Below the pieces are notes generated by a model that did no database searches, was not told the DNA's origin, and saw only the letters and a program-made list of their open reading frames with translations. From assembly GCA_928724745.1 (NCBI GenBank), contig CAKMXJ010000007.1, positions 310,001 through 374,000 on the forward strand: a DNA stretch of 64,000 nt. The letters run 5' to 3'. Shown here in pieces: positions 1 through 64,000 of the stretch; positions within the stretch are counted from its first letter, which is position 1, and the number at the start of each line of letters is the position of its first letter. Source of the DNA: Anthracocystis setariae (Eukaryota; Basidiomycota; Ustilaginomycetes; Ustilaginales; Ustilaginaceae). Made by a program: the position numbers and the translations under genes.

Positions 1-767
1 GTGCCGGGCAAGCCACACACGTACAGACAGCACGCTTGCGCATCGCCATCGAGTTCGACGTTGAGATCCTGGGCGCGTTGCGGCGCGTCGGTGAAGAGCG
101 CCAACGTGTGCTGTAGGAAGAGCTGGATTGCGGTGCGTTCGTGTTGGCGACCGACCACTTTGACGTGGTGCTCGCCGAGCTTGCCTGCAGCTGCACTGGT
201 GATCGTGAGTCCAGCCTCGGTCTCGGCCGGGTCGACGCCGGCAGCGTATCGGAGCAACGATCTTGCGTGCGCATAGACGCTCGAGAACTTTTCGAGGTTG
301 ACGCGCTTGAGCAGCGCAGGATTGAGCGACGGAGATGGGTGGCGTTCGGATGAGCACGATGAGGTCGGAGCTGAAGAGTGTTCCGAGATGCTCTGCGTGT
401 CGAAGAGCGAGCTCTGTGCCGACTCTTGCGAGGAGATGGGCAAGTACGAGGTGGAGTCGTCGTTGGGGGTGACGTGGATGGCGTAGCGCGATGTGCTGGG
501 GCTGTCGAGGTAGTGGGTGTTGGAAGAACGCTTTGTGGGGGTCTGGATTCTCATGCGCGAGAGCGAACTGGCTGGTAAAGTGTCATCGGCAGCAGCATCA
601 AAGTCGAAGTGGTTGCGCGATCGTTTTCTACCCGACGATGCCGAATGGGTAGATGGGCAGTGCGTAGGGGTGAGCTCGGATGGGTTGTGAGTGCTGGTAG
701 AAGAGCAGCTGAAGCCGACTTGATCTGATGAGGTGCGCGTCAAGCGTCTTGAAGGTGTTGATGGCAT
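1..767 (-). CDS. CDC6: Cdc6-type replication licensing AAA+ ATPase, N-terminal part (runs off the left edge)
   Basis: Reading the minus strand from the ATG at 767 gives 255 uninterrupted codons that run out of the window at position 1. The first ~150 residues are Ser/Thr/Pro-rich, with basic patches and minimal CDK sites such as TPTKR and SPST. Then comes a helical segment and the AAA+ entry: a VVGRQHERTAI box typical of Orc1/Cdc6 proteins, followed at the very edge by CLYVCGLPG, the start of the Walker A loop. Cdc6 loads the MCM helicase at origins with ORC and Cdt1 in G1, and CDK phosphorylation of the N-terminus normally controls its stability. Orc1 also has this Walker region but usually carries a BAH domain before it; none is visible here, which favours Cdc6. 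The C-terminal winged helix is outside the window. Confidence 0.8.
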   Translation of the reverse strand, partial: MPSTPSRRLTRTSSDQVGFSCSSTSTHNPSELTPTHCPSTHSASSGRKRSRNHFDFDAAADDTLPASSLSRMRIQTPTKRSSNTHYLDSPSTSRYAIHVTPNDDSTSYLPISSQESAQSSLFDTQSISEHSSAPTSSCSSERHPSPSLNPALLKRVNLEKFSSVYAHARSLLRYAAGVDPAETEAGLTITSAAAGKLGEHHVKVVGRQHERTAIQLFLQHTLALFTDAPQRAQDLNVELDGDAQACCLYVCGLPG

Positions 768-1157
768 CGTGTGAGCTGGTATGGTGAAGGCCGGATTGAA
801 GATGCGAGAGTTTGCCCAGAAAACGAATAGACGCAATGCAAGATGAACAGAAGAAAGAAAGAAAGAAAGAAGAAAAGGAAGGAAGAAACGAACGAAGGAA
901 CGACGATGCGATGCGATGCAAGAGAGAGACGATGGATGATGAGAGAGATGATGAACCGAGGCAATGATGAGCAACAAGACAATGAAAGGAAGGACGATCA
1001 GCCAACTGCATCTTTTTCGAAATCGTCTCGCGTATTTGAGGCACAAAAGGCACAGGAGGCAGAATAGCTGCAGAGCTGCAACAACGCGCACTACTACTGC
1101 TGCATGCCAGAGGACGCGTAAATTGGCGCGTCGTGGGCGATCCGACGAGAGAAAGTG

Positions 1158-1159
<2 letters not shown>

Positions 1160-1199
<40 letters not shown>
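1160..1199. repeat. (AG)n microsatellite
   Basis: About 20 uninterrupted AG units lie between Cdc6 and the KEN-box gene. The 768-1496 interval around it is low-complexity (GAAA-rich at 850-900, CTCTCTGT-rich at 1285-1330) and may also hold the unresolved 3' end of the neighbouring minus-strand gene. Confidence 0.9.
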
Positions 1200-1202
<3 letters not shown>

Positions 1203-1496
1203 GGAAATCACGAATGTGACTGTGGCCAAAAAATGCAGTTGACTGAACTGTGCCTGCCTACAGTCACATTCTGTGATTGATTGACACTGCTCTCTCTGTC
1301 TCTCTCTGTCCTCTCTGTGCCTCTGTCTCCCCTCGTCTAGTGGAGTTTTTATTTTTGGCAAGGCTGCAAATCTGCAGTGAATCGATCGACGAGGCTGCAG
1401 CTTCAACTGCAACTGCAACTGCAATGGCAACCCGCCAACCTTGCCAGCAACCACAAATTTCTACCATCAGCATCCACCAGATTGAGAGCAACTTAC

Positions 1497-2151
1497 CTGA
1501 AGTGATCGACAAGTCCGAGTGGGTGGAGCTTCGACTGAGACGACGCAGAGTCGATGATGGCTGTGATGAGAACGTCGGACGCTCCATCAGACTGGTTGGT
1601 CGAGATCGGGCGGTGCGTCGAATGGCTTGCTCGTGCTGAGCATCTCGGGCTTCCGACTGGAGCACGTCTTGGGACGCGCAGCGGAAAGGCGCCACATTCT
1701 CCTTGTTGCTGTCATCGCGTCGATCGGCGGCTGGAGACAAGCAAGAGCATCCACCCAATCGGCGCGAGTTGGCGCGATCGTCGTTCTCGTCGTCGGATGA
1801 GTCGCCAAACTCGGAACTGCCCAGGATGGAACGTCGAGATGAGCTGCTGGAACGCGATGAGAACTGACTCGATCCTCGCACGTATCGCGGTCTTGAAGTC
1901 GTCAAAGTGGAAGAAGCTGAGCTGCTGCACCTGGATGAGGAGCCCTTGGACGAGGCGCCAACGTTGACCTTGGCAACCGCGCCGCCAGTCAGAGCCCGAC
2001 ACGCTCCAGACTCGACAGCAGCGCCGGCCTGTACCTTTGCCTGGCTCTTGAGCACCATGATATCTTGGTTTTCGCAGTCCATCATGGCTGAGGTTGCCGT
2101 TCGCTGCGGTGTGGACCGCAAGCGCGCTGAGTGTGCCCTTGTCAGAGGCAT
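1497..2151 (-). CDS. Unrecognised Ser-rich protein with a KEN box; first exon, 3' end unresolved
   Basis: I do not recognise this protein. The ATG at 2151 sits in a good context (ACC before ATG) and opens a Ser/Arg-rich, probably disordered chain. The exon shows an acidic patch (SSDDENDD) and the short motif NKENVAP, which matches the KEN-box degron used by APC/C-Cdh1. After codon 218 the sequence reads TTCAG|GTAAGT, a canonical 5' splice site, with a branch-like GCTGATG shortly after. The frame stays open to 1264, giving 295 aa without splicing, but that tail looks translated from intron and CT-repeat DNA. Several AG acceptors are possible and I cannot choose one. A cell-cycle-regulated substrate is an inference from the motif only. 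Confidence 0.5.
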
Positions 2152-3625
2152 GGTACTCTGGCTGATAGGTGTCTCTCAGCGAAAAGATGAACGTGTTCCG
2201 TGCTGTTCCAATCTGAAATCGTGTCGCTGGGCTTGCGACCGTCTGACGAGCAAAGCTCCGCACTGAAGCAAGTCGGCTCGTCGCAGAGAGGCCCTGGAGG
2301 CGAGGTAGAGAAGGTCGAGCTGGGCAGCGTTGAGAGCCACCGGCGGTTGGTACGCAACACAGGTAGCTGTGCTGCTCGTTTCGATTCGTCAAGGGATGAA
2401 CTGAACGCCAACGGAGGACGGAGCGAGCCAAACGTCAAGAGCAAAGCTTTGGGTGCGAGGGAGGTCAAGATTAGACGACAGGAAGGGCGACACAGCGACT
2501 TGGGTCGTCTGAATCCTAAGCGCTCTACAGAGTCAACGAGGCACCAAGCGCTGTTGCCAGTAGTGCAGAACTTTCTCGCCTCTTCAAAGGCAGCACCCGA
2601 CCGATGCTCAGGCTTTGCTTCAACAAGGGTCCCTTCGTCGAAGCTTGCTTGCTTGCTTGCTTGCTTGCTTGGCCTCTTGCCTTGTTGCACTTTCACTTGC
2701 TCAAATCACATGCTCTCTGAAAGATTCGGGGCCGTGCAGCTGCAATAAATGTTGAGGTGTATTTTTCGCGTAAATTGACAACGCCTCTCGAACCAGACAG
2801 AGCGTGTCGTTTCTTCTTACGCGTCAACCGTGCGAAAAGCTTTGTCACGCTGGCTAGGTGCCATCATACCGTCCGTGCCATTCCGTCTCTAAGCGGGCGA
2901 AACCGTCAGCCAAAATGCAGTTCGGACACAGCATCTTGACTCGTTCAACTAGGCACGACGACCACAAACTGCGATATGTTGGCTCGGTCTGTTTTCCCAC
3001 CAGCGACGGCAGTGGACGACACTTTCACCGCTTCAATTCATTCAACCGAGATCGTGAGTGCGGCCCGCAAGATTTCTTCAAAGGCGTCGTGTGACAACAA
3101 CACAGTACTGTATCGTAGTAAGGCTTGCAAGCAGACAAGATCAATGTTGGCGCAGCGTTGAGCGTGAGCAAATGTATCCAACCAGGATGGCCAAATCATC
3201 TCGCGTGGCTTGCGGTGCAAAATGCAAGCATCCTCAAAAATGATACAGTACCGGTACAGTGCAGTAACAAGGCGAGCGTCAGAGTGCGTGTCTCAGACGA
3301 CACTGACGTGACATCACGAAACATTTTGAGTGATCTCTCAGAGAAAAAGATAGAGAGAGAGAGAGGAGAGAGGGTCCTCCTATAATAAATTCGGTCTTTC
3401 TGATTTCTCGAGCTGCAAAAAAAAAAAAGAAGTTACAGCAGAGCATGTACAGGATCTTGGGACGGCAGCAGCAGGCGAAACGCAAAGTGTATTGTGAATG
3501 GAGCTTAGTCTGTGCGAGTGATGAGGAAAGTCGGCCTTCATTGGTCCTGGCCGCTCATGTTCGGCCTTCGTTTGGGCTTAACCTGGAGCTCAGTCTCAGC
3601 AATCACGGATACCGGACGCAATTCT

Positions 3626-3663
<38 letters not shown>

Positions 3664-4267
3664 GGTCCCGCCGCCTCTTCGAGCCGTTCTTCACCGGAAC
3701 CAACAAAGCTTTGCCGAGTCGAGTGGAGAGTGCGCATCATATCACCATTTTACTATCATCATCCTGGTCCTGGTCCTGGTCCTGAGCCTGCTCCTGGCCC
3801 GACCCTTCTATCTTCACATCCATCCGATAGATCGACCGAATTCGTCTCATCTCTTGGCACTCCGAACGTTTCCCGACGCAGCGACGCAGCGCCCACACGA
3901 CTCAAAGCTCGAGACTCTAATCACTCAGGCACCATCCAGGTGCGCCCAACCCAACCGACTTTGCCGAACAAGGTTTGCCCATACAAGCTCAAGTGACGCG
4001 GCCTCACTTGCAACGCTTTGTACCACACCCAACAAGATCGGAGCGAGCAGCATCGAACGAGCGCAAACCTTCTCCAACCATCTTGGCTCGATCTCGGCGA
4101 CTGATAGGCGTAGCCACGCACCAACCACAGCCAGAAAGCCGACCGACAGGTTCCGGCGCCAAGGCTCGCTCGTACACAAGCAAGACGCCCGCTTTCCATC
4201 CTTTCTGGTCGTACCATACACATAAGTCTGCATCTCATCGTCGTCAGAAAGCTACCAGTGCGCGAGG
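2152..4267. other. Intergenic region and long CT-rich leader upstream of the Mdv1-like gene
   Basis: No ORF here looks like a real gene. The interval holds a (GCTT)n tract at 2643-2671, copies of the TACAGTA motif at 3102-3112 and 3244-3266, an AG-rich stretch near 3354-3374, and a (CT)n tract at 3630-3656. Pyrimidine-rich DNA of the last kind is common in fungal promoters and leaders. It separates two divergent genes, the KEN-box protein and the Mdv1-like gene. Confidence 0.6.
3630..3656. repeat. (CT)n microsatellite
   Basis: Thirteen or so CT units followed by a T run, about 610 bases before the start of the Mdv1-like gene, probably within its promoter or leader. Confidence 0.9.
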
Positions 4268-6700
4268 ATGAGCTACAGTCCCATGCTCGGCGCCGATGGG
4301 CGTAACGGTGAACCGAGCTCGCTTCCATCTTCGACCACGATCCGCAACACCCTCTCCGGCGCAATCAACTCGACAAAAGCTTATCTGCAACCCTTCGCGC
4401 CCGGTTCGCCGTACCTCGGTTCCAACGGTACCACTGGCGCCAACGAAGCCGGCCGCCTGCTCTCCGATGTTGCACCGCAGCTCATGACTACACGCATGAT
4501 GGCAGCTGTAGCCAACTCAAACACCGCGCTTGGCCTAACGCCGGATGGTCAGCGCCGCGCACGTCTCTTTCTTACGCCGGGCTTCTCCATCAGCAGTCCA
4601 GGCAGATCGCTTGTCCGCATCGGTGGCTCCCTCATTCAATCCGGTATCGGACGAGGTCCGATGAACGGCATCACATCGCATGAGCTCTTTGTGCTCGAAG
4701 AGAGCGATCGCATTCTTGCAACCGCGGCACAGGACCTGGATCTCGATTCACAGGATAGCCAGTACGCATCCAAGGGTACGGTCGAAGGCGCAAAGAACAG
4801 GTCCAACCCTGCTGTTTCTCTCTTGCGAGGTTTCCAAGCAACCATACCCAGCTCCACCGAAGGCCGTCAACGTCGCAGACGGGTACGAGCCATCGCAAGT
4901 GGCTTCGAAGATGGTCCTGAAGGCCCTACCAAGCTTGGTCTCAAAGCCATGGGCGACAAGGCTCGCGGACTCATGGTCGAAGGAGTAGAGACCGAGCCGG
5001 TCTCTGCTTTCCAGGCACGTGAGCAGCGCCATGCACGCCGAAACCAAGCAAGCCGCATCCTCTCGAGAGGCAAGGACGGTGCACGTACTTCGATGATCGA
5101 GCTCGAAGAGCTCGAAAGGCAGTTGCGCGAGATCGAGCGAGAGCAGGATGACGTGGGCGTCAGGAGATCCTTGATCGACTCCGAGATCGCAGCTGTGGAT
5201 GCCAAGATTAAGGTCCTCGAGCAGATCAAATCTGGCCTGCACAAAAAGTTGCTCGGACTCAGAGAGGAAGAATTGGAGCTCAACGACGAGCACGAGGGTG
5301 TCGCCGAGCTGTTGGCTGTACAGAAGCATCTGCGAGCTATGCCAGGCGGGCCTTCAGCCGCTGCGAACGCTGGTGCGTCAGGTGCCACAACAAGCCAAGG
5401 CAGCAGTCGTCGACGCAAAGGACCCCTCTTCATGCCTTCAGAGCACGACGAATTGCCGTCCGGTGTTGCCTTCATGACGCTCGCCGACCACTCGGCTCCA
5501 ATCACATCGCTCGACTTTACCGAACCATATGCAACCTTGGTATCAGCATCACTGGACGAGACCGTGCGAGTCTGGGATCTCGCTTCCGGGGATGAGGTTG
5601 GACGACTGCGCGGCCACTCGGGAATAGTCAAGTGTTTGCAAGTGGAGGACGAGGTGTGCATTACTGGTGGCACAGACAACACCATTCGCATTTGGGATCT
5701 GACCAAAGTGGAAAACTTCGAAGCTAGGCTTAGCATGACAGCGTCTGGAGAGCTGCAGCCAAGGAGGAGGTCGCCGGATCTGAACCGCAGCCATGCGTTT
5801 GCAGGGGATGAAAGCGTAGACAGCATCAAGATCCGCGATGGAGACACGTCTGTACGAGAGGAAGAAGAAGAGGAGGTGCGAGATGAGTTCGACCCATGCG
5901 TCAAGAGCCTCGAGGGCCACAGCAAGTCGGTGACTGCGTTGTACTTTGACGACAATTGCTTGGTGACGGGTGCCTCGGACAAGACTCTGCGTCAATGGGA
6001 TCTCAACACGGGCCAGTGTGTTCTCACAATGGACATCCTTTGGGCCATTTCGAACCCGACCTCGTCGCAAGCCATCTCGCAGTCCGAATTCGGCTTCCCC
6101 GATTCGCCTTCGCGGAAAGCGTCGTCTTCAGCGATCCTGGGACCCAGCCGACCGGATCTCACTTCGCGCGACTCTTTCTCAGTGCTCAACAATGTTTCGG
6201 GAGCGTTTGCATACCCTACACCTCCGTATGAGGACGGCAGTTGGGAAATGTACCAGGATTTCGTGGGTGGCCTGCAATTCTGGGGCTACGCTCTGGCGAG
6301 CGGCTCGGGCGATGGTGGCGTGCGCATGTGGGATATGCGAACAGGTCAGGCTCACCGCACGCTGCTGGGACATACTGCGCCAGTGACGTGCTTGCAGTTC
6401 GACGAGCATCATGTGATTTCGGGCAGTCTGGACAAGTCGATTCGTATTTGGGATCTGCGCATGGGCAGCATCTCAGATACCATCCGTTACGATCACCCGG
6501 TCACTGCATTGCAATTTGACTCGCGCAAGATCCTGGCAGCGACAGGCGAAAAGGGGGTCAAGATCTTCAACCGCACAACGCTGCAGCATGGTGCTCTGAC
6601 GCTCAACGGTCACACTGCGCCTGTCGAGAGGTTGCGCTACATGGACCGATATGCCGTTTCGGGTGCCAAGGACAGCGTCGTCAAGATCTGGGCTCTATAA
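4268..6700 (+). CDS. MDV1: Mdv1/Caf4-type mitochondrial division WD40 adaptor
   Basis: This intronless 810-residue protein has the Mdv1 layout. An N-terminal helical region is the part that binds Fis1 in yeast. A heptad-rich coiled coil lies at about residues 275-350 (ELEELERQLREIEREQDD), and a C-terminal beta-propeller starts near residue 400. WD repeats are plain: VRVWDLASG, IRIWDLTK, LRQWDLNTG, VRMWDMRTG, IRIWDLRMG and VKIWAL. In yeast, Mdv1 sits on the outer mitochondrial membrane via Fis1 and recruits the dynamin Dnm1 to fission sites. An acidic insert (about residues 480-545) and a Ser-rich insert split the propeller, which is unusual for WD40 proteins but common in fungal Mdv1. The start is the first ATG after a long CT-rich leader. 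Confidence 0.9.
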   Translation: MSYSPMLGADGRNGEPSSLPSSTTIRNTLSGAINSTKAYLQPFAPGSPYLGSNGTTGANEAGRLLSDVAPQLMTTRMMAAVANSNTALGLTPDGQRRARLFLTPGFSISSPGRSLVRIGGSLIQSGIGRGPMNGITSHELFVLEESDRILATAAQDLDLDSQDSQYASKGTVEGAKNRSNPAVSLLRGFQATIPSSTEGRQRRRRVRAIASGFEDGPEGPTKLGLKAMGDKARGLMVEGVETEPVSAFQAREQRHARRNQASRILSRGKDGARTSMIELEELERQLREIEREQDDVGVRRSLIDSEIAAVDAKIKVLEQIKSGLHKKLLGLREEELELNDEHEGVAELLAVQKHLRAMPGGPSAAANAGASGATTSQGSSRRRKGPLFMPSEHDELPSGVAFMTLADHSAPITSLDFTEPYATLVSASLDETVRVWDLASGDEVGRLRGHSGIVKCLQVEDEVCITGGTDNTIRIWDLTKVENFEARLSMTASGELQPRRRSPDLNRSHAFAGDESVDSIKIRDGDTSVREEEEEEVRDEFDPCVKSLEGHSKSVTALYFDDNCLVTGASDKTLRQWDLNTGQCVLTMDILWAISNPTSSQAISQSEFGFPDSPSRKASSSAILGPSRPDLTSRDSFSVLNNVSGAFAYPTPPYEDGSWEMYQDFVGGLQFWGYALASGSGDGGVRMWDMRTGQAHRTLLGHTAPVTCLQFDEHHVISGSLDKSIRIWDLRMGSISDTIRYDHPVTALQFDSRKILAATGEKGVKIFNRTTLQHGALTLNGHTAPVERLRYMDRYAVSGAKDSVVKIWAL

Positions 6701-7871
6701 ACACCGGTTCAGCTGGGCAGCTAGCTTCGTTATCCTTGAATCGTCCCAACTTGTTTGTATTCCTACCATGTGTTGTGCGCTCTGTGCGGCAAGTCGCACT
6801 AAGCAGGATCCATTTTAATGCTGACTCGAACACATACTTGGACGATGCTCAATCCATAGCGACCGACGATGAAGCCGTGTGATGAGCAGCACATCGTTGG
6901 TTGTGCTTTTTATCTTGTTTATTTTTTATTTCTAGAGTGACGAATTAAATCCAAAGCAGGATAGGAGAGGTGAGAACCCCTGTACTGTAACTCGACGCCT
7001 TGAGGAGGCGAAAGCCACGCAACGACGATCGCTGCAGAGAGTGAGCATCTGCTGCAAATCCGAACTTGAAATTGCCTGCAGAGCGTGCATACAGAATAAA
7101 GCAAATAATAATGAATTGAAAATGCAGCACAACCTCTGACCTTTCACCGAAATTCACGAGTTTGGTGTGTTTCGCCTTGAATTTCAACCAACGCGCTGCC
7201 AACAAACATGTGCAATACAGAGCAGTAATTCAACTAGAGTGGTACTCAACGTGTTCGCTGGCTTGTTCTGGCAGCACACACAGTCAGCTCGGCTTTGGAA
7301 TTCCTGCCAAAAAAAATCGGAAAGGATTGGTGTGCACGCCAATCCAACCGGCTGCGCTGCACTGCACTGCGCTGCACTGCGTTGGTTCGCTCATAGTGTA
7401 TTGACTGTTGTTGCCAAACCCATCATTATTCTTGATCGCCATCTCGTTGACTCAGGTCCCTTTCCACCGTCACTGCCATCTTCTTTTCGTCGCATCGATC
7501 CTTTTCTTTCGCCTCACTTGGGCATTCCTCCATTCTTCGAGCCTCTGAGCCCAGTCGACTCGCATCGTAGCAGCCAGCTCAACTCGCGACACCTTCCATC
7601 CCTTCTGTGGACGGCTCCGACCCTTTCCCCAGCCTCACTCACCATCTTCCAACTTGCTCGTCTTCCTACGGTCTTTGCTCTGCTCCAGCCACCATCAGCT
7701 TCCAACCCGATCGCACTTGACTCCACATTTTACAGCTACAAGTCTAGCATCGTTTCTGTCTTACCCAGCTCCTTCACTGCCCGATTCCTTTCACCTCGTA
7801 CCCTCCTTTCATCAGTCTCTTCCTGGCAACCCTTGCGACTCCGGTAACGAGAGCTGCAACACTCACACAAA
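6701..7871. other. Intergenic region between the Mdv1-like gene and Chs7
   Basis: The first few hundred bases are AT-richer and contain one TGTACTGTAA copy (6981-6990). The last 450 bases are strongly CT/TC-rich, as expected for the Chs7 promoter and leader. Open frames here are low-complexity and unconvincing. Confidence 0.6.
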
Positions 7872-8915
7872 ATGGTGGGATTCTCTTTCGGGTCCTACAA
7901 CTTTGTCTGCGATCAAGTCGCCATGGTCGTCTGTCCATTGCTTGGCGCCTCTGGTCTCGGCCTCGAGCCCACGTGCTATTCCAGAAACGTCGAAATCAAC
8001 AAGACCATCATCTTCCAACCTGCCACCTGTTTCATCCATGTTGCCGCACTCGTCATGACTGCGATCATGGTCTATCACGTTCGCAGCAAGTACACCGCCG
8101 TCGGACGAAAAGAGATCGTGCTCTTCTTCTACCTCTACGCGCTTTCCGAGGTGTTGGTCATCTTCCTGGATTCCGCCATCGTCCCCACCTACTCGGCAGC
8201 ATACCTCTACCTCGCAGCCGTCTACGTCGGACTCAAAACCGCCATCTTTTGGTGCCTGTTGATCAACGGTTTCGTCGGCTTCCAGTTTGCCGAGGACGGT
8301 ACACCCAAATCGCTGTGGTTCATTCGACTTTCTTCCTTGGTTCTGTTTGCGATCGGCATGCTCGTTTCGCTTGCCACTTTCAAAGGTCTTGCTGGCATGT
8401 CGCCTACCAAGCAGATCGGGCTGTGGGTGGTGGAGCTCGTGTTCCCTTTGGCATGTGTGCTGATCTACGTTGTCTCGCAGGTGTTGCTGGTGCTGCGAAC
8501 TCTGGACGACCGATGGCCGTTGGGCGACATTACGTTTGGTATGTTCTTCTTCGCTTCGGGTCTGATCCTCATGTTTGCGTTTGGACAGGAGGTGTGTCGT
8601 GCGGTCAAGCACTACATCGACGGCACGTTCTTCGGTACGCTGTGCATGCTGCTCGCCGTGATGATGGTGTACAAGTATTGGGACTCGATCACCAAGGAGG
8701 ATCTCGAATTCTCGGTGGGAAGCAAGCAAGCCGTGTGGGAGGTCAAGGATCCTCTATTTGGCGCATCGTCGTCGGAAGGTGATGGTACGCTCTTGGGCGC
8801 AGCAAGTGCAATGACGCACGAATCGTTCAGAGGTACCAGTCCGTCGAGGCTGACACCTCAGGGTCCCGGTAAGAGCCCTATGGGTTATCCTCCCGTCGGC
8901 AACTATTCGCACTAA
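7872..8915 (+). CDS. CHS7: Chs7-type chitin synthase export chaperone
   Basis: The 347-residue product has a short N-terminal segment with several cysteines (residues 13-37), seven hydrophobic helices between about residues 50 and 275, and a soluble C-terminal tail. Helix-bearing stretches such as [20 protein letters not shown] and [19 protein letters not shown] are characteristic of the Chs7 family. Chs7 is an ER membrane protein needed for class IV chitin synthase (Chs3 type) to leave the ER and reach the cell surface. The start is well placed (CACAAAATGG) and the length is close to the family's usual 310-350. No intron is seen. The C-terminal ~60 residues are Ser/Gly/Pro-rich. Confidence 0.92.
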
Positions 8916-8925
8916 TTGCGCAACT

Positions 8926-8929
<4 letters not shown>

Positions 8930-8963
<34 letters not shown>
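8930..8963. repeat. (CA)n microsatellite
   Basis: Seventeen CA units begin 15 bases after the Chs7 stop codon, so the repeat is probably transcribed in the Chs7 3' UTR. Confidence 0.9.
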
Positions 8964-8964
<1 letters not shown>

Positions 8965-9072
8965 TCGTTTCTTTCTTGACATCATCCTTTCTACCATCCC
9001 TCTTTACGTATGTCGCACTTGCCAATTTTCGGACACTTTCTTCCCCTTTTCTATATCTCGCGACTTGGGGCG

Positions 9073-10998
9073 TTAGTGAAGTGTGTGATGACCTTTGCTC
9101 TTGTTGGTGTGCAGATCTATCTTGGCTGAGCGGGATCCGAATTGCATTGCGGTTTTCTTGAGTTTGGCCGCCTCGATGAGACCGAGGTGATTGGCTGCGG
9201 ATCTGAGGAGGAATTTATCCGCCTTGGCGTTTTTGTCGTTCAAGGTTGCCAGGTGGATTTTGGCCGAGATGGGGATCGAGGTGAGCAAGGTACGAACCGA
9301 ATTGTCGAGGTAAGGGTAGCGCGATTCTTTGGCGTGGTGCGAGAGGATCCGATCGTCCCGACCGAGGTTTCGTGTGGGGAGTCGGTCGAGATCCATCTGC
9401 AGTTCTGCCACCAGCGAAGAGGGCGAAGAGGTGTAGGCGTTACGATGACGCGAGTAGCCACCGAGGAGTTCGTCTGCGCCGAGACCCGAAATCAACACGC
9501 GCGCCGGCGAGGTATACGGTTCCAAACTGCAACTGCCGCGGGTAGAGGCGGAAGAGGGTGTGAGAAAGCCTTGCGCACGAGAAGCAAAGTAGAGTGCCGA
9601 GGCTATGGAAAGGTCCATGACCGAAGAGCTTGGTAGCATGAGCGCCTCAACGGTTGACCGATGGTGCACGTAGTCGGTATAGGGCACATTGATCGATACA
9701 AAGTTCCAGGTACGGTCGGGTGCGAGCTTGCACAGTTCAGCGTAGGATGCGAGACCCGTCAACCGATCGGGTACGGCGTAGATGTCATCCAAAATCCCAT
9801 CTTGTTCCTTCTCTTTGTCTGACTGCTTGGTCGCACTTTTCTGCGATGCCGTAGCAGATTCCAGCTCGTCGATCGGCAGCCTGCCTGGATGCCGAGTACC
9901 CTTGCCATACTTGTTGGACACCGGCTTGGCTTTGGCTCGGAGCCGCTTGTCTCTCTCGAGCTTGGCCGCTTCGAGAGCCCGGACGTTCTCGAACGCCACG
10001 TTCAGCAAGTCGATCGGCTGTTCTGGCGGCACATATCGATGCGCCAGCAGCGCCAGAGTAGTGCAGTCGATCCCACCAGAAAAGAGGATGGCAACGTGAG
10101 CTTCCGTAGCGGGCTGCGACGTGTTGATGTTGGTGACTCGTCTGCGTACGCTCGAAGAGAGCACCTCGAGGAAAGCAGCCCGAACCTGATCTTGGTCGCT
10201 TTGACTTGGATGTGGATGCTCTTGCTGATCGGGATGACGCAGCTCGTGGAGGACGAGTCTGGAGGTGAAGCGGGAGGCGAAGCGCACGAGCGGTTGAGGC
10301 GAGGTGGGCTTGTCGAGGAGATCGATGGACCAGAGCGAGGAGCAGTCGATCTCTGTAAGGCTTGAGTCGGGATCAGCTAGCTCTGCGCTGCTGACAGACA
10401 AAATAGCGAGCGAGGAGTTTTGCTTGGATTGATGCAGGAGAAGCGATCTTCGACCGAGCGGATCGCGGCCAAAGAAGAGTCGAGATCGGTTGCGGTCGAG
10501 CAGGACAAAGGCATAGGGGCCTTCCACCTCGGCTAGAGCGATCGAGAGCGCCTGTTGGACCGAAGCTTGGACGCCAGCACCAGCCTGGTGCTCCTTGACA
10601 AGCTGCTGTATTCTGTCCAAGAGGATCACTCCATCGTTCTCGCCGGCGTCGAGTCTTACGCGGGACGAGGTTGCATGATTCAAAGTGGTATCCCAATCGA
10701 AGATTTGACCGTTCCAAGCTAGAAGCAAGCATCCATCGGAGCTGGAGATTGGCTGAGCGGTGATGCCTTGACCCCGTAGACTCAGAACACTTGAGCTGAG
10801 AGAGAGCGACCAGTGTTGGCTATTGGCGGATAAGTGAAAGTCATGTCGAACAGTGCTGCTGAAATCGGGCCCTCGTCGATCGATGTTGTGCAGCACGGAT
10901 GGCCAGACTTGCTGAAGCTTGGGGGCAAGAGGTTGTTGCTCTGAGTCGTCTTGTTGAGGCGCAGATGTAGGCGCAATCAAGATGCCGATGCCACACAT
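9073..10998 (-). CDS. Asparagine synthetase domain-containing protein (Asnsd1-like)
   Basis: The start chosen is the ATG at 10998. It gives MCGIG, which exposes the Cys2 nucleophile of class II glutamine amidotransferases after Met removal; a longer frame from 11073 would bury it. The protein is 641 aa. The N-terminal half is the amidotransferase fold, with RRGPDF near residue 50. The C-terminal half is the ATP-pyrophosphatase fold, with the SGGID P-loop near residue 307 and GLGADELLGGYSRHR near residue 525. Overall order matches Asnsd1/YML096W-type proteins rather than the housekeeping Asn1, which is shorter and better conserved. Actual substrate is unknown for this family. No intron is seen. 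Confidence 0.85.
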   Translation of the reverse strand: MCGIGILIAPTSAPQQDDSEQQPLAPKLQQVWPSVLHNIDRRGPDFSSTVRHDFHLSANSQHWSLSLSSSVLSLRGQGITAQPISSSDGCLLLAWNGQIFDWDTTLNHATSSRVRLDAGENDGVILLDRIQQLVKEHQAGAGVQASVQQALSIALAEVEGPYAFVLLDRNRSRLFFGRDPLGRRSLLLHQSKQNSSLAILSVSSAELADPDSSLTEIDCSSLWSIDLLDKPTSPQPLVRFASRFTSRLVLHELRHPDQQEHPHPSQSDQDQVRAAFLEVLSSSVRRRVTNINTSQPATEAHVAILFSGGIDCTTLALLAHRYVPPEQPIDLLNVAFENVRALEAAKLERDKRLRAKAKPVSNKYGKGTRHPGRLPIDELESATASQKSATKQSDKEKEQDGILDDIYAVPDRLTGLASYAELCKLAPDRTWNFVSINVPYTDYVHHRSTVEALMLPSSSVMDLSIASALYFASRAQGFLTPSSASTRGSCSLEPYTSPARVLISGLGADELLGGYSRHRNAYTSSPSSLVAELQMDLDRLPTRNLGRDDRILSHHAKESRYPYLDNSVRTLLTSIPISAKIHLATLNDKNAKADKFLLRSAANHLGLIEAAKLKKTAMQFGSRSAKIDLHTNKSKGHHTLH

Positions 10999-11668
10999 GA
11001 TAGCTGATAGAGAAGGAGCGTAACGTTTCTTGCCTGGGATCTTTGCAAGTTGGACCCTGAAAGTAACAGTCAAGTGCTACTTAGATATTATTAATAATCT
11101 AAGCGTAAAGCGTACGCAGCCGGCCGAGATGGACACGCGAGAAGCAGAGTGTTGCGCTGTCCACCAAAGCGACAGAAAGCACATTCCAGCCAAGCCAAAT
11201 ACAATTACTACAGCACAGTAACTCGTCGCGCTCTGACAACCAAATGGACGGTGCATTTCACGCGTTTTTCGCGGCCAAAATGCCGAACCCTGAATAACGC
11301 TGCCGTGGCATCTGCTGCTGCTGCTGCATCACATCACAAAATGCACCTCTCTCTCTCTCTCTCGCCGAGCAATGCTGCTCAAACTAAAACGCACCGCCCC
11401 CGTCCCCAAAAAAAAGCACGCGTGCATATGCACCAGCTAGGCCTTAGCCGCTCACCTTTTCTTTCCTTCCGCCAACCAGGACGCCACCGACTCTACTGCA
11501 TCGAGCAGAGCAGCCACATCCAAGCAAAGCTTGCCGCTGGTCGGATTCAAACTGCTGCTTCCTTCATCACTTGGACGTTCCTCGTCAGCACCGTCTGGCT
11601 ACAACAACGTGCACCTTTCATCAAACTAAGCGTCTGCATCACTTGCCACATCCATCATCCCACCCAGC
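10999..11668. other. Divergent promoter region between the Asnsd1-like and TBC genes
   Basis: The two genes are transcribed away from each other. The interval contains a CTG/CTGCTG run near 11310, a CT tract at about 11346-11361 and a CACAGTAAC copy near 11215. I see no supported gene. Confidence 0.6.
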
Positions 11669-14221
11669 ATGGCGCGCAAAGGGTCAAACAATGCCGGATC
11701 GGCTGCTGCTGCTGCTGCTGCTGCTGATGCTGAAACATCATCGGCCTCCGCTCCCACCAATCCCGACATCGAGGTCACTCCCGCACCACCATCTCTAGCA
11801 CATGAGCTCTCCGTTACGCAGCAACACCACACACACGACGGCTACGAATCCAGCACTCACACAGACAACGACGACTTTGAAGATGCAGCTGACGGCTCTC
11901 ACTCCGAGCAGCTCACCCCGTCGTCCAGCGCCGCAGCCACCGACGAGCTTACCTTGGAGCAGAAAGAGCAAAAGCAGACGAAAGCCAACTTGTCCCGACA
12001 AGACCCAATCGACCAAACCCTCAGTCAGCCGTCCATCTCTGATAGTGCTCTTGCTTCCACACCCAAAGCCAAAGAGGCAGCTTTCCCCCATCTCCACCCC
12101 GAAGCCGACATCTCTGCAACCACGCTCGACCACATCGTTACCAGCTCTAGCTCTGCTACGTTTGTCGCACCTGCGGCCAACGACACGATCACCAAAGCCG
12201 ACGAGCCAGACACGCCCCTCAGCTCGGCAGACATCCGCGACTCGCAGTCCGCATCCGACAGCCTGATCCTCGATGAAGAAGCAGCCAAAGCTACGCTGCC
12301 CGATTCTGTCGACCAAGTGCCCCCCTCTGTGGGAGCCACATCCATGCTCGAGCCGGACGAGACCATCTCCAACCCCTTTGCCTCGGACGACCCATCTGCG
12401 CAGCCCATCAACTTCTCGCAAAACGCCGCCGAGTCCGAATCAGGCGCGATCCCAGATACTCCTCACGTCAACTCGAACCACTTCTCCGTCGTCTCGCTCG
12501 GTAGTGGTGCAGATGCCGCCGACGACGCCAGCTGGGCTGCCACCAACCGGCACGATACCCGTCGCGATACCATCACCACCAATGGCGCCAGGAGCAGCAG
12601 TGTGGTCGAAGCGCACTCGACGGATTCCAAACCGGATTCGCCCTCGAATTACGACTTCCTCCTCGCCCGCCTCGACTCCCAGAACAAGCGACTCAGCGGC
12701 GACCCAAAGCAAATGCGCGCCAGCATCGATGGAGCCGTCAAGCTCCGCGAGCATTTCGAAAAATTGAGGGACGAAAAACGACATTCGCGCTCCGACTCGC
12801 AGAACCGCGTCCTCGAGCAAGTAGCCTCTAGCCACGACACGAACGGCCACCAATCTTCCACGAGCCAAGGCGTCGAGGCGCAACACGAGTCGACCCTTTC
12901 CAATTCTATTCCCGAGACAACGGCGTGGGAGGGTCCCCCGACCGAAGAATTGGGCGACGACCAGATCGATTGGGAGTTTTGGGGGGATGTCATGTCAAAC
13001 TACCAGCAGGTGGCGCGCAACCAGCCGCGGCAACTCTCACGCGCCATTCAAGCCGGCATTCCACCGGCGCTGCGCGGGATGATGTGGCAGCTGATGAGCA
13101 GCAGCAAGAACGAGGAGATGGAGATCATCTATGCCTACTATCTCAAGCAAACCAGCACGCACGAAAAAGCGATCCGGCGCGATCTCAACCGAACCTTCCC
13201 GGAGCAGGACTACTTCCAGGATGGCAAGGGCGTAGGCCAGGAGAATCTGTTCAACGTCATCAAGGCGTATTCGCTCTACGACCCGGAGGTCGGCTATTGC
13301 CAGGGTATGCAATTCGTCGTGGGCCCATTGCTGCTCAACATGCCGGATGAGGAAGCGTTTAGTACGTTTGTCCGTCTGATGAAGTCGTACGACCTTCGTG
13401 GCCACTTTACGCCGAACATGCCGGCGCTGCAATTGCGGCTGTTCCAGTTTGACCGCCTGCTCGAGGACTTTTTGCCGCTGTTGCATCGGCATCTCGTGCG
13501 CCAGGGGGTCAAATCGAGCATGTATGCCAGCCAGTGGTTCATGACGCTGTTTTCGTACCGCTTTCCGCTCGACTTTGTCTACAGGATCCTGGATTCGGTG
13601 TTTGCCGAGGGAGTCGAGGCGTTGTTTAGATTTGCGATTGCGCTGATGAAGAAGAACGAGGAGAGGTTGTTGGAGATGAACTTTGACCAGGCGGTGAATT
13701 TCCTCAAATTGGAGCTGTTTGAATGCTACCGTCGCGAGGCGTCGTCGTCGTCCTCCTTGTCGTCGACTGGAGATGGGGCCAGCGGTGGGGAGGGGGAGAG
13801 GATGTCGGTGCGATCGACGAGTTCGAGTTTGGGTAGTGGCAAGGAGGGTAGGTCGGAGTACAAGACGAACGAATTTGTGCGCGATGCATTCGAGATCAAG
13901 ATCACTCCGTTCATACTCGATACCTATGCAGGCGAGTTCGACGTCCAAGTGCGTGCAGCCAACGCACACCGGAGAGAAGTCGAGGCGCTCCGTCTGGTCA
14001 ACCGAAACCTCTCGGCCCGGGTCAAGGCGTTGGAAGAACAACTCAATTCGGTCAACGCAGAACACGTCGAAATGGTCAAAGACGTCGTCATGGCCAAAAT
14101 CGCCAAAGAGGAAATGGCAGAAGAACTGGTCAAGTACAAGATGATGTATGCAGAAGCCGTGCTAGAAGCAGACCAGCAGGGAAGTGCATCGCATAGAGCT
14201 AGTTCAGGTACCGAGTTTTGA
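11669..14221 (+). CDS. TBC-domain Rab GTPase-activating protein (Gyp5/EVI5 type)
   Basis: The product is 850 residues. The first ~430 are disordered, Ser/Ala/Asp-rich and start with a poly-Ala run. The TBC domain spans about residues 445-690. It shows both catalytic fingers: IRRDLNRTFPEQ (arginine finger, IxxDxxR, near residue 500) and GYCQGMQF (glutamine finger, near residue 541). A Ser-rich insert follows, and then a coiled coil (about 755-840). TBC proteins speed up GTP hydrolysis on Rab GTPases. The TBC-then-coiled-coil order resembles yeast Gyp5/Gyl1 and animal EVI5, which act in exocytic and Golgi traffic. The exact Rab target is an inference. The gene is intronless and converges with TOP2, with 200 bases between stop codons. 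Confidence 0.87.
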   Translation: MARKGSNNAGSAAAAAAAADAETSSASAPTNPDIEVTPAPPSLAHELSVTQQHHTHDGYESSTHTDNDDFEDAADGSHSEQLTPSSSAAATDELTLEQKEQKQTKANLSRQDPIDQTLSQPSISDSALASTPKAKEAAFPHLHPEADISATTLDHIVTSSSSATFVAPAANDTITKADEPDTPLSSADIRDSQSASDSLILDEEAAKATLPDSVDQVPPSVGATSMLEPDETISNPFASDDPSAQPINFSQNAAESESGAIPDTPHVNSNHFSVVSLGSGADAADDASWAATNRHDTRRDTITTNGARSSSVVEAHSTDSKPDSPSNYDFLLARLDSQNKRLSGDPKQMRASIDGAVKLREHFEKLRDEKRHSRSDSQNRVLEQVASSHDTNGHQSSTSQGVEAQHESTLSNSIPETTAWEGPPTEELGDDQIDWEFWGDVMSNYQQVARNQPRQLSRAIQAGIPPALRGMMWQLMSSSKNEEMEIIYAYYLKQTSTHEKAIRRDLNRTFPEQDYFQDGKGVGQENLFNVIKAYSLYDPEVGYCQGMQFVVGPLLLNMPDEEAFSTFVRLMKSYDLRGHFTPNMPALQLRLFQFDRLLEDFLPLLHRHLVRQGVKSSMYASQWFMTLFSYRFPLDFVYRILDSVFAEGVEALFRFAIALMKKNEERLLEMNFDQAVNFLKLELFECYRREASSSSSLSSTGDGASGGEGERMSVRSTSSSLGSGKEGRSEYKTNEFVRDAFEIKITPFILDTYAGEFDVQVRAANAHRREVEALRLVNRNLSARVKALEEQLNSVNAEHVEMVKDVVMAKIAKEEMAEELVKYKMMYAEAVLEADQQGSASHRASSGTEF

Positions 14222-14421
14222 AATTTCAACACGCATCCCACCCGAGATTCTCTGCTTTGATAACTCTCCCAACTACAGTAATCGGGACGCGACAAATGAC
14301 TGGTGAGATTGGTGGATCTGCGAAACGGGAATTGGACAACAACAACAACAACAAAAAATACAGTACGCTTTGCGACGAACACAGGGTTGCTGTAGATAAT
14401 GGTGGTGGAGCTGGTGAGAGC

Positions 14422-17400
14422 TTAGAAATCGTCGTCGTCGTCGTCATCCGAGTCGATCTTGTAGCTGGTTTTTGCCGAGGCGTTGCGAGTGGATCTAGCC
14501 GCCGCCGCCGCAGGTGGCCTTCGCGAAGGGGCAGCGGGACTGTCGATGGCAAAAGAGTCTTCGCTATCGGCTCCATTCGTTGCGACGGCTTTCTTTCGTC
14601 CCAAACCGACGGCCTTTCGCGCTTTTGGAGCGGGAAGCAACTCTTCTTCCGAGTCAGAGAGCGAGAACGTCTTGCGTGCCTCCTCAGCTTTACCAGCCGC
14701 AATCTTCTTAGGAGCAGCCGTCTTCTTCACGGCTGCAGTCTTGCGGAATATGGGCGCGAGCTTGACATTGTCCTTGTCCTCTTCACCCTCATCGAGCTCG
14801 ATGATCTTGGGCGTGGTGGCTCGAGAGGCGGTGGCGGACCTCGAAGCAGCAACGTTGGCACGCGGCTTCTTGACCACCCCATTGCTGGTCGTAGCCATGA
14901 GCGCAGCAAAATCATCCTCATCCAAGGCATCCGCAGCCGCACGCTTCCTAGCCGGACTGGCACGAGCAAACGCAGCCGCAGCCTTCTTCTTGTTAACCGC
15001 CTTGGGTTTAAACTCATCTTCCGAGTCCTCACCAAGATCCATCGCGTCATCATCCTCTTCCTCCCCATCCGAATTGAGAGGCTTCTTGAGCACCCGACGC
15101 GCCGCCCCTCCCTTAGCTGCAGGCTTTTTGATCTGCTTGCCCTTCTGCACCTTGACCGTGACATCCCTAAGCCGACGCTCATCCTCGGCAAGCGCCTCGT
15201 CCCAATGCTCGAGGAACTTGGCCAAATCCTCGTCCCACAGGTTCTGCGGCGTTCGGCCGATAAGCACCATAAGCTCCTGCTCCTTGAGATCGCGTTCCTT
15301 GAGCAACTTTTCCACCTTCTCCTTGGTCAAGTTGTAGATCGCCATGTTGAGCAAGTAGTCGTAGTCCGAGTCGGCCGAGTTCTCCTCCTCGTCGACCGCC
15401 TCGTCTTCGTCGTGCTCTTCAGCTACAGCCGCCTTTCCAGTCTTGGGGAACGGTCGGAAGTTCTTCTTTCGCAACTCGGCGACAATGTCGGCACGCTTCC
15501 TCTTCGAGACCACAAGCTTGTTGGTGATGATCTCCTCCACAAAGCGAGCCTGGTTCGAAAGGCGTTCGTAAGCGAGCTTGAGTTGATCCACCAGATGCTC
15601 CTTTCGCTTCTGATAGTACGAGAAACGCAACAGGTAAAAGTCTTCGAGGATCTCTTCGGGCGAAGTGTACTTCTTGATCTTGCCATCCTGGTCGAACAGT
15701 ACCATGTTTGAAGTGGCAATCTGGGTCGAGAGCTTGAAGAAGGCATCCGCTCCCTTTTCGGCGATCTCGGCTTGACCCTTGGCAGTGAGCTCCACGATAA
15801 AGTGCACGGTAGACTCGGTGTGATACTCTTTGTAGTCCTTGATGGTGGCAGCCACCTTTTCACTCGAGACGATGCGCTCCTCTAGACTCTCCTTGAACGG
15901 CGACGTCCAAGAGCGGATGGGCAATTCGGTGATCTCCCACGTCTTGTCGTCCATCTGTGTGGCCCGACCTGTGATCTTGAAACGGCCTGGATTGAATTCT
16001 TCAATGTCACCGGTGAAGCCTCGGTACCACGGCTTCATGGGAATCAACTCTTCGCCCGCCATGCGTCGTCGCAAGTTGTTGACAATGTCGTGAGGATTGT
16101 AGTTGGGTACCGAAGTGGACCAACCAGTACCGATACCTTCCGCTCCGTTGATGAGCACCTGGGGCACCACAGGAATGTACCACAGAGGTTCGACCTTCTG
16201 ACCATCGTCATCGAGATATTCGAGAAGAGCATCGTCGGGCGCAGGGAACAGGGCGCGGGTCATCTTGGGCAGAGCCGTGAAGATGTACCTGCCCGAAGCT
16301 GCATCTTTACCACCGAGCAGTCGCGAACCGAATTGACCCCTGGGATCGAGCAGGTTGATGTTGTTGCTTCCGACAAAGTTCTGAGCCAAGCCGACAATGG
16401 TCATGACAAGCGCCGCTTCACCGTGATGGTACGCTGCCTGACCCATGACGTTTCCGACCAACGAGTTGACCTTGATCTCGGCATTGTTCTTCTTCTCAAA
16501 CATGACGTACATGACCTTACGCTGACCCGGCTTGAGACCGTCCACGACCGAGGGGATCGAACGGACATTGTCGGCCATGGAGAAGAGGATCAGCTCCTTG
16601 TTGATGAAATCGGCGTAGGGGATCTTGTCGATGTTGTGGTCGAGGTAGGTACCGGGTCGGAACTGACGCAGCCATTCCTTTCGGTCGTCGGCCTTCTTCT
16701 TGTTGAAGGCGAGATCGATCAGTTCGCGGTCTCCTTCACGGAGGGTGTCGAAGGGAAGCATATGCTTGTCCATGGCACGGAAGTACTTTTTGGCATCCTG
16801 GGGATCCGAGGTACCCAGACCCTTGTAGTACTTGATGTGCCAGCCTTTGCCAGCGTTGTTCTCTTCCTTCCAAGTGAGATATTCGGGAAGCGTGAAGAAG
16901 GACAACTCCTTCTTGCCCTTGGTACACCTGACGATGGGGGTGATGAACTCGACGAGGAAGCCGGGAATCTTGAGCAGCGATGGGTAGAAGTGGTCGAGGA
17001 AGTTGATGATGAGACCTTTGATGTGCGAGCCATCGTGATCCTGATCGGTCATGATCATGATGCTTCCGTATCGCAGACTGCTAACGTCGAGATACTGCTT
17101 GCCGTGCTGGAGACCGAGAATTTCCTTGATGGCCTTGATCTCGGCGTTCTTCATGATCTGGTCATGGGTGGCCTCACGCACGTTCAAGAGCTTACCTCGC
17201 AACGGGAAGACACCGAAATTGTCTCTGCCAACTTCGACGAGACCGGACACGGCAAGCGTCTTGGCGGAATCACCTTCGGTCAGAATGAGAGTACAGTCTT
17301 TGGCTTTCCTGCCACCGGCGTTGTTGGCATCTTCCAGCTTGGGTTGGTTTGTGATCCTGGTACGCTTGTGACCGTCGGTCTTCTTCAAGGCCTGATCCTG

Positions 17401-18906
17401 CTTGTAGCGCGCAAAGCTGACGATGTTGTCGATGACACCGGATTTGAAGATCTTCCTGGCGAATTCGTCGGTAAGCGTCCACTTGCTTCCGAAAGCGCTC
17501 TGCTTGAGGGTGAGTGTCTCTTTGGTCTGACCGTCGAAGGTGGGATTGACAATCTGACAGTTGACAAAGACCCAAAGCTGCTGACGCACCTGGTTGGGCA
17601 TGACTTTGCCGGTCTTCTTGTCCTTCTTGACTTGGTCAATGAGACGAGAGATGACCTGGTCAGCGACATGGTCGACGTGCTTACCACCCTTGATGGTGGC
17701 GATGTTGTTGACGAAAGAGACCTGTCGGAATTCGCCGTCAGATACGGCGAAGGCCACTTCCCAATTGCGACCCTTGTCCACGGTAGACTCGTAGATGATG
17801 TTGGGCTTGGAGGCAGCGCCGACGGGCATGTCTGCGCCACTTCCCTGGCTTTCCTCTGTCTTGCCTCCAAGCTCGTTGATGGCGGTGACGTACATCTCGA
17901 CGTACTGTTTGAAATTTTTGATCTTGAGAAGCTCTCCATTGAGTGTCACTTTGATACCCTTGACGGTTCCAGCCATATCGTAGACACGTTTGAGCATGAG
18001 AGCCTCCATGTCATCGTCGATCGACTCGACACCAAACAGCTTCAGATCGGGCTTGAAGGTGATGCACGTGTACTCTTCGGCCTTGGTGTGCTTGGTGATC
18101 TTGGGCTTGGCCTTGTCGTGCATATTGTTGGTAAAGGTCTGCTTGTACTTGCACTGGGTCTTGGCATCGGCGGTCTCGACGGTGAACTCGGTCGAGTAGA
18201 TGTTGGCGAGCTTGGCACCGTAACCGTTTCTACCACCGGTGACCTTGGCCTCGTTGTCGTCGTAGTTGGACGAGGTGAGAAGATGACCAAAGATGAGCTC
18301 TGGGATGTAGACTCGCTCTTTGTCGTGCATTTCGACCGGGATACCATGGCCGTTGTTCCAGACCATGATGGAGTTTTCGTCGCGGTTGATGGTTACCTTG
18401 AGATGGGTCATGTTGGGATCTCGCGCCTTGTTATCCGCAGCGTTGACGAGGATCTCGTCAAAGATCTTGTAAAAACCAGGGACAAAGGTTGTCTCGCGAT
18501 AGGCCATCTGTTGCTTGGTCTTGTCAAACACCCAGAGCTTCTCTGTATGCTTCTCGATACTGCCGATGTAGGTATCAGGACGTTTGAGAATATGCTCAAG
18601 CTGCGAGAGCTTCTGGTAGGTTTCGGAGGCACTCTTACTGTTGGCGGACTTGGAAGGGACAGGAGGTTGGAAAGAGACATCCGCCTCGCTGTCCATCATG
18701 CTGACGTCGGGATCGCTGTCGGCACCGTTGCTGTTTCTTTTGGCAAGAGGCTGTTTCTTTGGCTTGGCGGTGCCGTTGGCCTTGGAAGCGGCTGGTTTGG
18801 CGCCAGTGGCCTTGGGCTTTGCGGCAGGTTTGGGTTTGGCAGCGCCGGCCTTCTTTGGAGCGGGAAGCGTGAAGCTCTCGGACGCATCTGAGTTGTAGTC
18901 AGACAT
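14422..18906 (-). CDS. TOP2: DNA topoisomerase II
   Basis: The preferred start at 18906 (MSDYNSDASES) gives 1494 aa, close to other fungal Top2 proteins. Order: basic N-terminal tail; GHKL ATPase with LEHILKRPDTYIGS, ILVNAADNK and GRNGYGAKL; TOPRIM with LTEGDSAKTLAV (about residue 540) and MTDQDHDGSHI; and the breakage-reunion core with DPRGQFGSRLLGGKDAA and the catalytic tyrosine (residue 874) in SGRYIFT. The last ~280 residues are an acidic/basic C-terminal tail ending in a run of aspartates. The enzyme passes one duplex through another in replication and chromosome segregation. The frame continues upstream without a stop to 19311, discussed as a finding. Confidence 0.97.
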   Translation of the reverse strand: MSDYNSDASESFTLPAPKKAGAAKPKPAAKPKATGAKPAASKANGTAKPKKQPLAKRNSNGADSDPDVSMMDSEADVSFQPPVPSKSANSKSASETYQKLSQLEHILKRPDTYIGSIEKHTEKLWVFDKTKQQMAYRETTFVPGFYKIFDEILVNAADNKARDPNMTHLKVTINRDENSIMVWNNGHGIPVEMHDKERVYIPELIFGHLLTSSNYDDNEAKVTGGRNGYGAKLANIYSTEFTVETADAKTQCKYKQTFTNNMHDKAKPKITKHTKAEEYTCITFKPDLKLFGVESIDDDMEALMLKRVYDMAGTVKGIKVTLNGELLKIKNFKQYVEMYVTAINELGGKTEESQGSGADMPVGAASKPNIIYESTVDKGRNWEVAFAVSDGEFRQVSFVNNIATIKGGKHVDHVADQVISRLIDQVKKDKKTGKVMPNQVRQQLWVFVNCQIVNPTFDGQTKETLTLKQSAFGSKWTLTDEFARKIFKSGVIDNIVSFARYKQDQALKKTDGHKRTRITNQPKLEDANNAGGRKAKDCTLILTEGDSAKTLAVSGLVEVGRDNFGVFPLRGKLLNVREATHDQIMKNAEIKAIKEILGLQHGKQYLDVSSLRYGSIMIMTDQDHDGSHIKGLIINFLDHFYPSLLKIPGFLVEFITPIVRCTKGKKELSFFTLPEYLTWKEENNAGKGWHIKYYKGLGTSDPQDAKKYFRAMDKHMLPFDTLREGDRELIDLAFNKKKADDRKEWLRQFRPGTYLDHNIDKIPYADFINKELILFSMADNVRSIPSVVDGLKPGQRKVMYVMFEKKNNAEIKVNSLVGNVMGQAAYHHGEAALVMTIVGLAQNFVGSNNINLLDPRGQFGSRLLGGKDAASGRYIFTALPKMTRALFPAPDDALLEYLDDDGQKVEPLWYIPVVPQVLINGAEGIGTGWSTSVPNYNPHDIVNNLRRRMAGEELIPMKPWYRGFTGDIEEFNPGRFKITGRATQMDDKTWEITELPIRSWTSPFKESLEERIVSSEKVAATIKDYKEYHTESTVHFIVELTAKGQAEIAEKGADAFFKLSTQIATSNMVLFDQDGKIKKYTSPEEILEDFYLLRFSYYQKRKEHLVDQLKLAYERLSNQARFVEEIITNKLVVSKRKRADIVAELRKKNFRPFPKTGKAAVAEEHDEDEAVDEEENSADSDYDYLLNMAIYNLTKEKVEKLLKERDLKEQELMVLIGRTPQNLWDEDLAKFLEHWDEALAEDERRLRDVTVKVQKGKQIKKPAAKGGAARRVLKKPLNSDGEEEDDDAMDLGEDSEDEFKPKAVNKKKAAAAFARASPARKRAAADALDEDDFAALMATTSNGVVKKPRANVAASRSATASRATTPKIIELDEGEEDKDNVKLAPIFRKTAAVKKTAAPKKIAAGKAEEARKTFSLSDSEEELLPAPKARKAVGLGRKKAVATNGADSEDSFAIDSPAAPSRRPPAAAAARSTRNASAKTSYKIDSDDDDDDDF

Positions 18907-19626
18907 GTTGTAGGTGGTTGTCGTGAACAGACGGCTGTGAAACGGGAGTTGCGTGCGTGGGATGTGTGGCGTGACTGGGTATAGAGAGGATGAAAGGCGT
19001 GGGACGCGTTGGCTCAGGCCTTGTCTTGATGAAGCGATGAGAGCTTGAGGCGACCGAATGGCGTGTTGGAAGAGAGAGGCGGCGCCAGGCAGCCAGCTAT
19101 TTGGAGGAATGGTGGTGGGTGCCCACGAGTTGAGGGCGATGGCAGCTGCTCTTGTATTCAAGCAGCTGGCTATAAACGTAACGGGATCGGTGACGGCGTT
19201 CTTGATGAGTGGTTGGTGACAGCAAGGAGGCAGTGAGGCAGCCAAGTGAAATCCTTCAGTCAACTCAATATATATTATAACAGCGTTGTGCGCAACGCCC
19301 GACCGAAGCAAGCTCGGCGCTCAGTTTTGCGCAAGCTGCCAAGTGTTGGCTCAGAGTGTGGCGCGACCGACCGACCGACTGTTGAGAGCAACACAGCTAT
19401 AAACTTTTACACTTTTTCAAAACGCGTCTCCACGTGATTCCATTCAACTCTGTTACATCGCAACGTCACACAAATCCTCATTTGTGTGATCGTGCATGTG
19501 ACTACGTGACCCTGTCTGGTGTATTGTAGGTGCAGTACAGTATGTGCTAGTTAGCATCGCCGTCGCAACGCTGAGTATGATTGCAAGTACAGTACAGTGG
19601 TGAGTCTGAAACGTCAATATATTTTG
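18907..19626. other. TOP2 upstream region, and the 3' side of the seryl-tRNA synthetase gene
   Basis: An AT-rich TATA-like stretch lies at about 19264-19280 (ATATATATTATAA), some 360 bases before the TOP2 ATG on the minus strand. Between 19500 and 19600 there are two copies of the dispersed motif (19533-19542 and 19588-19598). Nothing here looks coding apart from the open frame 5' of TOP2. Confidence 0.55.
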
Positions 19627-22107
19627 CTAAGATGAGGTGGATGGCGTACGCTTGGCCAAGACAATGCGCCGCGCCAATCTCTTGAGCGGTTCCAAGACAG
19701 TGCGTGAGAAAGGTGCTGCCAACGCAACCGAGGCTCCGATGCGAACAGGAAGCAGTGCCTTGACAATGATGTAGGCTGCAACCATGTTAGCAAACGAGTC
19801 TGTCAAGTGGCTCGACTTTCCAAGGTCATTGGCGGCTTGGATTTGCTCGGCAGTCTGTTTTTCGAATCCGAGATAGCCTCTGGTACGGCAGAAGCGTTCG
19901 AAGCGCTCTTCCTTTGTTCGCGCCCATGCACCGAAGCGCTCTCCAAGATTTGGAGAGTCTATCAGCTCTTGCTTGGCCGCTTGCGTGGCGTCACCAAGCA
20001 GCCACTGCGAAATGGATGTTCCGACGCCAAACGCTCCGAAGGCGACGAAGAGCAGTGCAAGCGGGATAACAGCCGTGAGCTCATGCAAAAGGAGGAACGA
20101 TGCGACCATGGTCGGTGCGTCCGTTCCGTTCTTGTTTGCGATCGAGCGCACCTGCGTTAAGGCCCTTTTGAAGCGTGAATGCGAACCGGCATTGAGCTTG
20201 GCCGTGTACAGCCATGTGACGTTTGCGTCGTTCTCACCTGCCAACCAGAATGGCTTTAGCGTGTCTGGTAGCACCAATTTGCCCTTCTCGACGCCGTGGT
20301 TTTCGAGGATGGCAACGATCAGCCTAGGAATGGCAGCTGCTGTCGCGTTGAGCGTGTGCACACTGGCAGAACGAGCTCCGCTCGACGAACAAGTGCGCTT
20401 CTGCTTGATGCCAAGTCGCACCGCTTGGTAGTCGGTACAGTTGGAAGCAGAAGAAACCTCACCCCACGATCCTCTACCGGGCATCCACACTTCAATGTCG
20501 TACTTGCGATACGCACTGGCACCTAGCTCTTCTGTCGGCATGTCCAGCACACGGTAAGGCAGGCCGAGTCCGCCGATCACCTCCTCCTGGATGCCGCGCA
20601 GCTCCTCCAGCATAGCATCGCTCTGCTCCACATCGTCTGCCGTCGCGACAAACATCTCGATCTTGCTGAATTGATGCACGCGATACAGTCCCCGTGTGTC
20701 GGCACCGCGAGCACCGGCCTCGGCACGGAAGGCGTGGCCCAGCGCCGCCAACTTGATCGGAAACGGTGACCTCTGGATCAGCGACGCTTCGCGAGCTTTG
20801 CCCGTCGTTGTGGAAGCATCGAGTGTGCGCGAAGCAAGCAGACCGGCCAATGGAATCTCTGCTGTAGCTGCCAGACACAAGTCGTTGGAGCTGGTGTCAG
20901 CTTCTCCCTTGGATCCTTTCGTTTTCGTCGCTTGCAGGAAATAGGTTTGCTTCGCATCCTCGTCTCTTGGACGGAAACCGCATCGGTCGGCCAAATCCGC
21001 ACGTACAACATCCGGCGGCGATACAGCCAAGAATCCCTTGCGCACCACGATCGACATGGCATATTGCGAGAGAGCATGTTCGAGCAAGCTGATGCTGCCA
21101 AGCAAGTACGGCCATGAGCTTCCGGTCGCCAATGAACCCGAAATCATATCCACCTCTGCGTTCGAGGAACCCTCTATCTGAGTGAGATGGTCGCGCTTGG
21201 GATTCGCCTTGGGCCCCTTTGGAAAGTCCTTTGCCTGCATCGCCGATCGGTTCCACACGTCCTTGATCCCATCGAATTCCTGCGGGAGGATGTTGAGCGG
21301 GTCCTTGAGGGAGACAAGTACTGCATTCGGCTCACTTCCCACCGGGACGTCGGGATGAAAATGGTTTGGCCATAACAGGCGGAGCTTTTGGCTGCGTTCC
21401 GTTATCTCTTGTTGCTCCTTGCGCACCTTCTCCAATGCCTTTTTGACCTTTTTGTACCGCGCTCGGAGCTGGTTGATATCCTCAACCTTTTCCTCTGGTA
21501 CCTCACCTTCCGCATCTCCTGCCTCTTTTGATGCATCCTCGCTAGCCTTTTCGGAGTTGTCCGCGCCTTCGACCTTGGTGCTGGTTGCATTCGAAGCAGC
21601 CTTCTCCTTGTTGGCCGCTATGGATTCGCTTTGAAAATGCTGGCTGAGTTTCTTGGTCAGCTGGGTGTGCTCCGTCTGCAGCGCCGTCTGCTTGGCATTG
21701 AGTGTGGATTCAATGGCGCGCGCTTGGCGTAGCCATTTCAAGTCGGCGCCATTATGATGCATTCGGCGCAGCTGCATTTCGCGTATTGCCTCGTCGATGC
21801 AAGCATTTGTGACGTCTCTTCCTGAAGTTGCAACCGGTAGCGTCCTCTGCTTCCGAGTTGAAATCGGATTGGCATCCTGTTTCTGAGTTGAACTTGAATC
21901 GGCATCATTGCCACTTGACTTGGATGCCCTTTGGCTCGATGGAGCTGGCTTCTCGCGAGGCGAGCTTTTGTTTAGACCAAGCGTGACTCTGGATGAAGAT
22001 GCATACCGCGAACTGCCAGGCAAGGCTTCGGATGCCGAGCGGTACCTCTTGGCATCTAAGGACGAGCGTGCAATGACCCGCCAGATCGCGGCTTTGGAAC
22101 TCGACAT
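19627..22107 (-). CDS. Mitochondrial seryl-tRNA synthetase fused to a C-terminal membrane domain
   Basis: The ATG at 22107 starts an Arg/Ser/Ala-rich, acid-poor leader (MSSSKAAIWRVIARSS) that looks like a mitochondrial presequence; an earlier ATG at 22362 would begin with a poly-Lys run and is less likely. The product is 826 aa. Residues ~100-260 form the coiled-coil tRNA-binding arm, interrupted by an acidic insert. Class II motif 2 is near residue 476 (YRVHQFSKIEMF). Motif 3 is near 570 (LNATAAAIPRLIVAILEN). The enzyme charges mitochondrial tRNA-Ser. After the usual end at ~640 the same frame continues for ~165 residues with FLLLHELTAVIPLALLFVAF and a second hydrophobic helix. That tail resembles an orphan fungal mitochondrial inner-membrane family; this assignment is tentative. 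Confidence 0.85.
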   Translation of the reverse strand: MSSSKAAIWRVIARSSLDAKRYRSASEALPGSSRYASSSRVTLGLNKSSPREKPAPSSQRASKSSGNDADSSSTQKQDANPISTRKQRTLPVATSGRDVTNACIDEAIREMQLRRMHHNGADLKWLRQARAIESTLNAKQTALQTEHTQLTKKLSQHFQSESIAANKEKAASNATSTKVEGADNSEKASEDASKEAGDAEGEVPEEKVEDINQLRARYKKVKKALEKVRKEQQEITERSQKLRLLWPNHFHPDVPVGSEPNAVLVSLKDPLNILPQEFDGIKDVWNRSAMQAKDFPKGPKANPKRDHLTQIEGSSNAEVDMISGSLATGSSWPYLLGSISLLEHALSQYAMSIVVRKGFLAVSPPDVVRADLADRCGFRPRDEDAKQTYFLQATKTKGSKGEADTSSNDLCLAATAEIPLAGLLASRTLDASTTTGKAREASLIQRSPFPIKLAALGHAFRAEAGARGADTRGLYRVHQFSKIEMFVATADDVEQSDAMLEELRGIQEEVIGGLGLPYRVLDMPTEELGASAYRKYDIEVWMPGRGSWGEVSSASNCTDYQAVRLGIKQKRTCSSSGARSASVHTLNATAAAIPRLIVAILENHGVEKGKLVLPDTLKPFWLAGENDANVTWLYTAKLNAGSHSRFKRALTQVRSIANKNGTDAPTMVASFLLLHELTAVIPLALLFVAFGAFGVGTSISQWLLGDATQAAKQELIDSPNLGERFGAWARTKEERFERFCRTRGYLGFEKQTAEQIQAANDLGKSSHLTDSFANMVAAYIIVKALLPVRIGASVALAAPFSRTVLEPLKRLARRIVLAKRTPSTSS

Positions 22108-22543
22108 TTCGCACCCGCTGTGCTGCTCTGCGCTGCGCTGTGCTGTGCTGTTCTCGGATCTGGAGAAGACGGTGTTTTGATAAGCGGGGATGAGAGATAG
22201 GTGGAACGTTACACCAACTCGTTCACAACTGTTGTCCCTGGTCGAGGCAGACAAGGTGGGTGGAGGCATTTTTTTAAAATTGATTTCTTCTTGCTGCTTT
22301 GGAGCTTTTTTCTTCTTTTTTTTTTTTTTTTTTTCGGCTGGATCACGAGGCCCAAAATTCACTCGTGCGAATTAAAGCGTGGATTGCGGCAGGCTTACGT
22401 TGAGCGCAATATTGCCAAGTTGGCTCAGCACAAGCCAATCGTCGGATGTTGGTATGTTTGCTCAACCGCTTCGATACCCTTCCCACCTACACACCCATAC
22501 CTTTGGCATTCGTCTTGGCCTTCCCTACGATCTATCACACAGC
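22108..22543. promoter_or_regulatory. Compact bidirectional promoter: mitochondrial SerRS / prohibitin
   Basis: Only 436 bases separate the two divergent start codons. The interval includes a T run at about 22319-22334. Both products work in mitochondria, so shared control is plausible but inferred. Confidence 0.55.
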
Positions 22544-23350
22544 ATGTCGACTCTCGCGGCACGATTCGCCGTCCCATTGGGACTTGGCGTCATGGCTCTC
22601 CAGGCTTCTCTCTACGATGTGCCTGGTGGATACCGTGCAGTGATGTTCGACCGATTCCAGGGTGTCAAGGACATTGCTACGGGCGAAGGCACGCACATCC
22701 TCGTCCCTTGGCTCCAGAAGGCCATCCTCTACGACGTTCGCATCAAGCCTCGTAACATCTCCACCACCACCGGCTCCAAGGATCTTCAGATGGTCTCGTT
22801 GACCCTGCGTGTTCTCAGCCGTCCAGACATTCAGCATCTTCCCAAAATTTACCAGTCGCTCGGCATCGACTACGACGAGCGTGTGCTGCCTTCCATCGGA
22901 AACGAAGTGCTCAAGGCCACTGTTGCCCAGTTCGACGCTGCCGAGCTCATCACGCAGCGAGAGGTCGTCTCGGCGCGCATCCGCGAGGATCTGCTCAAGC
23001 GTGCCAAGGAGTTCAACATTGTTCTCGAGGACGTTTCCATCACCCACATGACGTTCGGTCAGGACTTTACCAAGGCTGTAGAGCAGAAGCAGATCGCACA
23101 GCAGGATGCAGAGCGTGCCAAGTTCATCGTCGAAAAGGCCGAGCAGGAGCGTCAGGCCTCGGTCATCCGCGCAGAGGGTGAAGCCGAAGCAGCGCAGACC
23201 ATCTCCAAGGCGTTGGAAAAGGCAGGTGACGGTTTGCTGACCATTCGAAGAATCGAGGCGTCCAAGGACATCGCCGCGACGCTCAGCGGCGCTAAAAACG
23301 TCACCTACCTTCCGCACGGACAGGGTATGCTGCTCAACATGCAGACCTAG
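22544..23350 (+). CDS. PHB1: Prohibitin 1
   Basis: The start at 22544 ([20 protein letters not shown]) gives 268 residues, close to other Phb1 proteins; the open frame extends further upstream but the extra residues do not fit the family. An N-terminal hydrophobic anchor (residues ~8-25) is followed by the SPFH/prohibitin domain, with [14 protein letters not shown] and [21 protein letters not shown] helical coiled-coil region is rich in Glu/Ala ([20 protein letters not shown]). Phb1 and Phb2 form large rings in the inner mitochondrial membrane that support m-AAA protease control and cristae structure. No intron is seen. It shares its promoter region with mitochondrial SerRS. Confidence 0.95.
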
Positions 23351-23556
23351 CCTCCTCCATTTTCGTCGCATCCACCAGAGTTGTCTCTCATCTTGTAGTT
23401 GTATATCGGAGCTCTGCGCTTCTACTTTGTGCGCAATCGAACACCACATCTCACGTAACTCTCCGCGCGAGCTCGTGAGTTATTCTGACGACGAGATCAA
23501 AAGCGTGTGTATTATCTAGCAGCTCATTTATGGATACCGTGCTGTTACAGTACAGT

Positions 23557-24904
23557 CTAGGAAGAGGCGTTCCAAACGCCATGAGGGTGGAGTCGATCTG
23601 CTGGGATCTCGATGTTCGCCAAGGCGGTGAGGACCGATTTGCCAGTCCAGAGTTCGAGCGCCTCGCACTCTTGGGGAGTGATGAATGCCGAGGTGGTTCG
23701 GTTAGCGAAGCTGTAAGAGATCCGAATCAGGATGGGAAACAAAGTCAGTATGCGATCGTTTTGTCGAAAGGCTGAGTTCGACTTACATCATCTGTACGGC
23801 GCCTGTTCTGATCTTTCCCTTGTGTACAGGCTGTTGTCCGGTCTGCTTTGCCAGCTCGATCGCGTCGTTGGCAGAGGCAGCAAGATGGTTCAATACAAAA
23901 GTTTCCATCTCGAGCGTCGCTACACCTGGTCTTCTCTCTTGGATAACATCCATCAAATTCGTATTGGCATCTACGAAGGCCGCATCGATCCTGCCCTGAC
24001 TGCCATAAAAACTATCGGCACTTGCATTCACCGTATCGCCCACCGCCTTGACGCGTTCACCGCTAAACAGCGCTGGATCGCTGTTGGGTTTGTGCGCCTC
24101 GAGGGCGGCAAGGAGTGCATCGTGCACCTCGTGATCTGAATCGAGCGGCTTGGTGATCAGGTACGGCTCGAGAGCACCCGACCGACGCTCATCGGCAGTA
24201 GTGATGTGATGAAAGTAGTCGTAATTGCGCGAAATGCCAAACGAAGCTTTGGGAACGACTACAGTGCCAATGCCAAGTGACGATTGCATGGAGCCGCACG
24301 AACCAAGTCGTACGATGATCATGTCACCCTCGACAACGGCACGACATTCGCGGACGAAGAAATCAACGACGGAAAAGCCCATACCGATGGCAACGATGGA
24401 GATCGGAACGCCTTGGAACGTGCCCGTAAGTGTAAGGAAGTTGCGCTGCGAGTTGAACGAGAATAAAGGCTTACCGCCATCGAAGGCTTTGGCGATTCGG
24501 TGTGCGCGGACCTGGTCTCCGACTGTGATCTGCAGGATGGAATGGCGATGGATGAAAGCGTACGGGTCAGCACAGGCTATCAGAACTGCTTACGATCCAG
24601 ACTGAATCAATACTTCCGATGCGGTTGGCGACTCTGAGAGGGTGGAGAGTGACGTTATCATGGCAGATTGGGACATTGAGGTAAGCGTTGATGCCTCTCT
24701 CAGCTCAGCCAAGTGAAAAGTTGTTATCTACTCACTGTCCAGCCTTGGTCGCGACATGATAGGTGCGACCTTGAGCATCTTGCTGTACCGTTGCCAAAGA
24801 TTATCAAAGCCGGCTGTCAGTCAGACTGTTCTCTTCATCGAGCTCATCGCCTCCCGCATCCGGCTACTTACGGGAAAGTTTGCGTTGCTAAGCACGTCCT
24901 TCAT
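23557..24904 (-). CDS. Uridine phosphorylase-like nucleoside phosphorylase, five exons
   Basis: I assembled five exons on the minus strand: 24872-24904, 24736-24782, 24594-24633, 23787-24529 and 23557-23710. Donors are GTAAGT, GTGAGT, GTAAGC and GTAAGT, and acceptors are ACAG, TCAG, GCAG and ACAG. The sum is 1017 nt, an exact 338-codon frame plus stop. The protein reads through all joins as a PNP/UDP family enzyme: GRTYHVATKAGQVANRI, then ITVGDQVRAHRIAKAFD, then VPISIVAIGMG, VRLGSCGSMQ and LEMETFVLNHLA, ending in PHGVWNASS. Such enzymes split uridine or related nucleosides with phosphate in pyrimidine salvage. Which nucleoside is used cannot be told. The third exon adds a few residues (GSIDSVW) not usual in the family. 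Confidence 0.85.
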
Positions 24905-24970
24905 CTTGGGCAGGATCTGTTCGATATGATAGAATGGTTTGTCGCAAGATCAGAAGCAGTGACAAGTTCG

Positions 24971-24982
24971 GCTTTATATATT
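24971..24982 (-). promoter_or_regulatory. TATA box (with adjoining CCAAT) of the nucleoside phosphorylase gene
   Basis: On the minus strand the sequence CCAATATATAAAGC lies about 70-80 bases before the chosen ATG at 24904. This supports that start over a longer frame beginning at 25329. Confidence 0.6.
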
Positions 24983-25467
24983 GGCCAAGGTACGAAATGT
25001 CAGGAAGAATGTGCGGGGTTGACGGGGGGTGGGGGAAAGGGTCAGCTGAGCCGTCCGGGGAAGGAGTGTCGCATATCAGCCACGATAGGAAGCTTGGCTG
25101 GGGCTCTTCCGACGATCCGAGGATGCGGAGATGGCCGACTCACCTCCATCACAATCTTGATTCCGTCGACAAAGCAAAGGCCAAAAATCGGGTCGATTGG
25201 CTCGCTCCACTGGTTTTCACGCCAAGGCGCGTTCGGTGACAGCTGCAGGATGCGCTCACTTTGGATGCACCTAAATTTAGGCACAGCAGGTCGACAAGCT
25301 CCAGCAATGCTGACTGAGTCGATGAACATGGTCCCTTTGCCTACTTTTCTACCCCTTTTGCTTGATCAACAACACCATTCGCACGTCTTCGCCAGGCGAT
25401 ATATCATCGACGTCCATCACCCACGCGAATTTGTTGAGCCTTGGCTCATCTACATTCGTCAGTCAAG

Positions 25468-26607
25468 ATGGTCGACCCGGTCTCGTACGTCAAGATGTTT
25501 TTCCGCTCCGTATTCTCGGTGTTCAGTCCCTCAACCACCACCGTGTGGCAGAACAATATCGCCTACTCGGTCGTCCTCCACAACCCACGTCTACTCCTCT
25601 ACCGTGGTCCCGAAACCTACGTCACCTTCTCGGTCTACGCTCAAGCCTTCTCCGCCGAGGCCCGAAACCAGCTCGAACGGCTCTCGTCGAGTCAAATCGC
25701 CGAAATCGTCAAGGGCACCAACGTGCAGCTCGTTCAGAAGGGATGGATCGCCGGCACTGTCGGCTGGAATGCAGCAGGATACATGGGTATTGCAACCAAA
25801 AAAGGATGGGATGTGACGCCTGCCGGCAACGCTGCTTGGAAGGATACTCATTCCGAGTCTGCCTCGCTGTCCGTCCAGCAGCAGGAAGATGAAGACTATG
25901 GAGAAAAGCCTCAACGCCACGCCGACGAACAAGAGTATGAGATGCAAAAACTCGGATCCTCCGCCTCCGCCTCTTCATCCACCCAGAGCCTCGTCAAGGA
26001 AACGCGACATCTCGCAACCAAGCGCAAGGAGAAGATCGACAAGCAGATTCGTGCGCAGACGTCCTCGATCGACTCAGTCGACACCTCCTCTTCCTCCTCC
26101 ACGCGCGTGCTTGGCACATATAAATGTCGCATCCCTGTCGAAACCGGCGATGGCTACTTCCGATTCTGGGTCACCCTCCCCTCCCCTCTCTCACGCGGTC
26201 AAATCGGCATCGCAAGTCCCACCTTCCGACTCTTCTCGCTCTCCCTCACCTCCGCCTCTCCGCGTGGCGCTGCCCTGCTGCCCCCCGTCATCATCCCCGA
26301 ACTCGCCCTGCGCTCCATCTCCCTCGCCCTCACCACCCTCCTCTACGGCCTCTTCCCCGTCGCTACCATCATCGACAAATTGCTCCCGCGTTGGATCTCG
26401 CGTCGCTTCATCAACTGGATCTACACCCGCGTCGGCGCCAAATCCAAGACAGACCAGCTCAAGCACAAGTACAACGTCGATGAAAAGGTCGAGCAAGCCA
26501 AAAATCAGGTCAAAAAAGTCCCCTTCGCAAGTGCTGGCATTCGATCCGAATGGGACCTCAACAGCGACGCCAAGCGCGGAAGAGGCGGTTGGGCTTACCA
26601 TTGGTAA
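25468..26607 (+). CDS. Unrecognised protein with C-terminal hydrophobic segment
   Basis: The ATG at 25468 (MVDPVSYVKMFFRSVFSVFS) gives 379 residues in one exon. I do not recognise the family. There is a hydrophobic N-terminal stretch (about residues 5-20), a folded-looking first third (KGTNVQLVQKGWIAGTVGWN), a low-complexity acidic/Ser-rich middle (about 130-225), and a second conserved-looking block (RIPVETGDGYFRFWVTLPSP). A hydrophobic region follows at about 280-320 (RSISLALTTLLYGLFPVATI), then a basic tail ending in GRGGWAYHW. A membrane or lipid-surface location is likely from composition alone. Codon use resembles its neighbours and the frame is long, so it is very probably a real gene. 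It converges with SAC3 with 87 bases between stop codons. Confidence 0.75.
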   Translation: MVDPVSYVKMFFRSVFSVFSPSTTTVWQNNIAYSVVLHNPRLLLYRGPETYVTFSVYAQAFSAEARNQLERLSSSQIAEIVKGTNVQLVQKGWIAGTVGWNAAGYMGIATKKGWDVTPAGNAAWKDTHSESASLSVQQQEDEDYGEKPQRHADEQEYEMQKLGSSASASSSTQSLVKETRHLATKRKEKIDKQIRAQTSSIDSVDTSSSSSTRVLGTYKCRIPVETGDGYFRFWVTLPSPLSRGQIGIASPTFRLFSLSLTSASPRGAALLPPVIIPELALRSISLALTTLLYGLFPVATIIDKLLPRWISRRFINWIYTRVGAKSKTDQLKHKYNVDEKVEQAKNQVKKVPFASAGIRSEWDLNSDAKRGRGGWAYHW

Positions 26608-26694
26608 TAAGGTTTCTTATCGCAGTAATGTGGATGCAGTGTATTGTAATTGCGAGATGTATGTTTTGTATAAGTGTGAGAGCGTGCGATAGGA

Positions 26695-29600
26695 TTAAGG
26701 GAGGCAAGAAGGTCGATCGAGCAACTGTTTCGTCCGAGCAATGAGGTCTCGCAAATCGCTGACCTTATTATTGCCCTTCCCCGGCGACACGCTAGGAGCC
26801 GTCGGTTCAGTCCGGACACGTTTACTAGGCAACCCAACCCCCTCTGTCTTCCCACCATTGTCGAGACTCACCCGATACTCGGCCCACAACCTCCTCGTCT
26901 CTGCCGCCACCTCGCCCACCGCAGCACTGCACAACCCCGCCAACCTCTCCTTGGCCTCCCCCCACCGCACCTCGCTCGCCTGCTTAGGTCCAATCCACAC
27001 CGACTCCAGCTTGGACACACACACGCGCAACAACTCCCCGACATGCTCTCCGATGACGATCGCTATCACGTCCAATAGCGACGCACAGCTTTGCAGCGAC
27101 GACAACAATCGCGATCGCAGCAACACTTTCTGCTCACACTCGTCTTCCGACAACTGGTCCAGTTGCGAGAGCGCCATATCCACAAGCCTGTCTGGCGTCA
27201 AAGTGGAGGGAGACGGAAGCTCGACGGTGCGCTCCTCATTGTCGTCCTCAAGGATCGTTTCCGAAAGGCTGAGAACGGTGCGTATGAGATGGTTTGCAAG
27301 CGCAACGAGGATTTTCAACGTCTTGCATGCCAGGCCCTCCACTTTGCTCGCCGAAGCCGCGGATGAGAGTACAGACGCCGGCAATCCCGTCAGGAGATTG
27401 AGCAGAAGCGTGCAAGTGCGCCCCCACTGCTCGCAAAAGTCCTGAACGACGTCGTCCAGCGTCAACCGACGAGGTCCATGGAGGAACACTTTGCGATCGA
27501 GCGACAAGTCCGGCATCGTTCTCGGCAGCAATGAACCAAGCGTCTTCTCTACCGACACAGATGCATCGTCCAGCTCGAGCACGCCCACTCGATCGAATGT
27601 AGACGAAATGAGCGATGATCGCTTTGACGATACGGAGAGGTCCAGGCCTAGGGCCTTGATCAGCGTTGGTTGCCTAGCGCCGTTTCTATCGGAATTCGCA
27701 TCGATCATGTCAACGTCCTCCGAGCCGATCGACTCTGGGTCGATCTCCCCCCAACTCACAATCAGCAGCCGGCAAGTGAGGTGACTGTTCTGGACGAGGC
27801 TTGAACTCGCGATCTCCTCCAATCTTTGTCGATCGCTTGCAAACAAGCTTCGCCTTTCCGTCTCCGTCTTGGCCTGCACAGCTGCCGGGTTCGTTTCGAA
27901 GATGACCAGGCCGATGTGACTATGCTCGACCTCGGTCGGAAGGACAGACTCGAGGCTTTGACTGTCGGGACTCGACGTAACGTCCACCAGCTCGAGCTGA
28001 GATCCATCGGCAAGTTCGACCTCGAGCACATCGCGTCCATTCGCCGCTTCGTCGCTCTTAGGAGCAGGAGCGGAGGCTGACAAGCCAAATTTGGCGCGAA
28101 GCCAGCTCGAAGCCACATGCTGATTCGGCAACCCCGAGTAGAGCACTACGAGTCGGTCGAGGTCAGCTGGGCGGAACTGCAACAGCAGCTCTTCGATGTG
28201 GTCGGCCAGCCGCTCGAGTAGCGATCCTTCCGCCCAGAGCTGGTTCCTCTGGCGGCGGATTCGCGTCCATCTCTCGGTGACATCTGCATCATCCTGCAGC
28301 GCGACAGCTCGGTCGGGGCTGATCTCCATCTCGTCATCAAGCTTACGCTTCAGGCGTGAGACAGGCAAAGGAGTCCTCTCCCCCGTCAACAATGATTGAC
28401 GAATTGAAAAGGCCCGACTGATGGGACTGGTCTGTTTCCCGCTATGCAATGCCTCGCTCACGGTTTTAGCAGCTGTGCTGACCGAGTAGCCGTCAGCATC
28501 CGCTTGCACACGAGCGAGAATGTTCCTTCTTCGAATCTCGCTTCGAATGTCCTCAAGTCTCTGCCTTTGGTGTTTGCGATCTCTCCTTTGCTCGAGAACC
28601 TCGGTCCATCGCTGCCAGGCACGCAGAGCCATGGATCGTGCTCGGAAGACCTCGGCCGCTGCGATGCAGCTTGCCGTTTCCGCCTCTTCTGCTGCTTGTT
28701 CGTCGGCTAAGCGCTGCCATAATTCGTCGACAATACGCCCGAGAAGCGCATTTCTTGATGAGGCTCGTCGTCGAGCTTCCTCTTCCTGGACCGCGCTTGC
28801 CACAATTTTTGCGGCTGTAGATGTGACCACCTCGTTAGAAAGCGTTCCGAACGCACGTTCCACAGCAACCTTTCGATTTGCTTCCTTTTGCTTCGCTTTT
28901 GCTCTCGCCTCGGCCTCCGCCTTGACTTTAGCAGCCGCTTCTGCTGCTTGTGCCGCAGCCTTTTCCTGGGCATCAGATGTTCTGCGCTTCTGACTTGTCG
29001 TTGTGGCGTGATCCTTTATCTCGGCGACTTTGACGGATGTCGCCTCAGATGATGTTGTCGGTGGCGTATCGGCTGAGGTCTCCTTGTTGAAGCCTAACGA
29101 TGATCCGAAAAAAGAGGGAACAGATGGCGGAGTGGAGCCCGGGACTGCTTTCGCAGACGCTCCGAACGAGAATGACGAGGTGGAGGAAGGTGCCGGCGTT
29201 TTTTCAATCGACGCTGTGATGTTGGCAGACGGTGGGACAACTAACGATTTGGATGCAGGCTGACCGAAAGCAAAGCTGGGAAGAGATGACGGCTGTGACT
29301 TCTGACCTTGGACGTTCGTTGCAGAGTTCGCTTTTCCACCAAACAAACCATCTCCCGCCTTTTCCTGGCTGGCGGCAAGGCCCTTTCCAAACGCACCAAA
29401 GGATGGGCTCGATGATGCCGTAGCGTCCCTTTTCCTCGAAGAGTCGGCCATGAAGCCAGAAAAGCTTTCAAAGGTGCCTGACTGAGATGCTGTGCTTGCG
29501 CTGTCTCCAGAGCGGACCGCACCTGCGCCAGTTGGAGTGAAAGTTGATGCAGCAGCAGACAGTTTCGATTGCTGGGCTGATCCGAAGGGCGAGGGCTTGC

Positions 29601-32412
29601 TAGCATCTTGTGATGCTTGTAGTTGACCGAACGCCGATGTCGATGATGGCGGCTTGGAGGCGAAGGGGAAAGTATTGCTTGGTTGCGGCACTGGCTTTCC
29701 AAACGGCTGGGAGGATGTCGGGACTGCTGAAACTTGTCCTTGTGGATGAATCGAAGACGGCAGAATCGCACTTGCGCCGGAAGCTCGACCGTCCACAACA
29801 TCCGCACTGGTGAATGAGCCACGCTTTGCTTCGACGATCGAAGCACTGAAAGGAGCGACAAGCGGCTTGTCCTCATTGATATTGGCATTACGATGGACCT
29901 TGAAGCCGACAGGTGTATCCGCATCGTACTCGAGCTCGACGCCTAGATGTGTAGCCATCTCCACCACCTGCTCAGGTGAGTCCATCCCGAGGACATGCTG
30001 AACCTTTTCAATGGGAAGAGCCCGGTGCTGCGCCATGTACGCCTTGGCCATGGCCTTGACCGCGCCGATACGGATCGAGCTGAATGAGTTCTCAGCGAGA
30101 CATGCCATCAGGTAATTGACAGCGGGCTTGCGCAGCTCTGCAAAGAATTTGGAGAAGAAGTTGAGCGTGCCTTCCGTGTTCCTGGGCTGACCACGCTTCT
30201 CAAGGTTGTTGGAGCGTTGGGCCAATTGACGCAGGTTGAGCGCAGTCTGCACCAACGGAGAGCGGAAGATGGCGCCAGGAAGCAGCTCAGCCTCTCGGAG
30301 TGTCTCGGGATCCCGAAGATGTAGCAAGAGGTTGTAGGCACGGAACTCGGCCTCGTTTGGGGAAGGTTGGTGGCCGCCGCTGCTGACGCCCGTCGAAGAT
30401 GATTTCCTGCGATCGTCATCGTAGAACTCGATCAGACTACGCATCGTCTTCCGCAGCTGCTCCAACTCCTGCTGTTCACTCCATCCTTCAGCACCAGGCC
30501 CGCCACGCCAATGAAGGCATAGAATGTGGTACCTTGCAATGCGCTCGTGGCATTCGATCGCGATGGCGCCGCCTTCACTCTGAACGATAAAGTCCTGGCG
30601 CACAGCTCGCGTGCGATTCCAAAGGAAGCCCTGGACCTGCGTGAATCTGGCGTTGTTCGGATCAGCAGGCAGCAGGTCGTGGAAGAGATAGTCCAAGGTC
30701 CGCTTCAGCACCGGAGGGGGACGTACATCCTCTGGCAGGGGTAATTCTCGGCCTGCTGCCGGTCGTCGATAGATCTTGACAGCGATGCGAGGATCAACCC
30801 GATCCGTGCCGGGATATAGTTCCAGAGGATCGAGCTCTTTCTGAAACTCACGCTCCTCACGCTCGAACTCGGGACACATGTCCTGGCAGGTACCAACAAA
30901 GTTGACCGCCAAGGCGAGATCAGTAGGCTTGTCAGGATCCGGAAGTACACCCGACTTGATGTAGGCGTTTCGCAGAGCCTCCCTGCCACTCTTCATCTCG
31001 AGGAAGCGATTGCCGACCTTGGGCGCGTCCTCGAAGCGCTTCTTGCGTAGTTCGTCCTCATCTTCCAGGCCTTTGCTAGCATCTCCACCCGGCGTTGAAG
31101 TGGGACCGAACCCCTCACCCGGTGTCGAAGTACCATTGCGATCTTTGCGAAGGAAGTTGGAGAACGAGCTGATTTGGGCTGTAGAGGCAGAAGGAGCAGC
31201 AGCTGCAGGCGGAGCGCTGGGTGTCGCCTTGGCCAGAGTCTGAGGTGTGGTAGCCGTGGTAGTGGCTCTTGGCTGAGAGGTTGAGAATGCAGAGCCAAAG
31301 GAAGACGTGCTGGGATCCGCACCGAAGGCCGAGGAAGAGACAGTAGCCGACGAAGTGCCAAAAGCCGACGAGGAAGGCGCGGATCCTAATGCGGTCTGGT
31401 TCCCCGTTACTGGAGCTGATCCGAAAGCCGTCGCAGCGGATGCGGTGCTTGAAGGGCCCGAGCCAAACGCGGACGTACCCTGGCCAAAAGTGCTCTTTCT
31501 TTGGGATGAAGTGAAGGCGGTTCCCTGCTGCCCCGCAGAAGACGGGGAAGCAGAAGCGGTGAAGGAGAGCGTCGTGTTTTGTACAGGAGCCGAAGTGTCA
31601 AAAGAAGGCGACGGTGCCGAGGTCTGTTCACTGAAAGGTGGTGTAAATGCAGACGGTGTCGCGGAAGTCTGTCCACTTGCTTGTAGTCCAAAGGCCGATG
31701 ACGGCTGTGGCTGGTTGTTGAACGTGGTCGACTTGTTAGCAAAGGGTCGTGGACGCGGTCGAGGTGCGTTCGCGTTGCTTGGTCCAGCAGGAGCTCCGTC
31801 CGCGGTTGGCTGCTGCGGGTTCGCGTGTGAGGCATATGGTCTAACGGGACGAAGCGTGCCTCCACCCCTTCCACCACGAAAAGAGCCCTGTGGTGGCCTG
31901 GCTTGACCGATACCTGGACCTCCAGAGCGAGCTGTGAGAGGCCGTGGCCTATTGCCAAACGTCGGCTGCTGTTGCTGTGTCTGGCCGTGTTGCCCACCAT
32001 TGAAAGGACGTGGCGGATTACCACCGTTGGATGGACGAGGTGCCCCAAGCCCAGACTGCGACTGGGGTCGAGCGCTGAAGGGGCGTGGATTGGCGAAACC
32101 AGACTGTTGTTGTCCATGTGGTGGTCTTGGGTTGCCAAAGCTGGACTGGTGCTGATTGGAGAAGCCTGAAAAGGCAGACGCGGAGGCGTTTTGACCGGGT
32201 GGTCGAAAGAAAGTGTTTGGTGGTGCACTACTGCTGGTTGCAGATGAAGTCTGTGGTCGTCCAAAAGATCCAAACCCGGAGGATGGGCCCGTTGGCGCGC
32301 CTGAGCCTGAACCTTGCTGCATGTCGGGCTGGTCGAAGCTGGCTGTAACGCCCGAAATCTCGAAAGGACAGTCCGTCCTGTCACTCTTGTTCAGCTCCCC
32401 TGCATACCGCAA
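26695..32412 (-). CDS. SAC3: Sac3/GANP-type TREX-2 mRNA export scaffold with FG repeats
   Basis: The product is 1905 aa in one exon. An alternative ATG at 32322 (MQQGSGSGAPTG) would drop 30 residues and begins right at the low-complexity region; either is possible. Residues ~35-420 are Gly/Ser/Pro/Asn-rich with many FG dipeptides in SAFG, SGFG and SSFG contexts, as in nucleoporins. The Sac3 helical/PCI domain spans about 500-800 and contains VGTCQDMCPEFEREEREF, the family hallmark. A second FG-rich block follows (about 900-1120), then a charged coiled coil (about 1130-1300) that may bind Sus1/Cdc31, and a long C-terminal region. Sac3 links transcribing genes to the nuclear pore for mRNA export. 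The FG blocks fit GANP, the animal form, more than yeast Sac3. Confidence 0.93.
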   Translation of the reverse strand: MRYAGELNKSDRTDCPFEISGVTASFDQPDMQQGSGSGAPTGPSSGFGSFGRPQTSSATSSSAPPNTFFRPPGQNASASAFSGFSNQHQSSFGNPRPPHGQQQSGFANPRPFSARPQSQSGLGAPRPSNGGNPPRPFNGGQHGQTQQQQPTFGNRPRPLTARSGGPGIGQARPPQGSFRGGRGGGTLRPVRPYASHANPQQPTADGAPAGPSNANAPRPRPRPFANKSTTFNNQPQPSSAFGLQASGQTSATPSAFTPPFSEQTSAPSPSFDTSAPVQNTTLSFTASASPSSAGQQGTAFTSSQRKSTFGQGTSAFGSGPSSTASAATAFGSAPVTGNQTALGSAPSSSAFGTSSATVSSSAFGADPSTSSFGSAFSTSQPRATTTATTPQTLAKATPSAPPAAAAPSASTAQISSFSNFLRKDRNGTSTPGEGFGPTSTPGGDASKGLEDEDELRKKRFEDAPKVGNRFLEMKSGREALRNAYIKSGVLPDPDKPTDLALAVNFVGTCQDMCPEFEREEREFQKELDPLELYPGTDRVDPRIAVKIYRRPAAGRELPLPEDVRPPPVLKRTLDYLFHDLLPADPNNARFTQVQGFLWNRTRAVRQDFIVQSEGGAIAIECHERIARYHILCLHWRGGPGAEGWSEQQELEQLRKTMRSLIEFYDDDRRKSSSTGVSSGGHQPSPNEAEFRAYNLLLHLRDPETLREAELLPGAIFRSPLVQTALNLRQLAQRSNNLEKRGQPRNTEGTLNFFSKFFAELRKPAVNYLMACLAENSFSSIRIGAVKAMAKAYMAQHRALPIEKVQHVLGMDSPEQVVEMATHLGVELEYDADTPVGFKVHRNANINEDKPLVAPFSASIVEAKRGSFTSADVVDGRASGASAILPSSIHPQGQVSAVPTSSQPFGKPVPQPSNTFPFASKPPSSTSAFGQLQASQDASKPSPFGSAQQSKLSAAASTFTPTGAGAVRSGDSASTASQSGTFESFSGFMADSSRKRDATASSSPSFGAFGKGLAASQEKAGDGLFGGKANSATNVQGQKSQPSSLPSFAFGQPASKSLVVPPSANITASIEKTPAPSSTSSFSFGASAKAVPGSTPPSVPSFFGSSLGFNKETSADTPPTTSSEATSVKVAEIKDHATTTSQKRRTSDAQEKAAAQAAEAAAKVKAEAEARAKAKQKEANRKVAVERAFGTLSNEVVTSTAAKIVASAVQEEEARRRASSRNALLGRIVDELWQRLADEQAAEEAETASCIAAAEVFRARSMALRAWQRWTEVLEQRRDRKHQRQRLEDIRSEIRRRNILARVQADADGYSVSTAAKTVSEALHSGKQTSPISRAFSIRQSLLTGERTPLPVSRLKRKLDDEMEISPDRAVALQDDADVTERWTRIRRQRNQLWAEGSLLERLADHIEELLLQFRPADLDRLVVLYSGLPNQHVASSWLRAKFGLSASAPAPKSDEAANGRDVLEVELADGSQLELVDVTSSPDSQSLESVLPTEVEHSHIGLVIFETNPAAVQAKTETERRSLFASDRQRLEEIASSSLVQNSHLTCRLLIVSWGEIDPESIGSEDVDMIDANSDRNGARQPTLIKALGLDLSVSSKRSSLISSTFDRVGVLELDDASVSVEKTLGSLLPRTMPDLSLDRKVFLHGPRRLTLDDVVQDFCEQWGRTCTLLLNLLTGLPASVLSSAASASKVEGLACKTLKILVALANHLIRTVLSLSETILEDDNEERTVELPSPSTLTPDRLVDMALSQLDQLSEDECEQKVLLRSRLLSSLQSCASLLDVIAIVIGEHVGELLRVCVSKLESVWIGPKQASEVRWGEAKERLAGLCSAAVGEVAAETRRLWAEYRVSLDNGGKTEGVGLPSKRVRTEPTAPSVSPGKGNNKVSDLRDLIARTKQLLDRPSCLP

Positions 32413-32966
32413 TGGGTTGTGGAGCTGGAAGTGGATCTTGCTTGAGGATCGAGAGCAATGAGTGAGGATGTCTGCGAGAGGGTGGAAAGGAAGTCACGGT
32501 GAGATCATGGCAACCATATGGTGAGAGGCTCCAAGCTCAGCGGGTTTCATTGCTCACTCCACGCGATTTCACCGACAGTGTAAAACTGTCCGAGTCCCGC
32601 AATTTATTGGTGGCTTGTGTTAGAGCTGTCAAACACTGCATGTCTTTTGGCAGCAGCATGCAGGTCCCAGCAAGGTCGACATGGTTGCGAGCTCACCACC
32701 AATGTAGCGAACATGGCAATCTACAAATGGGTCACTGTCCGACTCGCCAAGACGTTGGATCATGCTAGATATATTAAGATATTGTCACCATTGACTATCC
32801 TAGCTCTCCGACGACAAGCGAGCCATGCAGACGCTTGAACAGAAGAACTACTACTAACCATACTGTACAGTACATGAGAAACCACGACGGAGCGATGCGT
32901 AACGATAATAACGACTTGAACTTGCCAATTGGGCTTGGGGATATATAAATCTTCTACAAGACTCGT
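32413..32966. other. Intergenic region between SAC3 (5' side) and the MFS gene (3' side)
   Basis: The interval holds the SAC3 promoter and the MFS 3' flank. An extended copy of the dispersed motif (TACTGTACAGTAC) lies at 32861-32873. I see no gene. Confidence 0.6.
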
Positions 32967-34622
32967 CTAGTATCGGTACTTGAAGTAGGGCGACTCGTCA
33001 CCCATGTCGGCGATCTGCTCCTTAGTGAGACGGGCAGCCTCACCAGAGTCGATCTTGGCCTGCTTGCGTCTGTTTGCAAGATAGAGGAGGCCAGCGAAGG
33101 AGATTGCCGAGCAGAAAGCAACAGCGTTCATAGCGATGTTGATGTAGTGAGCCTGGTGGAAGTAAGGAGCCTGCTTTTTGGGGAAGATGTTGCTCGAGAT
33201 GGTTCCGGCGAGACCACCAAAGCCGACGATGATGGCAATGCAGACCGAACGTTTGGTCTTGCCACCGATCGTCTGGGTAAGCGAAGCTACGACACCGGGG
33301 AAGGCGGCGTAGGATCCGGCAGCCGAGATGAACTGCGCTCCGTAGGCGATCTTGGGATGTGTCTTGGCGAAGTTGAGCGAAAGTCCCCAGCCAATACCCG
33401 AGATGAGGGTACCAAGGCAGATGAAGGGGAAGCGGATTCCGAGACGGTCCGAGAAGTAGGCAAAGACGACCACGGTGGCTGCCGCAACCGTGTAGACGGG
33501 AACGGTGTAGAGGTTGGCATCGATCGCGTTGTACTTGAGCGAGGTCTTGAGGATGGATGGAAGGGTGAGGGCGGTACTGTAGAGAGGAGTGATAGTGCTG
33601 ACGTAGCAGACCAATGTGAAGAGAGTCTTCCAGTCCTTGAGACCGGCCCAAACAAACTTCCAGGCGAACTCATCGTTCATGGGGATGTCGTTTCCATCAA
33701 AGTGAACCCGGTCGCTCATGTAGACCTTTTCGCTCTCGGTAAGGAAAGGAGCGTTCTCGAGACCGTTGAAAAGGACAAAGTAGGCAACGATACCGACCAC
33801 GATGGTCAAGGCACCCTCCACTATGAAGATGAATTGCCACCCTTCAGTCGATCCTGACTTTGCTTTGGCCAGACCGAAAGCAAGAAGTCCACCGAAGGCT
33901 CCAGCGATGGTGGCAGCACTGAAGAAGAGGCCAACACGGAGCTGAATCGAGCGGCGAGGGTACAAGACGGTCAAGTAGTAGGTAATGCCCGGGAAAAGAC
34001 CAGCCTCTGCTGCACCAAGCAGTAGACGCCAAGCGAAGAGGGCACCAAAGTTGTTGGAGAAGCCAGTGAGGAGCATGACCAACCCCCAGGCGACGACGAT
34101 GGTGGGAATCCATTTTTTGGCGCCCCACTTTTTCAAAATCAAATTTGAAGGCACCTCGAGGAGACAGTAGAGAGCGAAGAAGATGGACAGAGCTGCAGCA
34201 TACTGATTGTCGGTGAGTTTGAGCGCAGTCTGCATGCCGAGGACTCTGGCGTTACCGATAGCTGTCCTGTCCAGGAAGGAGCTGATGGAGGCGCGAAAAG
34301 GAGAAGACGAACAGGTCAGGACGTGGGTCTTTGAATCAGCCTGTCGTTGCTTCGACTCTCAATCGAAGTGAGAAGCATAAACAACTTACAAGAGGTACAG
34401 GACCGAGCAGATGGGGAGGACGTGCCAGTCTAGCTTGCGAATGAGGCGCGCGGTCTCCTTGGGGTCCTCCACTGTTGTGGCGACAGCGTCTGCATTTGTG
34501 GTGCCGGCAGTGAGGATGGGTGCGATGACGGTTCCCTCCTCAAGACGGAATTCGTCCTTCTTCTCGATCGAGGCCGAGTCGGGGGAATCCCTGTTCGAAG
34601 CGTAGTAAGTGGGGGCCGACAT
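32967..34622 (-). CDS. MFS permease of the Dal5/anion:cation symporter group, two exons
   Basis: Exon 1 is 34390-34622 and exon 2 is 32967-34281. The 108-base intron has a GTAAGT donor and a CATCAG acceptor. The join gives 515 residues and restores the motif YLFSFLDRTAIGNARVLGMQ, typical of this family's first and second helices. About twelve hydrophobic helices are present, and the tail (DMGDESPYFKYRY) is also typical. Members carry allantoate, nicotinate, pantothenate, biotin-related or dipeptide substrates in with protons; the substrate here cannot be told. The N-terminal ~50 residues are hydrophilic and cytosolic. Confidence 0.9.
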
Positions 34623-37600
34623 GATGCTGGATTCCGAAGAGTGTGGGGTTCTGAGCTTTGAAGAGTCAATTCTGGAATGAAAAAGGGGACAGTGAAGTGC
34701 TAGATGTGGTCTCGGACCAGGATTGGCGCGATCCTAGCTAGGGCGAAGTTGCGAAGAGGGATGGAGGGAGGGGAGTCGGTATGAGTAGGAACGTCGAGAA
34801 TCGAAAGGGAGAAACGAAAGCGCTCAAACCTTTATACCCTTTGGCGAAGGAATGCAGGGATGCCAAGAAAGTCTGTACGATGTCTGAAGAGGTACAGAGC
34901 GGGAGGAGTAAGCGCTGTCTGAGAGAGGGACGCCGAAAGATGAACGAGTCCGAGGTACAGCCAACATGCAGCTACGGTGGAAGTGCCTGACGACGTCTTG
35001 TGATCATCTCTGGGGACTCCCTACATTGAAAGCATCTGGCTCTAGAGCTTGTGTTGAGCTTGCTGAAGAAGCTCAGAGTTTCCACGGATGAGCATGCAAT
35101 TTGTGCAGGAGAAGATGCGAGGTCACTACTAGCGATTTCACGATATGGAGCGCATAATGAGACAGACTGGCTTTTGGTGAGTCCGGGGTCGACCAATGAG
35201 ATGAAGTCTCTCGCAAGGCAGCACTTTTCCCCGCGGGTATGGGGAGGAGCCAGATGATAACCTCAGAGTTCAGGAGAAGGGCGATGTAAGATGAGGATGG
35301 GTGTAGCGCATCGAGCCGCAGAGCTGCAAACCAGCTCAGGCGGAGTGAATTGAATGCTCGAAAAATCTGGTAAGCGGCCAAGGTATCAGGCTAGAGCGGG
35401 CGGAATGGCTTTGATCACAATCGTGAGGAATGCAGCACTGGGATCACATCAATTGGTTTGCGAGAAGAACTGTAACGGCGATCCAGGTCCAGTACGCAAT
35501 GTCCAACAATGACACCATGGGTAAACGGATAACAATTGATTGCCACGAGGCGATTATGGTCAACAGGAGCAAAGGGACAGCGAGAAAAGTGAGACAGGGT
35601 TCCTGCAATATGAAAGAGAGGGCCGCAATCAGCATGAGAAGGCGCAAACGAGAAAGGCTTGGCATTGGATACGAGAGGCGAACTTGCATTCGGCTAAAGC
35701 AAAAAGGGCCAGTGTTGTTGGAAGAAGGTGCTGTACAAGCTTTCATTCATGCAAGAGAGATAACGTGCAGCAATGTGTAGCGTGCTGAACTGGCTTTGCG
35801 ACGAAGCTTGCTTGGCGTTGGCGAGCGAGCGAATTGGCGGGGCCGGGGACCAACGAGAGAACCTTGGAATCGGTAGCGAGAAAACAGAAAGATGCCCGCT
35901 AAGGCGCTTCGACACTCACGCACGAACACGGGGACATGGCCGAGTGACAAGCTCCGACATGCAGCTTCTCAGTGTGGGGATTCTCCTGAAGAGTGTAGAT
36001 TTAGGGCAAGTTTGGAAGCACAGCACAAGCAAACAGTGGGCAACGTGGCATGGATAGACCAGCCAGTGATGAGCTCAGCACCGTAGAAATGGAGTGGACG
36101 GGACTTGATGGGGGTTTGGCGAGGATGGGGGCCGAGCGGACAGAACAGGTCGTATTGGTGTCGACAGCAGAGGCATGCGAGTGAGTGAGGAGGGCGGTTG
36201 AAGCTCATCACCGAATTTTAACCCCAGCAACCGAGAACCGTCCAGCCGCATTGATGTCCGCCCTTCCGCCACGATTTTTCGGGTCTTCTTCTTTGAAATC
36301 GAGGCCCGCAACGGCCAAATGGCAACCATGATTCGACGTTGTTTCGCATTCAGAAAGATTTAATTTGCCGGCAACGAGTATCGATCACTTCGGCTGTCTT
36401 CGGAGCAGTTCGAATCTGGTAGCGGCAGCCCTGGTGACCGAACACCTGCAATAGCTGGAGTTGGGCAAGGGACGGGAGGCGGGCTCAACGATACAGTACA
36501 GTATAGTACAGCACGTCAGAATTGGATTCAATGGTTTTCCCGGTCAAACAACATATCGGAGCTATGTCCAATACGCTGAGCAGTCGAAGACCCAGTAGTG
36601 TACGATGCATTGCGACGACAAGTTGACCATCCTCGATGCAAGCTGTTTCACTGTGGCTAATCTACAGCATGATACAGTAGAAGCCTGTAGCTGGGGAGTG
36701 GAGAGGCGAGTGAGAGTATGTGCAGCGAATGGCAAGGAGAAGGCAGCGGGGGGAAAGGAGCTATCTCAGTGAGGCGGTGAACGACAGATCAAAGCCAAGA
36801 ACGGATCCAGCGGAGCATGAATTGAATCACCTTGTTTAATGGAACCTCAAGACGCAAGGCAAAGCTTAGAAGACGTACTGAATGCAGCCGAGCGCAAGAG
36901 CGGAAACATCCGCACGGTTACCGAATGGAATGCGTCCACCGACAGTCTCGTTTGTGGCCTGTGACGCTTCTTGATACAGTACAAGACCAGTTCTATCTCG
37001 CCCAGCTTGACGCTAACCCTTTTTGCCATGGCCGGTGAACCATGTTCATATGTGGCTGTTGCTCTGTGTTCTTCCATCACTAGTATGGTGACGAACGCTC
37101 ATCTTCAAGGTGGGGCTCCATCGTCTGTGCGAGCCACGCAGATGAAGATTTCCAAGTTCAAAGCTTGAGTGTAGTGACAAGATCAGCTGTAAAGGGTGAC
37201 AAAGGCGTGGTCGATGGTGTGGCATGCGCGATCTAAGGCACCGGTAACGTGCTTGGCGACGCAGTTGCCGAGCAGTGCCACGTTGCTTGGGTTGAACGCG
37301 ACGGATTTGCAAAACAGGCAGACCGGTGAAATGCTTCTACGATCTCACTCGAGGGCAGGATGCACAAGGTGAGATAAGCCGTCTGCGTGGGGGGATGGGG
37401 ATATCGGAGGAAGATCAGCTTGGAGGTTTTGATGCGGGGAAAGAGTAGGGTCAAAGTTGAGGCCAGGGCGGGCTTTGACAGCGTAACGGCATTCAGGGCG
37501 AACGCCGATCGAAACCTGACGTGTCGCTCAATATGCCGCGTAAAAAGCGTGTGCGGAACGGTCTGAAACCATGCACCTTCGAGGTCTTGGCATTCCAACA

Positions 37601-38679
37601 AGGCCAACTACAGAAGTACAGTAGCCTGCAAATAGGTCCACCTTTTGGTTTCCCCGAGCCGCCCCCAATGACCTGCGACACGATTATCGAAAGATCTGGA
37701 TCTGAATCTGCCCAGCCCGCACAATACTGGAGCTGCGAGCTCGTCAGGACGTTCTCCTAGCCTGGAGACGAAGGCTGATTCGCTTTGAAAGCGAGATCTT
37801 GGCATTCGCAATGCTGTGTAGGCATACAGCCAAATGAACAGCAGACACCCGGCTAATCCACTCTAGGCTCTAGAACCACGATTCAGAACAACACGGCGTC
37901 AGACATCGCCGTATCAACAAATCGTTGCTCTCGGCGAATCCAGTGTACTGTGCTTTTTTTCATTTGAGTTGGTCAATGACATGATATTTTTCATCAATCC
38001 GGTCAGCGACAGTAAGGGTGAGTATTACAGTTGCGCACTGATCATTCTTTCCTTCGAAAGGGCAAGACTGTTCGATAGCCCTTGTTGCCGTCCTCTTCAC
38101 ATGCTTGGTGGAGGAATTGACACAGGACGCCTTGTGAGGTGTCATCACACCTCTGGCACACTGTGCCACCCTGGTGCGCAAAGATCTCGGCATCTTAGAC
38201 TCGTTTTCTGGACCCAATTCGAACTCGTCTACCTCGTTCGTCTCCCGCTTGGGATATGCAAATCTCACCCGGCACGTTTGGTTGAGCCGGACAGGACTTG
38301 CCGCTACCCCATACCTGTACAGCGGTAGAACAAGCTTCTGCAGGCGATTTTGCGGGGTCCCGTGTGTGTTCCTGACCATCAACTCACCCATCTGAGCATC
38401 AGCACTGTCCTGACCCGGTCGGACAAGCTTTACCGACTTGGCTGTTCAAGCGCCGGGAAAACACAAGGCAGGGCTCGTCGAGGTCTGCCAATGTGTACCT
38501 CTGCAATTGCAACCGACACGAGATGCTATGCGCAAGCATCTCTTCCGTCACGTATCACCGATGCAACTGTATGACTCGTACGGTATCATGCCAATTGTAC
38601 GATCCAAGTACAGTACACCGAGAGCCCAAAGGCCATTTGAAGACTACCAGGTTTGTTTCGCTAAGCTATGTCAAGCGTT
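34623..38679. other. About 4 kb without a supportable gene
   Basis: This is the longest gene-free stretch in the window. It lies upstream of the MFS permease and at the 3' side of the coiled-coil gene. Its open frames are at most 143 codons, overlap on both strands, and lack recognisable domains or convincing splice pairs. It carries many copies of the dispersed motif: 36492-36511 (three overlapping), 36672-36680, 36975-36983, 37617-37625 and 38608-38618. It could be a long regulatory region, hold a non-coding RNA, or contain decayed sequence. Confidence 0.5.
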
Positions 38680-40170
38680 TCACGCTATGACTGGATAGAG
38701 ATTATCATCGTCCGATTCCGGATCTGGCAGCTTGACGAGCGTACGCAGCCGTTCGAGTGCCTGCTTGCGCAGATTCTCTTGGAAGTGAGCTGAGATCATC
38801 GGGTTTGGCGTGTGCTGCAAAGGCAGAGCGTGGTGGGTTGCAGCGTGTACGTTGTGAGCATCTGCTCTTACGACCGATTCTATGATCTCGCGTCGAAGCT
38901 GTCGAAGTCGCTGGCGAGCTTTCTTGATCGTGTCTTGCAGCTTTGCTGTCTCAGCTGTCACCTTGTTCTGGCGTTCCAGACTGGCTGCCACTTCGCGTTT
39001 CACATAGGCGTGGAGCGCTCTCGCTTGGGCGTAGGAAGTTTCAAGCGACTTGTGCAGTCCTTGCTCGCTGACAGCTTTTGGGTTCTTGCATCCTGGCATC
39101 AGATGTAGCTCGATCAGCTTGAAGTCTGGCGGCCTTTCCACGAGCAACTGGCTGCCTCTTGCCTTGGCTAAGGTGGTGAAAAACTTGCCCGAATTGGTCT
39201 TGGCACGAAGTATGAGCGATTGGGTTCCTTTGACGGTGGCAGCGGCCGATGAGGTGCGCATGAGCTGTTTCGTGTACTTGGTATTGGATGCAACGCCAAC
39301 GTCGATACAGTGCTGAAGCGCAGCCTGAACGTCCTTGATGACGGAAGCAAGGATGGGGATCGAGTCTTTGAGCATTTGACGAGCCCGTTTCTCGCGGTTG
39401 GCTTCGGCCGCCATAAAGAGCTGAGTTTGCGCCCAAACCTCGACGTCCCATTCCGCGAAATCATCGTGAGGGAATTCGGGCGTGATGCCGTCAAAGAGGA
39501 CATGATCAATGTCGTCGAGTTCCTTGGACACGGCATTGTACTCGACCAAACTTCTGCCGAGCTCGAGCTTGTAGTTTTGCATCGAGGCAAGTGTGGAGCG
39601 ATTGTGCTGCAAGTCGGCCTCATGGGCACTTTGCTCGGATATGGCCTGCGCAGCTTGATCGTGGGCTTGGGCGAGTGAACGAGATCGGGCACCACGCTTG
39701 TTCATGATTCGTTTGGCAAACGTGCTGCTCATCTTGGCATGGGCCTCACGCTTCTCTGCGGAGTTGGACTGGAGCGTTCTGAGGCGTACCTCCTGGCTTT
39801 TGATTTTGCCGGTGACGGCATAGATGTCTTGCTGAGTGGATTCGATCCTTGCCGGTACATCGCCGAGTCTATCGAGTCTGTTTGTAAGCTGTGTGTGACG
39901 CTCGTAAAAGCCGGCTATTCTCTGGCGTAATGGCGGCTGATAAGCTGGCACCGAACGTTCCGAAGCTGCGGCAGATGATAGATTCATGTTTGCGAGAGCG
40001 AGCGTTGCTGCTGTTGCAATGCTTGCCGAGTCGGTTGCCTGAAATGATGGCGGCGGAGCTTGATACTCGACGGCAGCATTGGGCAGTAGGAGTTCATGGA
40101 CATCGTCAAATAGGGTATTAACGGGCCCGCTGTGGACCCGCGGCCGTGTAGGGCGTTGCATTTTGATCAT
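38680..40170 (-). CDS. Unrecognised coiled-coil protein
   Basis: A single-exon frame of 496 residues starts at 40170, with a near alternative Met at 40161. I do not recognise the family. The N-terminal ~110 residues are Ala/Ser-rich. Then come helical, Gln/Glu/Arg-rich segments with heptad character (about 115-230 and 380-425, for instance KLQDTIKKARQRLRQLRREI), a central more globular part with PEFPHDDFAEWDVEVWAQTQ, and a C-terminal LRTLVKLPDPESDDDNLYP. The composition suits a structural or adaptor protein. The frame is long, uses codons like its neighbours, and lies opposite only weaker frames, so it is probably real. Confidence 0.72.
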   Translation of the reverse strand: MIKMQRPTRPRVHSGPVNTLFDDVHELLLPNAAVEYQAPPPSFQATDSASIATAATLALANMNLSSAAASERSVPAYQPPLRQRIAGFYERHTQLTNRLDRLGDVPARIESTQQDIYAVTGKIKSQEVRLRTLQSNSAEKREAHAKMSSTFAKRIMNKRGARSRSLAQAHDQAAQAISEQSAHEADLQHNRSTLASMQNYKLELGRSLVEYNAVSKELDDIDHVLFDGITPEFPHDDFAEWDVEVWAQTQLFMAAEANREKRARQMLKDSIPILASVIKDVQAALQHCIDVGVASNTKYTKQLMRTSSAAATVKGTQSLILRAKTNSGKFFTTLAKARGSQLLVERPPDFKLIELHLMPGCKNPKAVSEQGLHKSLETSYAQARALHAYVKREVAASLERQNKVTAETAKLQDTIKKARQRLRQLRREIIESVVRADAHNVHAATHHALPLQHTPNPMISAHFQENLRKQALERLRTLVKLPDPESDDDNLYPVIA

Positions 40171-40311
40171 GCTGTTCGGGTAGCGATCAAGGTCGTTGTT
40201 GGTTAGGCATTGCGATGGTGCGATCCTTTAGCACACGCCTGTAATGAGCCGGCGCTGATGACAAGGTTGGGTGTGGACAAGATGTGGACAAACGCTCAAA
40301 GACAAAAGTGT

Positions 40312-40319
40312 TGACGTCA
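40312..40319. promoter_or_regulatory. CRE-type palindrome TGACGTCA
   Basis: A perfect bZIP-class palindrome lies in the divergent interval between the coiled-coil gene and the Hac1/Cib1-type gene. Binding is inferred from sequence only. Confidence 0.4.
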
Positions 40320-40619
40320 GGTTGGTTACTGACCAAGACGTCGCATGCAAGGCCAGCTGCGGCAACCAACAGCCGTAAATACCGGCTTGACGAGACCCAT
40401 TTTTAGGCGCACGATGCAAACACAAGAGGGCGGCACTTTTTGAAAGCGCACAAAAGCATCACCTTGCAGTAGTTGCAGCAGCAGCAGCGCGGATCTATTC
40501 TTTTTAGGGTCTGCAACGATCGACGAGATCTTAATCGGCGATATAGACGTCTCGAGATCCCATTCGCGCGAGATTATAGAGTCGAGCTCGGAATTAAACT
40601 TGAATTTAAGCTCGGCCTT

Positions 40620-40627
40620 CCACGTCA
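40620..40627 (-). promoter_or_regulatory. UPRE-like element (TGACGTGG on the minus strand)
   Basis: The octamer CCACGTCA, the complement of TGACGTGG, is identical to the XBP1-type unfolded protein response element. It lies 484 bases upstream of the bZIP start codon. Autoregulation of HAC1-family genes through such sites is known in several organisms, so this may let the spliced factor activate its own gene. A single octamer can also occur by chance. Confidence 0.45.
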
Positions 40628-41110
40628 ATCCATGGAAAGCGCAGCAGACACAGCCCCTTTGCCGCCTGCAAGCCAGCACGCATGCATGTCAACGTGCCAA
40701 CCCTTGCACTCACAGAGAGAGAGAGAAAGGGTTCCACGTCGACAGCTGCCTTTCTGTCTCTCCACCACCTGCGCTTTCCTCAATCCTCCTGGTCTGCCGT
40801 CTCTCTCCCCTCTCCTGACACAACTCACCTTCCACGTACACATTCCCTTACGCCTCTCCTAACACATACCTGCCCTCGGCTTCAACGCTTAGGGTTGCCA
40901 TCCTCCAAATCCACATTGCAACGCAGCTCATCACCTAACTCTGCACTTGGCACACTCTCTCTCTATCAATCTCCTCCTCTTCACTGAGTGCTGGAGATTA
41001 CTACATATCCCATTCGCCGCTGTCACCCTTCTCTCTAGCTACGACAGTGTTTCATCTCTTCCGCGTCTCGATTGTCCTCGCTCTCGTCGTCGCCACCTGT
41101 TTCATTCACC

Positions 41111-42921
41111 ATGTCGAGCTTTACATCATCTGCCCCTGCCTCCCCACAGCCGTCCTCGACGTCACCTATGGACATTGCATCATCCTCTCGCCTCCCAGAG
41201 CCTTCCATCAAGAAGGAAGCATCTGACGCAGCTCAGACTGACTCGAGCTCGACCAGCAAGAAGCGCACCAGGCTCGACATGGACGAGGACGACGAGGACG
41301 ATGACGACAATCTCCATGACTCGTCATCCACTTCTACACCTTCCAAGCCTGCCACTGGCAGCCGCAGGAAAGCCACTGACGAAGAGCGCAAGGCTCGACT
41401 CGAAGCTCGTCAGGCCCGGAATCGTCTCTCGGCCCAATATTCGCGTGAGCGCAAAAAGGCATATGTAGAGCAGCTCGAAGGCTCGGTCAACGCGCTCAAG
41501 GCAGAGAATGCTCTGCTTTGCCAACAGCGCGACCAGGACCAACTAATCCGCCAGGCTCTCGAGGCCAAGCTCAAGGAAGCTCAGCTGCGTATCGACACTT
41601 TTGAAAACTTGCTCCGCACCGTTCTTTTGCCCCCAACGTCGTCGTCGTCGTCGTCATCGTCGTTGTCATCGTCATCATCATCGTCGTCATCATCATGTTC
41701 CTCCTCCATGATCCCTTTTGTACCTTCCTCTTCATCGGCTTTCGCCGCTTCTCCCACTTCGGCAGTTGTTCCGCAGATTGATGCGGGACTGTCCGCCGAT
41801 CTCACGTCTAGCCTGTTGCAGGACAGTGTCCTGGCTAACAAGGAGGTCTCTTTGCCCGTGACGATTGCAGCGCCGGCATCGACCGCTTCCTCTTCCCTCT
41901 CCCTTGGCACTAGTGGCCAGCAATCTTCGAATGAAGGCGTTCGCCTCCCTGCAGCGGAGGCGACCTGCTCTGATGCACCATCCTCTCACAAGGATGCCGA
42001 GCTCGAGCAGTCCCAGCAGCGGATGTCTTCACACAATTCGATGGTGTTGCTAGCCACCAAGTCGCCAACGGAAGGGACGGAAGCAATGTCGATGCCAACG
42101 GCAGCAGCATCGCCATGCAAGCGTACCTCCCTGCCAACCAGAACGCCATCTTTGCAACACAGCAGTCGTCGACGATCGCGGCCATCTCGCGCACTCTGCT
42201 TGAGCATTCCGTCCAAGTCGCCAAAGCCGGCGTTGCCCGTGAAGCTGAAGCTCTGCTCTCCAAGTTTATCGACCTCGATGGCGCCAAATTCGCCAACGGT
42301 GACGAGACGACTAAGGCTCAAGATCAAGGTGCCGAAGCGACTGCCACCCCGACTCAACCTGTATCTGTGGGCTCGGTCGATCAAGCAGCAACAGCAGGTG
42401 CTGAACGAACAGCAGGCGCCGATGCAAGTCAGCTCGCAAGCCTGAGCGCCACCACCCACGCCACGGTGGGCTTGGGGGAGGAGGGAGAGATGGGCAGCAG
42501 TAGCAGCAGCAACAAGTTTGATTCGATCCACTTGGATGCTAGTATTGCCACCATGACTGACGAAGAACAGGACGAGGATGGTAACAAGCGGTTCTCGCTT
42601 CTCACTTCGGCCTTGCTGCCGAGCGAGAGGAACGTGTGGGAGCTCGCCACCGACGCGATGCTTCAAAACGTTTATTCGAACGACGGTACGATGGCGGAAG
42701 AGCGGGAGCTGGGTGATTCCAGCGTGTCGGGTACGGACTCGACGGATACGAGTGCCAGCTCTTCGCCGTTTGATTTGGTCGATCTCGAGATTGAGATTGA
42801 GGAGCCTCTGCAGTTGGAGATTGGACTGGATCAGATGATGTACAACAAGCAGCAGCAGGAGGTTGGGTCTTGCGTGGAGGAGGATTGGTCGAGTTTGTTC
42901 TCGGCAGGTCTCGTCGCTTGA
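41111..42921 (+). CDS. cib1: Hac1/XBP1/Cib1-type bZIP regulator of the unfolded protein response, made by unconventional splicing
   Basis: The start is the ATG at 41111 (CACCATG). Residues 85-165 are a bZIP domain. The basic region ARQARNRLSAQYSRERKK has Asn104-x7-Arg112, and the NRxxAQxSRxRK pattern fits Hac1/XBP1 rather than Gcn4 or AP-1 factors. A long poly-Ser run (TCG/TCA repeats, 41637-41699) follows. Unspliced, the frame ends at 42445 (444 aa) with an Arg/Ser/Pro-rich tail. Removing 41952-42016 joins codon 281 to a different frame that runs to 42921: 841 + 905 nt, 581 aa. The new C-terminus is acidic (DLVDLEIEIEEPLQLEIGLD), as expected for an activation domain. In Ustilago maydis, Cib1 is the known Hac1 homologue and also binds the developmental regulator Clp1. 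The name here rests on the domain and the intron, not on a search. Confidence 0.88.
41952..42016 (+). other. Unconventional (Ire1-type) 65-nt intron in the bZIP mRNA
   Basis: The 5' cleavage site lies in the 7-nt loop CTG|CAGC (41949-41955), held by a perfect 8-bp stem (41941-41948 with 41956-41963). The 3' site lies in the loop CAG|CAGC (42014-42020) on a shorter stem of about 4 bp. Both loops fit the Ire1 consensus CNG|CAGC. The segment has no GT..AG ends. Its length is 65 nt, which shifts the frame exactly as needed to reach the long acidic C-terminal frame. Neither frame can be read alone to 42921: the downstream frame has a TGA at 41971, inside the removed segment. Confidence 0.88.
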
Positions 42922-43385
42922 TTTGTTGGTTGTTGTTGGTGCCCGGTTGTACTGTACATTTAGTTGAAATGCTAGTTCTGCTCGTTTTCTCTCTCTCTTT
43001 CTTTCTTTCTTTGTTCGGTTTTGGTCTGTGGGTGTGAGGGGGTTCATGTGTTTGGTCTGGGGTGGTAAGTTTTGGAGGGTTTTTGGGGGCGATTGGGAAT
43101 GGTGGGAAGGGAGGGGGGGGGGGTGTTAAGGATTTGCGGAAGTAGTAGTGTAGTTGTGTGGTGTTGGGATTGCGTCGAGGGGAGTATAGTAGTGAGTAGT
43201 GAGTAGTAGTGGGAGTTTGGGGGTGGGGGGAGATGATTGAGAGCGAGACTGTGATATTACGAAGTGAGATTTGGGTATGGCCAAAATATGAATGAAAGAG
43301 AGAGAGAAGGAGCGGTATATAGAGGGAGACGATTAAAAATACAGTGTAGTAGTATACGAGAGAGAGGGGGGGGGTAAAAGGATGG
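42922..43385. other. Convergent 3' region of the bZIP gene and the 609-aa gene
   Basis: It contains GTACTGTAC at 42949-42957, a CTTT-rich stretch near 42990, and a very G-rich part at 43072-43125 with several runs of three to ten G. GAGTAGT repeats follow near 43190-43210. Confidence 0.6.
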
Positions 43386-45215
43386 TTAGAATTGGAGAGG
43401 GTTGTGGTTGAGGGAGGACCAATACCAGGATTCTACTAGAGGCCAGATTTGGGAGTAAGTTGTATCCGTAGAGACGAATGAGGAGGATTCTTCTGCCGTC
43501 GAGGAGGAGGAGGAGGAGGGGGGGAGGTGGTGGGTGGGGGGGATTGAGGAGTCGAGTTCATCGACTAGCGTATGGATGGATTCGAGGAGGGTTTGGGCTT
43601 CACGTTTCAGTTGCTCGATAGCGTTTGCATCGCTATCGGTGTCGAGATCATGTGCACCAGCAGCAGGGGAAGAGTTGCTTGGGAGAGCGAGTGTGCGAGT
43701 GCGCGGCGAGGTCAATGGCGATCGTACTGCGCCAGTCACGATAAATGGAGGTAGCGGGAACCAAGTTTCTTGATTCACCCGCATCAAAGGCGTAGTGGCA
43801 GCCACGGGGTTCGACGGTGTCAAGGTCGACGTCGAACAAGCCGACGATGGTCGCGAAGCGGAAAGCAGTAGAGGCTGCAGTGTAGCTGTCGACGTGCGCC
43901 CCGATGGCGAAACAAGACTCTCAGCAGAGACAGCTCGAGTGGCGTTCAGGATCTCCAACGACTCGTTCTGGGTCGGTCCTTGTGGGTCAATGAAACCGAT
44001 AAAGGGACTACTGAAAGCGTGCTTGTCCTCTGCGTCGGTTATTGAAGCACCCGAGCTTGGCGACAGATCATCGTTGGGCAATTGCAAAGAGAAAGGGTGA
44101 TCGCTCAGCGAGTCATTGGAGTACGTCGAATCCATCGAGTTTCTCGACATGGTAGACGCCGAAGAGCGCATCGACGGCGAGGCGAGACTGCTGCTTCCCG
44201 AGCTGTTGAGCCTGCTAGACACCTGCGGTGAGATCGGCGATTGCTGTGCTGGAAAGCTGTTGATGGATGGAGGAAATTCTCGCCTGTGTGAGGGGGAGGG
44301 TACAATGTCGAACAAAGGCTCATCATCGTCGCGATCTACGAGGCCGCCTAGGCTGCGAACGCGGCTTGACGAGCGTGTATGCTGGGAAGATCGAGGGGGA
44401 AACACAAAGTCGGTTTGAGTGGCGGGAGAGTGGCCTCGGGAGCGGTGCTGCCATGCCGATTCTTGCGTGATGGCTGGTGGTGCCGATAATGGACCTTTGC
44501 GCGCGTCTTTGATGATCTTGAGCTTGGCTGGGACTGGACCGTAAGTACGAGCGGAGCGTGGCTCTTGAATCTGAACTGATGGTGCGGCGGCAGTGCGGTC
44601 GTGGTCGCCGATGGAGATCTGATGGCTGCGTACTTGTGGCGCTTCTGTGACGGTGCCAAGCGGCTGCTTCTCATCGACACAAGCGAGCTGACTAGAAGGC
44701 TTGTATTGTGGAGCTGCGGCACCGGACTTGTTGGCTTGTTCGAAAAAGGCAGCCATGTCGCGGACGGAATGGCGATGTGACTTGTTCGAGGTGGTGGCGG
44801 AGGTGGTGTTGGCCATTAGAACTCTTTGAATGGCGATAGAAGAACCAAGCACGGACGAGATCGATTCGGAACGCGATGAGATACTATCATGGCCACCCAA
44901 ACGACGGCCATGACTCGAGGTGCGTGAGCGATCCGAGCCGAAAGCGAGGTCACTGTATTCGGAAGCGGAACCAATGCTGGACGGAGAGCTAAAAGTGAGG
45001 TCGAAGGAGGAATCGGAATCGGTCTCGTAGATGAGACGATGCTGTAGCTTTGTGAGTGCTTGTGGTGGATGCTGCGTGGCAGCGTGCTTGATCATGTTGG
45101 CATGCTTTGCGACGGAGAAGGAACGCGTGAAGGGAGATGTCAAGGGTAGAGCGAGTTGAGCTGCGTCGATGGGATCGGTGGTGCAGGTGGTAGAGCTGGC
45201 AAAGTTGCGACTCAT
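43386..45215 (-). CDS. Unrecognised, largely disordered Ser-rich protein
   Basis: One exon from the ATG at 45215 encodes 609 residues. I do not recognise it. Most of it is Ser/Thr/Pro-rich with many SP and TP pairs. Order-prone islands include LQHRLIYETDSDSSFDLTFS (about residue 60), HSVRDMAAFFEQANKS (about 150) and TYGPVPAKLKIIKDARKGP (about 225). A C-terminal helix EQLKREAQTLLESIHTLVDE (about 540-560) precedes the end IWPLVESWYWSSLNHNPLQF. The islands could be docking motifs, and the SP/TP sites suggest kinase control, but both are inference. The length of the frame and neighbour-like codon use support a real gene. Confidence 0.7.
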   Translation of the reverse strand: MSRNFASSTTCTTDPIDAAQLALPLTSPFTRSFSVAKHANMIKHAATQHPPQALTKLQHRLIYETDSDSSFDLTFSSPSSIGSASEYSDLAFGSDRSRTSSHGRRLGGHDSISSRSESISSVLGSSIAIQRVLMANTTSATTSNKSHRHSVRDMAAFFEQANKSGAAAPQYKPSSQLACVDEKQPLGTVTEAPQVRSHQISIGDHDRTAAAPSVQIQEPRSARTYGPVPAKLKIIKDARKGPLSAPPAITQESAWQHRSRGHSPATQTDFVFPPRSSQHTRSSSRVRSLGGLVDRDDDEPLFDIVPSPSHRREFPPSINSFPAQQSPISPQVSSRLNSSGSSSLASPSMRSSASTMSRNSMDSTYSNDSLSDHPFSLQLPNDDLSPSSGASITDAEDKHAFSSPFIGFIDPQGPTQNESLEILNATRAVSAESLVSPSGRTSTATLQPLLLSASRPSSACSTSTLTPSNPVAATTPLMRVNQETWFPLPPFIVTGAVRSPLTSPRTRTLALPSNSSPAAGAHDLDTDSDANAIEQLKREAQTLLESIHTLVDELDSSIPPTHHLPPSSSSSSTAEESSSFVSTDTTYSQIWPLVESWYWSSLNHNPLQF

Positions 45216-48200
45216 GATGCTTGCTTGCTTGCTTGCGCTGTTTATGATGGTGGTAAAGGACGAGAAGGAAGGAAAGGTGCGTGAAAGGATTTGACAAGCT
45301 TGATGTTGAGGTTGTGTCCAACTACCAGGCTGGTCGGATGTCTAGCTGAGAGATGGAGCAGGAGGAGGTCGAGACAGATGAAAGACGCTCGCGTCGGTCG
45401 ATCGAGCGTGGCGATGGCTTGTCCGAGCAGTGCAGAGTAGATAGGAGTGGCGTGTGGTTGGAATGCGCGGATCTGAGCCAGCAGCGGCGGATGATGTTGA
45501 CGGTAACGAGTCAAAGGTGGTCTACCAGAGACGGATTGACAGAATGAATGGGCGTGGCAAAGCGCAAGGTGTTGAGGAGGCGATGCAGGGGCACGAGTGA
45601 TGGTAGAGGAGCAAAGGGAAGCAAGAAAGCGAGCGAGCGAGCGAGATACGTTAGAAGAGGAAGCACGGATCTGTGCAGAGATGACGTGAATGTCGACCAC
45701 CAAGAAAAAACAAGTCGCATTCGCTCACGATTTCAGCTTCTCAGGGCCTCGAGCGGCGGGAAGGATGGTGTCGAACGGTTGCGATACTGTACTGAGGTCT
45801 ACAGTATACAGTACGCGTTCTTTGGCGGGTGCATTTGCGGCAGGGCGCTGTGGCCCGGCGTAAGGACCCAAGCGAGGGGGGGCGGCCGAAGCACAGGCGG
45901 TGTGCATGCATATTGGCTGTAGCGGCACTCTACTGTACAACCGACACTGTACCAAACGTGTCACTACAGTACTCTGTATTCATCTTGTATATGCATGCAC
46001 GCATGGCACTCAGCCAGCAAAGCGGCGGTTGAAAGCTTGAAATTTTGACAGCTACAGTACCAATACCCGACAGCTGTAGCTTCCACCTTATGCTTCTGTA
46101 TTTGCCCATGTCGATGGTGATGACCACCAAAACCAAGCTGTGGTGTCTCCGAGTCGCGTTGGTGGGCTCATGATACTGTAGGATGATCGTCTCTGGCAGT
46201 GTAGTGTCTGCTGTCGTTTTTGTGGACAGGTGGCTTGGCTACGTACGCGAGCCTCGCTTCAGCTGCACCTCCGAGAGGGGTTGAGTGACTTGACAACCAA
46301 ATTCAGTAAAGAGTAGCCTTAGATCAACGGGCGCATTTTGGATTAGCGCTCTGCTGATACGATTGATCGCCAAAAGAATTGGTACAGTAGAACCGTGATG
46401 GTGCAAGCCATCGGATTCTGCGCTGAGGTGGCGATCTCTTCATGTCTTGAGTCCACGGCTGGACCTCTGAAACCAGCACCTTTGTCGTTACGTCAAGGTG
46501 GGCGTTTATGATAGTCTAGAGTAGTGCTAATAACGTGGTTGGGCTGATAGCATGGCGCTACAACACAAGCGTCCCAATCGCTCGCAGCCGATAGCCCATT
46601 CATGATAGCGTCACGCCAACCCAAGGTCAAGGCTCGAGTCGGTGCAGAGCAGCTGTATTGCACCTATGTAAGGAGTGCATGCTGCGTCTCGGTCACAATT
46701 TTCTAGCCGAGAGGTTTCAGCTTTTTTTTTTTTTTTTACTTTTGTAAAAGAGCGCCCATCCCAATTCAGGGTCCACTTGCTCTCAGATCGGGAACAAGAG
46801 GCCAGATTTGAATGTTTTTTCATGCTTATTGTTAGAGCGCAAAAAAAGATACTTTGGACCTAATTAGGTATCACCAACTTCGGCCGAACATTTTTTCAAT
46901 CACGTGGCCTTTGACTTACACTCGAATGGGTTTAAATTCGCCATTTCAAAGATTCTGAAATCAGTGCAAAGGCGGTAGGCGGTAGGAGGTATGGGCATGA
47001 CAGTGCAATACAGATGGTTAGGCTTAGCCAGGGCAGAGTCAATCGATCCCAAGGCGAAAAGGTGTGCGTCGGCCATCCAGCCAATCAGCCAACCAGCCTA
47101 TCAGCCAGCCAAGCCAAGCCCAAGATAGGTCAGCCATCTCGAATTTTGGGTACAGAGTGGTGTTCGTTCGTTCGTTCGTTCGTTCGTTCGCTGAGCGCTC
47201 GCTGTCCACACCGCCGAGTTGAGTCGAGCTCGACATCTATACCTTCTTCTCCTTCCCTTTCCCTAGGTCACCTCTCATCCCCTCAAGACATATAATCAAG
47301 GTAAGCATGCCGCACAGCATCATCGGCATCACCTTTGACAACGTACAACCAGCGCATTCAGAGACAGCACGAATCGCAGAATCGACACAGAAACAGCACA
47401 CCCATTCGCAGCAGCAGCAGCAACAACAGCATGACACTTTGATGGACCGAATCTCTCAACCATGTACAACAACATGCAATCCGTACAAGCATACGACCAA
47501 CAGCAGCATCCAGCTACATTCAATCTTGCTCGCACCGCCGCTCGTGTTCGCCATATTCATCTCTAGAGCTCAAGTTGGAAGGAAAGTTTACAACCTCGAA
47601 AGGAATCGATGGACATGCATCTAATCTGGCAAAGATGATCCAGCCTAGCGCCAAGTTTGTCTGTACGCTGGCATTTGGGATTGAATGCTACTTTGCTGGA
47701 CGAAACAGGTTGGAAAAGGGTGAAGAATGCAACGGCAGCTGTTAGCATCGAATCGACAGGGGCTCCAACGCGGCTCTACCACGCAACAGCAAACAGTATA
47801 CTTGCAAGTCATGGCCTTCTCTGCGGGGATTACGAGATTCGGCATGGGCAATGACGTGAGAGGATCAGCAGCACCTGATGGACACGCTACGCACCATTCA
47901 GCCACATCTCAATCTCTTGCCAAGCGTTCTGCCCACCATTCTCTCATCATTCGGTGTTGCCAATCGCGTCTACTCTCGAGTCCATCCGACACTCTCTCAT
48001 GCCACGCCGCGACATCTGCCAGCCATTTCCTTGCCACATAATCCAGCTATGTAGCAAGTCTTTCGCCCTTTTTCTACACTTTCTGCAATTGTCTCCTTTG
48101 TCCGGTTGATGCGTTGCAAAAGGTGGTTTCAAACACAACCCGCGAAAAAGCATCAGAGAACTGACTTTTTCTTTCTTGACACTTCTCTTCTTCCTTCTCT

Positions 48201-48267
48201 CCCCACAACACTTGCTGCGACCTGCCATCTACTCGATCGCCCCTCCTCACACCCAATCAGATCCAAA
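45216..48267. other. About 3 kb mostly without a gene, between the 609-aa gene and ribosomal protein eS8
   Basis: From 45780 to 46400 it is crowded with the dispersed motif: 45785-45814, 45931-45938, 45964-45973, 46052-46060, 46173-46180 and 46382-46389. At 47075-47125 there is a degenerate CAGCCAAYCAGCC repeat (CCAAT-like), followed by (TTCG)n, a pyrimidine-rich stretch and the donor-like CAAG|GTAAGC at 47300. Short frames after this (for example one starting at 47462, MYNNMQSVQAYDQQQHPATF) look protein-like but I could not build a spliced gene. It may be a small spliced gene, a non-coding RNA or a leader of eS8. Confidence 0.4.
47161..47189. repeat. (TTCG)n microsatellite
   Basis: Seven TTCG units in an otherwise promoter-like, CCAAT- and pyrimidine-rich stretch. 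Confidence 0.9.
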
Positions 48268-48900
48268 ATGGGTATCACTCGTGACTCGCGACACAAGCGA
48301 TCGGCTACCGGTGCTCGCCGCGCCTACTACCGCAAGAAGCGCGCTTTCGAGCTCGGTCGTCAGGCTGCCAACACCCGTATTGGCGCCAAGCGTATCCACA
48401 CCGTCCGTGTTCGTGGCGGTAACCTCAAGTACCGTGCCCTCCGTCTCGAGTCGGGCAACTTTGCTTGGGGCTCCGAGCACATCACTGCCAAGACCCGTGT
48501 CCTCGGTGTCGTCTACAACGCCTCCAACAACGAGCTCGTCCGTACCAACACCCTCGTCAAGGGCTGCATCGTTCAGGTCGATGCCACTCCTTTCCGTCAG
48601 GCTTACGAGAAGCACTACGGCCAGCCCGTCACCACCAAGCGTCGTGCCGCCGGTCAGGGTGCCGCCGAGGCCAACGTTGACGAGTCCAAGGTTTCCTCCC
48701 ACGTTACCCGCAAGCTCGAGACCCGTCGCAAGGACTCCAAGCTCGACTCTCTTGTTGAGCAGCAGTTCGGTGCCGGTCGTCTGTACGCCGCCGTCTCTTC
48801 GCGCCCTGGTCAGTCGGGTCGCTGCGACGGTTACATCCTCGAGGGCAAGGAGCTTGAGTTCTACGTTCGTCGTCTCAAGGCCTCCAAGGGCAAGCAGTAA
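48268..48900 (+). CDS. RPS8: 40S ribosomal protein eS8
   Basis: The ATG at 48268 (AAAATGGG) gives 210 residues beginning [20 protein letters not shown], the invariant start of eS8. Further family blocks are [20 protein letters not shown] and [16 protein letters not shown]. The protein is part of the small ribosomal subunit. Codon use is strongly biased to C-ending codons (CGT/CGC, CTC, GTC), as expected for a highly expressed gene and more so than in its neighbours. The upstream 80 bases are a pyrimidine-rich tract typical of ribosomal protein promoters. The open frame extends upstream to 48106 but those residues are not eS8. The CAATCAG just before the ATG could be an acceptor of a leader intron. 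Confidence 0.97.
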
Positions 48901-49406
48901 ACGCCACTCGTTTGCTGTTTGTCTCCTTTCCCTTTCCTTCCTTCACTTTGTATACTGTTTCAGATCCCTCGCTTTAGCATGGTAGCGGTGAAAAAAAAAG
49001 CATTCCATTCACCGCCTCATCCGCGCCGCCGCCTGCATATAAACAATTTTTTTCACCACCACCACCACCACCACCTCCTCCTCCTCCTCCTGGATATGAA
49101 GCCTAACCGAAAGCTTCACATTCTCCTCCTTTTGCTGTAACGTACGCAAAACCACACACACATTCACCACCCCAAAAAATTCTAGGCTAATGCAAAGCAA
49201 ATGCAATCCTTCGGTACATCTCTTGGGGTTGTGTAGAAATGAGTTTTGTGATAGCCTAAACAATTCTCCTAACTGGATGAGTCGCACGTTATCGAAACCA
49301 TCAAGACAAACGTGGGGAGAAGATTTGGCATTGACTCGAACCACAATGTGGGATTTACTCTCCACATGACCTCGGCGGAGAACACCGGGGGGGAAAGGGG
49401 GGGAAG
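48901..49406. other. 3' region shared by convergent eS8 and valyl-tRNA synthetase genes
   Basis: It contains a CAC/CTC trinucleotide run (about 49055-49092), a long-T stretch and AT-rich DNA near 49170. No gene is visible. Confidence 0.6.
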
Positions 49407-52400
49407 TTAGACATCCCGAATACTCTCGAACTGAGCCTTTGCTGCCAACATGGCGTCCTTCTCAGCCTGTAGATTCTTCAATTTTTCCGCGGTCGCCTCC
49501 TTAACCTCCTGTGGCATCCTGGACCACTCCTGAGGCTTGCTCATCGGTGCCGAGATCTTATCGATCCCGACACTGTTGAGATGCAATTTCTTATCCAACT
49601 TTGCCAACTCCTGGTCGATATCGACCAACCCCCTAATCAACAGATGCGCATTCAAACGCGATGAGATCGACGACACCGCACATCCCTTCGGCACCTCACT
49701 CGCCGAACCAACAATTTGCACACTGTTGCACCCCTTAACCAACGTCTGAGCCACCTCGGCCGAACGCTGCAGCGTCTCGAAGAACGCAACGTCGGAAGTC
49801 TCGAAAAACACCTGCACATCCTTCAACAGGTTGTAATCCGTACACATCCCCCTAACCGCTCGAACGGCGGCAAACACTTCTTCAAACGCAACCTCAGCCT
49901 GCGAATCCTCGCGACTTGCCATGTACACGGGATACCTCGCCAACGCAATACTCTCCACCCTCTCTGCCGCCCTCCTCGGCAACCTCTGCCACAACTCCTC
50001 GGTAACAAACGGCATAAACGGATGCAACAGCTTCAAGCCCGCATCCAAACACGTATACAAGGTCTGCTGCGCACTCGCCTTAGCCTTGTCATCTTTGGCG
50101 CCCGAATCGGTGATCGGCTTGATCGCCTCAATGTACACATCGCACAGCTCGTACAGCCAGAAATTGTACACCGCCGAAGTGGCCGACATAAAGTTGCGCT
50201 CCTTGAGACACTCGTTCACCGTCTTGGCCGCAGTGTTGAGTTTGTGCAGGATCCACTTTTCCACCAGCGATTCGTGGCCGCTGGGTTCGTCGGTCGAGGC
50301 GGGTTGGAACGTGGCGATGGGTTCGAGCTTGAGCAGTGCAAACTTGGTGGCGTTCCACAGCTTGTTGCAGAACTTGCGGTAGCCTTCGACACGCAGGATG
50401 TCGAGGTTGATATCGCGTCCGGCACTGGTGTAGGCGCAGAGCGCGAAACGCAAAGCATCGGTACCACATTGAGGGATGCCCTTAGGGAAATCCTTCTTCT
50501 GACCCTGAGCCGCCTTGGCGATCTCCTTGTCGTCAAGGTTGCCCTCCTTGAGCTTGGTGTGCAGACCATCGAGCGAAATGCCCTCGATGACGTCGAGAGG
50601 GTCGATGACGTTACCGAGCGACTTGGACATCTTTCGTCCATGAGCGTCGCGAACCATGGCGTGGCAGAAGACCTCCTTGAACGGCAGACTGCCAGTGAGG
50701 TACACACCAAGCATGCACATCCTAGCAACCCAGAAGAAGAGGATATCCCAACCAGTCTCGAGCAGCGACGACGGGTAGAAGTGCTTGAGATCGTCCGTCT
50801 TGTCGGGCCAACCCATGATCGAAAACGGCCAGAGACCTGAACTAAACCACGTGTCGAGCACATCCTCGTCCTGCTCCAAGGTGAACTTTTTGCCATCCGC
50901 AAGCTTGGCACCTCGCTGCTGAGCCTCTTCCAAGTTCCTACCGACGACCCAGAATTTTTCATCGGCGCGGTCCTGGTTCTCTCCCTCGATGTTGACAAAG
51001 TAGACAGGGCAGCGGTGACCCCACCAGAGCTGACGCGAGATACACCAGTCCTGGATGTTTTCCATCCATCGGAAGAACTCCTTCTCTGAGACCTGGGGGG
51101 TGATGGACATCTCACCGGCACGCACCTTCTCGATAACCTTGGCGGCGAGAGGCTGGCAGTTGACCCACCACTGAGGCTTCATGATGGGCTCGATAACATC
51201 ACCCGATCGCGAGCAGATGGGGACGGTCATCGGGTTGTCCTTGGTCTCGACGTAGCTGCCGATCTCCTTGAGCTTGTCGATGACAGCGCGACGCGCCGAG
51301 AATCGCTTCATGCCTGCAAACTCGCCGCAGTTGTGGTTGAGCGTACCGTCATCGTTGAGGATGTTGATGAACTCGAGGTTGTGACGCTTGCCGACCTCGT
51401 AATCGTTGGGGTCGTGAGCAGGGGTGATCTTGACGGCACCGGTTCCAAACTCCATATCGACGACGATCGAGTCGGGCACGATGGGGATCTTGCGACCGGG
51501 GACGAAGGGGTGGACGACGTTCTTGCCGTGGAGGTGCTTGTATCGCGGGTCGTCGGGGTGAACGGCGACAGCGGTATCACCGAGCATGGTCTCGGGACGA
51601 GTGGTGGCAACGACAATCTTCTCGTCGCTGCCCTCGATCTGGTAGGAGAAGCTGACGATGACGCCAAACTCGATGCGCTCGTTGGCAGGGTAGCCAGGGA
51701 CGTTCATGAGGGTGCGTCCGTTGAGCTGCTTCTGGTCGACCTCGAGGTTGGAGAGGGTGGTGTGAAGCTTGCAGCACCAGTTGACGAGACGGTTGGCACG
51801 GTAGATGATGCCATCCTCGTGAAGCTTGCAGAAAGCCTCGGTGACGGCCTTGCAACGAGGAGCGTCCATGGTGAAGGCCTCCCTGGAAAAGTCGTACGAG
51901 GCACCGAGACGACGCATCTGGTTCGAGATACGCGACTTGTAGTCGTCCTTCCACTCAAAGACCTTTTCGAGGAACTTTTCGCGACCGTAATCGTAGCGAG
52001 TCTTGCCCTCGAGTTTGGCGATGCGCTTCTCGACAACGCTCTGGGTAGCGATTCCGGCATGGTCGTAGCCGGGGTTGAAGAGCGTCCTGTAGCCGTTCAT
52101 GCGGTACCATCGGATCAAGGTGTCCTGGATAGAGATGGTGAGGGCGTGTCCGATGTGGAGCGAGCCAGTGACGTTGGGAGGTGGGGCGGGGACGATGAAA
52201 GTGTTTTCGGGGTCATATGGATCCGACTCGGAGGGCTCGGCGGGCTTGAAGTGGTTGCTCTTTTCCCACCACTGGTACCAGCTCTGTTCGACGTGGATGG
52301 GGTTGTAGCCGCTCTCCATGGGCTGGGAAAGATCCTTTTTGTCGCCTGGGACAGTGTTGTTGACCCACTCGGGTTCGTCTTTGACCTCCTTCTTGGGTTT

Positions 52401-52742
52401 CTCCTTCTTGGCGGCACCGGAGCCGGCAGCGTTTGGTGCAGGCTTGTCGCTCTTGAGAGCATCCTTGGCAGCTTGCTTGGCTTGCTTCTCGGCGAGCTTG
52501 GCGGCCTTCTTCATGGCGCTCTTGGTCATGGGCTGGCCATCGGGACCGAGAGGAGCATCGGAGGGAGGCTGCTCGGGAGCAGCGGGTGGTGTGGAGGAAG
52601 ACATGTTGCGAGAGGGATAGTATCTAGCGAAGCTGTTGAGAGATGAGCAAGTCTTTGGGGTTGTGCTGATGCGAGCTGAAAGCGCCGGTACCTGTCGAGA
52701 GCTGAGGACGATAGAGGCTAGGATTCGGCCGCGAGGCAGCAT
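49407..52742 (-). CDS. VAS1: Valyl-tRNA synthetase, mitochondrial and cytosolic forms
   Basis: The full frame from 52742 is 1111 aa. Residues 1-46 (MLPRGRILASIVLSSRQVPA...) are Arg/Ser-rich without acids and fit a mitochondrial presequence. A second in-frame ATG at 52604 (MSSSTPPAAPEQPP) gives the 1065-aa cytosolic form with the Lys/Ala-rich extension typical of eukaryotic ValRS. The HIGH motif is at about residue 194 (NVTGSLHIGHALT) and KMSKS at about 702 (GRKMSKSLGNVIDP), with the large editing domain between them (TTRPETMLGDTAVAVHP). The anticodon-binding domain and a C-terminal coiled coil (about 1035-1105) follow. In yeast, one VAS1 gene makes both forms by two starts, and the layout here is the same. 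No intron is seen. Confidence 0.96.
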   Translation of the reverse strand: MLPRGRILASIVLSSRQVPALSARISTTPKTCSSLNSFARYYPSRNMSSSTPPAAPEQPPSDAPLGPDGQPMTKSAMKKAAKLAEKQAKQAAKDALKSDKPAPNAAGSGAAKKEKPKKEVKDEPEWVNNTVPGDKKDLSQPMESGYNPIHVEQSWYQWWEKSNHFKPAEPSESDPYDPENTFIVPAPPPNVTGSLHIGHALTISIQDTLIRWYRMNGYRTLFNPGYDHAGIATQSVVEKRIAKLEGKTRYDYGREKFLEKVFEWKDDYKSRISNQMRRLGASYDFSREAFTMDAPRCKAVTEAFCKLHEDGIIYRANRLVNWCCKLHTTLSNLEVDQKQLNGRTLMNVPGYPANERIEFGVIVSFSYQIEGSDEKIVVATTRPETMLGDTAVAVHPDDPRYKHLHGKNVVHPFVPGRKIPIVPDSIVVDMEFGTGAVKITPAHDPNDYEVGKRHNLEFINILNDDGTLNHNCGEFAGMKRFSARRAVIDKLKEIGSYVETKDNPMTVPICSRSGDVIEPIMKPQWWVNCQPLAAKVIEKVRAGEMSITPQVSEKEFFRWMENIQDWCISRQLWWGHRCPVYFVNIEGENQDRADEKFWVVGRNLEEAQQRGAKLADGKKFTLEQDEDVLDTWFSSGLWPFSIMGWPDKTDDLKHFYPSSLLETGWDILFFWVARMCMLGVYLTGSLPFKEVFCHAMVRDAHGRKMSKSLGNVIDPLDVIEGISLDGLHTKLKEGNLDDKEIAKAAQGQKKDFPKGIPQCGTDALRFALCAYTSAGRDINLDILRVEGYRKFCNKLWNATKFALLKLEPIATFQPASTDEPSGHESLVEKWILHKLNTAAKTVNECLKERNFMSATSAVYNFWLYELCDVYIEAIKPITDSGAKDDKAKASAQQTLYTCLDAGLKLLHPFMPFVTEELWQRLPRRAAERVESIALARYPVYMASREDSQAEVAFEEVFAAVRAVRGMCTDYNLLKDVQVFFETSDVAFFETLQRSAEVAQTLVKGCNSVQIVGSASEVPKGCAVSSISSRLNAHLLIRGLVDIDQELAKLDKKLHLNSVGIDKISAPMSKPQEWSRMPQEVKEATAEKLKNLQAEKDAMLAAKAQFESIRDV

Positions 52743-53492
52743 GCAAAGCGGACTGTGAGCCAGTCTTTTATGGATGTGCGGGGATTTGCAACTTGGTGAA
52801 GGAGTGAGACGGCACAGATGATTGCTGAGCGTCGATGATGTGAGTCGTTGGCGTCCGAGTCAGTTTTAGCTGAGCAGCGGATGGAATAAGCAGTGACTCG
52901 GGGTTGGGAAGAGGTGGTATGGTATGGTATGTTAGCAACAAGGTGTTGGTAGCGGCGCAAAGCTGCAAAAGCTGCAGAGCGCACAAGCAGCGCTCGCACA
53001 CGCTTTCTTTCGTTTTCTGACTCGTGAAATTTTCTGAGCACAGTGTGGCTGCTTCAGAATCGGGCCAGGCGACTATGCCCGATCGCAGATAACAATTCCC
53101 AAAAATGTATGTGAATTTTTGGCCCGAATTTTTTGTTTGTTTCGCATTTTGCAAAAACAAAAAGAAATGAAATACGTGCATTCCATGTCGTGTGTCTGCG
53201 CTCTGAATTCACTGTTGGACGGCGCAAAATTCGTGTCATGGCTTTCAAAGCTATGACTCGCTCGCAACCGAGCGTGGAGGGGCACGGTCCAACACTGCCG
53301 CTCAGTAAAGTGCAGTACAGTATTATTAATATGTACTGTATGCTCCTGTTCTTCCAGAGTCTCTGCTCCTAACCGAATCACAATCCAAACCAATCCTCTC
53401 TTTCCTCCTCCATCTCATCACCAGCTATCCTCCTCCCATCGCACCTCAGTCCAACTTTGACACCGTCCCGCTCATCCCGTCTGCCAACCAGC
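52743..53492. other. Divergent promoter region, VAS1 / methyltransferase
   Basis: It includes AT-rich DNA at 53100-53170 and, at 53313-53342, two copies of the dispersed motif in opposite orientation around TATTATTAATATG. This pair is the only AT-rich element near a possible methyltransferase promoter. Confidence 0.5.
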
Positions 53493-54323
53493 ATGAAGCC
53501 CTATCCCGCCGACTTGCATGCCGGCCCGGCGCGTCCCGCCACGCTATTCGAGTTCATCGTTGCTAGCTTGACGCCCATCTTGATCACCGTCCAACTCTAT
53601 TTTTCGGGCTTTCCTGGAGCGCTCATCGAACAACTTCGTCATCCGTCGCTGTTCAACCTGATCAACCCACTCCACTGGAAGAATCTCATCTTCGCCCACG
53701 GGTTTGGCACCATCCTCAAAGGCGCGGATGAGATGTATGTCAATCTCAAGCAGCCTTTGCTTCGTTCTGCCTACGGTCGAGTTCTCGAAATCGGAGCTGG
53801 TGCTGGTCACTCGGTCGTACACTACGATACTACCAAGATCGAGCGTCTCTACTGTCTCGAACCCTACGAACCACTTCGACGACAACTCACCGCTAAGCTC
53901 GATCAACTCGGACTTGACAAAAAGAGCACCGTAATCCCCGTCGGCATCGACAAGCACAGTCGTCACGCCCTGCTCCAAGCCGGCATCGAACCTGAATCGC
54001 TCGACACCATCGTGATCTTCCAAGTGCTCTGCTCCATCCCAGATCCAAAAGCCCACCTCGACTTCCTCCAAAGCCTCCTAAAACCAGGCGGCCAAATCAT
54101 CCTCTTCGAACACGTCGGCAGCAAACACACCCTGGCGCGCACAATCCAATCCCTATGGACCCCAATCTGGTCCTTCAACTTTGGCGGCTGTCAACTCAAC
54201 AGAGACTCGGCAGACTGGCTCAGAGATATCGGAGGCTGGAAAACCGTCGATGTGAAAAGACCTAAACACGAAACTTCCGCAGATCTAGTCCCTCATGCTA
54301 TAGGCACTTTTGTCAAGGAATAA
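53493..54323 (+). CDS. SAM-dependent methyltransferase with an N-terminal hydrophobic segment
   Basis: The ATG at 53493 gives 276 residues in one exon. A hydrophobic segment at about 18-40 (FEFIVASLTPILITVQLYFS) probably anchors the protein to a membrane. It is followed by a class I Rossmann methyltransferase: motif I VLEIGAGAGHSV (about residue 98), an acidic residue after the second strand (LYCLEPYEP), motif IV-like TIVIFQVLCSIPDP, and LLKPGGQIILFEHVGS. The arrangement resembles METTL7-type proteins of ER and lipid droplets. The substrate is unknown. An earlier frame from 53457 starts with TTG and is unlikely. The stop is followed by C11 and (AC)n tracts. Confidence 0.82.
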   Translation: MKPYPADLHAGPARPATLFEFIVASLTPILITVQLYFSGFPGALIEQLRHPSLFNLINPLHWKNLIFAHGFGTILKGADEMYVNLKQPLLRSAYGRVLEIGAGAGHSVVHYDTTKIERLYCLEPYEPLRRQLTAKLDQLGLDKKSTVIPVGIDKHSRHALLQAGIEPESLDTIVIFQVLCSIPDPKAHLDFLQSLLKPGGQIILFEHVGSKHTLARTIQSLWTPIWSFNFGGCQLNRDSADWLRDIGGWKTVDVKRPKHETSADLVPHAIGTFVKE

Positions 54324-54479
54324 ATCCCCCCCCCCCCCACACACACACACCTGCAGTTTCATATGGATAGCAACCTCTGTACTCATTGCAAATCAACGCA
54401 TAATGTTACATAACAAACCTCCCCTCCCCTCCTATCCCACTACCAAACTTAAAAGTGCATGTGTGTCGCACAAAACGGA

Positions 54480-54484
<5 letters not shown>

Positions 54485-54517
<33 letters not shown>
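54485..54517. repeat. T33 homopolymer directly after the Zn2Cys6 gene's stop codon
   Basis: Thirty-three T on the plus strand are 33 A in the sense of the minus-strand gene, beginning one base after its TAA stop (54519-54521). A C run and (AC)n lie at 54327-54350 on the other side of the short convergent gap. Confidence 0.9.
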
Positions 54518-54518
54518 C

Positions 54519-57500
54519 TTACTGCCGATTGTTGAGCATCTGGGAAAAATTCTCCCAGGCATACCACATACCGGCAAGATTGTTGCCCTGTGCACTTGGA
54601 TCCAACGCGTCCTTTCCAGCCGCTGCCTCTGCCTCTGCCTCTGCCTCAGCTGCGGCGGCTGCGGCTGCAGCGACGGCGTTGAGGGCGATTTCGTCGCCGC
54701 TACCGCCTGCTTTAACATTTTGCTGCTGCTGTTGTTGCTGATCGTATGTGCGTGCGAGTGAGTTCTGCACATACGTGCGGTATGATGCCGACGATGCCTG
54801 ATCCCCACGAGCCGGGTTCTGATGGTTGTAGTGCTGCGAGAACGACATAGGTCGATCCGGCATATCCGGATGAATCTCGCGACCTCCAAGCAGTTCGTAC
54901 AGATTGTACGCTTCAGTCGCCGACGCGTCCGCTTGCCCACCATCGCCACCACTCGCCGCCGCATTCGCTTCGGCGGCCGACATGCCATCATGCCCTCGGG
55001 ATTGCTCTTCGCCCGTCGACGAGCTCGCACCAGCATGCGCATTAGCATCACCCGCGTCGTCGGTCTGCCCACCTTGCTGCTGCGGCTGCCAGCCATCGCC
55101 ATTCTGCTGTTCCGGTTGCGACATCATGCCCTGTCCAAATCCGACAGGGTAAGCCACGGGAACGCCCACCATAGGACGGTCCAGCAACGACTCACTCCAG
55201 AATGCATTGCCTGACTGTGGGCCCAAGTGGTTGGGATCCGTAGGCAGACCGACAAATGGCAGCAGGAATGCCGGGATGCGGTCCGGACCTCCATCCACGT
55301 CGGAACGCGAGTTCGGGTCGCTTCCATCCTTGCCCTCTTCTCCGCCAAGCGATGGGTCCAAAGCGCCAATCATACCACCGTCGCGCTGTTCGGATCCGTA
55401 GCCCTTGGCTTGACCCGAGGCGGCGGCTGCAGAGGCACCCTCGTTGGTGTCGCCGTTGGCACGTTGGTTGCTAGCGGCTGCCGATGAAGTGGCTGTCGAT
55501 TTGCCTGCAGCCAGCGTAGCAATGTCGCCGCCGATGCCATGCAGCATCTGCTTGAGCGTCGAGCTGTAGCGACCTGCCTGCTCGGCAACATTGGTAAGTC
55601 TCGCCATGCGCGACAGCGTGTCGAGCAGGTCGAGCGCCTTCTGGATGTGAGGTCGGTGCACCTGCGAGCTGGGATCCAGCTTGCAGTGTATGGCCAGGAT
55701 GAGGCCGGCGTTGAAGGCAAAGTAGGCACACTGGTTGTACATGGCATTGGCAGGCAAAGTGGCGAGCACGTCTTCGACCGTGTTGATCAGCGCCTCGGCA
55801 GACTGCAAGCATACCTCGAGCGACTTCTGCACCGACTCAGGCGGCTTCCATGCCCCCTGCTCGTCGATGTAGGGTCGGTGCAGAGTGATCATGCACTGAT
55901 GGTACATGAACTCGAGACTGTAGCCCTGCTGGTAGTCTTGCAATTCTTCGGTGATCTTGGGGTCATAGACTCGATTCTTGAAGGTCTGCGCCGATAACTG
56001 AGCAATCAGATCTTCACTTGGGCGCACGGAGCCCTTGGAACGGCGCTCAAAGTGGCGCTTGAACTTTTCCGGCAGGTTCTCGCGCCACTTTGCGTACTCG
56101 TCGTTGAGGTTGGGGTCGGGTGGCGACGAGATGCCGAAGCGGAAGAGCTGCTGACTCTGGCGCAGGAAGATGTGGTAGATGCGGAAACGGGCCCAGTGGT
56201 AGTCAAAGTTGTTTTGGCTTGGCGTGCGAGGTACCAAAGCAGTGGCTCCGGGAGGCAGGATGATACGACTAGGGTCAGGATCGGCGAGACCCGCTCGCTC
56301 GTACAGGGCGTACAAAGCGTCATAGTCGTCAGGGTACTGGGTGTCGAAGCCCTCGTGTGTGAGACAAGGGGGCTGACCAATGCGGTGAGCGTGGGCTACT
56401 TCGAAAAAGACAATATTCCACCAGAGGTTCCTGCGGGCCTGTGCTTCCTCGATGCGCATTCCAGACCAATGCTCGGGGTCACGATGCAGACCGGCGGCGT
56501 GGGCAAGACGCGTGGTGAGCGCAAAGCATGTACCGGCGAACTGGAGATTGAGCTCGTTGAGATGCCAAATACCACGGAGCAAGGAGGCTTTGGTCAGATC
56601 GATGGGAGCCTGGAACGCGCTTGACCAAGCCGATGGACAGGCGATCTGAAGAGCGTCAATGCAGTGGCCGGCGACGCTGAGCAAGGTACGTTCGCACGAG
56701 CAGTCAATACCTGGGATGGCAGAGAAGTTTCTGAGGTTTTGTCCTTCGAATTCGGAAGAGTTCCTCTTGACCTGGAGGGTGAGAGCGAGAATGACGAGCA
56801 GCAGGGGGACGAGGGGAGGATCGGCGGGCATGGTGGTGGGCTTGGAGTGCCACCATCGAAGGAAGCTCTGGATGCGTGCGATGTTGACATCGATGACGAC
56901 GACATTGACGAAAGGCTCGACTTGGGTCTTGTAGGTGTACAGCAGCGCCGAGATCTCGTCTGCTGTAGGAAGCGTGATGGAACTCTCAAAGAGTACGTCG
57001 GCGATGGCAGCGGCACGTGCAGCATTGACACGCGTGTTGAAGTCGCGGTTGCGATCGCGTCCGACCTCTTCGAGCTTCTCGACGGTTTCGCGACGGGTTT
57101 GCATCATGAGTGCTTGACGACGATCGTTGACACGTGGGAAGTCGGCTCGCTTAAAGACACGTCCGTTGCCGCTGACGAGAACCGGATCTTCGGGCTCCTT
57201 GCGCTTGCGAACCATGGGCGAGCCTATGGATGAGTCGGCGGCAAAGTCTTCTTCGTCGGAGCCAGGTCGCTTGCGATCATCGACATAGTGGCAGGGGTCG
57301 TCGGTGGGGTTCTCTCGACAGTTGGCGCAAACGGGCTTGACGCGGTCGCACTTTTGCTTCTTCTCTCGACATTGGAGGCAACTGGTGATCTTGCGGAAAC
57401 GAGTGATCTTGGTGGCCGACTTGGAGCGTGGCTTGGGCTTTGCGCGCTCTTTCTTGGGCTTGGGCGTCGAGGCGAGGCTCATGGACACGTCTGCCTCTTG

Positions 57501-57621
57501 CTTTGTGGGTGAGGCACTGTCGGTAATCATGGAGGCGTCTGGGTCGTCGGCGGCTTGTGGCGCGGTGTCAGTATCTGCTGCGAGGTTGCTAGGGCGGCTC
57601 TGTTGAGCTACAGCGGCGACG

Positions 57622-57654
<33 letters not shown>

Positions 57655-58157
57655 GAGGGATCGATGTCGGACTGCGACTCAGGTCTGGCTGAGGTGGTTG
57701 GTGGAGTGTTTGTATCGGCGTGGGAAGTGGAGTCGACGTCCATGGCAGCGGGGTCAGCGTGGGATTGTTGCTGAGCAGCGCGCTCCTGCTCTTCTTTGAG
57801 GCGCTCCTCTTCGGCATGTCGCTTGGAGGCGTTGACGGCGGCGGCGATGACGGCATCGACATCGCCGAGAGAGCCGGAGGCGGCTAGGAGGGAGGCATGG
57901 GCAGGCTGAGAAAGGTCGGTTGCGGTTGCGTTTGCGGTTGGGATGGAAGTGGAAGTGGAAGTGGACGGATGGGTTTGTGCGGTTGCAACGAGAGCCTCGG
58001 CTTGACGTTGTGCTTCGAGTTGCAAAGCGTGCTGTTGCTGGAGAAGCTGTTGGCGTTGTTCGTGCTCCTTTTGTTGCTGCTGCTCGAGCTCTTCGTCGAG
58101 CTGGGCGGCGGTGGCCAACTCCTGCAGAGGCTGGTCAGGGTTCTGGTGGTCCGACAT
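54519..58157 (-). CDS. Large Zn2Cys6 fungal transcription factor
   Basis: The start at 58157 (MSDHQNPDQPLQEL) gives 1212 residues; the frame continues upstream to 58361 with residues that do not look natural. The N-terminal ~190 residues are Gln/Ala-rich. At about 253-285 is a zinc binuclear cluster, CLQCREKKQKCDRVKPVCA followed by NCRENPTDDPCHYV, with spacing C2C6C5C2C8C. It is preceded by basic residues (KPKPRSKSATKITRFRK). The fungal-specific transcription factor (middle homology) domain covers about 400-900 (GICHLNEL-like helices, LTTRLAHAAGLHRDPEHW). The C-terminus is Gln/Ala-rich. The gene is probably a nuclear DNA-binding regulator; its pathway cannot be told from the sequence. It is intronless despite its size. 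Confidence 0.9.
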
Positions 58158-59306
58158 GGCGAGCCAAGCTGAGCGAGGTGTACACCAAGAACGAGGCGGT
58201 GTGACGGTGCCGACGGGTGCCAAGGGGATGCTGCAGCCAAGAAGCTGTCCGACGCAAGGCGGGTGGAGGACAGAGAGAAGGAGTGCGGGGTTACCGTCCG
58301 ATAGAAAAGCGTGGTGTAGCACCAAAGCTCGGTGAAGCGGATGAAGAATGAATGCACGCACGCACGCGTGGCTCGTGCCTGATAATTATAATAATAATAA
58401 TTGGTGCAGCAGAGCGCGACCTGAAAATGACACCAACGCGAACCGTGTAGCAGCTAATTGGCCGTACAGTATCGACGACAGCGCTCCAACACCAGCAAGG
58501 TTGTTGCGCAGGATGGATGGATGGACGGATGGATGAATGAATGAATGAATGAATGGTCAGCAGCTGTACCAGAGAGGCAGCACCGGATGGATAGCTCGGA
58601 AAGAGTCGGTGCAGTGTGCAGGGTGGAGCTGATAGTGGACAGGATGTAGAGAGGAGAGATGAGTCGGACGAAAGAAAGGATTTTGCATCCATCCAAACCT
58701 TTGACGAGCAACAGTCAACCTCGATCACCGGCCGAATGAGTAGATTTAAAAAAAAGCTTTTTTTGCAATGTGAGATCGTGTCAAATTTATCGATCTGATG
58801 CTGAAAAAAAAATGAACCCGAAGTCGGGAATCGAATTGCCGCGGATCGATTTTTCAGTTTTCTGTACTGTACTGTACTGTAATCCGAAAGTGGAAAAAGC
58901 TTACGCGGTTGCAATTTTAGATTCAAAAGTGAAAATGTAAGCAGAGAGAGAGAGAGAGAGAGAGAGAGCGGTGTTGCATTTCGGTCTGCCGATCTTCGAG
59001 ATGCGTCAAACTTGGTGACAGCACCACACGCTCAACACCCACACCGTGGTCCGACATGAATCCATCCGAGCCATCAATCTGTATCATACTCGAAACCACT
59101 ATCGACATTCGAGCCTCAGCTTATCTTTACTCACTCTCTTTGCTTGGCAAATCTAATCACTCTGGCCAGCTTCGCTCCAACCTTCCGTGACACCAACCGC
59201 TATATAATTCAACCCAATCCAATCCAACCCATCCAATCAACCAACCAACCAACCACGGTTGTCCGATCTTTCTGCATCTCGAGACCATCCCCGGTCTGGC
59301 TTCAGC
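58158..59306. other. Divergent promoter region, Zn2Cys6 regulator / LCB1
   Basis: Repeats dominate: (GGAT)n/(GAAT)n at 58510-58555, A runs near 58747 and 58804, four overlapping TACTGT units at 58862-58881, and (AG)n at 58942-58968. Near 59220-59255 there is a CCAAC/CCAAT-rich stretch just before LCB1. I found no gene. Confidence 0.55.
58942..58968. repeat. (AG)n microsatellite
   Basis: Thirteen AG units about 340 bases before the LCB1 start codon. Confidence 0.9.
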
Positions 59307-61013
59307 ATGGTCGCCGACACCATTCCATCAGAGCAATCTTCGGCTCTTGCGGCAGCGCTCACAGAATACTTTCACTCCACTGTCACGCTCGCCGCCAACT
59401 ACTTCCAAAAGATCCCAGGTAGTGCTATTGTTGCCCGATATGTCGCCAGCAGCTACCAGAACGATCCCATCCGCTCTCTTCTCGAGCTCTTCCTCGTTCT
59501 CTTCGCCTTGAGGACCGTCTTGCAGAGCAGGACACGCGGTGGTGCTGGCGGCAAGAACTTTGTCAATCTCTCGCCCAAGGAGATCGATGACCTCGTCGCC
59601 GACTTCAACCCCGAGCCTCTTTGCACTCCCCTCACTCCCGCAGAGTCCAGAGAACTCTCCTCTGTCCCCACCATCATCGGCGGTTCCACCAGCAAGCCCA
59701 AGCTCAGCATCCATGGCGCAAAACCCGTCCAAGTTCTCAACCTCGCCAGCTACAACTTTACCGACCTTGCCGGTCTTGACTCGGTCAAGCAAAAGGCCAT
59801 CGACACGCTTCGCAATTATGGCGTCGGCAGTTGCTCGCCTCCTGGCTTCTACGGTACCATCGATGTCCACATGCAGCTCGAAGCCGATATCGCTCGCTTC
59901 CTCGGCACTCAGAACTCCATCATCTACAGTCAAGGTTTCAGCACCATTTCCTCCGTCATTTCCGCCTTCTCCAAACGTGGCGACATCATCGTCGCCGATC
60001 GAGGCGTCAACTATGCCATCCAGAAGGGCATCCAGATCTCGCGTTCCACCGTATACTGGTACGATCACAACGATATGGCCTCGCTCGAGGCTACTCTCGA
60101 GCAAGTCAAGCGCGACACAAAACGTAGACGTGGCCCTCTCACCCGTCGTTTCATCGTGACCGAAGGTGTCTTTGAAGCCGATGGCGCACTTACCCACTTG
60201 CCCAAGATACAGGAGCTCAAGAAGCGATACAAATTCCGCCTCATTCTCGACGAGAGCATCAGTTTCGGCACCATCGGCGCTACCGGCCGCGGTCTCACCG
60301 AGTACTACAACATCCCAGCCACCGACATTGAGATCATCACCGGTTCCATGGCCAACACCCTCGGTGGCGCAGGTGGCTTCTGTGCTGGCTCCGACGAAGT
60401 CGTCTTCCACCAGCGTATCAACGGTACCTCGTTTGTCTTCTCCGCCGCATTGCCCGCCATGCTTGCCGTCGCAGCCAGCACTGCCATCTCCTACCTCACC
60501 GCCCAACCTTCCATCCTCACAACACTCCACGACAACGTCAAAACGCTTCGTTCCATCCTGGATCATGTCGAGTCGCTCCGCATCTCGAGCGACCCGCGCA
60601 GCCCGCTCGTTCACATTCAAATTCGAAGCAACACCGACCGTCATCCCGACACCCCGCTCGACAAGTTCGACAACCGCAAGAATAGCCTTGCTGTCGGCGA
60701 TGTCAGTTTGACGCTGGCAAGCAGTAATGATGACAAGCGTATCGCTGCAGCAGCGCCGACCGAGCACGATCTTTCTGTTGACGAGCAGGTGCATTTGCTC
60801 CAGGCGATTGTAGATGATGCATTGGAACATGGCGTCTTCATCTCGCGCATGAAGAGATTGCCCAGCATCAACCCAAAGGTGTTGGAGGTCGCGCCAGAGT
60901 CAAGACCAAACATCAGGATCGCTGTTAGTGCCGCCTTCACTAAGAAGGAGATCGAGAAGGCCGCAAATGTGATCAAGGCGAGCGCTATCAAGGTGCTCGG
61001 CAAGAGGCGTTGA
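59307..61013 (+). CDS. LCB1: Serine palmitoyltransferase subunit Lcb1
   Basis: The ATG at 59307 (MVADTIPSEQ) gives 568 residues in one exon; an earlier frame from 59259 starts with TTG. A hydrophobic helix at about 52-70 (RSLLELFLVLFALRTVLQ) is the usual Lcb1 membrane anchor. The alpha-oxoamine synthase fold follows. VGSCSPPGFYGTIDVHMQLE contains the cysteine that matches human SPTLC1 Cys133, and IIYSQGFSTISSVI and FRLILDESISFGTIGATGRG are also family blocks. Where the catalytic subunit Lcb2 has its PLP lysine, this protein reads GSMANTLGGAGG without lysine, as Lcb1 does. Lcb1 and Lcb2 condense serine and palmitoyl-CoA in the ER, the first step of sphingolipid synthesis. Confidence 0.95.
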   Translation: MVADTIPSEQSSALAAALTEYFHSTVTLAANYFQKIPGSAIVARYVASSYQNDPIRSLLELFLVLFALRTVLQSRTRGGAGGKNFVNLSPKEIDDLVADFNPEPLCTPLTPAESRELSSVPTIIGGSTSKPKLSIHGAKPVQVLNLASYNFTDLAGLDSVKQKAIDTLRNYGVGSCSPPGFYGTIDVHMQLEADIARFLGTQNSIIYSQGFSTISSVISAFSKRGDIIVADRGVNYAIQKGIQISRSTVYWYDHNDMASLEATLEQVKRDTKRRRGPLTRRFIVTEGVFEADGALTHLPKIQELKKRYKFRLILDESISFGTIGATGRGLTEYYNIPATDIEIITGSMANTLGGAGGFCAGSDEVVFHQRINGTSFVFSAALPAMLAVAASTAISYLTAQPSILTTLHDNVKTLRSILDHVESLRISSDPRSPLVHIQIRSNTDRHPDTPLDKFDNRKNSLAVGDVSLTLASSNDDKRIAAAAPTEHDLSVDEQVHLLQAIVDDALEHGVFISRMKRLPSINPKVLEVAPESRPNIRIAVSAAFTKKEIEKAANVIKASAIKVLGKRR

Positions 61014-61423
61014 TCGAGGTACAGACTCGTTCTAAGAAATATATCCATCCAGTATAGTCATGCAGTTTGGTTGGTGCACGAACGGCGTTCCTTTGAAGTG
61101 TATCATCTATTCGTTGTACGATCAAATCCTAAGCATGGGTGAAAGGGGACAAAGAGGAGAGATTAGATGTCACGCTACCGCACGATTGTATGCGTCAGAG
61201 TGAGAATAGATAGTGTAGTTGATATCCCAGAAGACAAATCGAATCCGAGAGGAGCACAATTATATACAGGCAGATGATCATGTTTGCATCTGCCTGCATG
61301 TGGAACCAACTGTTGACTACGCGAGCGATAGTCAGGTGGACACCGGACATTAGACGAAAGGTGAAAGGTGAAGGGCGAAAGATGAATTCCGGGACAGAAC
61401 AATGAAGGCAATCTTCGAGCGGA
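61014..61423. other. Convergent 3' region, LCB1 / pectin methylesterase
   Basis: AT-moderate DNA without a visible gene or repeat. Confidence 0.6.
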
Positions 61424-62784
61424 CTACCAATTCTTCACAGCGTGACTATCAATCCAATGGGTCGAGCCAAAGACCTTCTTGACCGTATACTGCTGTGCCT
61501 CTTCCTCGGTTAGAATCTCCTCCAGTCTTCGATCCCTGACATTCATATCGCCACCTGGACCGGAGCTTGCATACTCTGCGAACCTAGTCAGGCCTCGTTG
61601 GAAGTGTGGGTCGGATTCGCTCCAGATTTTGAAACCAGCGTCGGCGATGATGTTGCTCATGCGCGTGTTCAGGTAGACCGAGTGGGCGTAGACGTTCCAA
61701 GGGCGGCCGAGGTAACATTTCCCCTGCATGTCCTTCAGTGTAGAAGCGTCCGGGGATTTGTCGATGGACGAGTTGCTGACGTAGACGCCGACGGTGGCAT
61801 CGTTCGGATCGCCACGCCATGCGGTGATTCCACCACCGCATGCGCGATTCAGCAGTTGTACCTTTTCAAACCACGCCTTGCCCGATCCATACAGGTAGTC
61901 CGTCATGCCCTTGACGAGGGATTGGAAGAAGAACGCATTCGAGCCAGCACCCACGTACAGCGTGTCTTGGTAGCTCGAAAACCCACATGCGTAGAACGAG
62001 GCGTTGGCGTTCTGCACACATAGCGCTGCAGCAGGGCCAAGCTGGTACTGAGTGATCTCTTGACCGTGGAAGAATTGTCGTTGGAGGAAGTTGATGTTGT
62101 ATGCTTTGAAGTCCGAGGGGCCAGAGTGGGAGCCAGTGCCAACACCGAGTACGACAGCATCGCAGTTGTTCAGGGTGTTGTACGGGTCGCTTTGGTTGAC
62201 GTACGTGGATTGCCAGATCTGCACTCGGTTAACCGCGCGATCCCGAACATCTTGCGTCACTCCCTGTCAAGTCCCAATCGAGAAGAGATAAAAAAAAGTT
62301 GTGTTGAGATAGGCTGAGGGGAGAGTGAAAGAGATCGCGGCGACTTACGGCAAAGACAGTCGGACTAACGCGACCAACGACAACCTTCTCGTGATAGATG
62401 CCCTCATCGATCAGAACAGTCCAGACGCTCCCATCGTCAGGACTGATGGAAGGGTAAACGGATACGATCTCTCGCGTCAGCATATCAGATTTTGGGATGT
62501 AAGGACACCATCGCTACGCGTGTTACCTACAGAGAAGACAGCGCCGAATTCACAGTCCGGTACTTGGCAGCTGGGTGGGTTTGGCTCACGAACACAGTGT
62601 TTCGAGGACACCCTTTGAGTGGATCGTCATAGTGACTCTTGGGAGCTTGGCATCTTCCATCCAGGGAGTCGAATCTCTTGGAGGCTTGTTCATCAAGGAA
62701 TGGAGCTCCTCGAATCCCGGACAGCAAAAAGCTGACACCGATCAAGTACGCTACAATGTACGAGCGCCCGATCATCTTGGACAA
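61424..62784 (-). CDS. Secreted pectin methylesterase (CE8), three exons
   Basis: Exons are 62531-62784, 62349-62442 and 61424-62263 on the minus strand. Introns have GTAGGT/CATCAG and GTAAGT/GACAG ends, and the first has a TGCTGACG branch site. The lengths sum to 1188 nt, 395 residues. The start could be Met1 or Met4. Residues ~4-26 (MIGRSYIVAYLIGVSFLLSG) are a signal peptide. The pectinesterase domain shows FYACGFSSYQDTLYV (with the catalytic-region Asp of QDTL), MTDYLYGSGKAWFEKV (matching the second catalytic Asp) and CYLGRPWNVYAHSVYL (LGRPW). The enzyme removes methyl esters from plant pectin outside the cell, which suits a plant-infecting or plant-associated smut. Splice sites were chosen by reading frame and family alignment in memory. 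Confidence 0.85.
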
Positions 62785-63515
62785 AGCAAGGGGACAAAGG
62801 GAAGCGAGGGTAAGAGTTCAAGGTGGGATAAGACGGAAAAGGAAACGGGAGAGGGAGGAGGAGGGGAGGGGGGTTGATGGCATCTTGCACCGAAGCGCAG
62901 AGCTCGACACACTGGTTCATACACTTTTAGCATTCACGAACAACGACACCCTTGTAGCTACAGGAAATCGATCATGCTCAAACAGACTTGAGGCAGTGGA
63001 AACATCGCTGGTACTCTGCCATGGCTCGCACGCCAACCTGCGGCTAGCGCTGAAGGTTGCCAAGCAGATGATACAGTTTCAAGCATGGCGTGCACCAGAC
63101 GCAAGGTGGGCGCGATCGAATCCAGAAAGTCGCACAGATCCGCGGCACCTCCCTAAGTAGCGCAGAGCTAGCCCACATGGAAAGGCTGCAGCCCCACAGA
63201 TGTGGGAGGGCTTCATGCAGCTGTGGCATCCCCCTGTTTTTCAGAGTTTGACAAATCCACCTGCGCAGGGTCCGTGTCCTGCATTTAGAGCTAATCAGAG
63301 CCGACATGAAGTGCATGGCATGCAGACTTGTCGGGCTTGATTAGTTGCGATGGAGTTGAGGACACGACTTAGACGAGTACGGCCACATTGTGAGCTCAAA
63401 GCGAGTCAAGGCCATTCTAGGGAAGGTAACTATTGGCGCGAAGATCGAGAACCTCAAAGTTGGCCGAAGTCCATACACATGGCAGATCATGCGATGAGAA
63501 TTAGATTGAGTTTGT
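62785..63515. other. Intergenic region
   Basis: A purine-rich stretch lies at 62810-62876 just upstream of the pectin methylesterase start. A direct-looking pair of GC-rich inverted segments lies near 63170-63210 (CCACATGGAAAGG and CCACAGATGTGG). No gene is visible. Confidence 0.5.
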
Positions 63516-64000
63516 TTAGCCTTGAAAGTCGGTGCGACCTCGCTGTACCGCCTCTGTGACCGAGGTGGGAATGTCTTTGTCACCTGCGAGGAGGTCGAGC
63601 ATGAGCCCATCGGCCTGACCTTTGGGGAGCTGAGCGATCTCAAGAAGAGTAGCAGCGACATCCTCTCGAGGGATCTGTTGTCGAAAAAAAGATTCTCGAT
63701 CCAGAGTTGAAGGAGGGAGCTGCGAGTCAGTACAATGCCGGCCTTTCCGTCTTCTGAGATCAATGCAGTGGGTGGGTGTAAAGACAAACTTACAGAGTGG
63801 ACGAGGCTCTGGTGGACACCAAGAGCAACTTTGCCGGTGCCCGCTTCATCGATAAGACCTCCCGGACGGAGCACAAACCATGGGAACGCAGATCTGAGAG
63901 ACAGATTCTTGTCAGCGGCATCTGTAGCAAGGAGATTGAAAGAAGGATAAGCGTTGAGCTGGCATGAGCATGTTGGCCTGCTCCAGCATAGGGTGCGAGC
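63516..64000 (-). CDS. Atypical short-chain dehydrogenase (NAD(P)-binding), C-terminal exons, runs off the right edge
   Basis: Two exons are clear on the minus strand: one running from the right edge down to 63794, ending with a GTAAGT donor, and the last one at 63516-63674 after an ACAG acceptor. Together they read FVLRPGGLIDEAGTGKVALG, then IPREDVAATLLEIAQLPKGQ, ending RTDFQG. The blocks LRPGxLxDExGTGKV and PREDVAxxLxE are typical of the NAD(P)-binding atypical short-chain dehydrogenase group (NmrA/YwnB-like). A possible further intron lies near 63958 (CAG before CTCAACG). The cofactor-binding N-terminus is outside the window, so the reaction cannot be told. Confidence 0.75.

Follow-up and report, generated by a model that had tools for sequence, protein, structure and literature searches.

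We propose that nucleotides 41952-42016 of the 64-kb window (the whole stretch of DNA analysed here) are, with high confidence, a 65-nt Ire1-type unconventional intron in a fungal bZIP mRNA, and that the gene most likely encodes the UPR regulator known as Cib1, HAC1 or XBP1. Under ER stress Ire1 would cleave each of the two 7-nt loops flanking the segment on the 3' side of its third base, a 13-bp helix between the exons would keep the two exon ends together after cutting, and the tRNA ligase Trl1 would join them. The resulting frame shift would replace a basic-tailed protein of 444 aa by one of 581 aa whose tail is acidic and probably activating. The system is most likely of a known kind, the HAC1/XBP1/cib1 switch. 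The reading of the segment as an Ire1 intron is supported because the site carries a unique hairpin, codon usage switches frame there, no frame-restoring GT..AG candidate of 40-300 nt has full spliceosomal signals, no slippery site lies at 41960-42439, and the genome encodes both Ire1 and Trl1. Processing by Ire1 in the manner of HAC1, XBP1 and Cib1 had been put forward in a preliminary description of this DNA, and the hairpin, the codon switch and the two enzyme genes all speak for it, the removal itself being a prediction.

Gene structure and predicted protein forms

The gene lies on the forward strand, where a first frame begins with the ATG at 41111-41113 and stays open to the TGA at 42443-42445, a length of 444 codons (Table 1). 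Pfam finds bZIP_1 in the unspliced (U) protein at E 2.8e-09, above the curated cut-off, and bZIP_2 at E 1.5e-06, and a comparison of the bZIP region with PDB sequences returned weak bZIP matches alone (best E 0.0012). The N-x7-R/K pattern of the basic motif is named in a passage of PMC4891664 as a conserved feature of HAC1, bZIP60 and XBP1. A second frame begins to be open at 41974 and ends at 42921 with the stop codon TGA (42919-42921). The predicted intron lies 3' of the bZIP domain, its length is 2 modulo 3, and without it the C-terminus is read in the other frame; 841 + 905 nt remain, or 582 codons including the stop, in which codon 281 straddles the junction and 300 codons follow. This arithmetic agrees with the 444 and 581 aa that the preliminary description had assigned to the unspliced and spliced (S) products, and its further claim of a basic unspliced and an acidic spliced tail is borne out by isoelectric points of 10.97 and 4.05, respectively. 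The exon-2 tail has 49 D+E against 14 K+R, and exon 2 of the S form matches no Pfam family with an E of 1 or below.

Table 1. Features of the bZIP gene and its predicted unconventional intron (positions in the window).
Feature	Positions	Strand	Remarks
Unspliced (U) open reading frame	41111..42445	+	444 aa; bZIP domain; Pfam bZIP_1, bZIP_2
bZIP domain PF00170	41384..41530	+	residues 92-140; N-x7-R basic motif NRLSAQYSR
Exon-1 arm of exon-exon helix	41932..41944	+	pairs with 42019-42031
5' splice hairpin	41941..41963	+	8-bp Watson-Crick stem; loop CTGCAGC 41949-41955; predicted cut between 41951 and 41952
Basic tail of U form	41951..42445	+	pI 10.97; overlaps exon 2 in another frame
Predicted Ire1-type intron	41952..42016	+	65 nt; contains TGA 41971-41973, which closes the exon-2 frame
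3' splice hairpin	42010..42024	+	weak stem; loop CAGCAGC 42014-42020; predicted cut between 42016 and 42017
Exon 2 of spliced (S) form	42017..42921	+	frame from 42019; 300 codons; acidic tail
Exon-2 arm of exon-exon helix	42019..42031	+	pairs with 41932-41944

Other features of the locus were seen in passing. A polyserine tract, a run of TCG/TCA/TCT-type codons at 41639-41697, follows shortly after the bZIP domain, and from this tract arises an aspartate-rich antisense frame (41581-41985, minus strand) that is probably meaningless. Facing exon 2 is an antisense stop-to-stop frame of 379 aa (41986-43125, minus strand), which is probably a by-product of codon composition.

The predicted splice-site hairpins

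Both loops, CTG↓CAGC and CAG↓CAGC (arrows mark the predicted cuts), match CNG↓(C/A)NGN, the motif measured for Ire1 of S. cerevisiae according to a passage of PMC8104961. The positions of the loops, the perfect first stem of 8 bp and the effect of losing 65 nt on the reading frame had all been given correctly in the preliminary description. In the 5' stem eight consecutive Watson-Crick pairs join 41941-41948 to 41956-41963, with pairing probabilities of 0.83-1.0 when a 101-nt window is folded and, in four larger windows (131-601 nt), of 0.97 next to the loop declining to 0.43 at the base. The 3' stem consists of three Watson-Crick pairs (C-G, C-G and U-A) and one G-U (42010-42013 with 42021-42024), its pairing probability is at most 0.26 and falls to 0.02, and the 3' hairpin is missing from the minimum-energy fold; folds that contain both hairpins lie 1.2 kcal/mol above the minimum with 3 bp of the 3' stem and 2.5 kcal/mol above it with all 4 bp. 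Of the two hairpins that had been posited, the 5' one stands as a well-paired structure and the 3' one is weak, and the 3' stem is the single tested feature whose fit to the HAC1/XBP1/Cib1 class is doubtful.

The 5' hairpin is exceptional by several measures of chance. The window contains 437 CNGCNGN cores, each read on both strands to give 874 sites, and a Watson-Crick stem of at least 6 bp is found at just one of these, the one at 41949. The sites at 41949 and 42014 are also the sole pair 15-300 nt apart in which the first stem has at least 5 bp and the second at least 4 (G-U allowed), and no site with an 8-bp stem occurred when 40 sequences of 64 kb were generated from a first-order Markov model. 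There are 13 bZIP matches in the genome and loci were available for 12; the 11 of these other than the gene studied contain 514 sites (257 cores read on each strand), not one of which sits on a stem of at least 5 bp. The local fold is moderately better than that of shuffled sequences (z -2.12), 6 of 200 shuffles being equally good. An Rfam search of 41700-42300 gave nothing above the gathering score and five sub-threshold matches, none of them relevant.

The frame switch and its alternatives

Under a codon-usage model for which 17 further long open frames of the window served as training set, the best frame change point is 42021, and all positions within 2 log units of it lie at 42004-42021. 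The predicted junction (42016/42017) falls inside this range, which widens to 41971-42075 when synonymous usage alone is considered. In the overlap at 42019-42442 the per-codon score is 0.271 for the exon-2 frame versus 0.045 for the unspliced frame, and the acidic exon-2 frame is therefore the better coding frame. The change-point test by itself does not distinguish an intron from a frameshift error, and a one-base error near 42004-42021 would yield the identical change point. It is nevertheless very unlikely that a sequencing or assembly error, or gene decay, has interrupted a single frame, as the only homopolymer of five or more in 41600-42450 is the CCCCC at 41630, the break coincides with the window's only strongly paired CNGCNGN loop, exon 2 runs for 300 codons without a stop and resembles coding sequence in its codon usage, and the two exon ends can base-pair with each other across the break. 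The earlier view that the break is not an error is consistent with the lack of a long homopolymer nearby and the location at a unique hairpin.

A conventional spliceosomal intron connecting the two frames is extremely unlikely. There are 204 GT..AG pairs of 40-300 nt and of length 2 modulo 3 that would restore the frame, a number that is expected because the two open frames overlap over a long stretch, but none of the 204 combines a full donor (GTRNGT), a branch site (CTRAY) and a YAG acceptor, the maximum being 3 of 5 points. The best of the candidates listed start at 42329-42428, distant from the codon change point at 42004-42021, and a spliceosomal intron would leave the unique 5' hairpin without explanation. 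The borders of the predicted Ire1 intron, CAGC..CCAG, carry no spliceosomal signals. The original assertion that no GT..AG intron lies here thus holds for single-intron candidates of 40-300 nt, none of which is fully signalled.

Programmed -1 frameshifting would bring ribosomes into the exon-2 frame without any splicing, and that frame is indeed at -1 and overlaps the first by about 470 nt. We regard this as hardly conceivable, however, in that no X XXY YYZ slippery heptamer occurs in any frame at 41960-42439 and Ire1 motifs placed in hairpin loops are not needed for frameshifting.

Ire1 and Trl1 in the genome

The profile search for the machinery covered the assembly of 21,467,743 bases in 36 contigs, and both enzymes of the proposed Ire1 reaction are encoded there. 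The Ire1 RNase family has one match (contig C8), within a frame of 1411 aa that carries both a Pkinase and a Ribonuc_2-5A domain and aligns to yeast IRE1 (2rio) with E 5.7e-122, including the RNK.HH segment, which we take to be catalytic. Trl1 is a single 985-aa frame (contig C3) in which a tRNA ligase domain is combined with a kinase and a CPD domain, the same architecture that a passage of PMC6592678 gives for Trl1. Of the 168 profile positions, its kinase domain (frame at L005:842-3799, minus strand) matches no more than the first 77, and the second half of the domain is therefore divergent. We also observed that Ire1 carries a strongly basic cluster, KKNKNKRRRRGKRGG, between an apparent membrane segment and the kinase (L004, about 2769-2830); in yeast, a positively charged linker motif is described as docking HAC1 mRNA (PMC6116095, in part).

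A possible exon-exon helix across the predicted intron

The two exon arms listed in Table 1 can form 13 consecutive pairs across the intron, 10 Watson-Crick and three G-U. At the same 65-nt spacing, 13 pairs were found at five of 12,000 random window positions, two of these with at least 10 Watson-Crick pairs. The duplex of the two exon ends has an energy of -25.6 kcal/mol, and the outer nine pairs (41932-41940 to 42023-42031) are present in the minimum-energy fold. The inner four need nucleotides that also make up the base of the 5' hairpin, and 42021-42024 are contested in the same way between the helix and the 3' hairpin; as modelled, the helix could close fully after the loops are cut.

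It is conceivable, though we hold the idea only tentatively, that the exons themselves carry a splicing aid. The helix would be partly formed before cutting and would then zip inward, opening the 5' hairpin at its base along with the weak 3' hairpin and ejecting the intron, so that Trl1 could join ends held in a short loop, and in this lineage such a zipper may offset the weakness of the 3' hairpin. Judged from this one sequence, the helix would resemble the RNA 'zipper' described for XBP1. Among the literature matches listed, no paper has 'RNA zipper' together with HXL1 or cib1.

The unspliced protein

The preliminary description had suggested that the unspliced protein might compete with the spliced one, a suggestion that finds no support in the sequence and that we treat as speculation. 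When exon 2 was shuffled synonymously, 1813 of 5000 shuffles kept the unspliced frame open for at least 142 codons, and the length of the unspliced tail is therefore what chance provides and no evidence of function; these same synonymous-codon shuffles revealed no selection on the tail. Nor is there a clear hydrophobic region of the XBP1u type in the tail, where the highest 19-residue mean hydropathy is 0.57, which sets this gene apart from XBP1. For U. maydis, a passage of PMC6988420 treats a role for Cib1u as a possibility only.

Comparison with known systems

By description, the gene resembles U. maydis cib1 as a bZIP gene with a predicted Ire1-type unconventional intron. A scan of viral contigs for a relative found none. 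Heimel et al. are said to have found, in 2013, that the U. maydis cib1 intron is also 65 nt. The cib1 mRNA is described as a bZIP message that loses an unconventional intron through Ire1 to give cib1s, and its unspliced product, Cib1u, is discussed as well (passages of PMC6988420, PMC6918084 and PMC10688622), with further precedent for U. maydis cib1 in part of PMC4836707. The HXL1 gene of C. neoformans is described in PMC3154848 (in part) as having a 56-nt unconventional intron with CAG at both borders, predicted stem-loops and a C-terminal frame change. It shares with the gene studied here the basidiomycete bZIP setting, the unconventional intron and the change of C-terminal frame; the two differ in intron length (56 versus 65 nt) and, as far as the passages on HXL1 go, in that HXL1 carries, ahead of its bZIP domain, a conventional intron as well, whereas here no stop codon interrupts the first frame between the ATG and the end of that domain.

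The loop motif and the two enzymes are common to this gene and S. cerevisiae HAC1. The yeast intron is given as 252 nt, in contrast to 65 nt here, and as base-paired to the 5' leader in such a way that translation is blocked (PMC3154848, in part). Using an assumed leader of 611 nt upstream (40500-41110), intron-leader pairing here came to -47.6 kcal/mol against a shuffle mean of -42.6, with 16 of 200 shuffles as strong, and such pairing is not convincing. In contrast to metazoan XBP1, the ligase here is of the fungal Trl1 type. This ligase, the Cib1-type gene and the size of the genome suggest that the organism is a smut fungus.

Regulatory sites known from related systems were also sought. 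At 40200-43450 of the forward strand there are no Pumilio sites, the letters of which we take to be TGTANATA or TGTANNTA; Puf4 has been tied to HXL1 splicing (PMC10688622, in part). A pit1/2 UPRE is reported in the U. maydis cib1 promoter in a passage of PMC4836707, and about 370 nt before the ATG here, at 40732-40741, is TTCCACGTCG, a 9/10 match to that U. maydis pit1/2 element. With one mismatch allowed, the UPRE TGCCACGTCG occurs eight times in the window against a shuffle mean of 5.59, and at least eight times in 22 of 100 shuffles, so that such matches are no commoner than chance and the one at 40732 does not speak for autoregulation.

Implications

The analysis corrects the gene model, in that ordinary annotation would give the 444-aa protein or a broken gene and would miss the 581-aa form. 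The combination of a weak 3' hairpin with a strong exon-exon helix also makes this gene a case for testing in fungi the RNA zipper of animal XBP1.
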